Both the position numbers and the translations under genes were made by a program. A DNA stretch of 64,000 nucleotides, taken from contig CAIKWE010000036.1 in assembly GCA_903831085.1 (NCBI GenBank), positions 1 through 64,000 on the forward strand, read 5' to 3'. The notes under the pieces were generated by a model. That model was not told where the DNA came from. It did no database searches and worked only from the letters and a program-made list of their open reading frames with translations. Source of the DNA: an uncultured Verrucomicrobiota bacterium. Its GTDB lineage: Bacteria > Verrucomicrobiota > Kiritimatiellia > Kiritimatiellales > Tichowtungiaceae. Below are positions 1 to 64,000 of the stretch, piece by piece. How positions within the stretch are numbered: position 1 is the stretch's first letter; every line of letters begins with the position of its first letter.

Positions 1-207
1 CTGATCGACATGTGTCCTCCTTATTCGTTTTTACCCGCAGAATACTAACTCTGCGAGTGGTTTCGTTTAAGGGGGTCAGGTCACACAGATTGAAGAAGGT
101 CAGCGGCTTTCACGGGAGTATGCCGAGAAGTTTATTAAAAAGTAGCGCACGCTAAGCATCAGGGGATCACATATGAAATTCATAATCCCAGGTGGTTAGG
201 TGCGGTC
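1..207. other. Left-edge spacer, no supported gene
   Basis: No convincing gene is visible. A 6-bp stem (CGCAGA/TCTGCG) spans about 36-55. A short open frame ends at 147-149 with residues IEEGQRLSREYAEKFIKK, preceded by a stop codon, so at most it is the tail of a broken gene. The word GGGGTCAGGTCACAC sits at about 70-85 and may be a mobile-element edge, but this is not provable here. Confidence 0.4.
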
Positions 208-831
208 TTAAAATTTGGCGTTAAAAATTTTATATTTGTGAGCAGCGACGGTGCAGGCAGGGGTGTTTTTCAAATCATTATACTTCTTTAATTCCGCACG
301 TACTCGATGTTGCCCGTCCGAGGACAACCGATTATAAGCGTCTATTTTTCTCAGTAGGAATTTCAGCCTTAAATACTCCACGTCCCATCCAAACCGTCTA
401 TCAAACCCGTAGCTTCCCTGAGGATTTTCTCCAAAATTTATTTCTATTACAGCTCGCTGCTGCTCCCGTTCATGATCATCCAATAAAACCCAACAATTAA
501 ATGACGCGTTGGCGGCCACTTTTGCCTCAATTAATACAGAAAGATGTCCAACGTAAATAGACGCAGTCAACACACCGGCACCACACAGAAGATTTTCAAG
601 TCCGAATGGTAAAAAACGCAATGCATGTAGGATAAAAAAACAAATTAGTGATAGCATCGTTGCCCAAAAAATAAAAAAGCACATGAACCCAAACCTTAAT
701 CGCACTGGCTTCTGTGATGGCGGATTAAAAAGCCACGCCACCACTCTCAAATTGGCTGCAACCCACCCTGTGAAAAGACAGCACAAAATAAAAATGCCAA
801 GGCATTCACCAATTGCCGCCAAGATGTCCAT
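208..831 (-). CDS. Hypothetical membrane protein
   Basis: This is a 207-residue protein I do not recognise. The N-terminal half holds about three hydrophobic segments (residues ~5-27, ~45-70 and ~75-100). The C-terminal half is soluble, charged and probably cytoplasmic, with the motif FGWDVEYLRLKFLLRKIDAYNR. The gene is AT-richer than the backbone and lies in the accessory block that ends at the tRNA-Arg scar near 3336. It runs co-directionally with the DUF1566 gene upstream. A domain assignment would need a profile search. Confidence 0.55.
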   Translation of the reverse strand: MDILAAIGECLGIFILCCLFTGWVAANLRVVAWLFNPPSQKPVRLRFGFMCFFIFWATMLSLICFFILHALRFLPFGLENLLCGAGVLTASIYVGHLSVLIEAKVAANASFNCWVLLDDHEREQQRAVIEINFGENPQGSYGFDRRFGWDVEYLRLKFLLRKIDAYNRLSSDGQHRVRAELKKYNDLKNTPACTVAAHKYKIFNAKF

Positions 832-870
832 GACTGCTCCTTTAAAAATCAGCGTATTTTTATGGTTTTT

Positions 871-1674
871 TCACGGCTGCTTACGTCGAAGAAACTCCGC
901 TAGGCCACTATCCATACTCTCCGAAGAACCAATCATTTTCCCATTTGGATAATGCAGACAACCAGTCATCTTCATCACATATTCTTTGGCGTTATCAGCC
1001 AATTTGAACACCGCCGGATTTGTTTTTGTAAGCTTTGGGTGATCATTGCGGATTTTATCTACCTCCCAGTATAAATCTTCAATAAGATTACAAACCTCAT
1101 TGGTGTTTAAACCCTCGGCTTCAACGCACACCTTAATATTACGCGCAAACCCAAGAAGACGATTCCTGATTTGCCCTGAAACAAGAGGATCGCGAGCAAG
1201 TGTTTCGGAACCTCTGACAAGGCCATGCAGCACTTCGCGTGGTGTCATCTTTTCATTCCATCCATCTCGCACCGGCCACACGTCGTAGCGGCAGGTCTTA
1301 GCGGCGCCGTCACCCATGTCGCCATCGCCCATATCCACGCCCCATGCGTCACCTGGTACGTGAGCGTAGGATGTGCCTGACCAGTAGTAGTTAGACTGCA
1401 CGTTGGTGAACGGCGTTCCCCTTGTTCCTTCCCATGCTTCAGAATGATCCCCATTTTTCCGAAAGAGTGTGTCTAATTCTGCTGTACCGCCATTTTTTGC
1501 AACCAAGGGTAACCGCCAGTCACTGTGACCGGCAAAATTAAAATCCTCACAGTGTTTTACGGCTTCGAACCAACTCATCAGGCCGTGATTAGCATCCTTC
1601 GTCCACACTAGCCCGGTTGTGTTGTCTGTAACTGTTCCGTCTCCATTATCAACATACCGTGAGGATTTTTCCAT
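871..1674 (-). CDS. DUF1566 (Lcl-type) domain protein
   Basis: The N-terminal ~130 of 267 residues match the DUF1566/Lcl C-terminal pattern: VDNGDGTVTDNTTGLVWTKD, then SDWRLPLV, YYWSGTSY and a closing VWPVRDG. This fold is common in secreted or surface proteins of Gram-negative bacteria and is sometimes implicated in adhesion. No signal peptide is visible at the chosen start (MEKSSRYVDNGDG). The C-terminal ~130 residues are an unrelated, mostly helical, charged region that I do not recognise, so the architecture is atypical. An upstream overlapping ORF (1608-1844) could hide a frameshifted N-terminus, but nothing in it resembles a signal sequence. Confidence 0.75.
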   Translation of the reverse strand: MEKSSRYVDNGDGTVTDNTTGLVWTKDANHGLMSWFEAVKHCEDFNFAGHSDWRLPLVAKNGGTAELDTLFRKNGDHSEAWEGTRGTPFTNVQSNYYWSGTSYAHVPGDAWGVDMGDGDMGDGAAKTCRYDVWPVRDGWNEKMTPREVLHGLVRGSETLARDPLVSGQIRNRLLGFARNIKVCVEAEGLNTNEVCNLIEDLYWEVDKIRNDHPKLTKTNPAVFKLADNAKEYVMKMTGCLHYPNGKMIGSSESMDSGLAEFLRRKQP

Positions 1675-1865
1675 GAGTAGACCCCTTTTGCGGGAACACT
1701 ACAGCCCGGCAAAAACATTTCAAGGGAATCCGCCGACATGGTCGGTTCGTAACCCAGGCGATTCAACCCACGGCACCGGAGATGGACAAACCCAGAAACA
1801 CCCACTAGCATGAACCCGCTTAGACTAACCTTGAAGGGGTGCACAAAATGAATCAGGTCACAATT

Positions 1866-2537
1866 ATGAAGAAAGCAACTGTCATTCTGTTGCTGCTATT
1901 ATCAGGAAATGTCAGAGCCGTCTCTTTTGACAACTTGGATAAGGAAGCTCAGTTGCTACTATTGTCAGGAAACGTCGGAACCAACTCTCTTGATAACCTA
2001 GATAAGGACGCTGAATCCCAAGCTCAGTGGGATGTAGATTTTAAAGATGATAATTGTTTCATGCAAATCGTCATGAGATACAACGACGGGTCAACAAAAG
2101 CTATGGAACGCGCTGGGTTAGGCGTTTGTTATAACCTCAAAAATAAAAACGTTAAGTATATTATATTTTTTCTCCCCGCTGGTGTTGACGCCGAGGCAGG
2201 CCTTACGGTCAGATTTATAGATTTTGTCCCAGGTGGGGATACCTATAATTTAGTACCTTCACAAGATGGTTTTCTTGATCTGCCGATTAATGATTGCAAT
2301 AAAGAATATTGTGCTTCAAGAGTGCATCCAGAGATTCAAAGTGAAGATCATTCAAAAATAAATCTTCTGGAAGAGTTAATGTCCCGTGAATATGTCTGGC
2401 TGTTGTTTATGCGAAATGGAAATGCAGAACGAGCGATGATACCTATTTATAAGTTCAGAGATGAATTTTCCAAAATAAAAGATAGTAAGTCGAACATCGG
2501 GGTATCGGGGACGTCGCAAGAACCTCTCCGCCCCTAA
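1866..2537 (+). CDS. Secreted IalB-like protein
   Basis: Starting at MKKATVILLLLLSGNVRA gives a clear signal peptide. The ORF track starts 9 codons earlier without an SD. The 223-residue product resembles the invasion-associated locus B (IalB) fold: a GVCYN...IIFFLPAGVDAEAGL strand, a paired-cysteine segment (NDCNKEYC) and a final IYKFRDEF helix. IalB proteins are periplasmic or exported and of poorly known function. The 21 residues spanning the signal peptide end are tandemly duplicated (see the repeat entry). The gene lies in the AT-rich accessory block. Assignment to the family is from pattern only. Confidence 0.6.
   Translation: MKKATVILLLLLSGNVRAVSFDNLDKEAQLLLLSGNVGTNSLDNLDKDAESQAQWDVDFKDDNCFMQIVMRYNDGSTKAMERAGLGVCYNLKNKNVKYIIFFLPAGVDAEAGLTVRFIDFVPGGDTYNLVPSQDGFLDLPINDCNKEYCASRVHPEIQSEDHSKINLLEELMSREYVWLLFMRNGNAERAMIPIYKFRDEFSKIKDSKSNIGVSGTSQEPLRP
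1890..2015 (+). repeat. 63-bp tandem duplication inside IalB-like gene
   Basis: Two adjacent 63-nt units (1890-1952 and 1953-2015) encode LLLLSGNVRAVSFDNLDKEAQ and LLLLSGNVGTNSLDNLDKDAE. The unit length is a multiple of three, so the frame is kept. The second copy repeats part of the hydrophobic signal core just after the likely cleavage site. Confidence 0.85.
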
Positions 2538-2667
2538 CACCAGGCAGAAGGGTCAGCCCGCGCATTGCAGCATTTTGAATCCTGACGGCCCTCGATCCCT
2601 GAACATTCCACACATCAACTGACAACCGACAACTATGAACCGATAACGCACCTTCGGCATTTGATTT

Positions 2668-2694
2668 TCCTCCTTACGGTAAGGAGGAATCATC
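2668..2694 (+). promoter_or_regulatory. SD-sequestering hairpin in a phage-like leader
   Basis: TCCTCCTTAC-G-GTAAGGAGGA is a perfect 10-bp inverted repeat whose right arm contains the Shine-Dalgarno AAGGAGG, 7 nt before the ATG at 2695. Folding would hide the ribosome binding site. The preceding word CATTTGATTTTCC recurs ahead of the portal remnant at 26202. Confidence 0.6.
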
Positions 2695-3021
2695 ATGCTA
2701 CAAACAATGCTCATCAAACTGGGGCTGTCGCTGTTCAAGTTACTGCCCTTGGAACAAATCGTTGCCAAAGTGCTCACCGCCGCTATCCAGCGCATCATGC
2801 TGTCCAAAAAGACCGCCGCGCAGATCGCGCAAGTCCGCAAAACCGTTATTCACTTAACGGAGCTTGTGGCGCTCATTGACCCGATGCTGGCCGACAAAGC
2901 CGTCACCGGTGACGAAGCCAAACAAATGTTTGATGCGGTCAACCAGACCCGGCTGGAGATTTTGAATCTCTGGGCCAATGGCGAATCTGCCAAACAACTC
3001 GAAGCCAAGCTCCCCAACTGA
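2695..3021 (+). CDS. Small phage-like hypothetical protein
   Basis: This is a 108-residue, mostly helical protein with a hydrophobic N-terminus (LIKLGLSLFKLLPLEQIV) and no recognised domain. The start has a strong AAGGAGG ribosome site inside a hairpin. A rho-independent terminator follows 30 nt after the stop. The leader is shared with the Mu-like portal fragment at 26.2 kb. Together with the nearby tRNA scar this suggests a small virion- or lysis-region gene of a related prophage. That role is inference only; the protein sequence itself shows no diagnostic motif. Confidence 0.6.
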   Translation: MLQTMLIKLGLSLFKLLPLEQIVAKVLTAAIQRIMLSKKTAAQIAQVRKTVIHLTELVALIDPMLADKAVTGDEAKQMFDAVNQTRLEILNLWANGESAKQLEAKLPN

Positions 3022-3049
3022 CCGCTGATCGAATTTTGATCTCTGGTCT

Positions 3050-3072
3050 TGCCGCCTTCGGGCGGCTTTTTT
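3050..3072 (+). terminator. Rho-independent terminator
   Basis: The stem GCCGCC-TTCG-GGCGGC has a UUCG-type loop and is followed by TTTTTTATT. It terminates the small gene ending at 3021. Confidence 0.9.
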
Positions 3073-3290
3073 ATTATCTCAGCCATCTGTTCATTTAGGG
3101 AAGCAGACACCAAAAAATCGGCGCTGAAACACTCTGAAAAGTGTGGCGAAAAGTGTGGCTTTCACCCATCAAAAAGCACCGTTTTTCATACCATTTCAAT
3201 ACCCTTGACAAATCAGGTTTGTTTTTGTAGCTTGCTGATAGTCAGAGACTTACTGAAACAAAAAGTCACCGGCTGAATACTAAAAAATAG

Positions 3291-3336
3291 ATTTCTAATC
3301 CGACGGTCACAGGTTCGAATCCTGTCCGGGGTACCA
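3291..3336 (+). other. tRNA-Arg(TCT) 3' half, probable att scar
   Basis: From the anticodon loop onward this is a well-formed tRNA: loop TTTCTAA (anticodon TCT), stem strand TCCGA, 5-nt variable loop, T arm ACAGG-TTCGAAT-CCTGT, acceptor CCGGGGT, then A and CCA. The expected 5' half (acceptor ACCCCGG and anticodon strand TCGGA) is absent upstream, where the sequence is AT-rich and unrelated. tRNA 3' halves are classic integrase attachment sites, so this probably marks the end of an integrated element lying to the left. Confidence 0.8.
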
Positions 3337-3355
3337 TTTTAAGGAAGAAACCAAG

Positions 3356-4450
3356 ATGAATCATTCGTGGGTGGAAATTGATATCGGGCGGCTGAAGCAG
3401 AACATTCGCGCTTTGCGTTCGTCTGTTCCGTCAGAAACCGCTGTTATATTTGTCGTTAAAGCCGATGCGTACAGTCACGGAATGGTTCCGGTCGCACGGG
3501 CCGCCGCCGAAGAGGGGATCAACTGGTTCGCCGTGGCTTTTCTTGACGAGGCACTCAAAATTCGCACGGCGTTACCGGACGTCAATATTCTGGTGATGGG
3601 GTTGGTGCTTCCCGAACATGTCGGCGAACTGCTCGAAAAACGGATTTTTCCTATCGTTACCTGTCTCGAGCACGGACTGGCGTTGGCCGAAGCCGCACGG
3701 GCCATGGGCAAAACGCTTCCGGTGCATCTCAAGGTGGATACCGGTATGGGGCGCCTCGGTGTGCAGTGGAACGAGGTCTCTGCGACAGTTAAGGCACTGA
3801 ATGAAGCGGGTGGCCTGGAGCTGATCGGCGTTTGCAGTCATTTTGCACGCGTAGAGCCGGATCAGCCCGACCACGCCTCGGCGCAGGCCGAAAAATTCAA
3901 TGAGGCGCTCAAACATCTGCCCGCAAAAATTTTCAAGCATCTCTCCAGTAGCCGTGCCGCGCTGTATTTCTCCGGATGGGACTTGGATGGCATCCGGCAG
4001 GGCATCGTGCTGTACGGGTACGGCGCCAACGACCCGAAAGGACGGTTTCAGACGAAGCCGATCCTTCAGTGGAAAGCCCGTGTGGTTCAGGTTAAAAAAG
4101 TTCCGGCCGATTTTGCGGTCGGTTATTACAGCACCTATCGCACGGAGTATCCCACGCAGATCGCCACGCTGGCAGTCGGCTACGCGGACGGTTATAACCG
4201 CGCGTTGAGCAACAAGGGCGATGTGCTGATCGGCGGGCGGCGTTGCGCGGTGGTCGGGCGTGTCAGCATGAACTGGATCACGGTGGATGTTGGGCCGGAT
4301 GCCAAGGTGAAGATGGGCGATGAGGCGGTTTTGATCGGCCAGCAAGGCGAAGAATCGGTCTGGGCTGATGAGCTTTCTAAAATCTGCCGGACGATCCCCT
4401 ACGAGATTCTCACCAGCATCAATGCGGCGCTTATGCGCAAATACGTTTAG
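3356..4450 (+). CDS. alr: Alanine racemase
   Basis: This PLP-dependent enzyme interconverts L- and D-alanine for peptidoglycan. It has 364 residues, normal for the family. The PLP lysine is K35 in VVKADAYSHG. The N-terminal barrel carries HLKVDTGMGRLG, and the second catalytic tyrosine is likely Y247 in VGYYSTY, followed by LAVGYADGYNR and VGRVSMNW. AAGGA lies 10 nt before the ATG. It is the first backbone gene after the tRNA-Arg scar and its end overlaps the convergent small membrane gene by 4 bp. D-Ala would feed the ddl encoded at 20.3 kb. Confidence 0.95.
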   Translation: MNHSWVEIDIGRLKQNIRALRSSVPSETAVIFVVKADAYSHGMVPVARAAAEEGINWFAVAFLDEALKIRTALPDVNILVMGLVLPEHVGELLEKRIFPIVTCLEHGLALAEAARAMGKTLPVHLKVDTGMGRLGVQWNEVSATVKALNEAGGLELIGVCSHFARVEPDQPDHASAQAEKFNEALKHLPAKIFKHLSSSRAALYFSGWDLDGIRQGIVLYGYGANDPKGRFQTKPILQWKARVVQVKKVPADFAVGYYSTYRTEYPTQIATLAVGYADGYNRALSNKGDVLIGGRRCAVVGRVSMNWITVDVGPDAKVKMGDEAVLIGQQGEESVWADELSKICRTIPYEILTSINAALMRKYV

Positions 4451-4665
4451 AGATCCTTGCCGAACCAGCGCTTGGACGTGCCGATGATGATGCAGAGGCC
4501 GGAAATAATGACACCTGCAACCAACGCCAGAGAGCGGTAGCGCTGGATTTGCACATCATATGCCGCCGGTTTGAGCAGAATATAGATCGCAATCCCAATG
4601 GAAAGAGACACGGCGGATAACCACCAGAGTCCCGCATGTCGATTTGGTTTCATCATAGACATCAT
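4447..4665 (-). CDS. Small two-TM membrane protein
   Basis: This 72-residue protein has two hydrophobic helices (about LWWLSAVSLSIGIAIYILL and SLALVAGVIISGLCIIIG) and a short basic C-terminus. It lies 65 nt downstream of batD on the same strand and may be the last gene of the Bat operon. Its stop overlaps that of alr. I do not recognise a family, and the coding call rests on hydrophobic pattern and placement. Confidence 0.5.
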   Translation of the reverse strand: MMSMMKPNRHAGLWWLSAVSLSIGIAIYILLKPAAYDVQIQRYRSLALVAGVIISGLCIIIGTSKRWFGKDL

Positions 4666-4730
4666 AAAGCCCGCCCAGAGTACTGTTTTATTATCCCCTT
4701 ACAAGTTAAAACCTTTTTACAGCCGTTTTC

Positions 4731-6488
4731 TTAGAGCTTTGCCTTTTCACACTGTTTCAATATTTGTTCTAGACCGCCTTGCAGTTTCTCCATGCCTTCG
4801 GGCGATACAGTTCCCGGCTGTCCGTAACGGCAGGCTTCCACCTGCTCAAAGATCGTGCGAAGCATGTTAATTTTTTCCGGATCAAAACCGGCGCGGCCCA
4901 TGGTTTGCAACACGGTGGAAGAGGTTACATCACCCGGCGGCAAATTGAGACGATGGCCGAAATAATCAGCCAACGCATTCCAAAGTGCGTCATAAAAAGC
5001 CGGAACGTCAACACGCCGTTTTGCATGTTCGGCGACGCGCAGCGCCTTGCGTGCGGCTCTGGGCGCTTTTTGTCTCCGTACCCGAGCCGTGTCGCTTTGC
5101 CGGTTCCGGCGGAGCCTTTGACCCAGAAAGAAAGCGGCGCCAGTCACCAGTACGGCGGGAAGCGTCCATAACCAGGGCCGGATGCGCAGCCAGAGGTTTT
5201 TAAGCCGGGTGACAATGCGTTGCAGATCGCTTTCGGTCGCAAACGGGGTTTCCGTCGGCGGCAGAACGATCGAATCTTTCGCCGCGAACACCTGCGCGGT
5301 ACTGTTGGATGTCGCTGTTACGGCGATCGGAATCGGCGCGCTGTTTACTGTGCGGTACTGTCCGGATTGCGTGTCGAAAAATGAAAACGGAATCACCGGA
5401 ATTTCTTTCGCGTCAGCGGTGCGCGGCGAAATAACCTGTTCAAACCGGACGGTGTTGTTCTCCTGTTTGCGGACCGGCTCGCCGAAAAGCCTGAATAATC
5501 CGTTCGTGGGCAAAGTAGGCGACATAACGCGGTCAAAATTTCCGTCGCCGCTGATCGTCATGGTCAGCGTGACCGGATCGCCCGGATGAATTTCCAGCGG
5601 TTGGGCGTTTACCTTAAAATCAAACCGTCCGACGGCACCGCTGAATCCGGACGGCCTGCCTGCTTCCGGAAGCGGCTTGACAGTAATGACGGCCTTTTCG
5701 ACCGGCAAATCAACCGGGCGTGTTTCGGTGCGCTGGAACATGGACCCGAAAAACGGGTTGCTGAACGGATCGTTCGAACGATTGTTTTGATTCGGAACGA
5801 CCACCTGTACGGTTATCGATGGCTTGAACTCAAACATACCAGAACTCACCGCACGGGTACGGGTTTGAAAACGGCGGATGTCGTATATGACGTTGTTGAT
5901 CGTGTCACGGCCGCCCGGAATTTCCTGCCATTGAAGTCCATCCAAACCGGCGCTGGGCATACCTTGCAGATTAATATTAGCCATCTGTAAGCCTTGCCGG
6001 GAATAAATGGAAAGCATCATTCCGAAGGGCTCCTGTACGTAAGCGCCTTCACGATCCACCGCAAGACGGGCAAAAACAATATCACTCCAGCTCTGTGGCT
6101 GTGCGGCGTCACCGGACGTGCTGACTACCTTCAGTTCGCCTTGTAGCATTTTGGTCTGTCCGTCCACTGTGTATTGGAACGGACCGATCACAAAGGTTCC
6201 GGTTTTTTGAGGGAAAACTTGAAAGGTAAACGTGGTAGCGTTGTCCGATGTTCCGCTGCTAGACCAGCTCATCTGCTTGGATTGTCCGGCGCCGACGAAT
6301 CGAAGGCCGAGAACATCGGGCAGGGCGGGTGGAACTGGATTTTTTGCATTCCGCACTTCAATGCTCAGTGTGGCCGATTCGCCAAGCTGGATCAGCGGTG
6401 GCTGAATCATCATCGTCGCCTCAAAGCCGAACGCATGGAGCGCCATCAGGCAAAAAACAATCAGCAATCTGAAATCTAGAATCTTCAA
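4731..6488 (-). CDS. batD: BatD-type aerotolerance protein
   Basis: This 585-residue protein has a signal peptide, immunoglobulin-like beta domains (QPPLIQLGESATLSIEVRN and a later NAQPLEIHPGDPVTLTMTISG repeat of the same theme), a TM helix near residue 440 (LWTLPAVLVTGAAFFLGQRL) and a cytoplasmic helical tail. This is the BatD layout. It begins with TTG at 6488, preceded by AGGAG. The start region is built from the iterated word GATTTCAGATTGCTGATTG seen elsewhere in this operon. BatD is thought to act with the VWA proteins BatA/B at the membrane; the biochemical role is unsettled. Confidence 0.88.
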   Translation of the reverse strand: MKILDFRLLIVFCLMALHAFGFEATMMIQPPLIQLGESATLSIEVRNAKNPVPPALPDVLGLRFVGAGQSKQMSWSSSGTSDNATTFTFQVFPQKTGTFVIGPFQYTVDGQTKMLQGELKVVSTSGDAAQPQSWSDIVFARLAVDREGAYVQEPFGMMLSIYSRQGLQMANINLQGMPSAGLDGLQWQEIPGGRDTINNVIYDIRRFQTRTRAVSSGMFEFKPSITVQVVVPNQNNRSNDPFSNPFFGSMFQRTETRPVDLPVEKAVITVKPLPEAGRPSGFSGAVGRFDFKVNAQPLEIHPGDPVTLTMTISGDGNFDRVMSPTLPTNGLFRLFGEPVRKQENNTVRFEQVISPRTADAKEIPVIPFSFFDTQSGQYRTVNSAPIPIAVTATSNSTAQVFAAKDSIVLPPTETPFATESDLQRIVTRLKNLWLRIRPWLWTLPAVLVTGAAFFLGQRLRRNRQSDTARVRRQKAPRAARKALRVAEHAKRRVDVPAFYDALWNALADYFGHRLNLPPGDVTSSTVLQTMGRAGFDPEKINMLRTIFEQVEACRYGQPGTVSPEGMEKLQGGLEQILKQCEKAKL

Positions 6489-6497
6489 TACACGCTC

Positions 6498-7067
6498 CTA
6501 CCAATCTTTTTCAACTCGCACCGGGCCGCCCAGAAACGGCTTCAAATTCGCCCGCCGATCCTGCTCATCCTGTTTCATCGCGTCAAGCAACTGCTGTGCT
6601 TCCTGCTCGCTCATTTCGCCAGCCTGCTGAGGCTTGGAGGGTTGAGGCTGTACTTTATTCTGATCGGACGGTTTCGACTGATCAGATTGCTTCTGTTCGT
6701 CCTGTTTCTGGTTCTGCTGGTCCTGTTGCTGTTTCTTCTCGTCCTTCTGCTTATCCTGACCGCTTTGCTGCTGTTGCTGATCCTGCTGGTTCTTCTGATC
6801 GTCTTTCTTTTGCTGGTCTTGATTTTTCTGCTGATCCTGCTTCTGCTGATCTTTATTTTTCTGTTGTTCCTCAATCAGTTTTTTCAGCTTCAGGAGTTTT
6901 TCGTCTTGCGGGAATTTGTTAAGAGCCTCCGCGACTAGATTGCTGGCGACCGGTGTATTGCCATAGATGTATTCTTTCGCGGCTGGATTGAAAAGCTGCA
7001 TGGCGGTCTGGGCAGAGGCCGTGGCGTACAAGGCGATGCAGATTAAAATGATTTGATAGCGCTTCAT
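6498..7067 (-). CDS. BatC/BatE-like Q/K/D-rich protein
   Basis: A signal peptide (MKRYQIILICIALYATASAQ) precedes a short TPR-like segment (AAKEYIYGNTPVASNLVAEALNKFPQDEKLL). Then comes ~80 residues of almost pure Q, K, D and N (DQQK-type iterations) and a short conserved-looking end, SEQEAQQLLDAMKQDEQDRR. The length is 189 residues. BatC proteins of Bat operons have the same TPR plus low-complexity pattern. The start overlaps batB's stop by 4 bp (ATGA), implying translational coupling. Confidence 0.75.
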   Translation of the reverse strand: MKRYQIILICIALYATASAQTAMQLFNPAAKEYIYGNTPVASNLVAEALNKFPQDEKLLKLKKLIEEQQKNKDQQKQDQQKNQDQQKKDDQKNQQDQQQQQSGQDKQKDEKKQQQDQQNQKQDEQKQSDQSKPSDQNKVQPQPSKPQQAGEMSEQEAQQLLDAMKQDEQDRRANLKPFLGGPVRVEKDW

Positions 7068-8869
7068 GGTTTCAGTGGATTGCTTGGATAAACGATTTGA
7101 ATGACTTTCTGATTGTTCTGAATCAGCTGTGTAAACTCCTCTTTTAATTCTTCATCGAGATCAAACGCCAGCTTCCGTTTATCTGTGTCAGCCAGCATGA
7201 TATCGGCAGCAGTTTTATACTCATAGGAAGCTATGGCTTTTTTCGCGGTTTCCATGTCGGTGCGAGTATCCTTTAACGCCTGTTCCAGCATCAGGAGCCG
7301 TTCGGCGGCTCGATTCGTCAGATTTAGCGCTTCTTTGCTGGCAGGCGCGAAATCGACAAGAACCGGAGCCAGAAGCTCTTTGGCCTTCATATAATTTTCC
7401 TTGGCGGTTTTTGCCTTATATTCTTTTAGCAGGGCATCGGCTTTTTGAATTAAGTCGGATGCGCCCTGGATGCGGGTTGACACAATCAGGTTGATTGCGC
7501 GTTCAAAATTTTGTTTAGCAGTCTTGTCATCTGGTTTGAGTGCCAGCGCTTGCTCGAAAAGATTTGCCGCTTGTGCCGCAATGTCAGCGACTGCATTTGT
7601 TGATTGTGTCGTCCCATCCAGCAGAGCGGTTCCGCGGTTGTAGAGCGCTTTCTGTTTGAGCCGGTCATCTTTCGTCAGGGCGGCGGCGGAACTGTAGGCT
7701 TTTTCCGAACCTTGGAAATCTTTCTGGCGGTAAAGGACGTTACCACGGTCGTAGTTTCCGACATCAGGAAACTTTTTGACCATTTCATCCAGTGTTTGGA
7801 GTGTGTTGGTGTAGTCGCCTTTTTTGTAAGCCCTCACCCAGTCGGCGGCGTCGGCTTGCGGCGCGGATATCAGCATCAGGAAGACCAGAATTGCCGCTGG
7901 ACGGAATAGTCCTTCTGTCAGCAGAAGGAGCAGGGCGGCGGCGGCGAACCACCCGAAACGTTCTTCATAAACTTTAGCCAGCCGCGTTTCCTGTTCATTG
8001 CGCTGGAGTCCCGAAATGCCGAGCTTGTAGATGCGATCGAGGCCGAAGTCGCCCGGAGCGGAACGGACGTAAAAGCCGCCGGTTTCGCTCGCCAGTTTTT
8101 CGAGCAATCCTTCGTTAAGCGAGCTCTTAACAACCTGTCCTTGCGGGTTTTTGACATAACCTTCCGTTGAGGGAACCAGCTCGCCTTCGAGCGTGCCGAC
8201 GCCGATGCAGAAGAGTTTGATTTTGTCTTTGCGGAGCTGTTCGGCCATGCGCACCGGATCGCCTTCATGGTCCTCTCCGTCAGTAATCAGGATGATTACA
8301 CGGTCGGCCTCAGATTTGGTATCAAAGCTGTCCGCCGCGGTTTTGAGTGCCTGTTCAATAGCGGTTCCGCCGCGCGGGATAATTCCGGCATAGATGTCGT
8401 CGAGCATCATCGTGAAGGCGGCGTAGTCGATCGTGACCGGGCATTGCAGAAAGCTGCTGCCGGCGAAAGCTACCAGTCCGATTCGGTCGCCCTTCAACTG
8501 TTTCACAAAATCCCGTACAGCCCACTGCGCCTGCTTCAGGCGGTTGGGTTTGATGTCTTCCGCCAGCATGCTCTTGGAAGTATCGAGTACGACGATGATA
8601 TCCAGGCCGCGCTGTTTAACCTCTTCCCAGTGCGAGCCCCATTGCGGACGGGTCAGTGCCAGTCCGATACAGAGCAGAGCGAGCAGCCGCAAGATGATGC
8701 GGCGGCGACCGGTCTTTCTGGTGTGACCCGGAATGACGGTTTCCCAAACACCGGAAGAAATCAGCCGTGTCAGCCGCACCGCGCGCTGCCGGTGCATCCA
8801 GATGAACAGCACGATCAGCGGGATGATCAGCAGAAGCCATTTGATAAATTCTGGAGCGCCGAATCTCAT
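7064..8869 (-). CDS. batB: BatB: VWA domain protein fused to TPR
   Basis: This 601-residue protein has two N-terminal TM helices and a von Willebrand A domain with MIDAS motif DTSKSM (residues ~95-100) and later ITDGEDHEGD. Another TM/signal-like stretch around residue 315-340 follows, and then a long TPR region to the C-terminus. In many genomes the TPR part is a separate Bat protein, so this looks like a BatB plus TPR fusion. A dispersed palindrome (7702-7718) encodes FQGSE in the TPR part. It overlaps batA by 4 bp. Confidence 0.88.
   Translation of the reverse strand: MRFGAPEFIKWLLLIIPLIVLFIWMHRQRAVRLTRLISSGVWETVIPGHTRKTGRRRIILRLLALLCIGLALTRPQWGSHWEEVKQRGLDIIVVLDTSKSMLAEDIKPNRLKQAQWAVRDFVKQLKGDRIGLVAFAGSSFLQCPVTIDYAAFTMMLDDIYAGIIPRGGTAIEQALKTAADSFDTKSEADRVIILITDGEDHEGDPVRMAEQLRKDKIKLFCIGVGTLEGELVPSTEGYVKNPQGQVVKSSLNEGLLEKLASETGGFYVRSAPGDFGLDRIYKLGISGLQRNEQETRLAKVYEERFGWFAAAALLLLLTEGLFRPAAILVFLMLISAPQADAADWVRAYKKGDYTNTLQTLDEMVKKFPDVGNYDRGNVLYRQKDFQGSEKAYSSAAALTKDDRLKQKALYNRGTALLDGTTQSTNAVADIAAQAANLFEQALALKPDDKTAKQNFERAINLIVSTRIQGASDLIQKADALLKEYKAKTAKENYMKAKELLAPVLVDFAPASKEALNLTNRAAERLLMLEQALKDTRTDMETAKKAIASYEYKTAADIMLADTDKRKLAFDLDEELKEEFTQLIQNNQKVIQIVYPSNPLKP
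7702..7718. repeat. TTTCCAA-N3-TTGGAAA palindrome
   Basis: TTTCCGA-ACC-TTGGAAA inside batB; the minus-strand reading is FQGSE. Confidence 0.8.
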
Positions 8870-9837
8870 TCCGGAAGCCTCCCGAAGCGAGAAAGTGAAA
8901 ACGCTTTTTCCAAGGTCAGGAAAAGCAGCGCGGCGATCAGCCAGCCGCCGGCCTTTTCCTCAAAGCGGGTAAACTGCTGCATTTCGATTTCGGTTTTTTC
9001 GAGTTTGTCGATCCGGTCATAAACCTCTTCGAGCGTTTTCAGGTCGCGGGCCCGAAAGAACTCCGCCTTGCTCCGCTCGGCGATGCGCTTGAGTGTGTTC
9101 TCATCAATTTCCTGCGGCGGCAGGGTGAAGAAACCCTGCTTGATCGGCAGTCCGCCGCCGATACCGATGGTGTAAACCTTAATGCCGAGCGCGGCGGCGG
9201 CCTGCGCGGCGTTTTCCGGCGTCAGTTCGCCGCGGTTGTTGATACCGTCGGTGAGCAGAATCACGATGCGGCTTTTCGCTTTGCTGTCGCGCAACCGATT
9301 GACGGCGGAGGCGATGCCGTCGCCAATGGCCGTGCCGTCTTCGAGCATGCCGGTGCGCAGACCAGCCATACGCTGAACCAGCCAGCTGTGATCGAGCGTT
9401 AGCGGCGCGATGGAATAGGGAAGCGCGGCGAAGCCGACCATGCCGATCCGGTCGTCTTTGCGTTTGCTGATGAATTCGCTGATGACCTGTTTGGCCGATT
9501 CGATGCGGGTTTGGCGCTGGCCGTTACGCGAAAAGTCCGGCGTTTCCATCGAGGTGGAAAGGTCGAGAAGCAGGACAATATCCACGCCCTCGGTATTCAC
9601 ACGGCTTTCCTGCAGTCCGCGTTGCGGACGGGCAATCGCAACAATCAGACAAGCCAGTCCTAAGACGTAAAGTGCGGTTAGTACCGGTTGCAGACGCACC
9701 GCCAGACTGACGGGCAGTTGCTTTAACAAAGCACCGTCCGGGAAATTGACCGCCGGTCCGCGGCGGCGCGCGCGCCACCACAGCAGCGCCGGAATCAGCA
9801 GCATAAGCAACAGGAGATATGGATGAGCAAAATTCAT
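8866..9837 (-). CDS. batA: BatA: VWA domain membrane protein
   Basis: This 323-residue protein has two N-terminal hydrophobic helices (YLLLLMLLIPALLWW and VLTALYVLGLACLIVAIA). A VWA domain follows, with MIDAS DLSTSM and ILLTDGINNRGE, and a C-terminal TM helix (AGGWLIAALLFLTLEKAF). This is the standard BatA layout. The start codon overlaps the upstream gene's stop (ATGA). The sequence just upstream is an iterated CGAAAATCGAAAATC word. A dispersed palindrome encodes the C-terminal FLTLEK. Confidence 0.9.
   Translation of the reverse strand: MNFAHPYLLLLMLLIPALLWWRARRRGPAVNFPDGALLKQLPVSLAVRLQPVLTALYVLGLACLIVAIARPQRGLQESRVNTEGVDIVLLLDLSTSMETPDFSRNGQRQTRIESAKQVISEFISKRKDDRIGMVGFAALPYSIAPLTLDHSWLVQRMAGLRTGMLEDGTAIGDGIASAVNRLRDSKAKSRIVILLTDGINNRGELTPENAAQAAAALGIKVYTIGIGGGLPIKQGFFTLPPQEIDENTLKRIAERSKAEFFRARDLKTLEEVYDRIDKLEKTEIEMQQFTRFEEKAGGWLIAALLFLTLEKAFSLSRFGRLPE
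8907..8923. repeat. TTTCCAA-N3-TTGGAAA palindrome
   Basis: TTTCCAA-GGT-CAGGAAA in batA, one mismatch pair; the minus-strand reading is FLTLEK. Confidence 0.75.
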
Positions 9838-10811
9838 GATTTTCGATTTTCGATTTCCGATTGCTGATTGATTGGGGCGGTTTGATCAACAAAGGTGCTG
9901 ACCGTATCGAAAGCGTTTTGCATGACATCTTGCTCTGCGCCGGCACGGGCGAATTTCACGAGGTCGGCCTGTGTCATGAAGTTCCGCAGAGTCTGCTGTT
10001 CTTTGAGTTCCAGCCGGATGTCGGCGGCCATGGAGCGGGCCAGCTCCTCCGTGGTGGATTCCGGCGCATTCAGATTAAACCGGTTTTCGAGATAGGTGCG
10101 CAGAATGAGCGAGAGTTCGGTGAAGAACGGTTCCGGCGACCATTGCTTTCCGCGCAGAGCGGTGAGCGCCTGCCGCGCGAGGATATGCGGCGGTTGCGGC
10201 GGGGGTATCTGCAGGATCGTGCGCGGTTTGTTCAGGAAAATGAGCGTTGCGATTCCGGCAATCAGCGCGAGCAGGGCGATGATCAGGAAAATCCACAGCT
10301 TGCGCGGAATTTGCAACGGCGGTTTGATGATGTCTTTGATGTCCGAAAGTTTTGTCGCGTTGGTTGCATTCAGAGAGCTTTGGACGTGCAGAATCAGTTC
10401 CGGCAATGTCTGCATTTTCTGCGAGCCGTCGGAGAAAGTGCATGCGACCGGATTGGTTGCGATGCTCCAGTCGCCGACGCGGAAAGAAGTCAGATGGTAG
10501 AGTTCTTCCGACTCCAGAATGGTTTTTGTGAGTTCCCGGTTGCTGGAGGCGCGTCCGCGCACCGCCACTTCTTTGCCGTTTCCCGCGTCGCTCGATTGCT
10601 CTCGCAAGCGGCCGGCAATGTTTGGAAAGCTGATTGTGCTGCCTGCCGGATGGCGGGCGGTCAGCGTCAAGGTAACCGGGTCGCCGACAAGGATTGTGTT
10701 GGTGCTCAAGACAGCGTTTGCGACAAATCCGCCGGGCGGAAGCGGCTCAACCGGCTTCCCGCAACCGGTCAGCACCAGAAGAATCAGAAAATATGGATAG
10801 AGGAATTTCAT
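9834..10811 (-). CDS. Bat-operon lipoprotein (DUF4381-like)
   Basis: This 325-residue protein has a lipobox (LLVLTGC) and an extracytoplasmic beta domain containing TILVGDPVTLTLTARHPAG, like the BatD repeats. A TM helix at ~170-193 (LWIFLIIALLALIAGIATLIFL) is followed by a cytoplasmic helical domain with FFTELSLILRTYLENRFNL. That domain resembles the DUF4381-type proteins that accompany DUF58 and VWA genes. The last residues (NQQSEIENRKS) are encoded by an iterated AATCGGAAATCGAAAATC repeat rather than family sequence, so the true C-terminus may have been extended by the repeat. Confidence 0.75.
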   Translation of the reverse strand: MKFLYPYFLILLVLTGCGKPVEPLPPGGFVANAVLSTNTILVGDPVTLTLTARHPAGSTISFPNIAGRLREQSSDAGNGKEVAVRGRASSNRELTKTILESEELYHLTSFRVGDWSIATNPVACTFSDGSQKMQTLPELILHVQSSLNATNATKLSDIKDIIKPPLQIPRKLWIFLIIALLALIAGIATLIFLNKPRTILQIPPPQPPHILARQALTALRGKQWSPEPFFTELSLILRTYLENRFNLNAPESTTEELARSMAADIRLELKEQQTLRNFMTQADLVKFARAGAEQDVMQNAFDTVSTFVDQTAPINQQSEIENRKS

Positions 10812-11698
10812 CTCCTGCGGCTCCGCTGGCGGAAAAATTTCATGAACGCTTTGTCGTAGGGCTCGCCGGTGAAGAGCTCAATGGTGTCGATGCCGGCGCG
10901 GCGCAGTGTGCGCTGTAACGCTTCACGCTGCTGTTCCTGTGTAAGAAGCAGCGCGCTGCGCACGGCGGTACTGGATGTGTCGACGAGTATCCGTCCGCTG
11001 CTTTCCGGATCGCGCCATTCGATCAGGCCGGCCTTCGGCCAGTTGCGCTCATGGCGGTCGGCGATGTTGACGGCGATCAGATCGTGCCGACGTGCGGTGA
11101 TTTTCAGCGATTTTTCACAGCTTACCGGAAAAATGAAATCACTGATCAGGAAAGTGACCGCTTTGCGGTGGGTGGTGTGGTTCAGGAAATCAAGTGCAGG
11201 CTGCGCGTCGGTTTTGCGGCTTTGCGGTGTGTGGTAAAGCACCTCGCGGATGAGGCGCAGAACGTGAGAGGCGGTGCCTTTGTGCGGCGGAATATATTTT
11301 TCCACCCGGTCGGAAAAAAGAATCAGGCCGATCCGGTCGTTGTTGCGTGTGGCGGAAAAGGCGAGCATGGCGGCGACCTCGGCGGCGAGGTCGCGTTTGA
11401 GCTGGCCGGTACTGCCGAAGTCGTTTGAGCCGCTGATGTCGACCAGCAGCATGACGGTCATTTCGCGTTCTTCGACAAATTTTTTGATGTGCGGCTTGCC
11501 GGTCCGGGCGGTGACGTTCCAGTCGATGGCACGGATGTCATCACCGGGAACGTATTCGCGCACTTCGTCGAATTCCATCCCGCGCCCTTTGAAGACGCTG
11601 TGGTAGCGTCCGGCAAAGACGTCGTTGACGGCGTGCCGCGTGCGGATTTCGATCCTACGCACCTTCTTCAGCAATTCTTTATGATTCGTTTCACTCAT
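10808..11698 (-). CDS. DUF58 domain protein
   Basis: This 296-residue protein has the DUF58 hallmark EVREYVPGDDIRAIDWNVTAR at residues ~45-65. A VWA-like segment with DISGS and LISDFIF follows. Such proteins are cytoplasmic partners encoded between moxR and the Bat VWA genes, which is exactly the position here. Start and stop overlap neighbours by 4 bp, so the whole set from 11698 down to 7064 is a tightly coupled operon. Confidence 0.92.
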   Translation of the reverse strand: MSETNHKELLKKVRRIEIRTRHAVNDVFAGRYHSVFKGRGMEFDEVREYVPGDDIRAIDWNVTARTGKPHIKKFVEEREMTVMLLVDISGSNDFGSTGQLKRDLAAEVAAMLAFSATRNNDRIGLILFSDRVEKYIPPHKGTASHVLRLIREVLYHTPQSRKTDAQPALDFLNHTTHRKAVTFLISDFIFPVSCEKSLKITARRHDLIAVNIADRHERNWPKAGLIEWRDPESSGRILVDTSSTAVRSALLLTQEQQREALQRTLRRAGIDTIELFTGEPYDKAFMKFFRQRSRRR

Positions 11699-11764
11699 GG
11701 GAATAACGCGTAATGAGTAATACGTAATTTGAGAAATTCTTGGTTACGAATTACTCGTTACGAA
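11699..11764. repeat. Iterated-word inverted repeat spacer
   Basis: The spacer between the DUF58 and moxR genes is an imperfect inverted repeat. GCGTAATGAGTAATACGTAATTTG opposes GGTTACGAATTACTCGTTACGAATTA. It is built from short TAA(T/C)G-type words. No promoter is evident. Confidence 0.65.
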
Positions 11765-12751
11765 TTAGGGTACTGGAATCGCGCTCAAGATCTTATCGAT
11801 CAGGATTTCCGAGGTCAGTTCCTCGGCCTCCGCTTCGTAGGAAACGATGATGCGGTGGCGGAGAATGTCCGGTGCGATGGATTTAACATCCTGCGGCGTG
11901 ACATAGCCGCGGCCTTGCAGGAAGGCGTGGGCGCGGGCGCCGACGGTCAGGGCGATCGTGGCGCGCGGGCTGGCACCGTAGCGCAGATATTCTTTGATTT
12001 TCAGGCCATACTTCTCCGGCTCACGCGTGGCGAAGACGATGCTGAGGATGTAATCCTTGATCTTATCGTCGGTGTAAATTTCATCCACCATGCGGCGCGC
12101 GCTCAGAATCGTTGCAGGATCTATGACGGCGTTGACGGCAATGTCGGTTTCAGTGCGCGCCATACGGTCGAGAATGCGGCGTTCCTCTTCGATAGTTGGA
12201 TAGCCGATTTTGAGTTTGAGCATAAAGCGGTCGACCTGCGCTTCGGGCAGGGGATACGTTCCTTCCTGCTCAATCGGATTTTCGGTGGCCATGACGAGAA
12301 ACGGTTCTGGTAGATGAAACGTCCGGTCGCCGATAGTCACCTGATGTTCCTGCATCGCTTCGAGCAGGGCGCTTTGCACTTTGGCGGGCGCGCGGTTGAT
12401 TTCATCGGCCAGAATGATATTGGCGAACACCGGTCCTTTTTTGACGAAAAAGTCGGACTCTTTCGGATTATAGATCAGCGTTCCGGTCAAGTCGGCGGGC
12501 AGCAGGTCGGGGGTAAACTGAATTCGGTGGAACGATGTTTTCAGGGCGGCCGCCAGCGTTTTTACGGTCAGGGTTTTGGCCAGTCCCGGAACGCCTTCGA
12601 GCAGTACATGCCCGTTGGAAAGCATACCGATAATGAGCCGGTCGATCAGATAATCCTGTCCGACAATCACTTTGCCGATTTCGGCCTTGAGGGAAACAAT
12701 GAAAGCGCTTTGCTCGCGCACCTTCTGGTTGATTACTTCAATACCTGCCAT
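11765..12751 (-). CDS. moxR: MoxR-family AAA+ ATPase
   Basis: This 328-residue ATPase has Walker A GVPGLAKT (~residue 57), Walker B ILADEINRAPAKVQSALLEAMQE, sensor MATENPIEQEGTYPLPEAQ and the C-terminal lid region. MoxR ATPases are thought to act as chaperones for VWA-protein complexes. It lies at the head of the DUF58/BatA/BatB/BatD operon. An AAGGAG ribosome site precedes the start on the minus strand. The stop lies in the iterated-repeat spacer. Confidence 0.93.
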   Translation of the reverse strand: MAGIEVINQKVREQSAFIVSLKAEIGKVIVGQDYLIDRLIIGMLSNGHVLLEGVPGLAKTLTVKTLAAALKTSFHRIQFTPDLLPADLTGTLIYNPKESDFFVKKGPVFANIILADEINRAPAKVQSALLEAMQEHQVTIGDRTFHLPEPFLVMATENPIEQEGTYPLPEAQVDRFMLKLKIGYPTIEEERRILDRMARTETDIAVNAVIDPATILSARRMVDEIYTDDKIKDYILSIVFATREPEKYGLKIKEYLRYGASPRATIALTVGARAHAFLQGRGYVTPQDVKSIAPDILRHRIIVSYEAEAEELTSEILIDKILSAIPVP

Positions 12752-12833
12752 ATCAAAATCTCCTTATGAATGGATTCACGCAAAAAGACTATTTAGCGGC
12801 CCGCAATGTTCAATTTTTTTAATTAAAAAATTA

Positions 12834-13337
12834 TTAGGGCAGATTGCACTGCCGGAGGGCTTCATAAAGCACGATAGATACGGCATTGGCGAGGTTAAGA
12901 GAGCGGACGTTTTCCAGCTTCATGGGAATGTTGTAGACATCGTCCGGGTGCGCTTCAAGCAGGTCGAGGGGCAGACCGCGGCTTTCGCTGCCGAAGACCA
13001 GGCAGTCACCGGGGCGGTATTCCGCCTCGGTGTAGCTTTTTGTGCCGCTGGTGCTGAAGAAAATCATCCGATGTTTGGAATTTTCGTCCGAAAATTTTCC
13101 AAAGTTCGGAAAACGGCGGATTTCGACGGAGTCCCAGTAATCCAGACCGGCGCGCTTCACCTTCTGATCAGTCAGCCGGAAACCGAGCGGCTCAATCAGG
13201 TTAAGAACGGTGCCGGTCGCGGCGCAGAGGCGGGCGATGTTGCCGGTGTTTTGCGGAATTTCCGGCTCCACCAGCACGATGTTAAGGGGCGGGTCGGGCC
13301 AGTTGAACGGAAGCTGATTTCGAGGTCTGATATCCAT
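12834..13337 (-). CDS. trmL: tRNA (cytidine/uridine-34 2'-O) methyltransferase
   Basis: This SPOUT-class enzyme has 167 residues, normal for TrmL. It shows the knot motifs NIVLVEPEIPQNTGNIARLC, LVFGSESRGLP and IPMKLENVRSLNLANAVSIVLYEALRQ. TrmL methylates the wobble ribose of tRNA-Leu isoacceptors. A dispersed palindrome (13096-13112) encodes FPNFGK in a region between conserved motifs. The gene is convergent with nothing nearby and divergent from tRNA-Ala. Confidence 0.92.
   Translation of the reverse strand: MDIRPRNQLPFNWPDPPLNIVLVEPEIPQNTGNIARLCAATGTVLNLIEPLGFRLTDQKVKRAGLDYWDSVEIRRFPNFGKFSDENSKHRMIFFSTSGTKSYTEAEYRPGDCLVFGSESRGLPLDLLEAHPDDVYNIPMKLENVRSLNLANAVSIVLYEALRQCNLP
13096..13112. repeat. 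TTTCCAA-N3-TTGGAAA palindrome
   Basis: TTTCCAA-AGT-TCGGAAA in trmL; the minus-strand reading is FPNFGK. Confidence 0.78.
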
Positions 13338-13439
13338 GATTTGGCAGTATGCTTTGGTGTTTTGTTGTTACGCAAGATTTGTCTTTAAGAGTCGTTGACT
13401 TGCCATGACCTGATGTATATAAACCCAACTTCCTCAGTG

Positions 13440-13515
<76 letters not shown>

Positions 13516-13529
13516 CGTTAGCCGAACTT

Positions 13530-14234
13530 GTGAAAAAGTTTCTGAAATTCATCATCGGGGTGCTTCTCCTGCCGCTATGTTGGGCGTTTTCACGGGTTGT
13601 CTTTTCTCTCTTGCAGTCGCTTCCGGCTGAGACTTCCGGTTGGACGACGTGGGCGATTCCGGCCGGATTTACGGCCGCAGTTCTCGGCTTTTTCCTGCTT
13701 CCGCGTCCATTCCGAACCTATGTGCTGGCCCATGAGATGACGCATGCCATCTGGGGTATGCTGATGGGCGCGAAGGTCGGCAGGATGAAGGTCAGCAAGC
13801 AGGGTGGCCATGTGATGCTCTCGAAGAGCAATTTTATCATTTCACTGGCGCCGTACTTTTTCCCGTTCTACACGGGGCTGGTGATCGCGCTTTGGTATGG
13901 CGCCGGATTTTTTATAGATCTGAGCGCGTACGAACCGTGGTGGCTGGCGGCAGTTGGCATGACATGGGGTTTTCATGTGACCTTCACGGTTTACATGCTG
14001 AGCCAGCGGCAGCCGGATGTGCAGGAAAACGGGCGGCTTTTCTCGTATGCCGTTATTTATCTGGCCAACCTGTTTTTTGTGGCGCTCTGGATGATTGTGA
14101 TCGGCCCGCCAACGTTTCTCGGAGCATGGGAACGGACGCTACCGGAGACGGCTGTGGCTTATACCGGTGCATGGAATGCGGTGCTGTTTGTCTCGGCAAA
14201 AATCCGGTCGCTGTTGCCGGTTACCGCGCGGTAA
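13530..14234 (+). CDS. Membrane metalloprotease-like protein (HEMTH)
   Basis: The ORF-track start is wrong because its first 45 codons translate the tRNA-Ala gene. GTG at 13530 gives MKKFLKFIIGVLLLPLCWAF, a sensible N-terminal TM helix. The 234-residue protein has about six hydrophobic helices. It carries a zinc-protease-like motif HEMTH at the start of a membrane segment (VLAHEMTHAIWGMLMGAKVG), as in M50-type site-2 protease relatives. No second M50 motif (NxxPxxxLDG) is evident, so family placement is tentative. Read-through from the tRNA promoter is plausible given the 14-nt spacing. Confidence 0.7.
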   Translation: MKKFLKFIIGVLLLPLCWAFSRVVFSLLQSLPAETSGWTTWAIPAGFTAAVLGFFLLPRPFRTYVLAHEMTHAIWGMLMGAKVGRMKVSKQGGHVMLSKSNFIISLAPYFFPFYTGLVIALWYGAGFFIDLSAYEPWWLAAVGMTWGFHVTFTVYMLSQRQPDVQENGRLFSYAVIYLANLFFVALWMIVIGPPTFLGAWERTLPETAVAYTGAWNAVLFVSAKIRSLLPVTAR

Positions 14235-14290
14235 TCTTTTCCAAACTTTTCACTTTCCATGCATGATATTCCGCGTGCATCTTTCCTCCC

Positions 14291-14986
14291 ATGCTCGATC
14301 TGCTTTATCCGCGAAATTGTATTCAGTGCGGCGCGTCTTCGCCGGAACCCATGAAGTATATCTGCTGGGACTGTCTTTCTGACACCCCCAAGGTCGAGCC
14401 TCCGTTCTGCGCCCGTTGCGGCGACCCCGTCGCGGGTGACATCCAGCACGACTACACCTGCTTTGCCTGCGCCCGCGAAACTCCCGCCTTTGACCGCGCC
14501 CGCTCCGCCGTCCGCTACGAGGGCGCCGTCGGCTCCGCGCTGCGGGCCCTTAAATATGAAAATGCGCTTTGGGTCGTGGAGGATCTGGCCGAACTGATTT
14601 TCGCCTGTGTGCAGGCCGAATATCCCGGCCAGCCGTTTGATCTGATCACGGCGGTGCCGCTCCATCCGTCCCGCCGTCGCGCCCGCGGTTTCAACCAGTC
14701 TGCCTTGCTCGGCGGCGCGCTCGCCCGCCGTCTTCGTATCCCGTTCCGGGAGAGACTGCTCCGCCGGATCCATCCCACCGTCAGCCAAACGGGTTTGACA
14801 GCCCCCCAGCGGACGGCTAACGTGTGCGGCGCTTTTCGGATTGGGTGGTTTGCCCGTCCGGCAGGACGGAAAGTTTTACTGGTTGACGATGTAATGACCA
14901 CTGGTGCCACCGTTAATGCCTGCGCCAAGGTTCTTCGAAAAGGCGGGGCGGTGTCGGTACATGTGGTGACAGCGGCGAGAGGATAA
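14291..14986 (+). CDS. comF: ComF-family phosphoribosyltransferase-like protein
   Basis: This 231-residue protein has the N-terminal four-cysteine zinc module (CIQCGAS...CWDC, CARCGDPV...CFAC). It then has the PRTase core with PLHPSRRRARGFNQSALL and the PRPP loop VLLVDDVMTTGAT. ComF participates in natural transformation in competent bacteria, though homologues occur widely. Its presence is relevant to the uptake-signal hypothesis for the dispersed palindromes. No obvious Shine-Dalgarno precedes the ATG. Confidence 0.93.
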   Translation: MLDLLYPRNCIQCGASSPEPMKYICWDCLSDTPKVEPPFCARCGDPVAGDIQHDYTCFACARETPAFDRARSAVRYEGAVGSALRALKYENALWVVEDLAELIFACVQAEYPGQPFDLITAVPLHPSRRRARGFNQSALLGGALARRLRIPFRERLLRRIHPTVSQTGLTAPQRTANVCGAFRIGWFARPAGRKVLLVDDVMTTGATVNACAKVLRKGGAVSVHVVTAARG

Positions 14987-14989
14987 GAA

Positions 14990-15058
14990 AACGTGGAATA
15001 ATAGGGAATGATGGAATATTGATCTTCCAACCTTCCAATGTTCCACCACTCCAGAGGT
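14990..15058. repeat. Iterated-word inverted repeat spacer
   Basis: The comF-accD spacer reads GTGGAATAATAGGGAATGATGGAATATT...CTTCCAACCTTCCAATGTTCCACCACTCC. It is an imperfect inverted repeat of GGAAT-type words that ends in the accD ribosome site AGAGG. Confidence 0.7.
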
Positions 15059-15062
15059 ACTT

Positions 15063-15908
15063 ATGGCTTTACGATTCGGTAAGAAAAAATATTCAACGGT
15101 TCAGGTGCGTAAACGGGATGTTCCGGACGGTCTGTGGGAAAAATGCCCCGGTTGCGGCGAAATCCTATACGCCAAAGAGCTCGAGACCAGCCAGCAGGTC
15201 TGCTCTAAGTGCAGTTTCCACTTCACGCTGGGCCGCCAGAAGCGGATCGAGATGTTCGCGGACGAAGGCACGTTTGTCGAATGGGATGCGGATATGACCT
15301 CCGCCGACCCGCTCGGCTTCACCGGTAAAGACTCCTACGTCGCCAAGCTTGAAGCCAATCAGAAGAAAACCGGCTTCAAAGACGCCGTCACCTGCGGCGC
15401 GGCCAAACTCAACGGGCGCGACATCGGTCTCGGAGTCATGGACTTTTCCTTCCTCGGTGCCAGCATGGGCAGTGTGGTCGGCGAAAAAATAACCCGCCTC
15501 ATCGAGCGCTGTACCGCTGAAAAACGCCCTTGCATTATCGTCTGCGCCTCCGGCGGCGCCCGGATGTACGAAGGTCTTTTCAGCCTCATGCAGATGGCCA
15601 AAACCAGCGCCGCGCTGGCGCGCCACGCCAAAGCCGGTCTGCCGTACATCCCCGTGTTGACCCATCCGACCATGGCCGGCGTTATGGCCAGTTTCGCCAC
15701 GCTCGGCGACGTCATCGTCGCCGAACCCGGCGCGCTCATCGGCTTTGCCGGGCCGCGCGTCATTAAAGAAACCACCCAGCAGGATCTGCCCGAAGGCTTC
15801 CAGCGCGCCGAGTTTCTCGAAAAACACGGCTTGATCGACATGGTCGTTCCGCGCCCTCAGCTTAAAGCCCGTCTGGCTCTGGTCCTCGACTACATGATGG
15901 ACAAATGA
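15063..15908 (+). CDS. accD: Acetyl-CoA carboxylase carboxyltransferase beta
   Basis: This 281-residue subunit has the N-terminal zinc ribbon (CPGCGEILY...CSKCSFHF) and the crotonase-like carboxyltransferase core (VMDFSFLGASMGSVVGEK, IIVCASGGARMYEGLFSLMQMAKT, LIGFAGPRVIKETT). With AccA it transfers CO2 from carboxybiotin to acetyl-CoA, the first step of fatty-acid synthesis. The length is normal. Its stop overlaps the folC start by 4 bp, an accD-folC pairing seen in many bacteria. Confidence 0.97.
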   Translation: MALRFGKKKYSTVQVRKRDVPDGLWEKCPGCGEILYAKELETSQQVCSKCSFHFTLGRQKRIEMFADEGTFVEWDADMTSADPLGFTGKDSYVAKLEANQKKTGFKDAVTCGAAKLNGRDIGLGVMDFSFLGASMGSVVGEKITRLIERCTAEKRPCIIVCASGGARMYEGLFSLMQMAKTSAALARHAKAGLPYIPVLTHPTMAGVMASFATLGDVIVAEPGALIGFAGPRVIKETTQQDLPEGFQRAEFLEKHGLIDMVVPRPQLKARLALVLDYMMDK

Positions 15909-17185
15909 GTACAACCGATCTTCAGTCGGCGATTCAGTCTCTGTACGCCCGGACTATGCACGGCATAAAACCCGGTCTTGAGGTCACCGTCGCGCTGCTC
16001 GAAAAACTCGGCAACCCGCATAAAAGCCTGAAATGCGTTCACGTTGCCGGAACAAACGGCAAAGGCTCTGTCTGCGCCATGATCGAATCTGTCCTGCGCG
16101 CCTCCGGTTTTAAAACCGGACTTTACACCTCACCGCACCTTTTCCGCTTTAACGAACGGTTTCGTATCAACGGACGTGAAATTCCTGATCCGGCTTTGGC
16201 ACAGCTTATTGCCGACATCGAAGCCGCCGCGCAGAGTCTTACGACGCGTCCAGCCACCTTTTTTGAAATTTCGACCGCCATGGCCTTTGAATATTTTAAA
16301 CGCGAAAAAGTGGACTATGCCGTCATTGAAACCGGCATGGGCGGCCGCTGGGACGCCACTAACGTCATTCAGCCGGTTCTTTCCGTCATCACCCGGATCG
16401 ACATTGACCACACGGAATATCTCGGCGCGGACATTGAAAAAATTGCCTGGGAAAAAGCCGGCATCATCAAATCCGGCGCACCGGTTATTTGCGGGCCGAT
16501 GCCGGTCGAGGCCGAAGCCGTTATCTACAAAGAAGCCAAAGAGAAAAAAGTTCCGATCCTTGGAAGCGACGAAGCGGTGTTTTTCCAATGTTTGGAAAGC
16601 CGTCGCGACGACCAGCTTTTAAATATCGAAGCCAGCGGCCACGAATATCCGAATGTCCGCCTGCCGCTCGCCGGAAACTTTCAGACGGAAAATTGCGGCA
16701 TCGCCGTCGCCGCGCTCGAAGATCTTGCTGATATTGAAGGATTCCGCCTTCAGATGAAAAGGGGGCTCGAAGCCGTCAAATGGCCGGGCCGTTTCCAGCT
16801 TCTGCAAATGAAGCCGCCGGTGCTCTACGACGGCGCTCACAACGTTGGCGGCGCACGGGCGCTTTTCCAAACGCTGGAAGAAATTTTTCCAGGGTATGGA
16901 AAAGGTCTCCTCTTCAGCTTCATGAAAGACAAAGACGTTGAGGGCATCCTTAAAACGCTTAAACCCGCCGTCGAAAAAGCCTGGGCGCTGACGCTGCCCG
17001 GCGATCGCTCCATGAAAGCGGAGGAAATCGCTGAAATCGGCAGGCGGATCGGGCTGGAGATTACGCCGGTCGAATCGCCGCAACCGGTTCTCGACTGGCT
17101 CGAAGCCGGTAAAAAGCGGCTCGTTTGTTTCACCGGTTCGCTGTATCTTCCCGAAGAACTCAAAAAACATGGATTTTTCAAATGA
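15905..17185 (+). CDS. folC: Folylpolyglutamate/dihydrofolate synthase
   Basis: This 426-residue Mur-ligase-like ATPase has P-loop VAGTNGKGSVCAMIESVL, substrate motif TGLYTSPHLFRFNERF, IETGMGGRWDATN and the C-terminal domain with YDGAHNVGGARAL. It adds glutamate to folates. Three dispersed palindromes lie in it (FQCLE, FQTLEE and FPGYGK readings), all outside catalytic motifs. The start is coupled to accD (ATGA) and the end is coupled to murG. Confidence 0.95.
   Translation: MSTTDLQSAIQSLYARTMHGIKPGLEVTVALLEKLGNPHKSLKCVHVAGTNGKGSVCAMIESVLRASGFKTGLYTSPHLFRFNERFRINGREIPDPALAQLIADIEAAAQSLTTRPATFFEISTAMAFEYFKREKVDYAVIETGMGGRWDATNVIQPVLSVITRIDIDHTEYLGADIEKIAWEKAGIIKSGAPVICGPMPVEAEAVIYKEAKEKKVPILGSDEAVFFQCLESRRDDQLLNIEASGHEYPNVRLPLAGNFQTENCGIAVAALEDLADIEGFRLQMKRGLEAVKWPGRFQLLQMKPPVLYDGAHNVGGARALFQTLEEIFPGYGKGLLFSFMKDKDVEGILKTLKPAVEKAWALTLPGDRSMKAEEIAEIGRRIGLEITPVESPQPVLDWLEAGKKRLVCFTGSLYLPEELKKHGFFK
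16582..16598. repeat. Exact TTTCCAA-TGT-TTGGAAA palindrome
   Basis: A perfect 7+7 inverted repeat with a 3-nt spacer in folC; it reads FQCLE. Confidence 0.9.
16864..16902. repeat. Two TTTCCAA-type palindromes
   Basis: 16864-16880 (TTTCCAA-ACG-CTGGAAG, reads FQTLEE) and 16886-16902 (TTTCCAG-GGT-ATGGAAA, reads FPGYGK) lie 5 nt apart in folC, in two different reading frames. Confidence 0.78.
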
Positions 17186-18255
17186 GTGAAAAACTGCATA
17201 TCGCCATCGCCTGCGGCGGCACCGGCGGACACATTTTTCCCGGACTCGCCACCGCCCGCGTTCTGAGAGAGCGCGGACACCACGTCACCCTCTGGCTTGC
17301 CGGCAAGGACGGCGAGGATACCGCCGTTCAGGGCTGGGAAGGACGGATTGTCACTATTCCGTCTGAAGGCTTTCAGTTCGGCGCGTTCCGCTCGGTGCTC
17401 ACTGCATTGCGGATTGCGCGCGCCGTTTTCCGCTGCTGGCGCATTATGTTTCGCCATCGGCCCGACGTTGTGCTCGCCATGGGCAGTTACGCATCCATCG
17501 GCCCGTGTCTTGCCGCGCGCCTCCGTGGTATTCCGTACGTTTTGCACGAAGCCAATGCGGTGCCGGGCAGGGCGGTTAAACTGCTTGCAAAAAATGCGTG
17601 CGCCATCGCCATCTGCTTTGAGGAAACCCGCTACCATCTTAAAGGCATGAACGCCGTTTCCGCCGGGATGCCCTTGCGGCCGGAAATTCAGAGATCGGCG
17701 TTCAGTGGTCAGAAGCCGGAATTTAATCTGCTGGTCATGGGCGGAAGTCTCGGCGCGCATGCGATTAACGAGATGGTTTCCGAAGCGGTTTGCGCGCTGG
17801 CTGACAGCCGGGTGAGCGTTACGCATTTAACCGGTTCGGCGGATGAAAAATCCGTCGCCGACCGCTATCGCGCCGCCGGAGTGAATGCCGAGGTGCACGC
17901 TTTTACTCACGATATGGTTCCGCTGTATGAAAAGGCCGCGCTGGCGATCTGTCGTTCCGGCGCCTCCACATGCGCCGAACTCGGCGTTTTTGCGCTGCCC
18001 GCGCTGTTGATTCCGTATCCACATGCCGCCAGCGACCATCAGACGGCCAACGCGCACGCTCTCGAAAAATTCGGCGCGGCCGATGTGGTTCAGCAGAGCG
18101 CCATGACAGTTGAGTGGCTCAAAGGTTATCTAGCCGAGCAGATCAAGGATCCGTCCCGGCTCGAAAAAATGCGCGTCCGCTCCGCCGCGCGCAACGTTCC
18201 TCTCAACGCAGATGCGATTCTTGCCGGGGTGGTGGAAGCATGCGCCCGCAAATAG
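17182..18255 (+). CDS. murG: MurG N-acetylglucosaminyltransferase
   Basis: It transfers GlcNAc from UDP-GlcNAc to lipid I at the inner membrane face. The 357-residue start at 17182 (MSEKLHIAIACGGTGGHIFPG) overlaps the folC stop as ATGA; the ORF-track start lies inside folC. It has the two glycine-rich Rossmann motifs (GGTGGHIFPG, MGGSLGAHAINEMV), the HEANAVPGRAVK motif, and the UDP-GlcNAc site CRSGASTCAELG with PYPHAASDHQTANA. It is the first gene of the division and cell-wall cluster here. Confidence 0.97.
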   Translation: MSEKLHIAIACGGTGGHIFPGLATARVLRERGHHVTLWLAGKDGEDTAVQGWEGRIVTIPSEGFQFGAFRSVLTALRIARAVFRCWRIMFRHRPDVVLAMGSYASIGPCLAARLRGIPYVLHEANAVPGRAVKLLAKNACAIAICFEETRYHLKGMNAVSAGMPLRPEIQRSAFSGQKPEFNLLVMGGSLGAHAINEMVSEAVCALADSRVSVTHLTGSADEKSVADRYRAAGVNAEVHAFTHDMVPLYEKAALAICRSGASTCAELGVFALPALLIPYPHAASDHQTANAHALEKFGAADVVQQSAMTVEWLKGYLAEQIKDPSRLEKMRVRSAARNVPLNADAILAGVVEACARK

Positions 18256-19547
18256 ACAGCCTTCTTTCTGAACCGCGCCGTATTCACATGATCGGCATCG
18301 GCGGTATCGGTATGGCGGGTCTGGCTCTGCTTTTGAAAGAGCGCGGCCACCGCGTCACCGGTTGCGACGAGCAGGAAAACCGCCAGACCGCTTGGCTGCG
18401 CGAAAAGGGTATTCCTGTTTTGATCGGGCATGATCAATCTCATCTAACGGATGTCGGCTGGATTATTCGCACCACCGCCGTACCGGACGATCATCCCGAA
18501 GTCGTGAACGCCAAAGTTCCCGTCAGCCGGCGCGGTGAAGTGCTTCCGGCCATCCTGCGCGACCGTTTCACCATCGCGGTCAGCGGTACGCACGGCAAAA
18601 CCACCACGACGTCAATGATCGCGCAGATTCTTGGCTGCGGTTACTGCATCGGCGGCGAAGTTCCCGGCTTTGACGGCGTTGCCAAAGACGGTGAAATTAT
18701 GGTGGTCGAAGCCGATGAGAGCGACGGAACCATCGCTAACTATCATCCCGACATCGCTGTGATCACCAACATCGAATACGACCACATGGAGCACCACGCC
18801 AATGTCGAAGCGTTCGAAGCCTGCTTTAAAACTTTTATCGCCAACACCAAACAGAAAATCGTCTATTGCGCCGAAGATCCCGCCGCCGTGCGGCTCTGCA
18901 CCGGAAACCCGAAGGCCGTCCCGTATCGCTTCGCGCCGCTGAAAGTTTCTCTTCCCGGTCGGCACAATCAGATGAACGCCTGCGCCGCGCTGGAAGTTTG
19001 CCGCTCCCTTCGGTCACTGCCTCGCAATAACGAGGCCTCTCTCGCTTTGCTCGGATCCAAGGGTTGGAAAACCGAAGCGGAAATTGCTCAGGCCATGGCA
19101 AGTCTCAAGCCGGTACGGCGGCGCTTTGAACGGGTTTTTGAAGGCGACTACACGATCATTTCCGACTATGCGCATCATCCGACTGAAATCCGCGCGCTGA
19201 TTCAGACAACACTCGAAACGCTCAAGCCAAAGCGTCTGCTCGGCGTGTTTCAGCCTCACCGCTATACACGCACCAAGGCGCTGATGGACGATTTTCCGCC
19301 CGCGTTCCAAGGGTTGGAAAAACTGTGGCTTCTGCCGGTCTATGCGGCCTCGGAAAAGCCGCTGGCGGGCGGAACCAGCGAGGATTTGATGAACCGGTTT
19401 GCCGGGGATTTTAAAAACCGCATAAAAATTTTCCAAACATTGGAAAAAGTATGGCAGGATATTCGAAGCGAATTGCGCGAGGGCGATGTTCTATTGATTA
19501 TCGGCGCGGGGGACATTGAACAGCTGGCGGAATGGGCGAGACGATGA
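18240..19547 (+). CDS. murC: UDP-N-acetylmuramate-L-alanine ligase
   Basis: This 435-residue ligase starts at MRPQIDSLLSEPRRIHMIGIGGIGMAG. The start overlaps murG by 16 bp; the ORF-track start is 42 codons too early. It has P-loop VSGTHGKTTTTSMIAQIL, EADESDGTIANYHPDIAVITNIEYDHMEHH, and the C-terminal DYAHHPTEIRA and FQPHRYTRTKAL. Three dispersed palindromes sit in it (GSKGWK, FQGLEK and FQTLEK readings), all in non-motif stretches. A second MurC-like ligase lies at 41.6 kb. Confidence 0.96.
   Translation: MRPQIDSLLSEPRRIHMIGIGGIGMAGLALLLKERGHRVTGCDEQENRQTAWLREKGIPVLIGHDQSHLTDVGWIIRTTAVPDDHPEVVNAKVPVSRRGEVLPAILRDRFTIAVSGTHGKTTTTSMIAQILGCGYCIGGEVPGFDGVAKDGEIMVVEADESDGTIANYHPDIAVITNIEYDHMEHHANVEAFEACFKTFIANTKQKIVYCAEDPAAVRLCTGNPKAVPYRFAPLKVSLPGRHNQMNACAALEVCRSLRSLPRNNEASLALLGSKGWKTEAEIAQAMASLKPVRRRFERVFEGDYTIISDYAHHPTEIRALIQTTLETLKPKRLLGVFQPHRYTRTKALMDDFPPAFQGLEKLWLLPVYAASEKPLAGGTSEDLMNRFAGDFKNRIKIFQTLEKVWQDIRSELREGDVLLIIGAGDIEQLAEWARR
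19054..19070. repeat. TTTCCAA-type palindrome
   Basis: GATCCAA-GGG-TTGGAAA in murC, reading GSKGWK (third frame). Confidence 0.7.
19304..19320. repeat. Exact-core TTCCAA-GGG-TTGGAA palindrome
   Basis: GTTCCAA-GGG-TTGGAAA in murC, reading FQGLEK. Confidence 0.85.
19430..19446. repeat. Exact TTTCCAA-ACA-TTGGAAA palindrome
   Basis: A perfect copy in murC, reading FQTLEK; flanking T and A extend the symmetry. Confidence 0.9.
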
Positions 19548-20269
19548 GGTTTGTTTTATACAATATCCGGTACGGGACGGGAGGGAGAAAGCTTCTCTCC
19601 CCGCTCAACGGTTATCTTCGCCATACCGGCAAAAATTTTGAACGCATCACGCAGTTTCTGCACGATTTAAATCCCGATGTGGCGGGACTGGTCGAGGTGG
19701 ATGCCGGTTCCTACCGTTCAGGAAAGATCAATCAGGCCGAAACGATCGCTGAACGGCTGGGGCACTACCATGTATATCGTTCGAAGTACGGCGAAAATTC
19801 ACTGACAAATCATTTCCCGGTGCTCAGTCAGCAGGGCAACGCCTTTGTGGTGCGCGACGACGGGCATAAGGAGACGTTTCATTATTTCGACCACGGCGTG
19901 AAGAAGCTGGTGATTGAGCTCGAAATGGAGAACGTCACCTTTTTCCTGATTCATCTGGCGCTCACTTCACGCCTGCGTCACCGCCAGCTCGGCGACCTGT
20001 ACGATCTGCTCCAGACCGTCAAAAAACCGCACATTGTGGCCGGTGATTTCAACGCGCTCTGGGGCGAGCAGGAGGTGCGACTGTTTCTCGCGGCGACAGG
20101 GCTTAAAAATGCGCATGCGGCCGATTCGCCGACGTTCCCGAGCTGGAAGCCGAAGCGCCACCTTGATTTTATTCTGCACAGCTCCGGCGTTAGCGTGGAG
20201 CGTTGCTGGATGCCGGATGTTCAGTTTTCAGATCACTTGCCGATTGTCTGCGATTTCTCAGTTCACTAG
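19544..20269 (+). CDS. Endonuclease/exonuclease/phosphatase-family protein
   Basis: This 241-residue protein has EEP-fold landmarks: LYNIRYGTGG, GLVEVDAGSY, the metal/catalytic GDFNALWGEQEV, PSWKPKRHLDFIL and the closing FSDHLPIVCDF. The family hydrolyses phosphodiesters or phosphomonoesters of nucleic acids, lipids or sugars, and the substrate cannot be told here. The start at 19544 overlaps the murC stop as ATGA. Its place between murC and ddl is unusual and suggests a role tied to envelope metabolism or simple co-transcription. Confidence 0.85.
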   Translation: MRFVLYNIRYGTGGRKLLSPLNGYLRHTGKNFERITQFLHDLNPDVAGLVEVDAGSYRSGKINQAETIAERLGHYHVYRSKYGENSLTNHFPVLSQQGNAFVVRDDGHKETFHYFDHGVKKLVIELEMENVTFFLIHLALTSRLRHRQLGDLYDLLQTVKKPHIVAGDFNALWGEQEVRLFLAATGLKNAHAADSPTFPSWKPKRHLDFILHSSGVSVERCWMPDVQFSDHLPIVCDFSVH

Positions 20270-20279
20270 GATACACACC

Positions 20280-21170
20280 ATGCAAAAACCTTTTCAAAAC
20301 GTAGCCGTCCTCAAGGGCGGCTTTTCTGCAGAGCGCGAAGTTTCCCTCGAATCCGGCGCTGCGATCGCCAACGGCCTGCGCAAGGCCGGTTACACGGTGA
20401 TGGAAATCGACGTCACCACGCCGGACTTTACGGTGCCGGACGGGATCGAGGCGGTGTTTATCGCCTTGCACGGCACGTTCGGCGAGGACGGCGGCGCTCA
20501 GACGCGTCTAACGGAGCTGGGCGTTCCGTATGTTGGCGCAGACGCGGAAGCCAGCCGCCGCTCGTTCGACAAGCTGCTCACTGAAATCTGCCTTCGCAAA
20601 GCGGGTGTACCGGTTCCTGAAAGCGAAACGCTGCGGCGCGGCGGTAGGCGCACGCTTCCGCTGCCGGTCGCGGTGAAACCGCCGCGGCAGGGCTCCAGCG
20701 TCGGTTGCTCGCTGGTTTTCAAGGAGTCGGAATGGGCCCCGGCGATGGCAGATGCTTTGAAATACGACGACGAAGTTCTCATTCAGCGGTTCATTCCGGG
20801 GCGCGAGTTCACGGTCGGCATCGTGGACGGTCAGGTTCTGCCGATTGTCGAAATTGTGACGGCGGCCGGCTGGTATGATTATACCGCCAAATACAAAGTG
20901 GACACCACCCGCTACGTCATTCCCGCTGAATTGGACGCCAAAACCGCCGTGCGGATGCAGAAGATCGCCATGGAAACCTTTGTGGCGCTTGGCGTGCGCG
21001 GTTTCGGGCGTGTCGATTTCCGCATGACGCCGGAAGGAGAGCAGTTTGTGCTCGAACTCAACAACATTCCCGGGTTCACCTCGCACAGCCTGCTTCCCAA
21101 GGCCGCCGCCGCCGCCGGAATTGAGTTTTCAGCGCTTTGTGATCGAATCATGAGGACGGCTTCGTTATAA
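20280..21170 (+). CDS. ddl: D-alanine-D-alanine ligase
   Basis: This ATP-grasp enzyme joins two D-Ala for UDP-MurNAc-pentapeptide. The start at MQKPFQNVAVLKGGFSAEREVSLESG gives 296 residues, normal for the short Ddl type; the ORF track runs 82 codons into the upstream gene. Motifs: LHGTFGEDGGAQ, AVKPPRQGSSVGCS, IQRFIPGREFTVGI, FGRVDFRMT and ELNNIPGFTSHSLLPKAAAAAGI. AGGA lies 9 nt before the ATG. It sits in the usual ddl-ftsQ-ftsA-ftsZ order. Confidence 0.97.
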   Translation: MQKPFQNVAVLKGGFSAEREVSLESGAAIANGLRKAGYTVMEIDVTTPDFTVPDGIEAVFIALHGTFGEDGGAQTRLTELGVPYVGADAEASRRSFDKLLTEICLRKAGVPVPESETLRRGGRRTLPLPVAVKPPRQGSSVGCSLVFKESEWAPAMADALKYDDEVLIQRFIPGREFTVGIVDGQVLPIVEIVTAAGWYDYTAKYKVDTTRYVIPAELDAKTAVRMQKIAMETFVALGVRGFGRVDFRMTPEGEQFVLELNNIPGFTSHSLLPKAAAAAGIEFSALCDRIMRTASL

Positions 21171-21200
21171 CAACCGCCAGCTCAGCGACGGAGAATGGAC

Positions 21201-22043
21201 ATGGCGAGAAGACGGAAACCGACGAAAGTTTATTACAGCAAGACCCGGAGCAAGACCGCGAAAAAAATGGTTGTCCGCCGCGGGCTGGTGGTTCTTCTTC
21301 TGACCGCGACCGCGCTGGCGCTGCTGCTCGGGATTTTCCTCGGCCTTAAATATGCTGGTTCGCTTTTTCTTTCCCGTAATCCGAAGTTTGAACTCAAGAA
21401 CATCAACATCACATCCGACGGACGGCTTCCGCCGGAATTTTTCTGCGAACGCGCGGGTCTTAAGGTTGGAGAGAATCTGTTCGCTCTGGATTTTGATATG
21501 CTGCGTAAAAAACTGGAAGAGGTGCCGCTGGTTGAATCGGTTGCCATTGAGCGGAAACTTCCGGATACGCTGAATATTAAGATCATCGAACGCGTTGCGA
21601 TGGCACAGATCCGCTGGAATCCCCGCGCGTTGCCGTTTCTGCTGGACGGCCACGGCGTTATTCTTCCGATGACACGCAGCGGGCAGGCGCTTCCGCTGAT
21701 TGAAGGACTCAAGCTGGAGAAGGTGCGTCCCGGCGACCGGATCGAAAGACCCGGCATCACTCAGTGCCTGGATATTCTTGCCGCCGCCGATCAGCTTGGT
21801 CTCGGCTCACAGGTTGCTTTCGCCAGCTTCGATATCCGCTATCCCGATTTTGTGACCGCTATCGTCAACGGAGAGATCACGGTTCGTTTTCCGCTGCATT
21901 CAGGGCGCGAAAAACTGATCCGGCTGGTCAGCGTTTTGCAGATCGCAAAGGAACAGGGCCGCCGGCTGAAAACCGTTGATTTAACGCCCGACGGACGTAA
22001 TGTGCCGGCAACCGACTACCCCGCAGGAACTACTTCTTTATGA
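21201..22043 (+). CDS. ftsQ: Cell division protein FtsQ/DivIB
   Basis: This is a bitopic divisome protein. The start at 21201 (MARRRKPTKVYYSKTRSK) has GGAGA 6 nt upstream; the track start is two codons earlier. A basic cytoplasmic tail precedes one TM helix (~30-52, GLVVLLLTATALALLLGIFL). The POTRA domain (LKNINITSDGRLPPEFFCERAGLKVGENLFALD), a beta domain (PDTLNIKIIERVAMAQIRW) and the C-terminal domain follow. The length is 280 residues. The stop overlaps ftsA by 4 bp. Confidence 0.93.
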   Translation: MARRRKPTKVYYSKTRSKTAKKMVVRRGLVVLLLTATALALLLGIFLGLKYAGSLFLSRNPKFELKNINITSDGRLPPEFFCERAGLKVGENLFALDFDMLRKKLEEVPLVESVAIERKLPDTLNIKIIERVAMAQIRWNPRALPFLLDGHGVILPMTRSGQALPLIEGLKLEKVRPGDRIERPGITQCLDILAAADQLGLGSQVAFASFDIRYPDFVTAIVNGEITVRFPLHSGREKLIRLVSVLQIAKEQGRRLKTVDLTPDGRNVPATDYPAGTTSL

Positions 22044-23272
22044 CAGCACCTTTTATCACCGCTCTTGAAATCGGCACATCAACCATCAAGGTCCTAATGG
22101 CTGAAGTCCGCGAGGACGGCGGCCTGATGGTGGCCGGGCTCGGCGAATGCGAGTCGCGGGGTGTGCGCAAAGGTGAAATCGTTGAATTCGAAATGGCGCT
22201 CGACGCGGTGCGCCGCGCCATGGAAGCGGCCGAGGCCGCCGCGCACAAATCGATCGGCGAAAGCGTCTATCTCGTCGCTTCCGGCGGGCGGGCTGAAAGC
22301 CTGCTGCATATCGGCGGAATTCCGGTGCTCAACGAATACGAAGAGCCCGGCGGCGAAATCACCCGCGAAGATATTGATCAGGCGCTTGAAGTGGCGCGCA
22401 AAATTCCACTGCCCGATGACCGTATCCGCCTGCACACCCTGCAGCAGAACTTTGAAGTCGACGGCCGCGGGGGCATTGTCAATCCGGAGCGGATGCTGGC
22501 TGAAGAGCTGCGGGTCGGGATGCTGCTCATCCATGGCCAGCGCGCCGTGGTCGAAAATCTGAAAAAGCTGACCGAAAACGTACCTGTGGTCTGCACCGAC
22601 GCCGCGTTCGGCGGTTTCTGCTCCGCGCTGGCGGTTCTCACTCCGGAACAGAAACGCGCCGGGGTCGTGGTCATTGATCTCGGCGGCGGCACAACGGACT
22701 TCATTGTTTACAATGCCGGACTCGTTAAGTTGGCCGGCTCCATTGCCGTCGGCGGCGACCATATCACCGCCGATATTTGCAGCGGATTGAACCTCAACCG
22801 CCGGCAGGCCGAAGCGCTTAAAAAAGAATCGGGCAGTGCGCTCATCAACCGGCTTCAGAGCGATCAGAACATCTCGATTCCTGCCGAAGGCGGTTTCAGC
22901 GGACGGGTTGTGCGCGCCGCGGCGCTGCACACCATTATCAACAGCCGCATGGAAGAGATTTTTAAACTGATCGCCGAAAAGATTGAAGACGACGCGCTGT
23001 CCGGAATGCTTACCGCTGGCGTTATTTTGACCGGCGGCGGCTCGGCTATGGAGGGCATCACCGATCTGGCGCAACAGGTTTTCAACGCGCCCTGTCAGGT
23101 TGGACGCGTTCACGACTGTGTCGGACTTTCCACGAAGCAGGAAGGCGCGCGCTTCGCCGCCGCCATCGGCTGTGTGCGCTATGCCGCCAGTCAGATCAAA
23201 CCGGAGGCACCGATTCGCGCCGCGTGGCGGACATGGCTTTCTAAACTTTGGGGAGGCGGAAGCCATGAGTGA
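22040..23272 (+). CDS. ftsA: Cell division protein FtsA
   Basis: This actin-like ATPase of 410 residues tethers FtsZ to the membrane. Phosphate-1 motif ALEIGTSTIKVLMAE, the 1C-type domain with GGRAESLLHIGGIPVL, phosphate-2 VVVIDLGGGTTDFIVYNAG and the adenosine motif GVILTGGGSAMEGI are all present. The C-terminus (RAAWRTWLSKLWGGGSHE) is an amphipathic membrane-targeting helix as expected. The stop overlaps the ftsZ start by 8 bp. Confidence 0.96.
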   Translation: MTAPFITALEIGTSTIKVLMAEVREDGGLMVAGLGECESRGVRKGEIVEFEMALDAVRRAMEAAEAAAHKSIGESVYLVASGGRAESLLHIGGIPVLNEYEEPGGEITREDIDQALEVARKIPLPDDRIRLHTLQQNFEVDGRGGIVNPERMLAEELRVGMLLIHGQRAVVENLKKLTENVPVVCTDAAFGGFCSALAVLTPEQKRAGVVVIDLGGGTTDFIVYNAGLVKLAGSIAVGGDHITADICSGLNLNRRQAEALKKESGSALINRLQSDQNISIPAEGGFSGRVVRAAALHTIINSRMEEIFKLIAEKIEDDALSGMLTAGVILTGGGSAMEGITDLAQQVFNAPCQVGRVHDCVGLSTKQEGARFAAAIGCVRYAASQIKPEAPIRAAWRTWLSKLWGGGSHE

Positions 23273-24377
23273 GTTACAGAAAAAGATTTTAGTGTTCGGA
23301 CTGGGCGGAGCGGGATGCAACACCTTGGCGCGAATTGCGCCGCGCGCTCCCGAAGGAATGGAATTCGCCGTGATGGATTGCGACTTCCAAACCTTGGAAG
23401 CCTGTAACATTGAAAACCGTCTCGCTGTCGGCAAGGCGCTGACCGACGGCCTGAGCACCGGTGGCGACATCGAAGTCGGCCGTCGCTGTGCGGAGAACTC
23501 CGCCAGCCAGCTTGAAACTCTGTTGAGCGGCGTGGATCTGCTCATGGTTGTCACCGGACTCGGCGGAGGCTTCGGCACCGGCTCTGCGCCCGTTGTCGCC
23601 CGCATGGCCCGCCATCTCGGTTTGACGACGCTGTTTTTCACCGTCCTGCCGTTTCCATTCGAAGGATTGGTGGCGCAGGGTAAGGCGCATAGCGCGGTTC
23701 GCAAGCTGCGCACCTATGCCGACGCCATTGTCCAAATGCCTAACGCGCTGATTCAGCCAGAAGGCGATGTGCTGCTCGAAGACAGCCTGGAACGCAGCAG
23801 CCGCACGCTGGCGGCGGGCGTCATCGGCCTCTGGCGCATGCTGGCCTACACCGGTGTCTGCAATCTCGATTTCTCCTCGCTGCACACCATGCTCAGCTAC
23901 TGCGACGCCTTTTGCCGCTTTGCCTGTGCCACGGCGACCGGCGAAGGCCGTGCCGATGCGCTGATTGATTCACTGCGCACCCATCCGTTAGTTGCAGACA
24001 GCGAGATCTTCGAAAAAGCGCCCGGCATGATTATCGGCATTACCGGCGGCAGTGATCTGAAGCTTTCCGAAGTTCAGCAGATTGCCGAAGCCCTTGCGCC
24101 GAAAGGCGAAGAATGCTGGGTCAAAATAGGCCTTGCGACCGATCCTGCCTTTGCGGGACGGATTTCCGCCATTGTGCTGGCGGCCGAAGCGTGGAAAGAA
24201 CCATTGGTCGATGACGGACGCGGCGGACTCAAGCCGCTGGCTGGCGACGGAAAACAGGGCGAGCTTCCCGGCCTTAAACGTTCACGCACCTTCGGCGGTG
24301 CGGAGCGCACCATCTGGAACGGCGAAGACCTCGACGTACCCACCTATATCCGCCGCAAAATCAAACTCCCGCGCTGA
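23265..24377 (+). CDS. ftsZ: Divergent FtsZ
   Basis: The start at MSELQKKILVFGLGGAGCNTLARI (23265, preceded by GGGAGG) gives 370 residues. The tubulin signature is present but altered: GLGGGFGTGSAPVVA instead of GGGTGTG. The terminal peptide GEDLDVPTYIRRKIKLPR matches the FtsZ tail that binds FtsA/ZipA-type partners, separated by a short linker. Substitution of the conserved Thr by Phe in the phosphate loop is notable and could alter GTP hydrolysis. The frame continues straight into the terminase remnant after the TGA stop. One dispersed palindrome reads FQTLEA. Confidence 0.93.
   Translation: MSELQKKILVFGLGGAGCNTLARIAPRAPEGMEFAVMDCDFQTLEACNIENRLAVGKALTDGLSTGGDIEVGRRCAENSASQLETLLSGVDLLMVVTGLGGGFGTGSAPVVARMARHLGLTTLFFTVLPFPFEGLVAQGKAHSAVRKLRTYADAIVQMPNALIQPEGDVLLEDSLERSSRTLAAGVIGLWRMLAYTGVCNLDFSSLHTMLSYCDAFCRFACATATGEGRADALIDSLRTHPLVADSEIFEKAPGMIIGITGGSDLKLSEVQQIAEALAPKGEECWVKIGLATDPAFAGRISAIVLAAEAWKEPLVDDGRGGLKPLAGDGKQGELPGLKRSRTFGGAERTIWNGEDLDVPTYIRRKIKLPR
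23384..23400. repeat. Exact-core TTCCAA-ACC-TTGGAA palindrome
   Basis: CTTCCAA-ACC-TTGGAAG in ftsZ, reading FQTLEA. Confidence 0.85.
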
Positions 24378-24389
24378 GTCTTGCCGCCC

Positions 24390-24539
24390 CCTGCGGGCTT
24401 TCACGATGACTGCGTCATGGCGCTGGCGCTCGCCAATCATCGCCGATGGGAAACCGAATCCTGCGGCCCGATGCTGCCCCTTGCGCCCAAAGGCCGCTTC
24501 GCTCCTTTTGCAAAACGGGTTCGCTCGATGTCTGGTTAA
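24390..24539 (+). pseudogene. Terminase large-subunit C-terminal remnant
   Basis: Directly after the ftsZ stop and in the same frame, the sequence translates as PAGFHDDCVMALALANHRRW, continues for ~30 more residues and ends at TAA (24537-24539). The H-D-D-x-x-x-A-L-A-L-A pattern is typical of the nuclease-domain C-terminus of phage large terminases. No N-terminal part exists, so it is a relic. It is too short for the ORF track. With the portal fragment at 26202 it brackets the cargo genes. Confidence 0.6.
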
Positions 24540-24630
24540 AAAAATCTCGGTTGCAAAGGATTTCGCGCAAGCATACTCTTTTAAAAATCACTAATGGATA
24601 ATACTATTTTCGCAAAAATAAGGAATAAAC

Positions 24631-25062
24631 ATGAGTTGGTTTCAAAAAAAGAAAACTGTACCTCCAGCACCTAATCTTCTTGTGTTCAAGAATTCGGTCT
24701 GCGCATTTGAGTACGCATGTTTAAATTTTGACACATCCCTTGAAAATGAAAATCTGGTGTTAGGCTACGTACTCGAAATGACAAATAATAACGGTGCTTT
24801 GGTCAAATTATCGAACCCCGATGACTTGACCATACCCTCTGGAAGTATTCAGGAAATAGGATACAACATAAATATCAGTCCCAACGCCCCATCTCTAAAT
24901 CACGTTCCGCAGTTATCAAAAGGTGATTTGGTAATGTGCAAAGCACCTGCCGAAATGGCAGTCATGGGGAAGAATAGAGCATGGGATGTTATTATTATTG
25001 ATAAGATGAAACCCGTTTTCGATATGACCGTTGATGGATGGGTAATAGATCGGGAAGGATAA
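24631..25062 (+). CDS. Hypothetical protein in prophage relic
   Basis: This 143-residue soluble protein has no signal or TM segment; TAAGGA lies upstream of the ATG. It begins MSWFQKKKTVPPAP and has several beta-strand-like stretches (LVLGYVLEMTNNNGALVKL, GDLVMCKAP, AWDVIIIDKMKPVFDM). I do not recognise a family. It is AT-rich compared with ftsZ next door. The position between terminase and portal remnants suggests cargo carried by the phage or a later insertion. Confidence 0.6.
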   Translation: MSWFQKKKTVPPAPNLLVFKNSVCAFEYACLNFDTSLENENLVLGYVLEMTNNNGALVKLSNPDDLTIPSGSIQEIGYNINISPNAPSLNHVPQLSKGDLVMCKAPAEMAVMGKNRAWDVIIIDKMKPVFDMTVDGWVIDREG

Positions 25063-25073
25063 GCGAGCCAGTG

Positions 25074-25406
25074 ATGAAAACTTATCTATTCAGTAGACTT
25101 AGTTGCGAGAGTGAAGCAAAACACCCGTGGTGTGGAAATGATGAAAAAGGGAACACCCACCACGGAGTGATCCCACTCGCCGAAGATCCAGCAACAATCA
25201 AGCTCAGCTGGAAACTGCATTCAGATGCAACACCGCAATACGTTGGAACGTATGAACTACATCTCAGAGATTTGCTGAACTGTGGAGTGATACGAAAAGA
25301 AAAATCAGACAGTGTTAGAGTTAAGTTTATTAATGTTAATGGGTTAATTCTTTTATCTACGGGACACGACAAACCATATTTGCTGATGGGAACAACACAA
25401 AAATAG
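25074..25406 (+). CDS. Hypothetical protein in prophage relic
   Basis: Starting at MKTYLFSRLSC (25074), just after the upstream stop, gives 110 residues. It has a conserved-looking core YVGTYELHLRDLLNCGVIRKE followed by VRVKFINVNGLILLSTG, which might bind nucleic acid or ligand, but I know no family. The 12-nt gap to the upstream gene suggests co-transcription. It shares the AT-rich composition of the relic. Confidence 0.55.
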   Translation: MKTYLFSRLSCESEAKHPWCGNDEKGNTHHGVIPLAEDPATIKLSWKLHSDATPQYVGTYELHLRDLLNCGVIRKEKSDSVRVKFINVNGLILLSTGHDKPYLLMGTTQK

Positions 25407-25491
25407 CGAACAATCGGCTTCACCCTATCGCGGATTTCGGGCTCTCAGAGTGATGCGTTCGTTGTGCGTAGATGAATTATAAGGAACGACA

Positions 25492-25674
25492 ATGAAAAAC
25501 ATAGGCTGGCTCATTTATTGGGTCGGAAATGTGGTCACCTTTGCTAAACTCACGTTTTTCGATGATTACAGCTACACATGCTGGAATTGGCTGATTGTTG
25601 TTCCGATTAACGAGATTTTAGCCGCAATGTGGCCTGTTTACTGGGTAATTCTTCGACCTCTCTTGGGGCACTAA
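25492..25674 (+). CDS. Small membrane protein in prophage relic
   Basis: This 60-residue peptide has two hydrophobic segments rich in Trp and Tyr (IGWLIYWVGNVVTFAKL and WLIVVPINEILAAMWPVYWVILRPLL), preceded by TAAGGA 8 nt from the ATG. It could be membrane inserted. No family is recognised. Confidence 0.5.
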   Translation: MKNIGWLIYWVGNVVTFAKLTFFDDYSYTCWNWLIVVPINEILAAMWPVYWVILRPLLGH

Positions 25675-25713
25675 TTTGATTGATGCAAGAAGGCGGCGAA
25701 CAAAAGGAATAAA

Positions 25714-26145
25714 ATGAAACGAGCACTTAGATTTTTGATTTCAGCGTTAATCATCATGCCGTGGTTGGCCTCCGCAGCAGACTTTCCCGTCGGAACCTTC
25801 AAAGGAACTGGCTTCACCGTTGAGAAGGGTTCATTCCGAATGACTGAAAAGGATTTGTACAAACACGAAGCATCAGTAACGATTAAATTTCAGGGCGACA
25901 ATAAATACTCGTTCTTCATTCACATAAAACTCCAGAAATCACTCAGTAGCCCAGTCAAAGAAGACGTACGAAATGATGAATTTATAGTTCAGTGGGAATC
26001 TGAACATTCAGGCAAATTAATCAATACGGACTCGAAATATTCAGGAGACAAAAGCACATTTGACATTTCGGATGGCAACTTAACTATTAAAAGTTGGGTT
26101 AGTCGGGGCCAGTCTTGGGAAACCCATGTATATGCTCTAAAATGA
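25714..26145 (+). CDS. Secreted hypothetical protein
   Basis: A clear signal peptide (MKRALRFLISALIIMPWLASA) precedes a ~120-residue beta-rich domain (FPVGTFKGTGFTVEKGSFRM, SVTIKFQGDNKYSFFIHIKL) ending SWETHVYALK. It is probably periplasmic, with a lipocalin-like alternation of strands, but no family is recognised. It is the last of four co-oriented cargo genes between phage fragments. Confidence 0.6.
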   Translation: MKRALRFLISALIIMPWLASAADFPVGTFKGTGFTVEKGSFRMTEKDLYKHEASVTIKFQGDNKYSFFIHIKLQKSLSSPVKEDVRNDEFIVQWESEHSGKLINTDSKYSGDKSTFDISDGNLTIKSWVSRGQSWETHVYALK

Positions 26146-26164
26146 TCTGGGAGTAGTCCGCCTC

Positions 26165-26201
26165 CATTTGATTTTCCCCCTTAGTGCAGGGAGAAGATCA
26201 T
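26165..26201 (+). promoter_or_regulatory. Phage-like leader shared with 2.66 kb
   Basis: CATTTGATTTTCCCCCTTAGTGCAGGGAGAAGATCAT matches the leader at 2659-2694 (CATTTGATTTTCCTCCTTAC...). It includes the pyrimidine run facing a purine-rich ribosome site. The hairpin is weaker here. Confidence 0.55.
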
Positions 26202-26429
26202 ATGCGCTACATTTGCTCATTCAAAGACCACGGCTACCGCGACTCAACCAATCCGCTGCGCGGCCTTAATATGTCGCGCCTTGTCGGCCTGCAGGAATCC
26301 GGCGAACGCGGCGACTACGCCGACCTTCAGTGGTTCTACTACTACATGGAACGCTCCGACGCCATGATCCATTCCGCAATCCAGCGCCGCCGCGCCGCAC
26401 AGCTTTTTTCCAAACCTTGGGAAAACTGA
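26202..26429 (+). pseudogene. Mu-like portal (DUF935) N-terminal fragment
   Basis: The 75 residues contain DSTNPLRGLNMSRLVGLQES, GERGDYADLQWFYYYMERSD and MIHSAIQRRRAAQL. This resembles the start of Mu gp29-type portal proteins (DUF935), where a ~500-residue protein is expected. It stops abruptly within a dispersed palindrome (reads FSKPWEN). In Mu-like phages terminase directly precedes portal, matching the terminase tail at 24.4 kb. Confidence 0.6.
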
Positions 26430-26454
26430 TTCAAGAAGTTCCAATCATTGGAAA
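26407..26454. repeat. Two TTTCCAA-type palindromes at relic boundary
   Basis: 26407-26424 is TTTCCAA-ACC-TTGGGAAA (one extra G) and ends the portal fragment. 26438-26454 is GTTCCAA-TCA-TTGGAAA, with an exact core, and abuts the nfeD stop codon. They mark the edge between relic and backbone. Confidence 0.8.
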
Positions 26455-27846
26455 TCAGACTTTTTCCACAACGATGCGGCTGCCGGAGGTTTCGATCACA
26501 CGGACGGCGGAGCCTTTTTCAATGAACTCGCCGCGGGTGATGACGTTGACACGGTCGTCGCCGAACAGCGCGCGGCCCGCCGGACGCAGGTTCATTTCTG
26601 TAACGCCTTCTTTTCCGAGCAGTTCGCTTTGATCGTGCGCCGCCGTGAACCCTTCGGCGCGGGTTGTCTGCTGTCCGAGCACCATCGGACGAAGAACCCG
26701 TGATTTCGGCAGATATTTTCCGGCGAAAAATCCCAGCATGACCGTGCCGACCATACCTAGCGCAAGGCTGCTGAGTGCGTTCTGCAACGTGCTGTCACCG
26801 AAGGCGGGCCAGAAGTGCCCTGGAGTTTTCCAGGTCATCGCGCTGAAGAGCGAAAAGAGCATCAAGGCGATACCGCCGACACCGAGCACGCCGAAGCCGG
26901 GCGTGACGAACACCTCGATGAAGAGCAGGGTGAAGCCGATGATGAAGAGGACGATATCTTCCATGCCGGCCAGCCCGGCAATATGGTGTCCAAAGAAAAA
27001 CAGCACCAGCGCCGCTGTGCCGAGAATACCCGGAAGACCAAAGCCCGGCGTTTTGATTTCAATGTAGATTCCGCCGAGTCCGATCATCAGGAGAATCGGC
27101 GCAAACGCGGCGATGAAGCGCGCGATCCGTTCAGCGGATGTGACTTCGAGTGTTTTGATTTCCGCATCCGGCAGTCCGGCCTTTTCCAGCATCGCCGCGA
27201 CGTCTCTGACAGTACCTTCGGAAAGAATTCCCTCCGCTTCGCTGGCGGTCAGGGTGAGCAGTTCGCCCGCTTTGCTCAGCACATTTGTTCCTGCCGTATA
27301 GCCCAGTTCGCGCCGCACCATGGCTTCGCCAAGCCGTGGATCGTGTCCGCCCTGTTCGGCGGCGGCGCGCACCAGCGCGGCGACGGAGGAAGTCATTTTT
27401 TCTTCGATGGCGTCCGGCAGCTTTTCAACCCCGCCGAACGGAGTCATCACCAGCGGCGTGGCCGCGCCGATCACGCTACCGGGAGCCATGTAAATGTGTT
27501 TTGTGGCCAGCGCGATGATCGCGCCCGCCGAGTAGGCGTCTTTTTCAACAAAGGTGTAAACCGGCACATCAATCTGCCCGATCAGGCTGATGATTTCGCG
27601 CGCCTCTTTCACGCCGCCGCCGGGCGTATCCATGACGAAGACGACGGCGTCGGCCTTTTCCTTTTTGGCTTCTGTGACGCCGCGCCGGACGACGTAGAGC
27701 AGGGCGGGCTCAATCTGATCCTTGATCGGAATCTGGTAAACGAGCGGGGTTTTCCGAGGTTCGGAAGTATTGTCTGCGGTTTTCCCGATAAGAGGAAAAA
27801 TTACGAAGGCGAGCAGGATGACAACCAGTGAACGATATGCTTTCAT
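26455..27846 (-). CDS. nfeD: NfeD-family membrane serine protease (ClpP class)
   Basis: Starting at MKAYRSLVVILLAFVIFPLIG gives 463 residues and a signal/TM helix; the ORF track adds 168 unsupported codons. The ClpP-like domain has FVMDTPGGGVKEA, a Ser nucleophile region KDAYSAGAIIALAT and IGAATP. Four or five TM helices with GGIYIEIKTPGFGLPGILG and FVTPGFGVLGVGG follow, and then the C-terminal OB-fold NfeD domain (GKEGVTEMNLRPAGRALFGDDRVNVITRG). Long NfeD proteins are linked to membrane quality control with stomatin partners; none is seen here. Confidence 0.92.
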   Translation of the reverse strand: MKAYRSLVVILLAFVIFPLIGKTADNTSEPRKTPLVYQIPIKDQIEPALLYVVRRGVTEAKKEKADAVVFVMDTPGGGVKEAREIISLIGQIDVPVYTFVEKDAYSAGAIIALATKHIYMAPGSVIGAATPLVMTPFGGVEKLPDAIEEKMTSSVAALVRAAAEQGGHDPRLGEAMVRRELGYTAGTNVLSKAGELLTLTASEAEGILSEGTVRDVAAMLEKAGLPDAEIKTLEVTSAERIARFIAAFAPILLMIGLGGIYIEIKTPGFGLPGILGTAALVLFFFGHHIAGLAGMEDIVLFIIGFTLLFIEVFVTPGFGVLGVGGIALMLFSLFSAMTWKTPGHFWPAFGDSTLQNALSSLALGMVGTVMLGFFAGKYLPKSRVLRPMVLGQQTTRAEGFTAAHDQSELLGKEGVTEMNLRPAGRALFGDDRVNVITRGEFIEKGSAVRVIETSGSRIVVEKV

Positions 27847-27954
27847 AGCACGGATTCTATTTTGCCGGCGTGTTGAAGAAAAGAACAAAGCCATGCGGTA
27901 CGTGCGTTTCGTAAACCGGAATTCATGAAGCGGTTTTTTGAAAAGGAGAAACAA

Positions 27955-28392
27955 ATGGAAAACTGGTATCTCTACATTCTCGCCGGGCTGGCTGCCGGCG
28001 TTATGAGTTCTCTGTTCGGCGTCGGCGGCGGCATTTTGATCGTTCCGATTCTGACAATTGCCTTCGCCTTTGGACAGAAAAGCGCGCAAGGCATGTCGCT
28101 TTTTATCATGCTGCCGATCGCGCTGGCTGGCGCGCTTCGCTATAAACTCAATCCCGATATTCCGATCAATCTGCCGGTTTGCTTCATGATGGCGCTTGGA
28201 GGCATGGCCGGAGCGATAATTGGAACACAGCTGGTTTTTAGTATTCCGCAGATCCTTCTTAGACGGATGTTTGCTGTTTTTGTTATCATCACCGGCATTC
28301 ACATGTTCGTAAAGTCCTATGCCAAACCGGCCGCAAAGGAGCCGCCGCAACAGCAGGTAGAAAATTCATTTACAAAAGGCAACAAAGGTTAA
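27955..28392 (+). CDS. Half-size TSUP (TauE/SafE) membrane protein
   Basis: The start at 27955 (MENWYLYILAGLAAGVMSSLFGVGGG) has AAGGAGAA upstream. The 145 residues contain one copy of the TSUP half-motif GVGGGILIVPIL and four TM helices, with a C-terminal polar tail. Typical TauE/SafE permeases have two such halves (~250 residues), so this one presumably dimerises or is a truncated copy. The family moves sulfur-containing organic anions; the substrate is unknown. Confidence 0.82.
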   Translation: MENWYLYILAGLAAGVMSSLFGVGGGILIVPILTIAFAFGQKSAQGMSLFIMLPIALAGALRYKLNPDIPINLPVCFMMALGGMAGAIIGTQLVFSIPQILLRRMFAVFVIITGIHMFVKSYAKPAAKEPPQQQVENSFTKGNKG

Positions 28393-28480
28393 CGAAAGGC
28401 TCTGTTCTTCGGATTCTCCCTTTGTTCCCCTTTGTTTCCTTCTGTAGAAACTCTCCGTAAACGTGCTTAATCCTCAGTGT

Positions 28481-29278
28481 ATGAACATCAAACTCAATGA
28501 ACGGCCATTTGAAACCGGAGCGAAAACGCTCTTTGCGCTGCGCGACCGCGTTAAGCCGGAGGCCGATATCGTGATCCTCAACGGCGCGGCGATGAACGTC
28601 GACGCACCGCTGAAAGAGGGCGATGAAGTCAATTTGATCACGCGCGGCGAAAAGCCTTCCGCTGACGAACTGGAAGCGCTGATGGCGTCGCGCCATACGC
28701 CCGGTGTGCATGCCAAGCTGAAAGCCGCAACGGTCGGCATCGCCGGACTCGGCGGGCTCGGCTCGGCGATTGCCGTGGCGCTGGCGCGCGTCGGTGTCGG
28801 CAAACTGATTGTCGCCGACTTTGATGTCGTGGAGCCGAGCAATCTCAACCGCCAGCAATATTTTGTCGATCAGATCGGGATGCATAAAACCGATGCGCTG
28901 GTTTCCAATCTTCGGAAAATCAATTCGTATGTTCAGGTCGAAGCGCACACCGTGAAACTGACACCGGAGAATCTGTTTCCAATGTTTGGAAAAGTAGACG
29001 TGATGATCGAGGCGTTTGACCGTGCCGACCAGAAGGCGATGCTGTTGCAGGCATTCACGGCGCAAAAACCGGACGTGCCGTTTATCGGCGCCTCTGGAAT
29101 GGCGGGCTTCGGGCTGGAAGAAACCATCGGTATCAAAAAAATGGGCCGGAACATTTACATTGTCGGCGATCTGGAAACCGGCGCATGCCCCGGCTGCGGA
29201 CTCATGGCCCCGCGCGTCGGCATCGCCGCCCACATGCAGGCCAATTTAGCATTACGGCTGATTGCGGAGGGTCGCTAA
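28481..29278 (+). CDS. thiF: ThiS-ThiF fusion adenylyltransferase
   Basis: Residues 1-65 form a ThiS/MoaD-like ubiquitin fold (MNIKLNERPFE...EGDEVNLITRGEKP) lacking the C-terminal Gly-Gly needed to carry sulfur. The rest is an E1-like ThiF domain: GIAGLGGLGSAIAVALARVG (ATP), DFDVVEPSNLNRQQY and ACPGCGLMAPRVGIAAHMQAN. This arrangement matches the ThiF family-2 type. Two dispersed palindromes read SNLRK and FPMFGK. No other thiamine genes are adjacent, so the partner carrier is elsewhere. Confidence 0.88.
   Translation: MNIKLNERPFETGAKTLFALRDRVKPEADIVILNGAAMNVDAPLKEGDEVNLITRGEKPSADELEALMASRHTPGVHAKLKAATVGIAGLGGLGSAIAVALARVGVGKLIVADFDVVEPSNLNRQQYFVDQIGMHKTDALVSNLRKINSYVQVEAHTVKLTPENLFPMFGKVDVMIEAFDRADQKAMLLQAFTAQKPDVPFIGASGMAGFGLEETIGIKKMGRNIYIVGDLETGACPGCGLMAPRVGIAAHMQANLALRLIAEGR
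28902..28918. repeat. TTTCCAA-type palindrome
   Basis: TTTCCAA-TCT-TCGGAAA in thiF, reading SNLRK. Confidence 0.75.
28976..28992. repeat. Exact TTTCCAA-TGT-TTGGAAA palindrome
   Basis: A perfect copy in thiF reading FPMFGK. The same DNA word in folC reads FQCLE, showing frame independence. Confidence 0.92.
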
Positions 29279-29312
29279 CGTTAATCGGCTGCCGATTTAT
29301 GGAGGAGTTTTT

Positions 29313-29702
29313 ATGTCGATTGAAGAAAACCAGAACAACCCGCTGCATGGTTTAAGTGCAGAGGCGATGGTGACAGAACTCGTCGAGTTTTACGGATGGG
29401 ACATTTTATACGCCGCGCTGGGTCTCAACTGTTTTCGTATGAATCCATCCATTCCCAGCACCGTGAAATTTTTACGGAAGACGGAGTGGGCCCGGCATAA
29501 GGTCGAGAATTTTTATTTGTACCGCTTCAAGCAGATGCCGAAAGCCCGCGGGGCGGAATTCGATTTAGATCCACGGGATCGCGGTTTCGCGAGCGGGGTG
29601 GTTCCGAAAGAGCCGATGCCGTTGACCGTTGAGATGATTGAAGAGATGAAAGCGGAAGCCGAAGAGAACTACCAAAGCCGCCGCCCGCCTTCCCGTTACT
29701 GA
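29313..29702 (+). CDS. VF530-family (DUF2132) DNA-binding protein
   Basis: This 129-residue protein starts at 29313 after GGAGG. It carries the VF530 pattern LHGLSAEAMVTELVEFYGWDILYAALGLNCFRMNPS followed by STVKFLRKTEWARHKVENFYL. VF530 proteins have a SAM-like helical fold and bind DNA. The C-terminal ~50 residues beyond the domain are acidic and proline-rich. Confidence 0.88.
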   Translation: MSIEENQNNPLHGLSAEAMVTELVEFYGWDILYAALGLNCFRMNPSIPSTVKFLRKTEWARHKVENFYLYRFKQMPKARGAEFDLDPRDRGFASGVVPKEPMPLTVEMIEEMKAEAEENYQSRRPPSRY

Positions 29703-30141
29703 TCTCAAAATCGTATGATATTCGGGATAGGCGCGGCCACCGTCCGCACCCACAGTTAAGAGCGATTTTCTGTAGCCGCGTCCGTTGGGCGCGGTAATAA
29801 AAACCGGACGTCATGCGAAGAAGCGATCTCTGCCTGATTGGGATTCCGCGCTGGGACGGCACGTTCCACCTTTTCCGAGATCACGGATCGCGGCAAATAA
29901 ATTCCTGCAAGGCAACCGGGACGGTTGCGATACGTATCGCAGGCGTCCCGCCTGCCTTTAGAAATTACCCCGCATCCGCCGGATGCGGCTGCAATCCTAA
30001 AGCCGACAGCCTATAGCCTTCCGCCTCTGGCGGATCCGCCGAAGGCAGAAAAGCCTTCTCACTTAAAGATGTCCTGCCAGTTGCCGTGGTGGAGGCTGTA
30101 CCGGGATTGATTCTTTTTTGCCCGGCGAGTATGGTGAAGCC
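29703..30141. repeat. Repeat-packed spacer of 439 nt
   Basis: No gene is supported. The spacer is a mosaic of palindromes. 29731-29795 is the module CACCG(T)CCGCACCCACAG...CTGTAGCCGCGTCCG. 29848-29875 holds GGGACGGCACGTTCCACC. About 29910-29956 reads GGGACGGTTGCGATACGTATCGCAGGCGTCCCG. 29971-29987 is CGCATCCGCCGGATGCG. About 30019-30046 reads CCGCCTCTGGCGGATCCGCCG. Related modules lie at 39871-40000, 54687-54800 and 60650-60707. The ORF-track entries here are translated repeats. Confidence 0.75.
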
Positions 30142-30960
30142 ATGAAGCTGTTTGACGCCCATTGCCACCTCCAGTCTCCAGAAATTCTTCCGACCATTGG
30201 AAAAGTTATGGAGCGTGCGGCGGCGGCAGGCGTCGAGCGGATGGCCTGCTGCGGCACTTCGCCCGCCGACTGGAATCAGGTTCTTCAACTCGCGGAACAG
30301 TTTCCACAAGTCATTCCGATGATCGGCATCCATCCGTGGTTTGTAAAAGGTAGGGACGGCTCGCCGAGCCGTCCGCACAATACGGCTCGCCCGGCGGTCG
30401 AGCCCTACCTTTGGAAACAAAATATCCAGACCTTGGAGAAACTGTTGCGTGAAAATCCGGGTGCAGGCGTTGGCGAGACGGGGCTGGATTTTCAGGAGCG
30501 TTTCACCAACCGCGCGGAACAGGAAGCATCGTTTGCGGCGCATCTGGATCTGGCGCGCGAACTGAATCGTCCGGTGGCGGTTCACTGCGTCCACGCATGG
30601 GGACGGCTGATAGAAATCCTGCGCGAACATCCTGCACCGAAGATTATTTTGCACGCGTTCAGCGGCGCACCGGAGCTGATTCCTGATCTGGTAGAACTAA
30701 ACTGCTGGTTTTCATTCTGCGGTTCGGTGACAAATCCGCAGGCCAAACGGGCTAGGGCATCTGTCGTCGCTGTTCCGACAGACCGCCTGCTGATCGAAAC
30801 CGATTCGCCTGATTTTTCGCCTTCGGGCTGTCTGCCGCCCAACGAGCCGGCCAATTTGATCCATGTCGCCCGCGCTGTGGCGGAACTTCGCGGCGTCTCT
30901 GTTGACGAGGTCGCCAACCTGACATTTTTCAATGCGAGGCAAGTTTTTGATGCCATTTGA
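30142..30960 (+). CDS. tatD: TatD-family metal-dependent hydrolase
   Basis: This 272-residue TIM-barrel DNase/hydrolase starts at MKLFDAHCHLQSPEI (30142). It has the metal motif DAHCH, MIGIHPWF, VGETGLDFQERF, AVHCVHAWG, LHAFSGAPELI and IETDSPDFSPSG. Between HPWFV and the helix WKQNIQTLEKLL there is an extra 21-residue segment (GRDGSPSRPHNTARPAVEPYL) encoded by an inserted palindrome. Catalytic residues are intact, so the enzyme is probably still functional. Confidence 0.92.
   Translation: MKLFDAHCHLQSPEILPTIGKVMERAAAAGVERMACCGTSPADWNQVLQLAEQFPQVIPMIGIHPWFVKGRDGSPSRPHNTARPAVEPYLWKQNIQTLEKLLRENPGAGVGETGLDFQERFTNRAEQEASFAAHLDLARELNRPVAVHCVHAWGRLIEILREHPAPKIILHAFSGAPELIPDLVELNCWFSFCGSVTNPQAKRARASVVAVPTDRLLIETDSPDFSPSGCLPPNEPANLIHVARAVAELRGVSVDEVANLTFFNARQVFDAI
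30187..30203. repeat. TTTCCAA-type palindrome
   Basis: CTTCCGA-CCA-TTGGAAA near the tatD start, reading LPTIGK. Confidence 0.65.
30348..30410. repeat. 63-bp palindromic element inserted in tatD
   Basis: AGGTAGGGACGGCTCGCCGAGCCGTCCG...GAGCCCTACCT has terminal inverted symmetry plus an inner GGACGGCTCGCCGAGCCGTCC hairpin. The length is a multiple of three and keeps the frame. A close relative lies intergenically at 48463-48527. Confidence 0.88.
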
Positions 30961-31019
30961 TTGCAAACGATGGAATATATCGCATACGATGCGCCCCTTT
31001 CTAACGGGAGGTCGCTTGC

Positions 31020-31676
31020 ATGGATCATGAAGTCATGACGATTGAAGAAGTGGCGGAGTATTTACGCGTGTCAGAACGCACGGTCGATGACTGGGCGCAG
31101 AAGGGGCAACTGCCCGGCGCAAAGCTCGGCGCAACCTGGCGTTTTAAACGGAGTGACGTTGAAGGCTGGGTGAACCGTCGTATTGGAACCGCATCTTCTC
31201 CGTCTGTTTCGTCTTCCCAGGGCGCGGGGTTGCTAAGCCAGATTCTTTCTCCGGAACGTGTGGTTTTTTTTGATACGGACAAAAAAGAGATCGCGCTGGA
31301 AACGCTGTGCGTCTTGATGGGAAGCTCTCCGCTGGTTCACAATGAAGCCGAGCTGGAGCGGGCGGTCTTTCAGCGTGAGGATCTGATGAGTACCGGGATC
31401 GGTTTTGGTGTCGGCGTACCGCATGTACGGATTGATTCGGTGGACGATCTCGTCATGGCGCTTGGCATCGCGCGCAAACCACTGGACGACTATTCCTCGC
31501 TTGACGAAGTCCCGATTCAGATCGTCTGCATGGTAGCCGCCGGAAGCGCGCAGCATCCGCAGTATATCCGCGCGCTTTCAGCGATCAGCACACGTCTTAA
31601 AGATGAAACTGTGCGAAAGGCGCTGATCGAGACAACAGCCGCCGTTTCAGCCTTTAAGGTTTTCACCGGCGAATAG
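31020..31676 (+). CDS. Excisionase-type HTH fused to PTS EIIA(Ntr) domain
   Basis: This 218-residue protein has residues ~5-55 as a MerR/excisionase-like winged HTH (MTIEEVAEYLRVSERTVDDWAQKG...RFKRSDVEGWV). After a Ser-rich linker, residues ~80-218 form a PTS EIIA type-2 (PtsN) domain with the phospho-accepting histidine in GVGVPHVR. Such fusions are found in several phyla and probably couple PTS-type phosphorylation to transcription or protein binding. The gene stands alone between tatD and convergent recR. Confidence 0.85.
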   Translation: MDHEVMTIEEVAEYLRVSERTVDDWAQKGQLPGAKLGATWRFKRSDVEGWVNRRIGTASSPSVSSSQGAGLLSQILSPERVVFFDTDKKEIALETLCVLMGSSPLVHNEAELERAVFQREDLMSTGIGFGVGVPHVRIDSVDDLVMALGIARKPLDDYSSLDEVPIQIVCMVAAGSAQHPQYIRALSAISTRLKDETVRKALIETTAAVSAFKVFTGE

Positions 31677-31735
31677 TCCTTCATCTATCAAGTTCTCTTG
31701 AAAATGGAGAAAGGCAAATTAATTTTTTGTTTCCG

Positions 31736-32338
31736 CTAAAGTGCCTGACGGCCCTGAATGGCGCGGGAGAGGGTGGTGGAGTCGGCGTATTCAATGGCGC
31801 TGCCCGAAGGAAGCCCAAAGGCCAGACGTGAAGCTTTCACGCCGCGGCTGGCGATGAGTTCAGCCAGATAACTCGCGGTGGCTTCGCTTTCCACATCGGT
31901 GCCGAGCGCCACAATTACTTCCTGAATATTTTCGGACTGTAACCGCGCCAGCAGTTCATTCACACGCAGATCGGCCACGCCTTTACCGAGCGCTGGCGAA
32001 AGATGTCCGCCCAGCACGTGGTAGCGTCCGCTGAAGACGTTACAGCTTTCGATTTTCATGATGTCGCCGGGACTTTCCACCACACAGAGCATTCCGTTAG
32101 CGCGGCGGATCTCTGTGCAGAGGGCGCAGGGATCTTCTTTGGTGATCGTGATGCTTCCGCACCGCGAGCAGGTGCCGACCTGTTCGTCGGCGGCCAGCAG
32201 GGCGTCCGCCAGCTTCCGGGCCAGCCCATCACGGTTCTGCACCAGCGCAAACGCCATTCGCTCGGCGGAACGTTTTCCAATGCCTGGAAGTTTTTCCAGC
32301 GCCGCGATCAGATTGTCCAATGGAAGGAAGTGTTTCAT
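31736..32338 (-). CDS. recR: Recombination mediator RecR
   Basis: This 200-residue protein has the helix-hairpin-helix LPGIGKRSAERMAFAL, zinc finger CSRCGSIT...CALC and Toprim domain LCVVESPGDIMKIE. It forms a clamp that loads RecA with RecO/RecF. It is the third gene of the dnaX-ybaB-recR operon. A palindrome-like match at 32274-32290 falls on the universally conserved LPGIGK motif and is probably coincidental. Confidence 0.96.
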   Translation of the reverse strand: MKHFLPLDNLIAALEKLPGIGKRSAERMAFALVQNRDGLARKLADALLAADEQVGTCSRCGSITITKEDPCALCTEIRRANGMLCVVESPGDIMKIESCNVFSGRYHVLGGHLSPALGKGVADLRVNELLARLQSENIQEVIVALGTDVESEATASYLAELIASRGVKASRLAFGLPSGSAIEYADSTTLSRAIQGRQAL

Positions 32339-32455
32339 GAGAGAATTATGAACTATGAATGATGAAAGATGAAACCGGAACTCGAACGGCGTTGGTCTTT
32401 TTTGTTAGAGCTGTCGCAGACCCATTTTCATATTTCATAGTTCATCCTTCATATT
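32339..32455. repeat. Iterated-word inverted repeat spacer
   Basis: Left arm TTATGAACTATGAATGATGAAAGATGAAA opposes right arm TTTCATATTTCATAGTTCATCCTTCATATTTCA. Both are built from ATGAA-type words. It separates recR from ybaB within the operon and would form a long imperfect hairpin in the mRNA. Confidence 0.78.
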
Positions 32456-32746
32456 TCAGAAAGGCAGTCCCATACCGGCGGTCAGGCTCTTCATGTCTTT
32501 TGCGCCTTCAGACTGCGCGGCGTGGAGTACGCCTTTGAAGGCGTCGAGTATCGCGCTTTCAATTTTCTTTATGTTACCCGACTGAATCAGTTCGGGCGAG
32601 ATCGTGACGCTTTGCGGGTTCATGTCGCAGCTCATTTTAACGGTGACTTGTCCGCCAGCGCTGGAAAACTCAACTTTTTTTCCAGCCAGCTGTTTTTGAA
32701 TTTTTTTCATTTCAGCGACCTGCTTCATCATTTTCATCATATCCAT
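32456..32746 (-). CDS. ybaB: YbaB/EbfC nucleoid-associated protein
   Basis: This 96-residue dimeric DNA-binding protein has an N-terminal helix MDMMKMMKQVAEMKKIQKQL, a beta core GGQVTVKMSCDMNPQSVTIS and a C-terminal helix AILDAFKGVLHAAQ. It is encoded between dnaX and recR as in most bacteria, 12 nt after dnaX. Confidence 0.94.
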   Translation of the reverse strand: MDMMKMMKQVAEMKKIQKQLAGKKVEFSSAGGQVTVKMSCDMNPQSVTISPELIQSGNIKKIESAILDAFKGVLHAAQSEGAKDMKSLTAGMGLPF

Positions 32747-32758
32747 AGTAAATTCCTT

Positions 32759-34348
32759 TTATTCTCTGATATCGGTTATTTCTCCGCTGAAGGTCTCCAG
32801 AACACTTCGGACGGACGGGTTTTCATAATACTTCTTCTTGTCGGGTATGCCCCGAGCCGGAGCATCGGTTGGTAACAACTTCGACTTACCGGTCAGCACA
32901 CTGAAGTCGGCCGAAACCGGACGCTTCAGGAATGAACTCAGGGTTTTCTGAATCAGCAAAAGGGTGCGCGGGTTTTCCAGATTGGAACGCTCTCCCGCGA
33001 ATTCGGGGTCGATGCCGATGGTGACATGCGTCTCGGAAACATTCAGCGGAACCGTGTCGGTCAGATAGTGTTTGGCTTGCGGCGCGCCTTTGGAGATATG
33101 CTCAATCAGGTCAGCCCATGCGGTTTTGAGCCGCTCTAAATCATCCGTGAACTTTTTTTTTACGTCGTAGGCCGCCTGGTCCTCTTGCACCGTCGCCGAT
33201 GCGGCGGGTGCCGATTTTAATGCGGCGACCTGTTTCATCAGTTCATCGATTGTCGCGACGGTGGCGGCGCGCGAAGCGCGGATGAGCGCGGTTTCAAGCA
33301 TCGTGCGTTTGGACAGGGCGTAGCGCATTCGGCTGTCGGCATCGATCAGCAGTTCGATGATGCGCAGGAGCCGTCCGTCTGAGCTTTTCGCGGCCTGTTT
33401 CTTGAGCGTATCAATCTGGGTTTCCGGCAGGTCAAATGCGGCGGCGTTTTTCCCGGCGTGCATGACAATCAGCAGATTACGGAACTGGTCGAGCAGTTCG
33501 AGCACGACGCGCTGCATGTCGTTTCCACTTTGGTCAATTGCGGCAACCGCTTCAATGATGGCGGGAATATTGCCGTCCAGAATGGCGTCGGTCAGTCCTT
33601 CGAGCTGTGCACGGCTGATCAGTCCGAAAACAGAGAGAACGTCAGCTTCTTCAATCGTTTTGCCTCGGAATGAGACCAGCTGATCGAGCGCGCTTTCGGC
33701 GTCGCGCAGACCGCCTTCCGCCCCACGGGCGATGGCAAGCAGGGCGTCGGCGCTGATTTTGATTCCTTCGGCTTTGGAAATTTTCTGCAGCTGGGCCGTG
33801 ATATCTGCGATCGAAATGCGGCGCAGATCAAAACGCTGGCAACGCGACAGAATGGTGGTGAGCACTTTTTGCGGCTCGGTGGTGGCGAAGAAAAACTTAA
33901 CGTGCGGCGGCGGTTCTTCGAGAGTTTTCAACAGAGCATTAAATGCGTCTTTGGAAAGCTGGTGAACCTCATCGATGATATAGATTTTAAACGGGCCGCG
34001 TATCGGAGCATAGCGGACGTTGTCGCGCAACTCGCGCGCATCGTCGATGCCGCGGTTGGAGGCGCCGTCGATCTCGATCACGTCAAGGCTGCTGCCCTTC
34101 ATGATTTCTTTACAGGAGTCGCAGGTGTTACACGGCTCAGATCCTTTGCGGTTCTGGCAGTTCAGCGCCTTTGCCAGAATACGCGCCGTGGTGGTCTTGC
34201 CGGTGCCGCGCGGGCCGACAAACAGATAGGCGTGCGCCAGCCGGTCGCTTTTGATGGCGTTGTGCAGGGTCTGCGTGACGTGGTTTTGACCCACCACATC
34301 CGCGAAAACCTGCGGCCGCCATTTCCGTGCTAGAACTTCGTATCCCAT
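32759..34348 (-). CDS. dnaX: DNA polymerase III tau/gamma subunit
   Basis: This clamp-loader ATPase of 529 residues starts at MGYEVLARKWRPQVFADVVGQ (34348). It has Walker A FVGPRGTGKTTTARILAKAL, the zinc module CQNRKGSEPCNTCDSC, Walker B IIDEVHQLS, FFATTEPQKVLTTILSRCQRF and the domain III helical region. The tail beyond residue ~370 would hold the tau-specific part. It leads the dnaX-ybaB-recR operon. Confidence 0.96.
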   Translation of the reverse strand: MGYEVLARKWRPQVFADVVGQNHVTQTLHNAIKSDRLAHAYLFVGPRGTGKTTTARILAKALNCQNRKGSEPCNTCDSCKEIMKGSSLDVIEIDGASNRGIDDARELRDNVRYAPIRGPFKIYIIDEVHQLSKDAFNALLKTLEEPPPHVKFFFATTEPQKVLTTILSRCQRFDLRRISIADITAQLQKISKAEGIKISADALLAIARGAEGGLRDAESALDQLVSFRGKTIEEADVLSVFGLISRAQLEGLTDAILDGNIPAIIEAVAAIDQSGNDMQRVVLELLDQFRNLLIVMHAGKNAAAFDLPETQIDTLKKQAAKSSDGRLLRIIELLIDADSRMRYALSKRTMLETALIRASRAATVATIDELMKQVAALKSAPAASATVQEDQAAYDVKKKFTDDLERLKTAWADLIEHISKGAPQAKHYLTDTVPLNVSETHVTIGIDPEFAGERSNLENPRTLLLIQKTLSSFLKRPVSADFSVLTGKSKLLPTDAPARGIPDKKKYYENPSVRSVLETFSGEITDIRE

Positions 34349-34469
34349 GAGCCACAAAAGGTAGCGACCCCTCCGGCGAATGGCAAGATGCGAAGGGCTT
34401 GTTTGATAAAAATCTTGTCGCCGTGCAGGGCTTCAACTAGCCTCGTGGCATTAATCAGGAGGGCTCGTC

Positions 34470-34841
34470 ATGCGTTTCTTATTCATATTGCTGGTTGTTT
34501 TTTGTGCGGCGGGTTCGTTGCGCGCCGAAACGGTTGCCGGACAGGATCTTTCCCATACGGAAGGTGTCGTTCAGGATATGTCCGCCAAGTTGTGCCGCGG
34601 GATTTTTAACGTTCTGACCTGCTGGGGCGAAATTCCGCGCCAGATGATTGTCTCCGGTCAGGACAGAGGCTGGTGGGCCGTCCTACCGGTCGGTATTCCT
34701 TCCGGCGCCATCATGACCGTCGTCCGCGCCGGGGTCGGTGCATTCGAGATCGGAACGTTCTTTGTGCCAATCGATGACTCGTACGGCCCGATCATGGATC
34801 CCGCCTTCGTCTGGCAGAAAAGTAAACCAGTCAATCAATGA
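34470..34841 (+). CDS. Exosortase-associated TIGR04073-like secreted protein
   Basis: A signal peptide (MRFLFILLVVFCAAGSLRA) precedes a ~100-residue domain with LCRGIFNVLTCWGEIPRQM, a glycine-bearing hydrophobic middle (SGAIMTVVRAGVGAFEIGTFFVP) and a short tail. This matches my memory of TIGR04073 proteins, which occur in exosortase-bearing PVC and other bacteria. The function is unknown. A strong CAGGAGGG ribosome site is present. Its stop overlaps surE by 4 bp. Confidence 0.72.
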   Translation: MRFLFILLVVFCAAGSLRAETVAGQDLSHTEGVVQDMSAKLCRGIFNVLTCWGEIPRQMIVSGQDRGWWAVLPVGIPSGAIMTVVRAGVGAFEIGTFFVPIDDSYGPIMDPAFVWQKSKPVNQ

Positions 34842-35599
34842 GAATTTTAATTTGTAACGACGACGGGATTCACGCGCCAGGTATTGCCGCGCTGCACGAC
34901 GCAGTGAAGGAACTCGGCGAACTCCATGTGATTGCTCCCGATGTCGAACGCAGTGCGGCCGGACATGCCATCACGCTGGCCGATCCGATCAAAAGCATGC
35001 CGGTCGATAAAAACGGCGAGTTTTTCGGCTATGGCATCGGAGGAACACCCGCCGACTGCATCAAGCTGGCTGTTTGCGCGATGATGAAAGATACGCCGCC
35101 TGACATGGTTCTGAGCGGCATTAACCTCGGTTCCAACACCGGCATCAGCGTTATTTACTCTGGCACCGTTTCGGCGGCGACCGAAGGCGTTGTGCTTGGC
35201 ATTCCCGGGATCGCCTTCTCGCTCTGCACCTACACCGATCCACAATGGGAAATGGCCGGACGCGTCGCCAAAGAACTCACGAAGAAAATCATCGCCAATC
35301 CGATGCCGCCTAACGTGCTGCTTAACGTCAACATGCCCAATCTGCCGTATGACCAACTCAAAGGAATTAAAATCACCCGGATGGGCCGCTCGCGCTTTAT
35401 CGAAAAATTCCACAAGCGGCTCGATCCGCGCGGACGCACCTATTATTGGCTCGACGGCGCGCTGGAAGTTCACGACGACGGCGACGACATAGACATCCAC
35501 GCCGTGCGCGACGGCTACATCTCCATCACCCCGATCCACCTAGACCTCACCGCCTACGAACATCTCAAAACGTTCCAAGGTCTGGAAAAAACGTTCTGA
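34838..35599 (+). CDS. surE: 5'/3'-nucleotidase SurE
   Basis: This 253-residue acid phosphatase acts on nucleoside monophosphates. The metal site is NDDGIHAPGI at the N-terminus, with ERSAAGHAITL and SGINLGSNTGISVIYSGTVSAATEG. It starts coupled to the TIGR04073-like gene (ATGA). The last residues FQGLEKTF are encoded by a dispersed palindrome (35572-35588), so the C-terminus looks reshaped by the repeat. Confidence 0.95.
   Translation: MRILICNDDGIHAPGIAALHDAVKELGELHVIAPDVERSAAGHAITLADPIKSMPVDKNGEFFGYGIGGTPADCIKLAVCAMMKDTPPDMVLSGINLGSNTGISVIYSGTVSAATEGVVLGIPGIAFSLCTYTDPQWEMAGRVAKELTKKIIANPMPPNVLLNVNMPNLPYDQLKGIKITRMGRSRFIEKFHKRLDPRGRTYYWLDGALEVHDDGDDIDIHAVRDGYISITPIHLDLTAYEHLKTFQGLEKTF
35572..35588. 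repeat. TTTCCAA-type palindrome at surE end
   Basis: GTTCCAA-GGT-CTGGAAA encodes the C-terminal FQGLEK of SurE. Confidence 0.75.
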
Positions 35600-35685
35600 G
35601 GGTTGACTCGCAGGCCGATATCATTATCCTCTGCGTTTTCCCTGTCACGCCGCAGTTTTGTTTTGAACGAATGAAGGCGGATTTC

Positions 35686-35762
35686 GGGCGCTTAGCTCAG
35701 TTGGTTAGAGCATCTCGTTAACACCGAGAGGGTCGGGGGTTCGAGTCCCTCAGCGCCGACCA
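35686..35762 (+). tRNA. tRNA-Val(AAC)
   Basis: A 77-nt cloverleaf with acceptor GGGCGCT/AGCGCCG, anticodon arm TCTCG-TTAACAC-CGAGA, T loop TTCGAGT and encoded CCA. Reading 32-38 as TTAACAC gives anticodon AAC. Position 1:72 is a G-G mismatch in an otherwise paired acceptor stem. A34 anticodons other than Arg(ACG) are rare in bacteria. Confidence 0.85.
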
Positions 35763-35822
35763 TTCTTTGCCTTCAGTAAAGAATGCCGCGGCGAAGTTCG
35801 CTTTGCGAACGAAGTCGGGCTC
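35763..35822 (+). repeat. tRNA-trailing hairpin element, copy 1
   Basis: Immediately after the CCA: the stem TTCTTT...AAAGAA, then TGCCGCGGCGAAG, a second stem GTTCGC-TTT-GCGAAC and GAAGTCGGGC. The same modules follow the tRNA-Tyr and tRNA-Val(GAC) genes. Confidence 0.82.
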
Positions 35823-35970
35823 TTGGCTCTTCCCCAAAGACGCGGACAAGACGTTTTTTAACCACTAACCGGAACTAAACGCAAACCGGTGACCCCAAAA
35901 ATGGAAAAGTTCAAATCAAGGTGGACATCGAGTTTATTTTGGCTATGGTATCCGTTCTATTTTACGCCGC

Positions 35971-36055
35971 GGTAGGGTACCGAAGTGGCCAAACGGGGCA
36001 GACTGTAAATCTGCTGGCTCTGCCTTCGAAGGTTCGAATCCTTCCCCTACCACCA
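35971..36055 (+). tRNA. tRNA-Tyr(GTA)
   Basis: An 85-nt class II tRNA with acceptor GGTAGGG/CCCTACC, anticodon arm GCAGA-CTGTAAA-TCTGC, long variable arm, T loop TTCGAAT and encoded CCA. Confidence 0.96.
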
Positions 36056-36114
36056 TTTTTCATTTCCTCAAGGAAATGAAAAATGTCGCGGCGAAGCTGA
36101 AAACGGAGCCGGAC
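36056..36114 (+). repeat. tRNA-trailing hairpin element, copy 2
   Basis: Right after the CCA: TTTTTCATTTCC-TCAA-GGAAATGAAAAA (perfect 12-bp stem), then TGTCGCGGCGAAG, a short spacer and GGAGCCGGAC. Confidence 0.85.
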
Positions 36115-36178
36115 AAAAATAGCCGGATAATTCAAATCCCCGTTCGTAAAGAGCGGGGTTTTTGCTATACTTCAAGTG

Positions 36179-36862
36179 ATGAGAAATGATCCACAGTTTG
36201 ATTTCTGGTATGCGGTGAACAACACCGAGGTCATCTCGGTGCCGGAGCGCCGTCTGGAAACCTTTGGCGCCACGATGGTGAACTATCACCTCGTGACCGA
36301 GATGATGGATTCTGTCGACAAGGTTCGTGTCCGCGTTGGAAAACTGAAGGCTTTCCGTCCGGAAATCATCACACCGCAGTCCATCGACGAAATGATGCTT
36401 GAAGGCTTCGGAAGCGAAGCCCGGGACTATGCCGACTGGTTGCATAAACACGCGCAGGAGATGCAGCTTCTGAAATACGGCTTCAAGGTGCAGAAGCAGG
36501 AAATCAATGACTATATCTTGACCGACGCCCTTCAGACTGTTGTGGATCGTGTTAAAGACGAAGTCGCCGGGCGTGCCGATCCGCTGGGCGCCGTGCTCGT
36601 CGGCGTGGATCGTCCGTGGGAAGTCTGTTTGTTGAAGCTGATGGTTGAACTGGTTCAAAAATCTGTAGAGGGCAATATTCAGGACATCCGCCAGCAGCAG
36701 CGCGACCGCAAAGCTCAGTTTCACCAGCAGATTGAGCAGTCGTTTCTGGCCGCTTCGCGTGATGCTTCCAAGGTGCCGGAACTGGCTGATCTGCTTAAGC
36801 GCAACGGCCTGTTCGAGCGCTTCGAAGACCGTTTTTTCGCTGTCGTACGCGCATCAAAATAA
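36179..36862 (+). CDS. Conserved-looking hypothetical protein
   Basis: This 227-residue soluble, helix-rich protein is unrecognised. The N-terminal half reads DPQFDFWYAVNNTEVISVPERRLETFG...YHLVTEMMDSVDKVRVRVGKLKAF, with long charged helices after it (FKVQKQEINDYILTDALQTVVDRV, NIQDIRQQQRDRKAQFHQQIEQ). It stands alone between tRNA-Tyr and tRNA-Val, and no SD is obvious. The ordinary composition and regular codon use support a real backbone gene; its role is unknown. Confidence 0.7.
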   Translation: MRNDPQFDFWYAVNNTEVISVPERRLETFGATMVNYHLVTEMMDSVDKVRVRVGKLKAFRPEIITPQSIDEMMLEGFGSEARDYADWLHKHAQEMQLLKYGFKVQKQEINDYILTDALQTVVDRVKDEVAGRADPLGAVLVGVDRPWEVCLLKLMVELVQKSVEGNIQDIRQQQRDRKAQFHQQIEQSFLAASRDASKVPELADLLKRNGLFERFEDRFFAVVRASK

Positions 36863-36922
36863 AAACTTTTTCCGTGCATTGACACCAAGCGGGAGGTTCT
36901 ATACTTTTTCGGTTCACTTTTC

Positions 36923-36999
36923 GGGCGTTTAGCTCAGTTGGTTAGAGCGCTTCCTTGACATGGAAGAGGTCGGGAGTTCGAGTCTCCCATCGCCCACCA
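36923..36999 (+). tRNA. tRNA-Val(GAC)
   Basis: A 77-nt tRNA with acceptor GGGCGTT/ATCGCCC, anticodon arm CTTCC-TTGACAT-GGAAG, T loop TTCGAGT and encoded CCA. A possible -35/-10-like pair (TTGACA at ~36880, TATACT at ~36900) lies upstream. Confidence 0.95.
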
Positions 37000-37053
37000 G
37001 CTTTCGCAAAGCGAAAGTTGCCGCGGCGAAGCGGAACGCGAAGCCGGGCTTCG
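37000..37053 (+). repeat. tRNA-trailing hairpin element, copy 3
   Basis: After the CCA: GCTTTCGC-AAA-GCGAAAGT (8-bp stem), then TGCCGCGGCGAAG, CGGAACGCG and AAGCCGGGC. Confidence 0.82.
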
Positions 37054-37114
37054 TTAATCATCCTCACCCATGGCAGGCCTTGCTATCTTTCCAATCTGTG
37101 GTAAAACTTCCGCC

Positions 37115-37567
37115 ATGAAAACGCTAAAAATCCTTGTTCTGAACGGCCCGAACCTTAACCTGCTCGGCACGCGCGAGCCGGAGATCTACGGCACCGAAAC
37201 GCTCGCCTCTATCGCTAAGGATATGAACGCCTGCGCCGAAAAACTGGGCGGCGTTGAACTGGAAATTCATCAGAGCAATGCCGAGAGCGACCTCATTACC
37301 TGGATCGGCGCGGCCAAGGGGAATTTTGACGGCATCATCATCAATCCCGCCGCTCTCACCCATACCAGCCTTGGCGTGGCCGATGCCATCAAGGCGGTTG
37401 AAAAATCGGTTCCGGCGGTTGAAGTGCATTTGAGCAATACTCACGCCCGTGAAGAAATCCGTCACAAAAGTCTGACCGCTCCCGGCTGCATCGGACAGAT
37501 CATGGGATTCAAGGGCCACGGCTATGTCCTCGCCCTCAAAGCGCTGGTTAAATACCTGCGCGGCTAA
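37115..37567 (+). CDS. aroQ: Type II 3-dehydroquinate dehydratase
   Basis: This 150-residue shikimate-pathway enzyme starts at MKTLKILVLNGPNLNLLGTREPEIYG (37115); the ORF track adds 15 codons. Motifs FHQSN-type (IHQSNAESDLI), IINPAALTHTS, VEVHLSNTHAREEIRHKS and IMGFKGHGY are intact. Its stop overlaps the convergent holB stop. Confidence 0.96.
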   Translation: MKTLKILVLNGPNLNLLGTREPEIYGTETLASIAKDMNACAEKLGGVELEIHQSNAESDLITWIGAAKGNFDGIIINPAALTHTSLGVADAIKAVEKSVPAVEVHLSNTHAREEIRHKSLTAPGCIGQIMGFKGHGYVLALKALVKYLRG

Positions 37568-38499
37568 ACCAGTTGCGCGAAAAAGCTGCTGAACACCAGC
37601 CCTTCGGGCAGGTTGCGGTCAAACTGACGCCCCATCTCTTCCACAGCGGCGACGCGTCTAAGCGCTTCGGCCCGTGTGCAGATCATCGCCTGCCGTTTAA
37701 GCGGCTCGATATCGTCCTGAAAGTTCAAAGCGGCTACATCCTGCTCCAGTACCAGCATCAGCACATCGCGCTGCCAGCGGAGCATCGTGCGCAGAATTTC
37801 GGTGCGCGACTCAATCACCCGTGCTGTCGTGCGGGCGGCCAGCAGGTCTTTGGCTTCTTTGGCTGTCAGATCCTGAGGCAGGCGTTCCGTTTCTTCCGCT
37901 TCAAATTCTTCTCTCAGCGCATTGAGAATCCCGGTAATGCGGCCTGTGAACAGTCCAGCTTCCGGGATGCTCGCCGGCGGCAGTTCGCCGAGGATGTCGA
38001 GCAGGGGATCTTTCCAATGTCTGGAAATTTCTTCATCTTCATCGGACAGCGAAATACGCTGGCAGCGCGACGAAATGGTCGGCAGCAGAGCCTGCGGCTC
38101 GTCGGTGATCAGGATCAGCAGGGTTCTGGCCGACGGTTCTTCCAGTGTTTTTAAAAAAGCATTCGATGCTTCGGCGGTCAGGCGGTCGGCGCATAGAATC
38201 ACGCCGACCTTCCAGCCGCCTGCGAACGAGGTTTGCGAAAGCTGGCGGATTAGATCCCGCACTTCGTCAATCAGGATCTGTCTACCTTTACTTCTTGGCT
38301 CAATCCAGACGATATCAGGATGGGTATGGGTTAAAACCTGCGGATGGTTATTAAAAATCAGGTTGAGGAGTTTTTCGGCGAAGCGCAGCGCCGCGCCGTG
38401 CGGCGCACCCTGTAATAGATAAGCATGCGCCAGTTGACCGTTACGCCAGCTCGCTTCGATGCCCGTCCAGGCGGAGCTAAATTGACTGCCTGAAGACAT
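37564..38499 (-). CDS. holB: DNA polymerase III delta-prime-like subunit
   Basis: Starting at MSSGSQFSSAWTGIEASWRNGQLAHAYLLQG gives 311 residues. AAA+ layout with a degenerate P-loop (LQGAPHGAALRFAEKLL, no Lys) as expected for delta-prime, VILCADRLTAEASNAFLKTLEEPS and SSRCQRISL. It serves the clamp loader with DnaX. It overlaps tmk by 23 bp, a common tmk-holB pairing. One dispersed palindrome reads SRHWK. Confidence 0.9.
   Translation of the reverse strand: MSSGSQFSSAWTGIEASWRNGQLAHAYLLQGAPHGAALRFAEKLLNLIFNNHPQVLTHTHPDIVWIEPRSKGRQILIDEVRDLIRQLSQTSFAGGWKVGVILCADRLTAEASNAFLKTLEEPSARTLLILITDEPQALLPTISSRCQRISLSDEDEEISRHWKDPLLDILGELPPASIPEAGLFTGRITGILNALREEFEAEETERLPQDLTAKEAKDLLAARTTARVIESRTEILRTMLRWQRDVLMLVLEQDVAALNFQDDIEPLKRQAMICTRAEALRRVAAVEEMGRQFDRNLPEGLVFSSFFAQLV
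38011..38027. repeat. TTTCCAA-type palindrome
   Basis: TTTCCAA-TGT-CTGGAAA in holB; the minus-strand reading is SRHWK (third frame). Confidence 0.78.
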
Positions 38500-39124
38500 C
38501 GTTAACGGTATCCCAAATTGCGGTCGCGACGGCGGCGGGTTTTTTCGCGGCATTGATGATGCGGAAACGCTTCGGATCTTCCTTCGCCAGCTTCAGGTAA
38601 CCTTCACGAATCCGTTCATGGAACGAGCGGTCTTCCTTCTCAAAGCGGTCAGCCGACTCGCCGAGCGCGAGATAGCGCTGGGTAATCCGCTCAAACCCGG
38701 TGGCGACATCCAGGTCGAGCAGCAGGGTAAGGTCGGGCACAATGCCGTTGGCGCTGAAGCGGTTGATGGCCTGAATCTCTTCGACCGGCAGGCCGCGTCC
38801 GTAACCCTGATAGGCTGTGGTCGAATCGATGAAGCGGTCGCAGATCACCCATTTGCCTTTTTCGAGGTGCGGGCGGATCACTTTTTCGACCAGCTGATTG
38901 CGGCTGGCTTCAAACAAAAGCAGTTCGGTCCGTTCGCAGGGAGCTTCGCCCGCCTGATTATGCTGGAGAATATCACGGATCGCCTCGCCGATCGCTGTGC
39001 CGCCCGGCTCGCGGGTGTAGACCGCTTCAATACCGCAACCGGCCAGCCGCCGGATCAGCGTCTTGGCCTGTGTCGACTTGCCTGAGCCTTCCGGCCCTTC
39101 CAAGGTTATGAATTTCCCGCTCAT
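38477..39124 (-). CDS. tmk: Thymidylate kinase
   Basis: This 215-residue kinase phosphorylates dTMP to dTDP. P-loop EGPEGSGKSTQAK, the DR(Y/F)-type motif CDRFIDSTTAYQGYGRGL, TREPGGTAIGEAIRDIL and a LID-like segment with R residues (RITQRYLALGESADRFEKED) are present. It leads the tmk-holB pair. Confidence 0.96.
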   Translation of the reverse strand: MSGKFITLEGPEGSGKSTQAKTLIRRLAGCGIEAVYTREPGGTAIGEAIRDILQHNQAGEAPCERTELLLFEASRNQLVEKVIRPHLEKGKWVICDRFIDSTTAYQGYGRGLPVEEIQAINRFSANGIVPDLTLLLDLDVATGFERITQRYLALGESADRFEKEDRSFHERIREGYLKLAKEDPKRFRIINAAKKPAAVATAIWDTVNDVFRQSI

Positions 39125-39170
39125 AATGGAAAGAAGTTAGCCGCGACAGCGCCAAAATGCAACGCTGTTG

Positions 39171-39187
39171 CTTCCAATGATTGGAAA
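39171..39187. repeat. Intergenic exact-core TTCCAA-TGA-TTGGAA palindrome
   Basis: CTTCCAA-TGA-TTGGAAAAA lies between the divergent tmk and the 39208 gene, ~20 nt before the latter's start. Confidence 0.88.
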
Positions 39188-39207
39188 AACGGAGTAGGGT
39201 TCCAGTC

Positions 39208-39870
39208 ATGAAAAAGCTGATCAAAACCGTTTTCGGGCTGTTGACGCTGATCGCGGTGATTTATCTGGCCGGAGCGCTCTTTTACGGCGCCAAAACCATC
39301 CACGACCTGCTTGGCGAAAACAAAAAGCTGAAACAGGCCATCAGCACACTGACTCATGAAGACCAGATCGGCTACGCCAAAGTCGTCCGGCAGGAAAATC
39401 GCGACGGAAAACTTTACACCACCGTCCGGTTTGTCGAAACTTCTCGCGACGACCGGCTTAAAACCGTCCTACAAAAGGAATATGAAATCAAAGGCGACAC
39501 TGTTCACTTTGACGCATTGATCGTCACCTTTTCCGATCAGGCGGTCATGGACGGCAAGGAGCGCTCACTCTATCTCTGGCGGCGCGTTTACGGCGAGAAT
39601 CAGACGCCTGCCGACGGATTTGCGATTGAAGAGCAGGGCACCGCACCGGCCCGCTACGCCGATCTGCTCGGACGCCTGCGCCTTTCAGAACGAAAAATAT
39701 TTTGGACTGCGATCTGGGATTTAGCCAATGACCCCGAAGCGCTCCAGCGGCACGGCATCAAAGCCATCTACGGCAATGCGGTGTATAAAAAACTGCGCCC
39801 CGGCCTTATCTACGTCTTTAAGATCAGCGCCTCCGGTCAGGTCTATCCCGAAACCGTTCCGGATTTGTAA
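39208..39870 (+). CDS. Membrane-anchored hypothetical protein
   Basis: The start at MKKLIKTVFGLLTLIAVIYLAGALFYGAKTIHDLLGENKKLKQAI gives one N-terminal TM helix followed by a short coiled-coil-like stretch. A ~170-residue domain follows with YAKVVRQENRDGKLYTTVRFVET, VHFDALIVTFSDQAVMDGKERSLYLWRRVYG and NDPEALQRHGIKAIYGNAVYKKLRPG. It is 220 residues and probably periplasmic. It looks like a conserved but uncharacterised family; I assign no function. Confidence 0.7.
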   Translation: MKKLIKTVFGLLTLIAVIYLAGALFYGAKTIHDLLGENKKLKQAISTLTHEDQIGYAKVVRQENRDGKLYTTVRFVETSRDDRLKTVLQKEYEIKGDTVHFDALIVTFSDQAVMDGKERSLYLWRRVYGENQTPADGFAIEEQGTAPARYADLLGRLRLSERKIFWTAIWDLANDPEALQRHGIKAIYGNAVYKKLRPGLIYVFKISASGQVYPETVPDL

Positions 39871-40028
39871 GGCGCGGTCACCGCCCGCACCCACAGAAGA
39901 CAATCTCTGTAGCCGCGTCCGGTGGGCGCGGCTTAGGTGGAGCGGGCGCTCCGCGCACACTTCTTATTTAAAAACGCGCCGGGACGGCGCGTTCCACCTT
40001 ATTTGCGTTAATTCGCGTCCATTCGCGG
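39871..40028. repeat. Repeat-packed spacer (two palindromic modules)
   Basis: 39871-39933 is CGCGGTCACCGCCCGCACCCACAG...CTGTAGCCGCGTCCGGTGGGCGCGG, near-identical to 29731-29795. Then AGGTGGAGCGGGCGCTCCGCG and CGCGCCGGGACGGCGCGTTCCACCTT form a second inverted pair. The end (TTTGCGTTAATTCGCGTCCATTCGCGGTTAA) is an iterated word that also supplies the cysS stop codon. Confidence 0.82.
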
Positions 40029-41420
40029 TTAAAGCTTTTTCAGCTTCGGGCCGGCGGGCGTGTCCTGGACGGTCCAGCCGGCGGCGGCGATGGCGTCGCG
40101 CAGGCGGTCGGCTTCGGCAAAGTTTTTAGCCTTTTTGGCGGCGACGCGCGCTTCGGCCATCTGAATGAGTTCTGCCGGAACTTCGGCGGCGGGCGGCATC
40201 AGGAAGCCGAGGACGCTATCCAGTTTTTTCCAAAGGTTGGAAACGGCCAGCGCGGTTTTTGAAGCCATGGGAAAAGCTTTGTTGCCTTCGTGGACACCGT
40301 CGAACAGTGCGCCGAGCGAACCGGCGATGTTGAGATCGTCGTCGAGTTCTGCGGCAAAACGTTTTTCGAGTTCAACGGCCCAGCCGGGCAGGCTACCCGC
40401 TTTCGTCTCACTGCCAGCAGCATCTTTGACCTTGGCGTAAAACTCGTCGAGGCGGGCGAGGGCGGCGCGCGCGGCGGTCAGCGATTCGAAGGTGAAGTTG
40501 AGTGACTGGCGGTAGTGCGTGCCGAGCAGTTCGTAGCGGATTTCGCGTCCGGTAAAGCCCTTTTCGAGCACCTGCCGCAGCGTGTAGAAGTTTCCGAGCG
40601 ACTTGGACATTTTTTTGCCGTCCACGACGAGGTGGGCGCAGTGCATCCAGTATTTGGCGTACATCTTGCCGTTGGCGCCTTCGCTCTGGGCGATTTCGTC
40701 TTCGTGGTGCGGGAAAATGTTATCCACGCCGCCGGTGTGCAGGTCGAAGGTTTCGCCGAGATATTTCATGCTCATGGCGGAACATTCGATATGCCAGCCG
40801 GGGCGGCCTTTACCCCACGGAGAATCCCAGACGACGTCGCCGTCGTCCGCGTCATAGCTTTTCCAGAGGGCGAAGTCGGCGGCGTTTTCCTTGTCGTACT
40901 CGTCCTGCGCGACGCGCGCGCCGGAGCGCATCCCTTCGCGGTCGAGGTGCGCCAGTTTTCCATACTCCGGAAACTTATCGATCGGGAAATAGACCGAGCC
41001 GTCATCGGATTTGTAAGCCAGTCCTTTGGCAAAAAGCTTTTCGATGATCGCGATCATTTCGGGGATGCAGTCGGTCGCGGCGGGATAAAATTCGGCAGGC
41101 TCAATGTTGAGCGTCTTGAGGTCGTCAAAAAAGGCGTCTTTATATTTCTGCGTGTAGTCGCGCAGAGGAAGGCCGGTTTCGCGTGAGCCGCGGATCGTCT
41201 TGTCGTCCACGTCGGTCAGATTCTGCACCTGAGTTACCGCAAAGCCTTTGTACTTCAGCCAGCGGCGTAGCAGATCCTCGAACATGTAGGCGCGGTAGTT
41301 GCCGATGTGGGCGTAGTTGTAAACCGTCGGGCCGCAGGTGTACATGCGGACGTGGTTGTCTCTCAGCGGAACCAGCTCCTCCTGCGAGCGGGACATCGTG
41401 TTGTAAATCTTAAAGCTCAT
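40029..41420 (-). CDS. cysS: Cysteinyl-tRNA synthetase
   Basis: This class I synthetase has 463 residues: zinc/Cys motif YTCGPTVYNYAHIGNYRAY (HIGH variant), WHIECSAMSMKYLG, DLHTGGVDNIFPHHEDEIAQSE and KMSKSLGNFYTL. The C-terminal anticodon-binding helices include EARVAAKKAKNFAEADRLRDAI. Two dispersed palindromes read SNLWK and FPEYGK. Its stop codon lies in an iterated repeat. Confidence 0.97.
   Translation of the reverse strand: MSFKIYNTMSRSQEELVPLRDNHVRMYTCGPTVYNYAHIGNYRAYMFEDLLRRWLKYKGFAVTQVQNLTDVDDKTIRGSRETGLPLRDYTQKYKDAFFDDLKTLNIEPAEFYPAATDCIPEMIAIIEKLFAKGLAYKSDDGSVYFPIDKFPEYGKLAHLDREGMRSGARVAQDEYDKENAADFALWKSYDADDGDVVWDSPWGKGRPGWHIECSAMSMKYLGETFDLHTGGVDNIFPHHEDEIAQSEGANGKMYAKYWMHCAHLVVDGKKMSKSLGNFYTLRQVLEKGFTGREIRYELLGTHYRQSLNFTFESLTAARAALARLDEFYAKVKDAAGSETKAGSLPGWAVELEKRFAAELDDDLNIAGSLGALFDGVHEGNKAFPMASKTALAVSNLWKKLDSVLGFLMPPAAEVPAELIQMAEARVAAKKAKNFAEADRLRDAIAAAGWTVQDTPAGPKLKKL
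40227..40243. repeat. Exact TTTCCAA-AGG-TTGGAAA palindrome
   Basis: A perfect copy in cysS; the minus-strand reading is SNLWK. Confidence 0.88.
40957..40973. repeat. Diverged TTTCCAA-type palindrome
   Basis: TTTCCAT-ACT-CCGGAAA in cysS, reading FPEYGK; two mismatches to the consensus. Confidence 0.5.
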
Positions 41421-41489
41421 AGGCGGGCTATGTTACTTTATTTGAGTTTTGTGGCAAGCCTTCGCCGTATTGGACAGAGCAACTGCAAT

Positions 41490-41570
41490 GGCCATAAAAA
41501 ACACAAAAAGGCACCAGAAGGAATAAAGTGAAGCTGGTCTTTTCGTGGTTTCTTGTGTTTTTTGTGGCTA
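41490..41570. repeat. Long imperfect inverted repeat between cysS and mpl
   Basis: GGCCATAAAAAACACAAAAAGGCACCAGAAG opposes CTTTTCGTGGTTTCTTGTGTTTTTTGTGGCTA, giving a long imperfect hairpin. Its right end supplies the stop codon of the Mur ligase gene. Confidence 0.75.
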
Positions 41571-42863
41571 ATGAATCTTCGCGGCCAGCCGTTTTGCGAA
41601 GAGCGGTAACTCGGGATCGCGGGCGCCCATGCCAAGCACTGGCAGACCTTCTGCGAGCAGTTGTTTTTCCAAGGTTTGAAAATCTTCGACAAACTCCGCC
41701 GGAACACCGGCGGCTTTCAGCCGTTCGACAAACTGTTCCGAGGTGATTTTAATATTCACGGTTCCGCCCGCGAAATAGACCGGCAGGATGAAGAGCTTGT
41801 CTTGCGGACGTTTTTTCCAATGGCTGGAAAAAATTTCAACTAGACCGTCGGCCAGTTGGAAAAGCGGGGTGTAGCCGTGCGGACGCCAGTAGGCCGAGAA
41901 GGCCGGAAACTCTGCGGAAGCCGCTTCGAGCGCGGCGGCGATTTTAACCGGGCTGTGCGCGAAGTCATCAATCACTTTCGGGCCGACGCGTTCCAAACGC
42001 CGTTCAATGCCTTTGAAGCTACCGACGGCAGCCTTACATTTTTCTATGTCCAGGTTAAGAGCCTTGCAGAGCGTCAGCGCATTGTTGACGTTCTCGATGT
42101 TGTGTTTGCCCAAAAGGGGATTTGGACAGGTAAACGGTTCAAAGTTTTTAATCACGACACCCGACACTTGACACTCAAATTGTGAAAACAATTTGTGGAG
42201 TTCGGAGAGTTCAAAATGATCTTCGGCGATGTTGGTGATGACGGCGTGGTGCGGATGAAACTTCAGGAACGAGCGGTCGCTTTCGTCGGCCTCGATGATC
42301 CACGGCCCGGTTCCGTATCTCACGTTGCCCAGAGAGTGGCAGCGGCATCCCTGCCGCTGATTGCAGAGGCTGGAAGCCTCTGCCACATTATTGCTCTTCC
42401 AATTCAAAACCGGTGCGCCGCAATAAACCGTCGGATCTTTTTCCAAACATTGGAAAATCCAGCCGAGCAGTCCCGTGACAGTGGATTTTCCGGCGGTTCC
42501 GGCGACGGCGATCACTTCCTTGCCTTCGCAGAGTTTCGCCAACATGTCGGCGCGGTGGAGCAGGGGAATGTTCAGGGCCTTGGCTTTCTGGATGTCCGGA
42601 TTGTCGGATTCGATGGCGGTGCTGTAGACCACGAAGTCAGTGTCGGCGGTAATGCCGGAGCCGTCCTGTGGCAAAATCTCGATACCGAGATTTTTTAGAG
42701 ATTGCCTGCCGCTTGCGAGCATAAGCTCGCGACGCGGGGAGATTCCAAAGGCTTCTGCCCGGTCAGAGCCGGAAACGGAATATCCGGCGTGTGCGGCCAG
42801 TTGCGCGACGCCGTTCATTCCCGTTCCGCCGATGCCGATGACATGGATTTTTTTGCCGTTCAT
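41568..42863 (-). CDS. mpl: Mpl/MurC-like Mur ligase riddled with repeats
   Basis: Start MNGKKIHVIGIGGTGMNGVAQL (42863; the track uses GTG 7 codons earlier), 431 residues. Mur-ligase motifs: SGSDR, VVYSTAIESDNPD, P-loop AVAGTAGKSTVTGLLGWI, IIEADESDRSFLKFHPHHAVITNIAEDHFEL, GKHNIENVNNAL and DDFAHSPVKIAAAL. It is most like Mpl/MurC paralogues, which attach L-Ala or recycle murein tripeptide to UDP-MurNAc; it is distinct from murC at 18.2 kb. Two in-frame palindromic insertions (42702-42745 and 42336-42386) and three dispersed palindromes (FQCLE, SSHWK, FQTLEK) lie in it. Confidence 0.85.
   Translation of the reverse strand: MNGKKIHVIGIGGTGMNGVAQLAAHAGYSVSGSDRAEAFGISPRRELMLASGRQSLKNLGIEILPQDGSGITADTDFVVYSTAIESDNPDIQKAKALNIPLLHRADMLAKLCEGKEVIAVAGTAGKSTVTGLLGWIFQCLEKDPTVYCGAPVLNWKSNNVAEASSLCNQRQGCRCHSLGNVRYGTGPWIIEADESDRSFLKFHPHHAVITNIAEDHFELSELHKLFSQFECQVSGVVIKNFEPFTCPNPLLGKHNIENVNNALTLCKALNLDIEKCKAAVGSFKGIERRLERVGPKVIDDFAHSPVKIAAALEAASAEFPAFSAYWRPHGYTPLFQLADGLVEIFSSHWKKRPQDKLFILPVYFAGGTVNIKITSEQFVERLKAAGVPAEFVEDFQTLEKQLLAEGLPVLGMGARDPELPLFAKRLAAKIH
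41666..41682. repeat. TTTCCAA-type palindrome
   Basis: TTTCCAA-GGT-TTGAAAA in mpl; the minus-strand reading is FQTLEK. Confidence 0.65.
41814..41830. repeat. TTTCCAA-type palindrome
   Basis: TTTCCAA-TGG-CTGGAAA in mpl, reading SSHWK; flanking T6/A6 runs extend the symmetry. Confidence 0.8.
42336..42386. repeat. 51-bp nested palindrome inserted in mpl
   Basis: GTGGCAGCGGCATCCCTGCCGCTG...GCAGAGGCTGGAAGCCTCTGCCAC: outer GTGGCAG/CTGCCAC arms enclose two inner hairpins. It adds about 17 codons between GAPVLNW and LGNVRYGTGPW. Confidence 0.82.
42440..42456. repeat. Exact TTTCCAA-ACA-TTGGAAA palindrome
   Basis: A perfect copy in mpl just after the P-loop helix, reading FQCLE on the minus strand. 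Confidence 0.9.
42702..42745. repeat. Second palindromic insertion in mpl
   Basis: This GC-rich segment contains the inverted repeat GCGAGC-ATAA-GCTCGC. It encodes FGISPRRELMLASGRQS between SGSDR and the GIEILPQDGSG strand, where related ligases are usually shorter. Boundaries are approximate. Confidence 0.55.
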
Positions 42864-42880
42864 GTGGAAGAGAGTATTAC

Positions 42881-42961
42881 CCACGAATCACACGAATCAC
42901 ACGAAAAATCAGAACGGGAGGCGAAGAGTTTTTTGACAGGATCAACAGGATGTCAGGATGA
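42881..42961. repeat. Two tandem-word repeats upstream of mpl
   Basis: CACGAATCACACGAATCACACGAA (9-nt unit) at about 42882-42905, and GACAGGATCAACAGGATGTCAGGATG (AGGAT-type words) at about 42934-42961. No promoter is evident. Confidence 0.7.
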
Positions 42962-42984
42962 GGCTGGTTGAACGATCGGCCTCT

Positions 42985-43455
42985 CTATGGTTCCAGTTTC
43001 CCGACCGTGATGTACGGATCAATTCCCATCTTCTTCCAGAACGCGAGCGCAGTGTTGTTTTGAGTCGTGATTCTGACGTCCACGAACTTCATGCCTTTCT
43101 CGCGGAAGAACTCCAGCGCACGGTCTACCAGTTCGCGGGCGACACCTTGACGCCGGAATGGCTCCGACACAAACAAGTCCCAAATCTGACCTTGTTGCGG
43201 AATCACGAAGCATGGCGGACGCTTCAGGATTGAGCCGTGAAGGAACCCGACGACGTACCCGTTGGACTCAGCGAGAAGCAGCAGGTCGGAGGGTTCGTTC
43301 GGGAGCTTGCGGAGATGGTCGGAAAAGTCGATGGCAGCCCTGTCGCTGATCTCAAAACACGGGCTGTATTGAAGATGGTAGCGGAGCAACTCCTGCCAGA
43401 GTTGCGCCACCTGGTCCGCGTCATCTGGGATCGCCTTGCGAATGGTCACTTTCAT
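42985..43455 (-). CDS. GNAT-family N-acetyltransferase
   Basis: This 156-residue protein has the GNAT layout: MKVTIRKAIPDDADQVAQLWQELL, YVVGFLHGSIL, acetyl-CoA motif A IWDLFVSEPFRRQGVARELVDRAL and the closing TTQNNTALAFWKKMGI. The acceptor is unknown. It runs alone between mpl and birA on the reverse strand. Confidence 0.92.
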   Translation of the reverse strand: MKVTIRKAIPDDADQVAQLWQELLRYHLQYSPCFEISDRAAIDFSDHLRKLPNEPSDLLLLAESNGYVVGFLHGSILKRPPCFVIPQQGQIWDLFVSEPFRRQGVARELVDRALEFFREKGMKFVDVRITTQNNTALAFWKKMGIDPYITVGKLEP

Positions 43456-43623
43456 CTTTCTCTCCAGGCCAACAGTGTCATTAGCTCTTCTTTAGTTTTT
43501 AACGGGTTAATTTGCGAATGCCGTGAATGTAGTGCTGCGGTTCAATGATGAAAAGCCGGAAACATGATTGATCTCCGATTTTTCTGATGGTCGTTTTCTG
43601 TCAAAACAGGCATACATTTCTCA

Positions 43624-44367
43624 GTGAAATTTTATCTCCAGTGGTACGCGCGGCTTCCATCCACCAACACCTTTCTCAAGGAGCGGCTGGCGGTGGAGAG
43701 CAATCTGCCATCCGGCAAGGTGATTGCGGCGCGCGAGCAGACGCAGGGTCGAGGACGGCTTGATCGTGAATGGGTTTCTTCAACCGGCGAAAACCTGACG
43801 TTTTCCATTTTCCTGCGCGGAAGTTATGATCGCCGTAAACTGCCCGCCGCTTCGATGGCCGCGGCGGTCGCCGTGGCTGAACTGCTCGAAGCGGAAGGAT
43901 TGAAGCCGTCGCTGAAATGGCCGAACGATGTGCTGGTGAACGGTAAAAAAATCTGCGGGATTCTTTCCGAGGGAATATCCGGCGGCGTGATTATCGGCAT
44001 CGGACTGAACGTCAATATGCAGAACGCAGAACACATTGATCAGCCAGCGACCTCCATTCTGATGGAAGCCGGCAAACGGCGCGACATCGATGAGTTGCTT
44101 GGAAAACTGCTGAAGCGGCTTTCTGTCCGGCTCGACGAATGGGCGGCGGGCGGATTTTTCGCGATCCGGAAGAACTGGGAGGCAAAAGTCCCCGCCTTCG
44201 CCAAGGCTTCGGCGGGCGAGCCAGATATCGGGAAAATGGTCACTGTGCGCGACGGCGGCACGGCTCATAAAGGAGTTCTGGCTGGTTTCGGGCCGGATGG
44301 GGAACTGCTGTTGCGGGCGGACGACGGGACGGTTTTATCCATTTGGGCGGGCGACTTGTCCTCTTAG
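43624..44367 (+). CDS. birA: Biotin-protein ligase (BirA, no HTH)
   Basis: A GTG start and 247 residues; the catalytic domain lacks the N-terminal repressor HTH. It has LPSTNTFLKE, AREQTQGRGRLDREWVSSTGENL (biotinoyl-AMP loop), LKWPNDVLVNGKKICGILSE and GIGLNVN. The C-terminal SH3-like part begins at GKMVTVRDGG. Just before it lies PAFAKASAGEP, encoded by an inserted palindrome (44190-44216). It would biotinylate AccB for the carboxylase that includes the AccD encoded at 15.1 kb. Confidence 0.94.
   Translation: MKFYLQWYARLPSTNTFLKERLAVESNLPSGKVIAAREQTQGRGRLDREWVSSTGENLTFSIFLRGSYDRRKLPAASMAAAVAVAELLEAEGLKPSLKWPNDVLVNGKKICGILSEGISGGVIIGIGLNVNMQNAEHIDQPATSILMEAGKRRDIDELLGKLLKRLSVRLDEWAAGGFFAIRKNWEAKVPAFAKASAGEPDIGKMVTVRDGGTAHKGVLAGFGPDGELLLRADDGTVLSIWAGDLSS
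44190..44216. repeat. 27-bp palindromic element inserted in birA
   Basis: CCCCGCCTTCGCCAAGGCTTCGGCGGG is inserted in frame at the domain junction of birA and reads PAFAKASAG. Confidence 0.82.
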
Positions 44368-44442
44368 TCCTTTTCAGCCCGTTTTCCTTCAGCTATCATG
44401 CCGCCTTTCTTAGGCAATTTGTTCAGATAACGCGGAGGAAAA

Positions 44443-45843
44443 ATGAGCGGATTCTTCGGAGCGACGTTGAAACGGGACAGTGTGCTGGATGTGTTTTACG
44501 GAACCGACTATCACTCTCATTTGGGAACGCAGCGCGGCGGTATGGCGGCGCTGGATGCTGACGGCGGATTCACCCGCTACATTCACGATATCCGCAACGC
44601 CCAGTTTCGCTCCAAGTTTGAAGATGATCTGCCGAAGATGAGCGGCAACAGCGCGATCGGCATCATCAGCGACTACGAAGATCAGCCGTTGATCATTAAC
44701 TCCCGTCACGGGCGCTACGCGATTGTCACCGTCGGTGTGGTGCATAATGCCGCCGCGCTTGAGGCGGAGGCCTGCGCATCCGGCGCCCATTTTTCCGAAA
44801 TGAACGGCAATGAGGTCAATCCCACGGAGCTGATCGCCCACCTGATCAATCAGGGCAAGAATTTCACCGACGGTCTCGCGAAAGCGCAGGCGGCCGTTGA
44901 AGGTTCCTCGTCGATTCTGCTGCTCACCAAAGAGGGGATTTACGCGGCGCGCGACCGGCTGGGCCGGACGCCTGTGATTGTCGGAAAAAACAAAGACGGC
45001 TATGCGGTCACTTTCGAAACCTGCGCCCTGCCGAATCTGCAGTACACGATTGAGCGCGAACTCGGCCCCGGCGAAATTGTCCGCCTGACCGCCAATGGCG
45101 TGGAGCGGATGAAGTGCCCCGGCGATTGCATGAGGATCTGTTCGTTCCTTTGGGTGTATTACGGCTATCCCGCTTCCACCTACGAGGGGCGCAACACCGA
45201 AGATGTCCGCAACGAATGCGGGCGTATGCTCGCCCGGCGCGATGATGTTGAAGCCGACAGTGTGTGCGGCATCCCTGACTCCGGCACCGCCCACGCCCTC
45301 GGCTATGCGGAAGAATCCGGCATACCGCACCGGCGGCCATTTGTGAAATACACACCCACCTGGCCGCGCAGTTTCATGCCGCAGAATCAGCAGGAACGCA
45401 ACCGCGTCGCCAAGATGAAGCTCATTCCCGTGCGTGAACTGATCGAAGGCAAGCGGCTGCTCTTTTGCGAAGATTCCATCGTGCGCGGCACACAGCTGCA
45501 GGACACCATCGAGCGGCTTTACAGTGAATATGGCGCCAAAGAAGTCCACATGCGTCCGGCCTGTCCGCCGCTGGTTTTCGGCTGCAAATATCTGAACTTT
45601 TCCCGTTCGCGCTCCGTCGACGAGCTCGCCACGCGCATCGCAATCAAGGAACTGGAAGGGGAATATGTTCACCTTGATGAGTACGCCGACGACACCACCG
45701 AGCGCTATAAGGCGATGGTGCAGAAAATCTGCGAACGGCTTAACCTGACCTCGCTCCGCTTCCAGACTCTGGATGATTTGATCAAGGCCATCGGCCTGCC
45801 GAAGGAAAAACTCTGCACCTACTGCTGGGACGGAAAGGAGTAA
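44443..45843 (+). CDS. purF: PurF-like amidophosphoribosyltransferase without Cys nucleophile
   Basis: This 466-residue protein has the Ntn-type glutaminase domain and C-terminal PRTase with PRPP loop LLFCEDSIVRGTQLQDTIERL. The N-terminus is MSGFFGATLKRDSV, so the catalytic Cys that follows Met in PurF is Ser here. Bacteroides-type homologues I recall start MGGFFG and also lack it. It may use ammonia or another glutaminase, or it may have a different role. The strong ribosome site GCGGAGG precedes the start. It ends in CTYCWDG, as in this subfamily. Confidence 0.88.
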   Translation: MSGFFGATLKRDSVLDVFYGTDYHSHLGTQRGGMAALDADGGFTRYIHDIRNAQFRSKFEDDLPKMSGNSAIGIISDYEDQPLIINSRHGRYAIVTVGVVHNAAALEAEACASGAHFSEMNGNEVNPTELIAHLINQGKNFTDGLAKAQAAVEGSSSILLLTKEGIYAARDRLGRTPVIVGKNKDGYAVTFETCALPNLQYTIERELGPGEIVRLTANGVERMKCPGDCMRICSFLWVYYGYPASTYEGRNTEDVRNECGRMLARRDDVEADSVCGIPDSGTAHALGYAEESGIPHRRPFVKYTPTWPRSFMPQNQQERNRVAKMKLIPVRELIEGKRLLFCEDSIVRGTQLQDTIERLYSEYGAKEVHMRPACPPLVFGCKYLNFSRSRSVDELATRIAIKELEGEYVHLDEYADDTTERYKAMVQKICERLNLTSLRFQTLDDLIKAIGLPKEKLCTYCWDGKE

Positions 45844-45849
45844 GCCGGT

Positions 45850-46356
45850 ATGAAAAATTTCAAGGAAATCAGTCCGGACGATTTAAATGAAAGCGCAGTT
45901 CGTTTAATCGGCAAAGAGTGGATGCTGATCACAGCCGGAACGATCGGCAAGTGGAACACCATGACCGCCAGCTGGGGCGCGCTGGGGCAACTTTGGCGCA
46001 AGCCGGCGGCGTTTATGTTTATCCGTCCGACCCGCCATACCTTCGAGTTTGCGAACCGCGAGCCTCTTTTCACCCTCTGCTTTTTTGAAGAAAAATACCG
46101 CAAGGCGCTGAGTTTTTGCGGCGAGCATTCGGGACGCGACTGTGACAAGGCCAAAGAAACCGGTCTGACGCCATTTGAAGTCGCGCCGGGAACCGTGGCG
46201 TTTGAAGAGGCCCGCCTGATCCTTGTCTGCCGTAAGCTCTATTTTCAGGATATAAAGCCGGAACAGTTCCTCGATCCGGAGATTGAGATAAATTATCCGA
46301 AGAAGGACTATCACCGCATGTTTGTCGGCGAGGTGCAAAAGGTTCTGCGCCGCTGA
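45850..46356 (+). CDS. Flavin reductase-like FMN-binding protein
   Basis: This 168-residue protein has a split-barrel flavin reductase pattern: KEWMLITAGTIGKWNTMTASWGALGQLWRKPAAFMFIRPTRHTFEF, LFTLCFFEEKYRKALSFCGEHSGRD and ILVCRKLYFQDI. Such proteins bind FMN and reduce it or act in electron transfer. It lies 6 nt after purF and is likely co-transcribed. Confidence 0.9.
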   Translation: MKNFKEISPDDLNESAVRLIGKEWMLITAGTIGKWNTMTASWGALGQLWRKPAAFMFIRPTRHTFEFANREPLFTLCFFEEKYRKALSFCGEHSGRDCDKAKETGLTPFEVAPGTVAFEEARLILVCRKLYFQDIKPEQFLDPEIEINYPKKDYHRMFVGEVQKVLRR

Positions 46357-46435
46357 GTTCCGAGGGTTGGAAAAACTGAGCAAAAAATTTCCAAACATTG
46401 GAAAAAATGGCATATAGGGTTCCGAGGTTTGGAAA
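46357..46435. repeat. Cluster of three TTTCCAA-type palindromes
   Basis: 46357-46373 (GTTCCGA-GGG-TTGGAAA), 46388-46404 (exact TTTCCAA-ACA-TTGGAAA) and 46419-46435 (GTTCCGA-GGT-TTGGAAA). Centre-to-centre spacing is 31 nt for both gaps. They occupy the whole spacer upstream of pyrB. Confidence 0.9.
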
Positions 46436-46447
46436 CAGGGAGGTTGC

Positions 46448-47533
46448 ATGAGCAAAACGGCGGCATTAGACCGGATCGCGTGGGATCAATTCAGCGGATT
46501 AAGCTCTATCGAGAAGGCGCCGTATTTTATCGAAAACGGCCGATCATTCCATGCGCTGGTCGCCCAGCAGTTCAGCCGTCCGATGCTCGAAGATCTCTGC
46601 TCGCTGGCCACCTGTGTGCGGCGCATTGCCAAAACCCGCGAAGGCAGCGCGTTTCTTCAGACTCAGCTGTTTGACCGGCACGCCATGCTTTATTTCGCCC
46701 AGCCCTCGACCCGCACCTATCTTTCGTTTTACTCCGCCTGTCAGATCATCGGCATGAAGACCATGAATGTGCGCGACAGCTCCACCTCCAGCGAAATGAA
46801 AGGTGAGTCGCCGGAGGATTCCGTTCGGACGTTCAGTTCATATGCCGACCTCATCATTATGCGCCATCCGGCGGGCGGCTTCGCCGAGCGCATCGCATGG
46901 ATGCTTTCGAACACCTCGCGCCCCGTGCCGGTCGTCAACGCCGGTTCCGGTAAAGACCAGCATCCGACGCAGGCTCTGCTCGATATCTACACGCTGGCGC
47001 GCAGCTTTGAAAAGACCGGCGGCATTGACGGTAAAAAAATCGCCTTCGTCGGCGACCTGAAACGCGGACGCACCGTCCGTTCGCTGGCGTGGCTGCTCAC
47101 GCAGTACAAAGGCGTCAAAGCCTACTTCGTCGCGCCGCCGGAACTGCAGATCGGCGACGACATTCTCAAGCAGCTCGACGCGGCGGGAATGCCGTATGAA
47201 ATCAGCACCGACTTCGCCAAGGTGATTCCGGAAGTAGACGCCATCTACATGACCCGCATTCAGGATGAGTGGGACGTGGACGGCGAAAGCAGTAAGATCG
47301 ACACATCGGCCTACCACTTCACCAAGGAGCACCTAAAGGTTCTCGGTAAAAACGCCGTCATCATGCATCCGCTGCCGCGCCGCCTCGAAATCGATCCGGC
47401 GGTCGACAGCGACCCGCGCGCCGTTTACTGGCGGCAGGTGCGTAACGGCATGTGGATTCGCGCCGCGCTGATTCTGAGCATCTTCGAGTGCGACGGCGCC
47501 GTGAGCGACTATTGTAAGGAGCGGAAACTATGA
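46448..47533 (+). CDS. pyrB: Aspartate carbamoyltransferase-like protein
   Basis: This 361-residue protein is longer than the usual ~310. Carbamoyl-phosphate motif [62 protein letters not shown] and [20 protein letters not shown] are all ATCase features. The extra ~40 N-terminal residues precede the first core helix. It would make carbamoyl-aspartate for pyrimidines. It overlaps argF by 4 bp and has a palindrome cluster upstream. Confidence 0.9.
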
Positions 47534-48456
47534 AACACCTGATCTCTCTCAAAGACTGGAGCGCAGAGGAAATCCTCGGCGTGCTGGCGCTGGCCGCCAA
47601 GGTGAAAGCCCGTCCGGACAAATACCGTAAGGCGCTGCGGCAAAAAACCCTGCTGATGATTTTTGAAAAGCCGAGCCTGCGCACCCGGCTGTCGTTTGAG
47701 ATCGGTATGACCCAGCTCGGCGGACACGCCATTTATTATGACATGAGCACCTCGCCGATGAGCGGCGGCAAGGAAACTATCGAAGATTCCATCAAAGTGA
47801 TGAGCCGTATGTGCGATATCGTCATGGCGCGTCTGTTTCGCCATGAAGACATTCTCGAAATGGCCGAATACGCCACGATCCCGGTGATCAACGCGCTCAC
47901 GGATGAAGGTCATCCCTGCCAGATCCTGGCTGACCTTCAGACGATTCAGGAAAAGAAGGGCACGCTCAAAGGACTCAAGCTGGCTTATCTCGGCGATGGC
48001 TTCAACAACGTCACCCATTCGCTCATGCAGGGCTGCACCAAACTGGGTATCCATATCAGCGTCGGCTCGCCCGAAGAACAGATGCCTGCCGTCGAAGTCA
48101 CGGAACTGTGTTCGCAGTTCGCTCAGGAATCAGGCTGTGAACTGGTCGTCACCGACGATCCGGTCGAAGCCATCAAAGATGCCGACATTGTCTATACCGA
48201 CTCGTGGATGAGCTACCACATTCCGAAAGACGAAGAGGCCGCGCGCGTCAAACTCTTCACCCCGTATCAGGTGAACGCGGCGCTGATGAAAAACGCCAAG
48301 CCGGACGCCATTTTTATGAACTGCCTGCCCGCACTGCGCGGTGCCGAGCAGACCGCCGAAGTCATCGACGGCCCGCAATCGGTCGTCTTCGACGAAGCCG
48401 AAAACCGGCTCCACGCCCAGAAAGCCGTCATGCTCACGCTCTGCGGCGCGGTTTGA
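47530..48456 (+). CDS. argF: Ornithine carbamoyltransferase-like protein
   Basis: This 308-residue protein has carbamoyl-phosphate motif FEKPSLRTRLSFE, ARLFRHEDI, NALTDEGHPCQILADLQTI, YLGDGFNNVTHSLM and a C-terminal DEAENRLHAQKAVML. Two ornithine-site signatures differ from standard OTCase: SMG is replaced in DSWMSYHIP, and HCLP is NCLPALRG. It may be an OTCase subgroup or use a related amine. It is coupled to pyrB, so both carbamoyl-phosphate users are co-transcribed. Confidence 0.82.
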   Translation: MKHLISLKDWSAEEILGVLALAAKVKARPDKYRKALRQKTLLMIFEKPSLRTRLSFEIGMTQLGGHAIYYDMSTSPMSGGKETIEDSIKVMSRMCDIVMARLFRHEDILEMAEYATIPVINALTDEGHPCQILADLQTIQEKKGTLKGLKLAYLGDGFNNVTHSLMQGCTKLGIHISVGSPEEQMPAVEVTELCSQFAQESGCELVVTDDPVEAIKDADIVYTDSWMSYHIPKDEEAARVKLFTPYQVNAALMKNAKPDAIFMNCLPALRGAEQTAEVIDGPQSVVFDEAENRLHAQKAVMLTLCGAV

Positions 48457-48462
48457 GAATTT

Positions 48463-48527
48463 GGTAGGGACGGCTCTCCGAGCCGTCCGTTCTCAGTTAG
48501 CGGACGCCTCGGAGATGCGTCCCTACC
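48463..48527. repeat. Palindromic element after argF (tatD-insert relative)
   Basis: GGTAGGGACGGCTCTCCGAGCCGTCCG...GCGGACGCCTCGGAGATGCGTCCCTACC. Same outer arms and same GGACGGCTC...GAGCCGTCC hairpin as the tatD insert. Its end provides the stop codon of the VOC gene. Confidence 0.85.
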
Positions 48528-48915
48528 TTGCAGTCAACATGGGTGTGGCGCGTTTACAGAGCTGGATGGCCAGACCCCATGGGTCGCGCAGCATGACCAG
48601 GTGAGAGCCGTCATCCAGACGTTGATCCACAACAAGAGTTGCTCCGGCGGCGAGCAGGGCGGTTTTGTCGGCTTCAGGATCTTTTGAAACAAAGGCGATG
48701 TGGATCAGCAGCGGATCCATTTTCGCGTAGGGCGGAACCTGGTCCGGCGGGTTGTTATAAATTTCCAGCATGACGGTGCCACTGCTGTCCGCAAGGAAGT
48801 GCGTGCGGGCGGCGTCTTTCGCCGCGCGGACGACTTTCAGTCCGAGGTGTTTCGTGTACCACGCCGCCACGGCCACGGGGTCAGCCACATTCAGTGCGAA
48901 ATGTTCAATTTTCAT
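48523..48915 (-). CDS. VOC/glyoxalase-fold protein
   Basis: This 130-residue vicinal-oxygen-chelate protein has MKIEHFALNVADPVAVAAWYTKHLGLKVV, IHIAFVSKDPEADKTALLAAGA and LRDPWGLAIQLCKRA, with likely metal ligands His5, His/Glu mid-chain and Gln near the end. The substrate is unknown. AGGA precedes the ATG. The C-terminal residues after KRATP run into the palindromic element. Confidence 0.9.
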   Translation of the reverse strand: MKIEHFALNVADPVAVAAWYTKHLGLKVVRAAKDAARTHFLADSSGTVMLEIYNNPPDQVPPYAKMDPLLIHIAFVSKDPEADKTALLAAGATLVVDQRLDDGSHLVMLRDPWGLAIQLCKRATPMLTAR

Positions 48916-48951
48916 ATTGGTTTCCTATCCTTGGGTTTTAACGTTGAACCG

Positions 48952-49953
48952 CTACATGTTCAGAATCGTCTGCCAGGCGTCCGGATCGACCAAAATTCCC
49001 TTTTCGAGATTTTCTTTCCGGGCGGCGAGCATGCCCTGTCCGGGGTAACGGACCTGCTGTGCGTCCTTGATCGAGGGCGTATTTAGAAAATCATCAAGGA
49101 TGGTATTCACCTTTTCATCAACATGGCCGGCGCCCGCCTGCGATACGATGTCAATGGCTATGAAGACCTGTGAGACTCCGATTTCTTTTCCGCTCCGTGT
49201 GATCGCCCCCGTCGAATTGCCGCCGCTGATGAGAGTCGCCATCAGATCAAGCACGAGAGCGAGTCCTGAGCCTTTCCAGTAACCGATCGGAAGGGGACGG
49301 TGTGATTTCAAGATGGCATCGGGATCCGTGGTGAGTTCGCCGTTCTTGTCGTAGCCTCCGGCCAAAGGCAGTTTCTGGCCGCGCCGCCGGAAGGTATCGA
49401 GTTTTCCGTTTGAAAACTGGCTCATAGCCATATCGAGCAGGACGGGCCCTTCGCTGCGCGGGATGCAGACGACCAGCGGATTATTTCCCACCTTTCTTTC
49501 GGCCGCCCCCCACGGTGGCATGAGCGCGATGGTGTTGGTCCAGCAGATTCCGATACAACCGGCCTCGGCGGCCAGCAGTCCGTATGTGCCCGCCCGCATC
49601 CAGTGGTTTGTGTTGCGCAGTCCAACGCAGCCGATGCCGTTCCCGCGCGAAAGCTCAATGGCACGCTTCATCGCCTTTTCCGCATTGAGGGGGCCGATGC
49701 CTCTTTTCCCGTCCCACTGCTCGATCGCGCCGAAGGAACTTACAAGTTCAGGTTCGGCCTCTGGCTTGACGCCGCCGGTTTTTACATCGGTGACGAAACT
49801 GGGAAAGCGGTTCACGCCGTGCGAGTTGACGCCGTCGCAGGTGTTCTGAGTAAAGATCAGTGCGCATTTTTTCGCTTTGGAATCCTCAAAGCCTGCCGCC
49901 AGCAGAATCCGGGTGAGTTCCTGCAAAAGCTCATCAAAGGGTACTCGTTTCAT
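48952..49953 (-). CDS. Malate/L-lactate dehydrogenase-type oxidoreductase
   Basis: This 333-residue protein of the Ldh2/DlgD family (NAD(P)H-dependent 2-keto acid reductases). It has DGVNSHGVNRFPSFV (catalytic His), LRNTNHWMRAGTYGLLAAEAG, VGNNPLVVCIPRSEGPVLLDMA and YWKGSGLALVLDLMATLISGG. NHWMRAGTYG is close to 2,3-diketo-L-gulonate reductases. Start M at 49953 with GGAAG upstream; the track start adds 35 codons. Confidence 0.88.
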   Translation of the reverse strand: MKRVPFDELLQELTRILLAAGFEDSKAKKCALIFTQNTCDGVNSHGVNRFPSFVTDVKTGGVKPEAEPELVSSFGAIEQWDGKRGIGPLNAEKAMKRAIELSRGNGIGCVGLRNTNHWMRAGTYGLLAAEAGCIGICWTNTIALMPPWGAAERKVGNNPLVVCIPRSEGPVLLDMAMSQFSNGKLDTFRRRGQKLPLAGGYDKNGELTTDPDAILKSHRPLPIGYWKGSGLALVLDLMATLISGGNSTGAITRSGKEIGVSQVFIAIDIVSQAGAGHVDEKVNTILDDFLNTPSIKDAQQVRYPGQGMLAARKENLEKGILVDPDAWQTILNM

Positions 49954-50069
49954 TTGCGCTTCCATCATGCGGCAATGTAGCGCGACGGTTAACAGGGAGC
50001 AACCGGAAATGCTTTCTTTGCCGAAACGGATCACTGTGGTAAAAGCGGTTCCCTGCAAAAGGAATTTTA

Positions 50070-51377
50070 ATGAACGGCACCTACCATATCTGGACCATCG
50101 GCTGTCAAATGAACGAAGCCGACTCGCGCTACCTCGCTTCGCAGCTCGAAGCGCTGGGCTTTGCGGAAACTCCGCGCGCCGAGCATGCCGACATCGCAGT
50201 GCTCAATACCTGCGTGGTGCGCCAGCAGCCGGAGGATAAAGCCGTTTCCAAACTGCTGTCGCTGGGTGACACCAAGAAAAACAAGCGCCGGATGATTATC
50301 GCGCTGATGGGTTGCATGGTCGGCAAGCGCGAGGCGGAAGACCTCGCGGCGCGCTTTCCGTTCGTCGATGTGTTTATGGCGCCGTCGCAGACGGATGCGC
50401 TGATCGATTACGTTTTAAGCCGCGACGAATACAGTCATCTCGACCGCACGCAGATCGAACTAGCCGATTACCGTCTGCCCGCCGTGAACCGCGAAAAGGC
50501 GATCACCGCTTTTGTGCCGATCACGCTGGGCTGCTCGCACGCCTGTTCCTACTGCATTATTCCGTATCGCCGCGGCCCCGACCGCAGTCGCAAGCCGGAG
50601 GAAGTTCTGTCTGAAGTGCGTTCGCTGGCCGGGCAGGGGGTCAAAGAGGTGACGCTTCTCGGGCAGATTGTCGACCGCTACGGTTTCGACCTCGACAGCG
50701 GCATCAATCTGGCGTGGCTTCTCAAAGAAGTGGCGAAGATCGACGGTATTCTGCGTGTCCGGTTTCTCACCAGCCACCCGTCATACATCGACGAAGAGTT
50801 GATCCGCGCCGTCGCGGAAACGAAAAAACTCTGTCCGTACTTTGAACTGCCGTTTCAGGCGGGCAGTGACCGCATTCTCGAATCGATGCGCCGCGGCTAT
50901 ACGAACGCCGAATACCGGCAGGTTGTTTCCAATATTCGGAAAATCATTCCGGACGCTTCGATCAATACCGACGTCATCGTCGGTTATCCGAGCGAAACGG
51001 AAGACGATTTCATGGAGACGATGAAACTCTACGGCGAGCTGAAGCTCGATCTGGCGCATATCGCCAAATACTCGCCGCGTCCGCGCACCGTTTCTTCCAA
51101 AATGCCCGACGATGTTTCCGAAGAGGAAAAAGAGAGCCGCCTGAACCGCTTCGACGAACTGGTGGCGAAAGTGATGGGCGAAAACAACGCTCCAATGCTT
51201 GGAACGGTTGTCGAAGTGCTGGCCGAAGAATTTCAGGCCAGCAAAGGCCGCTGGCGCGGACGCACTCCGCAGAACAAACTGGTTTTCTTTGAGCACGAAG
51301 GCGACTGCCTCGGCCAGCTCGTAAACGTCAAACTCGACTGGACCGGCCCGTTCTCCATGATCGGCCGCGCCGTTTAA
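50070..51377 (+). CDS. miaB: tRNA methylthiotransferase MiaB
   Basis: This radical-SAM enzyme has 435 residues. The N-terminal MTTase domain cysteines are in IWTIGCQMNEADS, LNTCVVRQ and LMGCMVGK. The SAM motif is CSHACSYCIIPYRRGPDRSRKPEEV, and there is a C-terminal TRAM domain. It converts i6A37 to ms2i6A37 in tRNA. Two dispersed palindromes read SNIRK and APMLG. Its stop overlaps the convergent mtaD stop. Confidence 0.95.
   Translation: MNGTYHIWTIGCQMNEADSRYLASQLEALGFAETPRAEHADIAVLNTCVVRQQPEDKAVSKLLSLGDTKKNKRRMIIALMGCMVGKREAEDLAARFPFVDVFMAPSQTDALIDYVLSRDEYSHLDRTQIELADYRLPAVNREKAITAFVPITLGCSHACSYCIIPYRRGPDRSRKPEEVLSEVRSLAGQGVKEVTLLGQIVDRYGFDLDSGINLAWLLKEVAKIDGILRVRFLTSHPSYIDEELIRAVAETKKLCPYFELPFQAGSDRILESMRRGYTNAEYRQVVSNIRKIIPDASINTDVIVGYPSETEDDFMETMKLYGELKLDLAHIAKYSPRPRTVSSKMPDDVSEEEKESRLNRFDELVAKVMGENNAPMLGTVVEVLAEEFQASKGRWRGRTPQNKLVFFEHEGDCLGQLVNVKLDWTGPFSMIGRAV
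50926..50942. repeat. TTTCCAA-type palindrome
   Basis: TTTCCAA-TAT-TCGGAAA in miaB, reading SNIRK. Confidence 0.75.
51189..51205. repeat. Diverged TTTCCAA-type palindrome
   Basis: GCTCCAA-TGC-TTGGAAC in miaB, reading APMLG. Confidence 0.55.
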
Positions 51378-52624
51378 CGCCGGAATTTTTCTTTGAAGGC
51401 GCGGCCTTTGGCGATGATTTCCTCTTCGCCCGGCACATGGCGGTTTTGCATCAGAACTTTTCCGTCGCAGATGACGGTGTCGATACAGGAGGCGTCGGCG
51501 CTGTAGACCATGTCGGCGATCAAGTGGTGACCGGGCGTCAGCCGTTCGTTGTTGAGATCAACGAGCATGCAGTCGGCCAGCGCGCCCTCGGCGATGATGC
51601 CGCTGTTGAGGCCGAACATTTCGGCGGCGGCGCGGGTTCCGGCATGCCACGCCGTCTGCGCATCCAGCGCCGTGGTGTTGCCGGTAAAATGTTTTTCGAG
51701 CAGGGCGGCCATTTTGATTTCAGAACCCATGTCGAGACAGTTGTTTGACGCCGCGCCGTCAGTGCCGATTGCCACCTCCATTCCGGCGTTCACTGCATCG
51801 GTGAAGCGAAACTTGCCGGAGGCGAGTTTCATGTTGGAGGTCGGGCAGTGCAGTGCCTTTACACCGCGTTCCGCGAGCAGTTCCATTTCGGATTGCTCCA
51901 GCCAGATACAGTGCGCGGCGGTGACGTTCGGTCCGAGGAAGCCGATGGAGTCAAGATAAGTCGGCGGGCGCGTACCGTGCTTGGCGACGCAGTCGGTCAC
52001 TTCCTTTTGTGTTTCGGAAAGGTGGATGTGAATCATCAGTCCGTGCGCAGCGGCAAACTCCGCACACCAGCGGAGTGATTTTTCGGAAACCGTATAAATC
52101 GCATGCGGGCCGAGCTGAAAAATAATGCGGTCGCTGTACCGGGTGCGTTCTTTAAACAGGCGCTGATTCTGCTCGATCTGCTCTTTGGCTTTAGCCGGAT
52201 CGTCGAAGTCAATAAAGACGGCGGAGAGCGCGGCGCGCAGACCCATTTCGTCAACGGCGCGGGCGGTGCCGTGCCAGAACCAGTACATGTCGTTGAAGAA
52301 GGTGGTGCCGGACTTGATCATCTCCAGACAGGCCAGCCGCGCGCCGTGATAGACATCCTCTTCGGTGACCTTGCTTTCAAACGGCCAGACGTGATCGTTC
52401 AGCCAGGTGAACAGTTCGAGATCGTCGGCGTAGCTTCGCATGTAGGCCATCGCCGCGTGGGTGTGGGCATTATGGAACGTCGGCAGAATCGCCTTGTTTT
52501 TGCCGTCGAGGACAAGTTCCGCGGACTGGCCGGAGCAGTCGCCGATGGTTTTAATGTGACTGCCGCTGATAAACACATCAACGGGCGATCCGTTCCATTC
52601 GACTTGCTTTATCAAAATGCTCAT
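51374..52624 (-). CDS. mtaD: MTA/SAH-type amidohydrolase (deaminase)
   Basis: Start MSILIKQVEWNGSPVDVFISG (52624), 416 residues. Amidohydrolase metal sites: THAAMAYMRSYADDLELFTWL preceded by HNAHTH, HLSETQKEV, TAAHCIWL and IGTDGAASNNCLDM. This is the pattern of 5-methylthioadenosine/S-adenosylhomocysteine deaminases of the TrzA/ATZ family. Exact substrate choice is unproven. Divergent from the thioredoxin-CcdA gene. Confidence 0.9.
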   Translation of the reverse strand: MSILIKQVEWNGSPVDVFISGSHIKTIGDCSGQSAELVLDGKNKAILPTFHNAHTHAAMAYMRSYADDLELFTWLNDHVWPFESKVTEEDVYHGARLACLEMIKSGTTFFNDMYWFWHGTARAVDEMGLRAALSAVFIDFDDPAKAKEQIEQNQRLFKERTRYSDRIIFQLGPHAIYTVSEKSLRWCAEFAAAHGLMIHIHLSETQKEVTDCVAKHGTRPPTYLDSIGFLGPNVTAAHCIWLEQSEMELLAERGVKALHCPTSNMKLASGKFRFTDAVNAGMEVAIGTDGAASNNCLDMGSEIKMAALLEKHFTGNTTALDAQTAWHAGTRAAAEMFGLNSGIIAEGALADCMLVDLNNERLTPGHHLIADMVYSADASCIDTVICDGKVLMQNRHVPGEEEIIAKGRAFKEKFRR

Positions 52625-52748
52625 GGTGGTGACTCTACCGGCGGGCGGGTCGAAAAACCATGCAAAAACCGGACCGGAGAGCAGGTTTCTCGTGACATTG
52701 TTTGCCGGGCGGAGTAGTTCTTTCCGGCAGTTGGACGAGGAAAATCGG

Positions 52749-53870
52749 GTGAGAAAGACCATCATACAAATCCTGTTTGCGGCGCTGTTCTGCGGCACGG
52801 TGTACGGAGTTGCGCCGGTTCAAATCGATTTTTTCTACGAGCCTGGCTGTCATGACTGTGAACGGATCGAAGCCGAACTTCTGCCGCAGCTTGAAACACG
52901 TTTTCCGGGCGCATGCCTGATTCAGCGCCATGATGTCGGGGTGGAAACCAATTTTTTGTATCTTCTCCATCTTGAACGTGAACTGGGTTACACACAGCCG
53001 GAGCGGGCTTATCTGATTATCAACAAACAGTATACTTTCGGGCCAACCCCGGTTCCTGAGGAATTTTTCGCGCGGATTTCAAGTCTGCTGGAAAAGGGAG
53101 CCGCAGTTTCGGCACCGCAGGCCGTTCCGCCTGATCTCGCAAAGAAATGGTACAGCGGGTTTACGTTTTCGGCGGTGGTTGTCGCCGGGTTGATTGACGG
53201 GATTAATCCGTGCGCATTCTCGACGCTGGTTTTCTTTATGAGCCTGCTGTCGGTTGCCAAAGTGCGGAACCGCACGTTACTGCTGCTCGGAATTTCATTC
53301 TGTCTGGCTTCGTTTCTAACCTATTTGGCGCTGGGCTTCGGCCTGTTCCGCGTCCTGCATCTGTTTTCAGGATTTACGATGTTACGCAGTGCGATCGAAT
53401 GGATCATGGCCGTCGTCCTTCTGGTGCTGGCCTTCCTGTCATTCCGTGATGCCGTCCGTTTCCGAAAAACCGCCCGCGCCGACGATATAACCCTTCAGCT
53501 TTCAACCGGCATGAAGAAACGGATTCACGATGTCATGCGCCGCGGACTGGGAAACACCAGCGTGATTGCGGGCGGCCTGCTGATTGGCACCGCGGTGACA
53601 GCGATTGAAAGTGTCTGCACCGGTCAAGTGTATGTGCCGACGCTGGTTTTGATTCTAAAAGACAGCGCTCTGTCCGAGCCCCGGGCATGGATGCTTCTGC
53701 TGCTCTACAACGCCTTGTTTGTTCTGCCGCTGGTGATTATTTTTATCGCGGTTTACTTCGGCTTGAAGACAGAGACACTTCTCGCGTGGAGCCGACAGAA
53801 CGTCGTTGTCTCAAAAACCCTGCTGGGTTTGCTCTTTATCCTGATGGCGCTGCTGATTGCTTTGTTTTAG
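52749..53870 (+). CDS. Thioredoxin-like domain fused to CcdA/DsbD membrane domain
   Basis: The GTG start at 52749 gives a signal peptide (RKTIIQILFAALFCGTVYG). A ~110-residue thioredoxin-like domain follows, with an active-site-like CHDC in FFYEPGCHDCERI. Then six TM helices carry the CcdA-type cysteines in DGINPCAFSTLVFFMSLLS and AIESVCTGQVYVPTL. The total is 373 residues. It could pass electrons from the cytoplasm to periplasmic disulfides. The order (Trx before CcdA) differs from DsbD, where thioredoxin is C-terminal. A DsbD-like gene lies at 63.1 kb. Confidence 0.85.
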   Translation: MRKTIIQILFAALFCGTVYGVAPVQIDFFYEPGCHDCERIEAELLPQLETRFPGACLIQRHDVGVETNFLYLLHLERELGYTQPERAYLIINKQYTFGPTPVPEEFFARISSLLEKGAAVSAPQAVPPDLAKKWYSGFTFSAVVVAGLIDGINPCAFSTLVFFMSLLSVAKVRNRTLLLLGISFCLASFLTYLALGFGLFRVLHLFSGFTMLRSAIEWIMAVVLLVLAFLSFRDAVRFRKTARADDITLQLSTGMKKRIHDVMRRGLGNTSVIAGGLLIGTAVTAIESVCTGQVYVPTLVLILKDSALSEPRAWMLLLLYNALFVLPLVIIFIAVYFGLKTETLLAWSRQNVVVSKTLLGLLFILMALLIALF

Positions 53871-53889
53871 CGGGCGTTGCCGAGCCGCT

Positions 53890-53938
53890 TTTCCAAGGTA
53901 TGGAAAAACATGAACGAATAATTTCCAAATATCGGAAA
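53890..53938. repeat. Two intergenic TTTCCAA-type palindromes
   Basis: 53890-53906 (TTTCCAA-GGT-ATGGAAA) and 53922-53938 (TTTCCAA-ATA-TCGGAAA), 32 nt apart, fill the spacer before dedA. Confidence 0.85.
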
Positions 53939-53996
53939 CTCCGCTACACTCCGCGCCAATTTGTTGAATAAGAACCTGAATTCGAACGGAGTTTTT

Positions 53997-54662
53997 ATGG
54001 AAATGATGAATGGGGTTGTCGAGTGGATCGTCGCGGTGGTCGGTCAGTGGGGATATGTCGGAATTGTAATTATGATGTTTCTGGAAAGCTCCTGCTTTCC
54101 GTTCCCCAGCGAGGTTGTCATGATCCCGGCAGGCTATCTGGCCTCGCCCGCCTATTTAACCTCCGCGAACTACGCTCCCGGCCATGAAATGAACCTATGG
54201 GTCGCCATCTTCATGGGCATCATCGGAAGCTGGCTGGGCGCTTTGTTCAATTACTATCTGGCTTTGGCTCTCGGGCGGCCGCTGCTGCTCAAATGGGGCA
54301 AGTATCTCCTGATTTCTGAAAAGAATTTTGAAAAGGGCGAAAAATTTTTCCGGAGTCACGGAGAGATCAGCACATTTACCGGACGGCTGATTCCAGTGAT
54401 CCGGCAGTACATTTCGCTGCCGGCCGGCATTGCCCGGATGAACATGGCGCATTTTCTTTTCTGGACCGGTCTGGGGGCCGGTATCTGGGTGACCATTCTG
54501 GCCGTCATCGGCTACGTGGCCGGACAAAACCGCGATCTGATTCAGAAATACTCGCGGGAAGCCACGATTCTGGCCCTTCTCAGCTGCGTGGTCATCATCA
54601 TCGCCTATGTGATTATCCACCGGCGGCGCAAGGCTCGTCAGTCCATCGCTGAGACTAAGTAA
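53997..54662 (+). CDS. DedA-family membrane protein
   Basis: This 221-residue protein has start 53997 (MEMMNGVVEWIVAVVGQWG). It has DedA/SNARE-associated features: MFLESSCFPFPSEVVMIPAGYLAS, GSWLGALFNYYLALALGRPLL, and FFRSHGEISTFTGRLIPVIRQYISLPAGIARMNMAHFLFWTGLGAGIW. Four to five TM helices. DedA proteins are implicated in lipid-carrier flipping and membrane homeostasis. Confidence 0.93.
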   Translation: MEMMNGVVEWIVAVVGQWGYVGIVIMMFLESSCFPFPSEVVMIPAGYLASPAYLTSANYAPGHEMNLWVAIFMGIIGSWLGALFNYYLALALGRPLLLKWGKYLLISEKNFEKGEKFFRSHGEISTFTGRLIPVIRQYISLPAGIARMNMAHFLFWTGLGAGIWVTILAVIGYVAGQNRDLIQKYSREATILALLSCVVIIIAYVIIHRRRKARQSIAETK

Positions 54663-54674
54663 CGGCTGAGAAAG

Positions 54675-54840
54675 TCACAAAAAGTGCGGCCAGCGGCCGC
54701 ATCTACAGAAGAAAAGATACGCACTCTGGGCCGGGTGACCTCACCCGGCGGGACAGGGCAGACGGGGCGCCTGCGGTACGTATCGCCGCCGTCCCGGCGG
54801 CCTGTTCCAAAGCCCCAAGCCTCAGACCTGCGGATCTAAT
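54675..54840. repeat. REP-like palindromic spacer
   Basis: The spacer holds TGCGGCCAGCGGCCGCA with CTACAG, the palindrome GCCGGGTGACCTCACCCGGC, and GCCTGCGGTACGTATCGCCGCCGTCCCGGCGG. The last resembles the 29.9-kb module containing TGCGATACGTATCGCAGGCGTCCCG. Confidence 0.65.
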
Positions 54841-54855
54841 GTCTGACGCCTTCTC

Positions 54856-56232
54856 CTACTTCGTCGGCCCGTTGGATTGGGCGAGCAGGGCGGCGAATTC
54901 CTTTTCGGGCATCAGCTTTTTCTCGCGCACCAGTTCGGCCAGCGTCTTGCCGGTCTTTAAACTCTCTTTGACCAGCTCGGCGACTTTGTCGTAGCCCAGC
55001 ACCGGATTTAAAATCGTCGGCAGTCCGGCGCTGTTCTCAAAATATTTCCGGCAGACCGCCTCGTTGGCGGTGATGCCGCGCACGCATTTTTTATCCAGCG
55101 CGGCGCAGACCTTGGTCAGAATCCGCAGCGACTTGACGATATTCGCGCCGACCAGCGGCATGTGGGTGTTCAGTTCCAACTGACCGGCGGCGCAACCGGC
55201 GGAAACCGCCGCGTCGTTACCGACCACCTGCAGGCAGGCCATATTGGCGGATTCGCAGATGCTCGGATTGATCTTGCCCGGCATAATCGAAGAACCCGGC
55301 TCAACCGGCGGCAGATTGATTTCGCCAAAGCCGGTGTTCGGGCCGGAGGCGAGCAGGCGCAGATCGTTGACGATCTTATTGATATCGAGTGCCAGCATTT
55401 TCAGCGCGCCGGAAAACGCGCCCATGTCGGAAAGAAACTGCGTGATCTCAATACCATCTTCAGCGGCGCGGTATTCCTGTCCGGTTGCCTGATTGAGCGC
55501 CTTGATAATTTCACCGCGGAAAGCGGCGGGCGTGTTGACGCCGGTGCCGATGGCGTTGCCGCCGATGCCCAACTCATGCAGATCCATACAGGCATAGGCG
55601 ATGCGGCGTTCGGCTTTACGCAGAGCGTGAGCCCAGGCGGCGAATTCCTGTCCAAGTGTCATCGGAACCGCGTCCTGCAAATGGGTGCGGCCGGTTTTCC
55701 AAACGTTGGAAAATTCGTCCGCCTTCTTTTCCAATGCCAGGATCAGTTTTTCCAAGGTCTGGAAAAGTCCGCCGGACAATTCAATCGCCGCGACGCGGAT
55801 AGCCGATGGAAAGACGTTGTTGGTCGACTCGCCCATGTTGACATCGTCGTTCGGATGCACGGTTTTGCGGTCGCCGCGCTTGCCGCCAAGCGCTTCGGCG
55901 GCCAGATTGGCCAGCACCTCGTTGACGTTCATGTTGCTCGATGTGCCGGAGCCGGCCTGAAAGGTATCAATCGGGAACTGATCATTGAACTTTCCGCTCA
56001 GCACTTCGCCGCAGGCGGCGGCGATGGCGACCGCCTTGTCGTGCGGCAGCAGGCCGAGTTGCGCGTTGGCGGCGGCGCAGGCCTGTTTCAATTTCACCAT
56101 CGCGTAGATCAGTTCCAGCGGAAGCTTTTCGCCCGCCATATGGAAATTTTCAATCGACCGGCAGGTATGCACGCCGTACAGCGCGTCGTCCGGTACCGTC
56201 AGTTCGCCGAGGGAATCTTTTTCTTTTCTCAT
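54856..56232 (-). CDS. aspA: Aspartate ammonia-lyase (fumarase/aspartase family)
   Basis: This 458-residue class II fumarase/aspartase protein has the N-terminal RKEKDSLGELTVPDDALYGVHTCRSIENF, closer to AspA than FumC. It has GSGTSSNMNVNEVLANLA, TGRTHLQDAVPMTLGQEFAAW and the catalytic loop GSSIMPGKINPSICESANM. Aspartase converts L-Asp to fumarate and ammonia; fumarase activity cannot be excluded. Two dispersed palindromes read SNVWK and FQTLEK, and a third weak match lies at 55728. Confidence 0.88.
   Translation of the reverse strand: MRKEKDSLGELTVPDDALYGVHTCRSIENFHMAGEKLPLELIYAMVKLKQACAAANAQLGLLPHDKAVAIAAACGEVLSGKFNDQFPIDTFQAGSGTSSNMNVNEVLANLAAEALGGKRGDRKTVHPNDDVNMGESTNNVFPSAIRVAAIELSGGLFQTLEKLILALEKKADEFSNVWKTGRTHLQDAVPMTLGQEFAAWAHALRKAERRIAYACMDLHELGIGGNAIGTGVNTPAAFRGEIIKALNQATGQEYRAAEDGIEITQFLSDMGAFSGALKMLALDINKIVNDLRLLASGPNTGFGEINLPPVEPGSSIMPGKINPSICESANMACLQVVGNDAAVSAGCAAGQLELNTHMPLVGANIVKSLRILTKVCAALDKKCVRGITANEAVCRKYFENSAGLPTILNPVLGYDKVAELVKESLKTGKTLAELVREKKLMPEKEFAALLAQSNGPTK
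55696..55712. repeat. Exact TTTCCAA-ACG-TTGGAAA palindrome
   Basis: A perfect copy in aspA; the minus-strand reading is SNVWK (third frame). Confidence 0.9.
55749..55765. repeat. TTTCCAA-type palindrome
   Basis: TTTCCAA-GGT-CTGGAAA in aspA, reading FQTLEK. It lies 53 nt from the previous copy but in a different reading frame. Confidence 0.8.
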
Positions 56233-56239
56233 GATTTTT

Positions 56240-56509
56240 CTAGTCGTCGTGTATGAGTGAAATAAAGCCTGCCGTCAGCACCACACCGCCGAGTATAAAG
56301 TAAGACATCAGGCTGGTGAGCGACAGATTGAGTTTTACGAAATTCCAGGTGATGTGCATGACGAAAATATAGGTCAGCAACAGGCCGAATTTTGTCGCGC
56401 GGAACAGCAGGCAGATGGAACCAATAACCACCAGCAGGAGAAGTTCCCATACCTGAATGGTTATCTGCTGCCCGGGAATCCACAGCAAGAAATCTTTGAG
56501 TGTTTCCAT
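56240..56509 (-). CDS. Small membrane protein
   Basis: This 89-residue protein has three hydrophobic segments (VWELLLLVVIGSICLLF, FGLLLTYIFVMHITWNFV and LMSYFILGGVVLTAGFISL). No family is recognised. It lies between recN and aspA on the same strand with short gaps, so it is probably part of that transcription unit. Confidence 0.65.
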   Translation of the reverse strand: METLKDFLLWIPGQQITIQVWELLLLVVIGSICLLFRATKFGLLLTYIFVMHITWNFVKLNLSLTSLMSYFILGGVVLTAGFISLIHDD

Positions 56510-56512
56510 GAT

Positions 56513-58183
56513 CTATCCCTTTCTGTTCGCCAGCAGCTCTTTTGCGTGCTGGAGTGTCACCTTTGTTAAATCCTTTCCGCCGAGCATGCGAGCAATTTCT
56601 TCGGTTCTCTCTGATCCTTCGAGTGGTGAAATCTGGGTGAAAGTGCGGCCGTCCTGCACCCGTTTCGAAACCGCAAAATGGGAATGTCCGCAGACAGCAA
56701 CTTGCGGCAGGTGGGTGATCGCAATCACCTGATGGGTTTGGCCGACCTGTGCCAGTTTATCGCCGACCGCGTTGGCGATTTCTCCGCCGACGTTGGCATC
56801 AATTTCGTCAAAGACGAGCAGGGGAATACGGTCGTGGCGCGCCAGTACCGCTTTGACAGCCAGCATGACGCGCGAAATTTCACCGCTGGATGCGATCGCC
56901 CGTAGTGGACGCATGGATTCGCCGGCGTTTGGAGCGAAGCCGAATTCAATTTCGTCCAGTCCGGAGGCGTGAGGTTCGTCGAGATCAAGCAACTGCACTT
57001 CAAAGAGTCCGTGTTCAAAGCCGAGGTCGCGCAGTTCGGTGGTAATGGCATCGGCTAGGTCGCCGGCGACTTTCTGCCGTTTTTTACGCAGGGCGCGTCC
57101 GGCCTTTTCGGTTTCAATAAGCGCGGCGGCGTGTTCCGCTTCAACGGCGGCGCGCTGTTCGTCGCGCGATTGCAGGTCTTTTAGCCGGACTTTCCACTCT
57201 TCCAGCTTGATGAGGATTTCCGGGACAGACGGAGCGTATTTGCGTTTAAAACTGCGGTAGAGCGCGAGGCGTTCGTCGAGAAACTGTAAACGCTCCGGCC
57301 CGGCGCTGATTTCCTCGACGGCGCTCTGAATGGCGGCGGAAATTTCCTGCGCGGTACGCGCCGCGCCTTCGAGTTCTTGGGCCCACGCCTCGGCATCCGG
57401 CATGTATTTGGCGAGTTGCGTACAGGCTTTGCGCGCGGCGGAAAGGCTATCCATGGCGGAAACTTCACCTTCGGTCAGTCTGCCCGCCGCCGTTTGCGCC
57501 AGTTCGAGAATATTCTGCGCATTGGCGATCTGTTCATGCTCCTGCTGTACCGTCGTTTCGTCCTCGTCGGAGATTTTTGCTTCGCTGACTTCTTTGACCT
57601 TCCATGCCAGCAGGTCGATCTGTTCGGCGAGTCCGGAGTTGTCGAGATTGGAAAGCTCCTGCAGCCTTTTTTCCAAGGCTTGGAAATTTTGATATTTTGA
57701 ACGATAGGCCGCGCGTTCTTCGCCGAGATGGCCGAAGGCGTCGAGAATATCCATTTGAGCTTCGGTCTTGAGCAGAGACTGGTGATCGTATGGCCCGTGC
57801 ATATCGACCAGCACGTCGCCCAGCGCTTTGAGAACGGGCAGGGTGACCGGCGAGTCGTTGACCAGATTCTTTGAACTGCTCTCCGTGATGGTGCGACGGA
57901 TGATCAGCAGTCCGGTTTCGCAGGGCGGCAGGCCGACTGCTTCGAGCGCGGCGTTGACGTCAGATGGATCGGCCAGCTCAAAAATCGCTTCGATGCCGCA
58001 GGAGCTTTCGCCGGTGCGGATCATGCTCTTGTCGGCCCGTTCACCAAGCAGTAGACGCAGTGCGCCGATCAAGAGGGATTTTCCCGCGCCGGTTTCACCG
58101 GTGATGACGTTGAGGCCGTTCTGAAACGAAACCGACACGCTGTCGACCAGCGCCAGATTACGGATATTTAGACGGCTCAACAT
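56513..58183 (-). CDS. recN: DNA repair protein RecN
   Basis: This SMC-like ATPase has 556 residues. Start MLSRLNIRNLALVDSVSVSFQNGLNVITGETGAGKS (58183) contains Walker A. A long coiled coil (~150-350) follows. The C-terminal signature IASSGEISRVMLAVKAVLA, Walker B LLVFDEIDANVGG and ITHLPQVA are present. It acts in double-strand break repair. One dispersed palindrome reads FQALEK at the start of the coiled coil. Confidence 0.95.
   Translation of the reverse strand: MLSRLNIRNLALVDSVSVSFQNGLNVITGETGAGKSLLIGALRLLLGERADKSMIRTGESSCGIEAIFELADPSDVNAALEAVGLPPCETGLLIIRRTITESSSKNLVNDSPVTLPVLKALGDVLVDMHGPYDHQSLLKTEAQMDILDAFGHLGEERAAYRSKYQNFQALEKRLQELSNLDNSGLAEQIDLLAWKVKEVSEAKISDEDETTVQQEHEQIANAQNILELAQTAAGRLTEGEVSAMDSLSAARKACTQLAKYMPDAEAWAQELEGAARTAQEISAAIQSAVEEISAGPERLQFLDERLALYRSFKRKYAPSVPEILIKLEEWKVRLKDLQSRDEQRAAVEAEHAAALIETEKAGRALRKKRQKVAGDLADAITTELRDLGFEHGLFEVQLLDLDEPHASGLDEIEFGFAPNAGESMRPLRAIASSGEISRVMLAVKAVLARHDRIPLLVFDEIDANVGGEIANAVGDKLAQVGQTHQVIAITHLPQVAVCGHSHFAVSKRVQDGRTFTQISPLEGSERTEEIARMLGGKDLTKVTLQHAKELLANRKG
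57670..57686. repeat. Exact TTTCCAA-GGC-TTGGAAA palindrome
   Basis: A perfect copy in recN, reading FQALEK on the minus strand. It is the last strong copy in the window. Confidence 0.9.
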
Positions 58184-58305
58184 GCCGCGCATCATTCCAA
58201 TTTCAATCTGTTCCGACAAGCGGGAAACAAAACCGGAAGGAACGGCGGCTTGTCAAGCGGACGGCGGGCTGGTTATCCTGCGTGGCTTTAACGGAAGGCG
58301 CTGTC

Positions 58306-60024
58306 ATGATTTTAGTCGTTTTCTTTACGGGGTGTTTGCTGTTCGCTCTGGCGTACCGGTTTTACGGCCGGTTTCTGGCCAAGGAAATGGAGCTGGATGA
58401 CAGCCGCCCGACACCGGCCCATACGATGCGCGATGACGTGGATTATGTTCCTACCGCGAATATGATTCTGTTCGGCCACCATTTCAGCACAATCGCCGGC
58501 GCCGGGCCAATTGTCGGCCCGGTTATTGCCGCGCTGGCGTTCGGCTGGGGTCCGGCGGTACTTTGGATTGTGATCGGGTCAATTTTGATCGGCGGCGTGC
58601 ATGACTTGACCGCCATGGCGGCCAGCATCCGCAACAAAGGCCGCTCGATAGGCCAGATCTGCAAAAGCTTTCTCAGTCCGGCGGCCTATTACATGTTTCT
58701 GTCGTTTATTCTGCTGACGCTGATTTATGTCGTCATCGTTTTTCTCGACATCACGGCCAGCACCTTTGTTCCGGCCACTGGTATGATTCAAGAGGGATCG
58801 GATCAAGTGGTTCTTGAAGCACGGCTGGGCGGAGTGGTGGCGACCGCATCCTTGTTCTATATCCTGCTGGCAGTGCTGTTCGGTCTTTCAATTTATAAGC
58901 TGAAACTGCCGGTCTGGGCGGGATCGTTGATTTTTGTACCGCTTGTTTTCGGCGGACTATGGCTCGGCAATCAATTCCCGATCACGGTCGATATGGTTCC
59001 GCCGGTGCTCGGTTCAGCCAAAAATTTCTGGGCGCTGATTCTGATGATTTACTGCCTTTTCGCCGCCATGCTTCCGGTCTGGATTCTGCTTCAGCCTCGC
59101 GATTATCTGGCTTCCTTTCTGCTCTACGCCTGCCTGCTGGGCGGCGCGGCCGGGCTGGTTATTTTCGGCGTGACCGGCCACGCCGCGCCTTCCTATCCAA
59201 TGTTCAAGGGGTTCACCAGTGAAAACATGGGCTTTATCTATCCGACGCTGTTCGTGACCATCGCCTGCGGCGCGGTGAGCGGCTTCCACGCGGTTGTGGC
59301 GTCCGGCACGTCGGCTAAACAGCTTAACAATGAGCGCGGCGCTCTGGTCATCGGTTATGGAGCCATGCTGATCGAAGGCGTGCTCGCTTTACTGGCCGTC
59401 GCCTCCGTGATGATTATTTCCGGCAAAGTGCCCGCAGGACAGACTCCGGTGGTCACATTCAGCAATGGTCTCGGTGCGTTTGTGCAGACTCTCGGAATCC
59501 CGGCGGAGTTTGCCAGAACCTTTGCCATGCTGGCAGTCAGCACTTTTCTGCTGACCACGCTGGACTCCTGCACCCGCCTGGCGCGGTTTCTCATTGAAGA
59601 AATTTTCAGTCTAGGCAATCAGTTTTGGCCGCGGCTGCTCTCCACGTCCGCTGTGCTGGTTCTGCCTGCGCTGGTCGTTTTTCAGAAAATACCGGGACCC
59701 AACGGACAGCTCATTCCGGCGTGGCAGGCCATCTGGCCGGTCTTCGGCGCGTGCAACCAGTTGCTGGCGGCGCTCACGCTACTGGTGATCTTCACCTGGC
59801 TCAAGCGGAGCGGGAAACGCACCTTCTATGTGGCGATTCCGATGGTCTTCATGTTTGTCACTACACTCACCGCGCTGATTCAACTGACATATAAAAACCT
59901 GCTCGCCCAGGGAGCTTTGTTTGATCTTCGTCACATTATCGGCGGCATCAGTCTCGTGCTGCTGATCCTGGCGGTGACGATTATTCTGGATACCGTCCGG
60001 TCGTTCGTTAAAAAGACCGCTTAG
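58306..60024 (+). CDS. cstA: Carbon starvation protein CstA (peptide/pyruvate transporter)
   Basis: This 572-residue polytopic protein starts [21 protein letters not shown] (58306; GGAAGG upstream). CstA hallmarks include [67 protein letters not shown] and [20 protein letters not shown]. CstA-type proteins import peptides or pyruvate in starvation. The stop overlaps the convergent folE stop. Confidence 0.94.
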
Positions 60025-60569
60025 CCGACGGTGCCGATCAGGCGCAGGAACTCGGTGCGGGTGGCCATCTGCGAACGGAAGCTGCCGTGCATGGCCGAGG
60101 TGATCATCTTGGAGTTCTGCTTTTCCACGCCGCGCATCATCATGCAGAGATGTTGCGCCTCGATCACCACGCCGACGCCTTGTGCGCCGACTTTGTCCAT
60201 CAAAACGCGGGCGATCTGGTTGGTCAACCGCTCCTGGATCTGCAGACGGCGGGCGTACATATCGACCACGCGGGCCAGCTTGCTCACACCGATCACTTTC
60301 TTTTCCGGAATGTAGCCGATGTGGCACTTGCCGATGAATGGAAGCATGTGATGCTCGCACAGACTGTAGATCTCAATGTCTTTGACAATGATCATATGGT
60401 TGTCTTCGGCTGTGAAAAAGGCGTTGTTGAGCACATCATCGATATTTTGATGATAGCCGCGGGTCAGGAACTTGTAGGATTCTTCGACGCGCGCCGGCGT
60501 GCCTTTCAGTCCTTCGCGTTCCGGATCTTCGCCCAGTTCAACCAGCAGTTTTCGAATCAGCTCTTCCAT
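60021..60569 (-). CDS. folE: GTP cyclohydrolase I
   Basis: This 182-residue enzyme starts at [31 protein letters not shown] (60569). Zinc ligands lie in [11 protein letters not shown] and QHLCMMMRG. Substrate motif [34 protein letters not shown] and the end TSAMHGSFR are intact. It makes dihydroneopterin triphosphate, the first step to folate, complementing folC at 15.9 kb. Confidence 0.97.
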
Positions 60570-60649
60570 GACATGGCTCCCGTTTAATCGTGGCGGGAGT
60601 GTTCCAAGGTTTAGAGCTTTCCGCAATGGTTTTCTTTGATCGCACTTTT

Positions 60650-60707
60650 CCGGGGCCACCGGCCCCGGCTACAGATTAATCCTGTGGGCGCGGACGATGG
60701 CCGCGCT
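60650..60707. repeat. Palindromic module relative of 29.7/39.9 kb
   Basis: CCGGGGCCACCGGCCCCGGCTACAGATTAATCCTGTGGGCGCGGACGATGGCCGCGC shares the CACCG, CTACAG/CTGTGGG and GCGCGG words with the longer modules at 29731 and 39871. Confidence 0.65.
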
Positions 60708-60763
60708 TGAAATCAGAGCTGTGTTTTCAGCCATGCGAACAGCGCAATATCGAAGCGGTGGCG

Positions 60764-61711
60764 TCAGAACGTCGCACGCTTTTCAATGTTCTTCAGGATG
60801 ATAAAGGTAATCCATCCGATGATGGTCAGACCGATTGTGAACATACTGTAGGCGATCGGCCACGGGATACCCTGGGTCATCATGGAATATTCAGACATTC
60901 CGCCGATACCTGCCAAGACATTCAGCGGCATGAACACCACGTTGATGACGGTCAGCCGTTTCATCAATACGTTGAGATTGTTGTTCACGATCGAAGCCCG
61001 CACATCCATCATGCCGGTGAATACGTTGGCAAACACGTGAGCCTGTTCAAGGCACTGAGCGTTTTCGATGGCAAGGTCGTCCACATATTCCAGCATTTCC
61101 GGCGTGAGACCGTCGGTCTGGGCGTTCTTGGCGTTGGTTTTGAGCCGTTCGATCACACGCCCGTTGGCGCTGATAGCATTCACGTAATACACAAGGCTTT
61201 TTTCAATCGCGAACATCTGCAGGAGGTTTTTATTTTCCATCGATTTGACGATTTTTGTTTCCAATTCGTTGGCGATTTCGTTGATGACATCCAAGTGGCT
61301 GTAGAAGTGTGAAATACAGTTTGAAAGGATGCACAGGAAAACGGCTTGCAGGTTCTGGAGTTTGCTGTAGGAACGGCCTTCGAAAATCGGCATATCGCCC
61401 GGCGCAATCACGATGAGCTTTTCTTTATACAGGAACAGGCCGACGGAATTGGGTTTGAAGACAAAATTGTCCTTGGCCTGATACGCTCTTGGATGGCGAA
61501 AGATTACCGCCAGATGGTTGAAATCCAGTTCAATACGGGGCAGAGAGTCGCTGTCCACCGCAGATGACAGGTTGTGTTCGTCAATTTGGTGCTCGTGAAT
61601 GAGCAGTGATTTTTCTGCATCCGTCGGATCGACGACAAGCATGATCGGCGATGCTGAATCATCCAGAACTTCTACGGTACGTCCCTGTTCTAGTTTGAAA
61701 TTTCGTATCAT
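60764..61711 (-). CDS. corA: CorA-like metal ion channel protein
   Basis: Start at 61711 (MIRNFKLEQGRTVEV) after GGAGG; the track uses TTG 7 codons earlier. 315 residues: an N-terminal cytoplasmic domain, a long helix (SMENKNLLQMFAIEKSLVYYVNAIS) and two C-terminal TM helices. The pore signature, usually GMN, is GMS here (GIGGMSEYSMM). CorA proteins move Mg2+ or other divalent ions; the variant may alter selectivity. Confidence 0.88.
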   Translation of the reverse strand: MIRNFKLEQGRTVEVLDDSASPIMLVVDPTDAEKSLLIHEHQIDEHNLSSAVDSDSLPRIELDFNHLAVIFRHPRAYQAKDNFVFKPNSVGLFLYKEKLIVIAPGDMPIFEGRSYSKLQNLQAVFLCILSNCISHFYSHLDVINEIANELETKIVKSMENKNLLQMFAIEKSLVYYVNAISANGRVIERLKTNAKNAQTDGLTPEMLEYVDDLAIENAQCLEQAHVFANVFTGMMDVRASIVNNNLNVLMKRLTVINVVFMPLNVLAGIGGMSEYSMMTQGIPWPIAYSMFTIGLTIIGWITFIILKNIEKRATF

Positions 61712-61812
61712 GACACCTCCATCATTAAGCAACCCGCTTTGTATCGATCACGGTAACCGTCTTGAGACTTTAAGTCTCTCTCATCGGTTGTCAACCATGA
61801 CAACCCCGGAAG

Positions 61813-63120
61813 TCAAAGTTGTGTTTTAAGCCAGTCGAGGAGAGCGGCGCGGTCAGGGAAGCGGCCTTCGAGCTGGGCATCGTAGGCCAACTGCAGGATG
61901 TTGCCCATGCGAGGGCCGGGCGGAACGTCGAGGTCGCGCAGGTCTTTTCCGGTGATCCATTTTTCCGGAAGGATTGGCTCGTTCTTCATCTCCTCAGCTT
62001 TTCCAAGCAGGAACTGATGATTATCGAGCATGCGATGACTGCCTGCGCAGTCGAGACGATGCAGTTCCAGCTCCAGATCGAATGTTTCCGCGCCCATCAG
62101 TTTGCGCAGGGTGGATTTATTCATCTTCTGCACGTCCTTGAAGCGCATGTGTCCGTCAACGGCGGTGACGATCTGTTTGATCTCTTTCACCGGCAGTTTC
62201 AGGCGGCGCAGAATTTCTTCGGCCATTTCAGCGCTTTTGCGTTCGTGTCCGTGGAACCGGATGCGGTCTTCACCCATAAAGGCGGTGGCGGGTTTGCCGA
62301 CGTCATGCAGAAGGACGGTGTAGGCGAGGACGCGGCTCGGATTCTTCATGAGATTAAGCATGAGGCAGGTGTGCACAAAGACGTCGCCTTCGGGATGGAA
62401 TTCCGGCGGTTGCTCCTGTCCAATCATCGGAAGAATTTCCGGAATGATGTGCTCCATGAGTCCGAGGTCGACCAGTTCTTTGAGCGCGTCGCCTGGTTTT
62501 ATGCTTTCGGTGAGGGTACGCGAGAATTCGTTTTCGATGCGCTCGGCGCTGATTTTGGCGAGGTCTGGCGCGTATTTCTGAATCGCGGCGCGGGTGGCTG
62601 GTTCGATAATAAAGCCAAGCGTATGAGCGAAGCGCACGGCGCGCAACATACGCAGGTGGTCTTCGGCAAAGCGCTTTTCCGGCTCGCCGATGGCGCGGAT
62701 GATTTTCTTTTCGAGGTCAGTTTGTCCTCCGACATAGTCGATGACTTTATCTTCGATCGGATCGTAGAACATGCCGTTGACGGTGAAGTCGCGGCGTTTG
62801 GCATCTTCCTCTGCACCGCAGAAGTGAACGGAGTCCGGGCGGCGGCCGTCCTGATAGCCGCCGTCGGCGCGGAAGGTGGCGACTTCTGTTTCGGTGCCGT
62901 CTTCAACGACGACGATGACGCCGAAGGCTTTACCGACCGCGACGGTTTTCGGGAAAAGGGCTTCGATCTGTTCGGGAGTGGCGCTGGTGGCGATGTCGTA
63001 GTCTTTGGCTTCGCGGCCGAGCAGTTTGTCACGCACGGAGCCGCCCGCAAAGAAGGCGGTAAAACCTGCCTTGCGGATTTGCTTCAAAATTCTTAGTGCG
63101 GTATGATCACTACTGTTCAT
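61813..63120 (-). CDS. cca: CCA tRNA nucleotidyltransferase / poly(A) polymerase family
   Basis: This 435-residue protein has nucleotidyltransferase motif FFAGGSVRDKLLGREAKDYDIATSA, EVATFRADGGYQDGRRPDSVHF, RRDFTVNGMFYDP, RFAEDHLRMLRAVRFA and an HD domain LLHDVGKPATAF. All complete tRNAs here already encode CCA, so the role is repair, or the protein is a poly(A) polymerase relative. No RNA-binding arm can be resolved from sequence alone. Confidence 0.93.
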   Translation of the reverse strand: MNSSDHTALRILKQIRKAGFTAFFAGGSVRDKLLGREAKDYDIATSATPEQIEALFPKTVAVGKAFGVIVVVEDGTETEVATFRADGGYQDGRRPDSVHFCGAEEDAKRRDFTVNGMFYDPIEDKVIDYVGGQTDLEKKIIRAIGEPEKRFAEDHLRMLRAVRFAHTLGFIIEPATRAAIQKYAPDLAKISAERIENEFSRTLTESIKPGDALKELVDLGLMEHIIPEILPMIGQEQPPEFHPEGDVFVHTCLMLNLMKNPSRVLAYTVLLHDVGKPATAFMGEDRIRFHGHERKSAEMAEEILRRLKLPVKEIKQIVTAVDGHMRFKDVQKMNKSTLRKLMGAETFDLELELHRLDCAGSHRMLDNHQFLLGKAEEMKNEPILPEKWITGKDLRDLDVPPGPRMGNILQLAYDAQLEGRFPDRAALLDWLKTQL

Positions 63121-63146
63121 AAGTGCGGTGAGTGTGGAATGAACCT

Positions 63147-64000
63147 ATGAAAAAGTTAATCCTTTTCTCTCTTCTTCTTGCGGCGGCGCTGACAGTTTCT
63201 GTGCAGGCTCCGGCGCAAACGCCGCCGGAATCATCCTGGCAGGAGGTTGTGGCGCAATTCACAGTGGCCCGCACCGGAACGGGATATATGAACGACAGCG
63301 ACTTCACCGATTTTTTGGATCGTGCGGAAGGCAAGCATGAGCGGCCCGGTTTTTTAAAACGTTTCGCGGCGCGGCCGATTAAGTTTTTTGAGCACTGGGG
63401 TTTGTGGCGCACGCTGGCCGCGATTCTTTTGGGAGGACTGGCTCTAAATCTGACACCGTGTGTGCTGCCGATGATCCCGGTGAATCTGGCGATTATCGGT
63501 GCAGGCGTGCAGTCTGAGTCGCGGCGCAAGGGATTTGCCCTGGGTTCGGCTTACGGTTTGGGCATTACGGTGGTTTACGGCCTGCTCGGACTGGCCGTGG
63601 TGCTGGGCGGCGCACGGTTTGGGGATTTGAATGCCAACCCGTGGTTTAATATCGGCGTCGCTGTGGTTTTTCTGGCGCTGGCGCTGGCAATGTTCAATGT
63701 GTTCCATATTGATCTGACCAAACTGCATCAGCACTTAAGCCGCCGGCAGGTTGAGGAGGAGTATCTCGCGGCGTTCGGTATCGGCGGGCTTTCCGCGCTG
63801 CTGGCGGGAGCCTGTGTGGCGCCGGTGGTGATCGCCGTGCTGGTGCTTTCCGGCAATTTATACACCAAGGGTGTTCACGCCGGTCTGGCACTGCCGTTTG
63901 TGCTTGGACTGGGCATGGCGCTGCCATGGCCGTTTGCCGGAGCGGGTCTGTCGTTTCTGCCGAAGCCGGGCGCGTGGATGGAGTGGGTCAAGCGCGGCTT
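63147..64000 (+). CDS. dsbD: DsbD-like thiol:disulfide interchange protein (partial)
   Basis: The gene runs off the window, so it is absent from the ORF track. The start ATG at 63147 gives a signal peptide (MKKLILFSLLLAAALTVSVQA). A ~50-residue spacer is followed by the CcdA/DsbD membrane domain with LALNLTPCVLPMIPVNLAIIG and the second Cys region LSALLAGACVAPVVIAVL. At least 284 residues are visible. The usual N-terminal DsbD alpha domain is missing or reduced; a C-terminal thioredoxin may follow outside the window. Confidence 0.88.
   Translation, partial: MKKLILFSLLLAAALTVSVQAPAQTPPESSWQEVVAQFTVARTGTGYMNDSDFTDFLDRAEGKHERPGFLKRFAARPIKFFEHWGLWRTLAAILLGGLALNLTPCVLPMIPVNLAIIGAGVQSESRRKGFALGSAYGLGITVVYGLLGLAVVLGGARFGDLNANPWFNIGVAVVFLALALAMFNVFHIDLTKLHQHLSRRQVEEEYLAAFGIGGLSALLAGACVAPVVIAVLVLSGNLYTKGVHAGLALPFVLGLGMALPWPFAGAGLSFLPKPGAWMEWVKRG

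Follow-up and report, generated by a model that had tools for sequence, protein, structure and literature searches.

The window (the whole 64-kb stretch of DNA that was analysed) contains a tatD gene with a short palindromic element in its reading frame and an intergenic relative of that element. The features are given below with the evidence for each; the last lies on another contig of the same (host) genome.

30142..30960, + strand: tatD, a TatD-family DNase of 272 aa that carries the in-frame element (Pfam, alignment of relatives, AlphaFold2)
30349..30409, no strand: element in tatD read as a REPIN, GGTAGGG...CCCTACC, 61 nt, translation GRDGSPSRPHNTARPAVEPY(L) (inverted repeats, copy search, empty sites)
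30350..30374, + strand: left REP unit, GTAGG-GACGGCTC-GCC-GAGCCGTC-C, stem perfect (inverted-repeat search, arm alignment)
30375..30383, no strand: spacer between the REP units of the tatD element (the G005 and G007 tatD genes have a spacer of equal length and similar sequence)
30384..30408, - strand: right REP unit, inverted, stem imperfect relative to the left unit (inverted-repeat search, arm alignment)
48463..48527, no strand: second REPIN of the same family, 65 nt, intergenic, between convergent 3' gene ends (inverted repeats, folding)
Contig C20, outside the window (L076, 754-3240): RAYT, complete, in frame in priA together with GTGG-footed REPINs of its own

The tatD element consists of two inverted 25-nt units, each with a GTAG foot and a hairpin, separated by a 9-nt spacer. 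A sequence-only reading of this DNA had described a 63-bp palindrome with outer and inner inverted repeats at 30348-30410; the place was right, and the exact unit is 61 nt (30349-30409), with 63 nt reached by including a flanking A and T. Both repeats were detected by tool, the outer with 24-nt arms (75% complementary) and the inner of 10 nt (perfect). Folded as single-stranded DNA, the element reached -20.1 kcal/mol (z -3.45 vs shuffles). The intergenic relative that had been noted at 48463 was recovered at 48463-48527 and folded to -26.5 kcal/mol (z -7.34 vs shuffles). It lies between two convergent genes, both named by sequence reading: one for an ornithine carbamoyltransferase (stop codon 48454-48456) and a VOC-like one on the minus strand, which ends at 48523 and takes its TAG stop from the GTAG of this REPIN. 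Upstream of tatD, a palindrome-rich stretch (29930-30060; CCGCCTCTGGCGGATCCGCCGAAGGCAGA and similar) probably belongs to other repeat families.

Hairpins of this strength, one of them between convergent genes, could be read as transcription terminators or structured RNAs that are multicopy by chance. This is extremely unlikely: a T-run is absent after the hairpin at both window sites, several copies of the family lie within conserved genes, which termination would truncate, and an Rfam search of the 64-kb window returned tRNAs only, with no known RNA family for the element.

The tatD frame is open throughout, in agreement with the in-frame insertion that had been proposed, and the Pfam TatD_DNase profile matched residues 4-269 (E 1e-67) in one unbroken stretch across the insert. 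The element is positioned between the GxHPWFV and GETGLDF conserved blocks of TatD, and it gives the protein a loop of 19 residues that is missing from close relatives. AlphaFold2 (13 homologues) predicted a TatD barrel with a mean pLDDT of 91.8, in which only residues 72-83, within the insert, were below 50; the best PDB matches of the model by Foldseek were TatD DNases. Residues H7, H9, E112, H148, H171 and D221, which we take to be the TatD metal and catalytic residues, were invariant in the alignment with relatives. On the simplest reading of the model, the insert would be a tolerated, floppy surface loop outside an intact barrel, and TatD with the insert probably still works.

Occupied and empty sites were compared across the genus for tatD and uvrA. 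The distance from GxHPW to GLDF in tatD is 111 nt in four genomes of the same genus (G006, G009, G010 and G013) vs 168 nt here (net +57 nt); these four hold the empty site implied by the sequence-only reading. In tatD of G005 and G007 the insert is the same as here, with a spacer of equal length. Among the genomes compared the segment was otherwise found only in these two element carriers, and not in TatD proteins that lack the palindrome. At the identical site, G008 and G004 have a different REPIN-like palindrome, and G002, G003 and G011 have other inserts. The uvrA copy of the family is present in this genome only, where the interval is 150 nt vs 99 nt in congeners (102 nt in one), a net gain of 51 nt that is absent from ten congeners. 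The same tatD insert was found in the independent MAGs JADYZA01 and JAOZSE01, and is therefore not an assembly artefact. Named relatives of this tatD were Kiritimatiellota, Kiritimatiellales and Pontiellaceae MAGs, several of them deposited under Verrucomicrobia. Separately, the G007 tatD (L087) has a second in-frame insert of a different repeat type, SSFAKAPADAEAMADKTEDR, after GLDF, and the tatD frame of G018 (L092) stays open across GTGG-footed REPs and on into a RAYT, for a total of 491 aa.

Genomes were searched for further copies with the pattern GTAGGG-N30..60-CCCTAC, which matched 11 times in the host, 43 times in G007 and 12 times in G009, vs 3 matches of a reversed control pattern in each, well beyond what chance would give. 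REP half elements are also present in the host genome besides the 11 exact doublets. Positions 1-6 were GTAGGG in 52/52 distinct REP arms from three genomes, and stem positions were variable. With kinship between copies ignored, 91% of stem cells were paired vs a shuffle mean of 71% (max 75%; 500 shuffles), and 75 stem cells were changed on both sides, a large number next to the shuffles (mean 21, max 32). Doublets measured 52 nt from GTAGGG to CCCTAC in 36 of 51 cases and 53-67 nt in the remainder; 52 nt plus the invariant outer G and C make 54 nt, or 18 codons. At all 52 ends of the 26 copies examined, CCCTAC is followed by C, and the next base makes CT at 28 ends, CA at 11 and CC at 13. CT and CA are dinucleotides cut by characterised RAYTs (PMC8266576).

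Of the 26 copies examined, at least 8 clearly sit in frame within conserved genes. In this genome these are tatD, uvrA, an RluA-type pseudouridine synthase gene, pabB and a B12/radical-SAM gene; in congeners they are hisH and a radical-SAM gene (G009) and a glycerate kinase gene (G007). The Pfam domains of the in-frame host genes span or flank the insert, except in pabB, in which the insert precedes the chorismate-binding domain. REP inserts occupy one site of the B12/radical-SAM gene in two genomes (L075, L210), and a different repeat follows in this genome's copy.

Elements that are short and multicopy, with inverted termini and no gene of their own, also fit the description of MITEs, which are derived from DDE-transposase insertion sequences and recognised by their terminal inverted repeats. 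Target-site duplications showed no clear excess among the 26 copies (4-nt direct repeats at the edges in 5/26 vs 1.4 expected, and none longer), every arm is itself a hairpin with a covarying stem, and the same ends border Y1 genes, all of which makes a MITE scarcely credible here.

RAYT genes linked to the family were found in relatives. G007, the genome with the most copies, encodes a Y1-type protein (MPDHLH...YIRMNP) with GTAGGG family hairpins on both sides. Ten relatives of this protein (46-72% identity; in G014, G025, G020, G029, G023, G016, G036, G018, G002 and G049) are all flanked by GTAGGG hairpins as well, about 220-430 nt from the HUH motif and with stems that vary by genome, which gives 11 related genomes in all with a RAYT flanked on both sides. 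Among the Y1 loci scanned, the class of about 340 aa with an NHYH motif had no GTAGGG flanks. The Pfam Y1 profile did not match the cognate RAYT at E 0.001 when the segment alone was searched and matched it weakly (E 0.006) in the genome search; the assignment draws on its HUH and Tyr motifs together with the REP flanks. A search of the host draft genome (94.6% complete) with the G007 RAYT found no cognate RAYT; the best match was the priA-embedded RAYT of another REP family. As a candidate mobiliser for the tatD family, that RAYT (contig C20) was rejected, since its hairpins have GTGG feet and different stems. A standalone Y1 gene in the host is a further, weak match, and its hairpins differ as well. 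With no cognate RAYT found in the host draft genome, the mobiliser was inferred from relatives; the host copies may be remnants, or the RAYT gene may lie in the missing part of the draft.

Family membership, copy number, covariation, empty sites, open frame and RAYT-REP linkage in relatives are each shown by the data. The tatD segment is very probably a GTAG-superfamily REP doublet (REPIN) that was inserted in frame and mobilised by a RAYT in trans. A Rickettsia-type palindromic element (RPE), that is, a selfish in-frame palindrome unrelated to RAYTs, would behave alike outwardly, as RPEs add about 20 residues in frame to unrelated proteins (PMC3733652). The GTAG foot, the RAYT genes with GTAGGG flanks and the REP doublet layout place the element in the GTAG REP superfamily, whereas the intragenic repeats of R. 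conorii were placed in a CGTC superfamily without a dedicated transposase (PMC3733652), and an RPE is a very unlikely identity.

The REPIN would be a non-autonomous mobile element that a RAYT, an endonuclease of the HUH/Y1 (IS200-like) kind, moves in trans in the form of single-stranded DNA. RAYTs recognise and cut single-stranded REP DNA via the GTAG foot, at CT or CA (PMC8266576); here, the RAYT would recognise the GTAG foot and the hairpin. In tatD, one REPIN would have inserted into the loop that follows HPWFV. The frame would have been kept since most frames of the element are open and the net gain in length is a multiple of three. Copies that break needed genes would presumably be purged by selection. 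Judged from sequence, the G007-type RAYT class probably spreads these REPINs, by a transposition chemistry that we infer, as we do its role for the tatD copy.

The insert has diverged less than the surrounding tatD gene in two independent insert types (30346-30411; L078, L087, L079, L083). G000 and G005 differ at 3 of 61 nt within the insert but at 59 of 207 nt of the left flank (p 5e-5), and dS in tatD was 0.07-0.15 for the insert vs 1.2-2.3 for the rest of the gene. The unrelated insert of G008 and G004 gave the same contrast (4/57 vs 133/500 nt). Insert carriers do not form a clade on the tatD tree, which is poorly resolved and weakly supported. A single old neutral insertion leaves both the low insert divergence and the non-clade carriers unexplained. 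The insert could, in addition to being a REPIN, be kept for a function, as a DNA or RNA hairpin or as a peptide; the low divergence between G000 and G005, the dS contrast and the matching contrast in G008 and G004 would favour this. We consider it improbable: replacements are not depleted vs silent changes in the insert (2:1, 9:1 and 7:2), the G007 hairpin has mismatches, very few sequences are available, and the picture would look alike if species had recombined or if one donor had inserted repeatedly at a hot spot. The low divergence may be due to either of these or to constraint on the DNA.

Whole RAYT genes were also found in frame within conserved genes. In the host genome a single PF01797 match exceeded the family cut-off; it falls within priA, where one open frame encodes, in order, the PriA 3'BD, the RAYT with GTGG-footed REPINs at its flanks and the PriA helicase; the insertion is about 217 residues relative to Klebsiella PriA. 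RAYTs in priA were found in 15 genomes of two families (the host, G003, G006, G007, G008, G011, G012 and eight of the second family). They occupy the same PriA linker region and keep the HUH motif, and the presumed catalytic Tyr is a His in G003; dS was mostly saturated and dN was 0.12-0.50. In the relatives, priA as the host gene was recognised from sequence. Other embedded RAYTs lie at L197, L223, L225, L233, L235, L238, L241 and L293-L311. RAYTs are in frame in CCA-adding enzyme and xseA genes of related genomes (Pfam) and, by sequence reading, in hypF and in B12/radical-SAM, cmoB-like, mevalonate decarboxylase-like, formyltetrahydrofolate ligase-like and N6-methylase-like genes. On balance, these loci tip slightly towards a Kiritimatiellales REP/RAYT system that commonly resides in frame within conserved genes, whole RAYTs with their REPs included. 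If so, a RAYT would gain core-gene expression and vertical persistence, and the product would be a chimeric helicase-transposase protein. No description of RAYT-PriA fusions was found in open-access papers. In a 2018 survey of TnpA_Y1 proteins, sequences longer than expected were excluded as gene fusions or annotation errors (PMC6006769), and embedded RAYTs are therefore easily set aside.

With these results, in-frame insertion of REPINs extends to Kiritimatiellota; a single genus holds both occupied and empty sites, a cognate transposase was identified in relatives, and protein lengthening by mobile palindromes becomes testable gene by gene. For a transposase, a place inside priA or another core gene would be a new one, and chimeric proteins might arise from it. 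No report of REPs in Kiritimatiellota was found in the open-access literature. The RAYTs inside priA and other genes, and the slowly diverging tatD inserts, look newer than the REPIN itself.

The tatD REPIN joins a known type, for which intragenic GTAG REP dimers are the precedent. A 2013 survey described GTAG REP dimers that lie in frame in genes, with the largest number in Opitutus terrae (Verrucomicrobia), both uvrA genes of which carry them, and it argued for tolerance in flexible loops (Di Nocera et al., 2013; PMC3733652). Both sets are GTAG-footed inverted dimers associated with RAYTs and found in frame in housekeeping genes including uvrA; the published dimers or groups of them encode 20-30 residues, and the TAG of the foot ends neighbouring ORFs (PMC3733652). 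They differ in that the host here is Kiritimatiellota and the units combine GTAGGG with a highly variable stem; for the GTAG REPs, 24 family consensuses have been published (PMC3733652). REPINs, defined in 2011 (Bertels and Rainey, 2011; PMC3116915), share the inverted doublet with spacer, the long-hairpin or clover fold, compensatory changes and a specific RAYT. Those of Pseudomonas were described as extragenic (PMC3116915), whereas here at least about one in three of the copies examined sits in frame in a conserved gene. The Rickettsia analogy drawn in the sequence-only reading is fair in that RPEs are also in-frame palindromes that add a peptide to many proteins, and it held as to a mobile in-frame palindrome of another sequence in another phylum; the element is not a new RPE-like class but a GTAG-superfamily REP doublet. 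Compared by description, the intragenic R. conorii repeats (RPE-4 and RPE-6, the separate CGTC superfamily) have CGTC feet and no linked transposase (PMC3733652). In TnpA_REP subclass 2.4, in-frame REP inserts are likewise tolerated as peripheral loops, and its NH[IFV]H, WQ and YIxNNP motifs resemble those of the priA-embedded RAYTs (PMC6006769). There, however, the genes entered are those of RAYTs and the inserts are REPs, whereas the genes entered here are other ones and the inserts are REPINs or whole RAYTs with their REPs.

Follow-up and report, generated by a model that had tools for sequence, protein, structure and literature searches.

In the window, by which we mean the whole 64,000-nucleotide stretch of DNA analysed here, a gene for aspartate carbamoyltransferase (pyrB, 46448..47533, plus strand; TIGR00670, 265 bits against a cut-off of 237) is followed by one for ornithine carbamoyltransferase (argF, 47530..48456, plus strand; TIGR00658, 379 bits against a cut-off of 281). 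The 91-bp gap between pyrB and the ORF upstream of it, which appears flavin-reductase-like from its own sequence and has no match in an NCBIfam search, is occupied by an array of three 15-bp palindromes to which no strand is assigned. An earlier note on this DNA had described three such palindromes at a fixed 31-nt spacing with a perfect middle copy, and this description holds in each particular. The centres lie at 46365, 46396 and 46427, which gives 31 bp twice, and the middle copy is the inverted repeat TTTCCAA-ACA-TTGGAAA without a mismatch; the outer two have one G/T mismatch apiece. Palindrome 1 (TTCCGAGGGTTGGAA, 46358..46372), with one arm position mismatched, begins 1 bp past the stop codon of the upstream ORF. 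Palindrome 2 (TTCCAAACATTGGAA, 46389..46403), whose arms are perfect, overlaps the pyrB promoter at its presumed -35 position, and palindrome 3 (TTCCGAGGTTTGGAA, 46420..46434) covers the presumed transcription start, with the pyrB start codon 13 bp downstream. Between palindromes 2 and 3 lies a conserved -10-like element, AAAATGGCATATA (46404..46416, plus strand).

Aligning the pyrB upstream regions of relatives (12 Pontiellaceae loci, the window included) shows that the spacing is conserved. With at most one mismatch allowed, palindrome 2 is kept in 9 of the 12 loci and palindrome 3 in 7, palindrome 1 being confined to three (the window, L038 and L101), and AAAATGGCATATA is near-invariant across all of them. 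This element is probably the -10 region, a transcriptional role that we infer from sequence; a consensus scan for a sigma-70-like promoter gave no qualifying match at the array. The conservation of palindrome 2 may in part be conservation of the promoter, given its overlap with the presumed -35 position. Of 30 spacers within 31-32 bp pairs in the genus, just one contains TATA, the pyrB spacer, and this makes the arrangement of palindrome, -10 element and palindrome particular to pyrB, and palindromes 2 and 3, flanking the element, could possibly have a local effect on this gene. A riboswitch or attenuator was rejected, as an Rfam search of 44000-49000 found no known structured RNA at pyrB, and there is no intrinsic terminator within the array, where a T-run lies 5' and an A-run 3' of the hairpin. 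A triple array elsewhere (L210 1030-1097, genome G068), built from a C-type motif, has a 31-bp spacer, AAAAAATGGGGTATAG, similar to the -10 spacer of pyrB.

The pyrB array is one case of a dispersed element, since TTCCRANNNTTGGAA with at most one mismatch has 68 strand-matches in the window, compared with 0.95 in dinucleotide shuffles (sd 1.08, maximum 4). The pair before dedA that had also been remarked on is indeed present, with palindromes at 53891 and 53923, 32 bp apart (53891..53937); it ends 59 bp 5' of a dedA/uptA-like gene (53997-54662, DedA/UptA match). Two palindromes 53 bp, or five turns, apart (55697..55764) lie inside a minus-strand gene of the fumarase/aspartase family (54856-56232), where they encode the peptides FSNVWK and FQTLEK. 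Further pairs are found within a predicted minus-strand ORF (13066..13111, 31 bp apart; ORF 12834-13337), within a Mur-ligase-family gene (16551..16597, 32 bp apart; gene 15905-17185) and beside a minus-strand gene at its 3' end (26408..26453, 31 bp apart; gene 26455-28302). A spacer like TTCGTCCGAAAA recurs in the window at 13066-13111, at L038 2883-2928, at L101 2911-2956 and at L119 16209, some of these loci being unrelated, which hints at a further sequence preference or at local copying.

Judged by the relatives of its PyrB, the window comes from the family Pontiellaceae of the class Kiritimatiellia. Across the 2.14-Mb MAG to which it belongs, TTCCRANNNTYGGAA occurs 513 times in exact form, compared with twice for a reversed control, and arrays come about once per 2.6 kb, mostly within genes. 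Positional statistics were drawn from 454 kb of this genome and from sampled stretches of relatives, whose genomes are mostly MAGs. Sampling across the phylum shows high numbers of the strict motif in the class Kiritimatiellia alone, with 0-4 copies in other classes. Within the class, the relaxed core TTCCA-N5-TGGAA reaches hundreds to 1808 copies in families f1, f2 (part), f4, f7, f8, f10 and f16 (181-1091 in the window's genus, as many as 1808 in f4, 271-467 in f10, 179-183 in two f7 genera) and stays at background counts across most other Kiritimatiellia families. In genus g3 it numbers 61 in one species and 4 and 7 in sister species. The base adjoining the core differs by lineage (mainly A in f1, f4, g16 and G074, T in G095 and G047, C in G068), and the central base is nearly always G or C in the lineages compared. 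Spacings of 22, 31-32, 53, 62-63 and 93-94 bp recur across the A-, T- and C-type lineages, a comparison in which the samples for G095, G068, G047 and G074 are small. An inner base that changes between lineages while the spacing stays constant is what would be expected if the specificity of a protein drifts. In one f10 genome, G090, runs of 6-7 palindromes, with spacings of 22 and 30-31 bp, adjoin predicted genes (L120 7082-7263 and L121 6842-6992). Among viral contigs a strict palindrome pair is found in only two from IMG/VR, L167 and L168, which are possibly phages of these hosts, or else host DNA. A search of the open-access literature, with most subscription papers outside its scope, returned no description of such palindrome arrays.

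Adjacent copies lie whole helical turns apart, at 21-22, 31-32, 41-42, 52-53 or 62-63 bp. In 911 kb of the genus, pairs at exactly 31 bp number 24 and those at 32 bp number 8, where 0.17 would be expected for each distance; the ranges 16-19, 25-29 and 34-38 bp are empty. Rayleigh tests at a period of 10.5 bp in the window's own family give R values of 0.92 (16-35 bp), 0.76 (36-100 bp), 0.57 (101-200 bp, p 2e-5) and 0.32 (201-400 bp, p 3e-3), these and the following p-values being approximate because pairs that share a site are not fully independent; beyond 400 bp phasing is absent. Phasing is detectable up to about 200-400 bp, in coding sequence too: pairs with both sites in coding DNA give R 0.86 in the window's genome (n=33, p 3e-11) and R 0.81 in the single-contig genome G081 (n=19, p 4e-6); the spacing of these pairs does not follow the codon period. 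Weak sites with two mismatches that lie near strong ones cluster at 31, 42, 22 and 53 bp.

Within the 454 kb of the window's genome, 76 of 116 exact sites fall in predicted genes, as called by our own simple gene caller, and they use all three reading frames (codon phases 34/20/22). The coding sites yield recurrent peptides in core enzymes, among them FQTLEK, FSNVWK and FPMFGK. We followed one case in detail, the fumarase gene, in which both sites align without gaps to crystallised PDB homologues and are substitutions, not insertions. Among nine congeners, fumarase sites are gained or lost at codons 157, 164 and 174, which correspond to offsets of 0, 21 and 53 bp; the turnover of sites in this gene thus keeps the helical register. 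This single case argues for selection or drive that may act at the DNA level through substitution.

Arrays in the window's genome are most frequent in the gaps between convergent genes (1.78 per kb), followed by those between co-directional genes (1.0) and, last, those between divergent genes (0.42). The same order is seen in G012 plus G065, with an array density of 8.0 between convergent compared with 2.3 between divergent genes, and in G081, where convergent pairs again have the highest density and divergent pairs the lowest; a small f10 sample did not show the convergent-gene enrichment. This distribution makes general promoter control unlikely. Arrays often begin no more than 10 bp from a stop codon, and the sites sampled in G012, G090 and G047 are nearly all intergenic. 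In G053, where sites are few, 32-bp pairs adjoin genes without a functional relation. Distances between clusters are near random in the window's genome (CV 0.91), and in 21 sampled stretches of G081 sites are found all round the chromosome, including at both skew switches (presumed origin at ~1.4 Mb, presumed terminus at ~3.4 Mb). One stretch of this chromosome (L146, G081:C1:3600001-3620000) has 44% GC in a 53% GC chromosome and holds no palindromes even at one mismatch; it is possibly horizontally acquired DNA that has so far gained no sites.

We take the phasing, which is that of a same-face cooperative protein-binding array, as a sign that units bind on a single face of the DNA and touch one another. 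The earlier note had offered two readings of the pyrB palindromes. Its proposal of cooperative binding by a dimeric protein has strong support in helical phasing that is overwhelming in statistical terms and conserved across families. Its other proposal, a regulatory array for the pyrB-argF pair, is unsupported as a general explanation, given the frequency of the arrays, their mostly genic location and their preference for convergent genes. Our preferred explanation, which we consider reasonably probable, is that the palindromes are specific sites of one abundant, dimeric, sequence-specific protein that would bind cooperatively on the same face throughout the chromosome. Its dimers would most often sit three turns (31-32 bp) apart, with other spacings of two, four, five and six turns and loops to at least 200 bp, and neighbouring dimers would touch, so as to organise the DNA or wrap it. 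The sites would be kept by selection or drive that acts on the DNA itself and is strong enough to alter amino acids of housekeeping enzymes. With one dimer on each side of the -10 region, the binding protein would probably compete with RNA polymerase at pyrB. Two observations speak against this explanation: site counts differ more than 20-fold among relatives, an odd feature in an architectural system that should be essential, and the sampled sites of some lineages (G012, G090 and G047) are nearly all intergenic.

A search for the binder found none, and neither AsnC/Lrp nor NrdR, the two candidates whose phyletic distribution was compared with that of the motif, fits. Lrp/AsnC (feast-famine) proteins bind 15-bp palindromes in cooperative same-face arrays and wrap DNA. 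The sites described here are alike in being 15-bp palindromes in same-face arrays, but the single AsnC homologue occurs irrespective of the motif, also in motif-free genomes, and with a near-identical recognition helix. This helix is nearly the same in G007 (4 sites) and G053 (61 sites), and it varies neither with motif presence nor with the inner base. A degenerate pair of palindromes with 22-bp spacing (L023 7528-7564) lies ~40 bp upstream of the only asnC/lrp gene in the window's genome, which is weak evidence because site density is high; one site likewise precedes asnC in G095 (L204:12816). For NrdR, paired palindromic boxes do have to lie whole turns apart (PMC12051234), and the palindromes here also lie at integer helical turns. 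NrdR boxes, however, belong to a few ribonucleotide reductase operons, as opposed to hundreds of sites that are also genic, and NrdR itself (TIGR00244) is present in 46 of 47 genomes, of which only a part have the motif. AllR and IclR operators contain the half-sites TTGGAA and TTCCA (PMC8222616), but in the opposite orientation (TTGGAA-N-TTCCAA) and at single operons.

The main rival to a chromosome-wide binding protein is a drive like that of uptake sequences, in which the palindromes would be self-recognition signals for natural transformation, spread genome-wide, coding DNA included, by preferential uptake and recombination. The strong genome-wide over-representation that marks the DUS and USS of Neisseriaceae and Pasteurellaceae is found here as well, with hundreds to thousands of copies in coding and intergenic DNA. 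In the parts of the DUS literature available to us (PMC3630211), DUS form dialects and are associated with terminators, which recalls the lineage-specific bases around a fixed core and the enrichment at gene ends and between convergent genes seen here; the possibly foreign low-GC stretch at 3.6 Mb of G081 that is without sites would also fit. However, uptake drive does not predict phasing, and helical phasing over 200 bp is not reported for known uptake sequences in those same parts (PMC3630211). The unit here is moreover a 15-bp dyad at integer-turn spacing, which the canonical DUS is not, and we found no link to competence genes: the ComEC domain does not discriminate, as it is present in 45 of 47 genomes, with and without the motif, and has no match in motif-bearing G118 (418 sites). 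We consider uptake signals unlikely. A very large conventional transcription-factor regulon, in which tandem operators would repress or activate promoters including that of pyrB, seems to us somewhat less likely again. The two pyrB copies that flank a conserved -10-like element speak for it, as does G053, whose 61 remaining sites are mostly paired at 32 bp and frequently precede genes. Against it are the coding location of most sites in the window's genome, the concentration of arrays between convergent rather than divergent genes, the rarity of TATA in the spacers and the lack of a common function among adjoining genes.

REP/BIME-like repeats, mobile or domesticated and spread by a Y1 (RAYT) transposase, would also be palindromic, dispersed near stop codons and gene 3' ends and found between convergent genes. 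Y1 transposase domains are present in 39 of 47 genomes, and the TTCGTCCGAAAA-like spacer is shared by a few unrelated loci. These transposases do not correlate with the motif, however: G053 has arrays without a Y1 match, and Y1-rich G015 (21 matches) is without the motif. Unlike REP elements, the copies here are phased, their spacers are mostly unrelated, and in fumarase they are gapless substitutions; in a comparison of G053 with its sisters at serA, the intergenic DNA was too divergent for alignment in an insertion test. We regard such repeats as a very improbable source of the arrays. Signals for chromosome segregation or division-site placement, of the SlmA/Noc nucleoid-occlusion or MatP type, are in our view the least probable explanation. 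Their hallmark is a palindrome found chromosome-wide and bound by a dimer, and the sites here are alike in being palindromic and spread over the chromosome. The known systems have tens of sites with an origin or terminus bias, as opposed to hundreds of sites without a visible bias: in the 21 sampled stretches of G081, sites near both skew switches show neither exclusion nor confinement, and the terminus depletion of ter-avoiding occlusion sites is not seen.

A chromosome-wide binding protein thus remains the explanation that we prefer. More tentatively, and with somewhat less than even confidence, we suggest that the arrays may belong to an undescribed bacterial chromatin system, in which a clade-specific protein would organise chromosomes by way of hundreds of phased palindromes and a DNA code would override the protein sequence of housekeeping enzymes. 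If uptake signals were the cause instead, uptake sequences would be extended to a new class, in an unusual paired and phased form. If a protein does impose an integer-turn code throughout the chromosome, coding sequence included, these genomes would hold a natural, genome-scale record of the geometry of DNA looping or wrapping and of DNA-level selection in competition with protein-level selection. They would also provide a sequence-defined nucleoid system, testable by ChIP and Hi-C, for the poorly studied class Kiritimatiellia.
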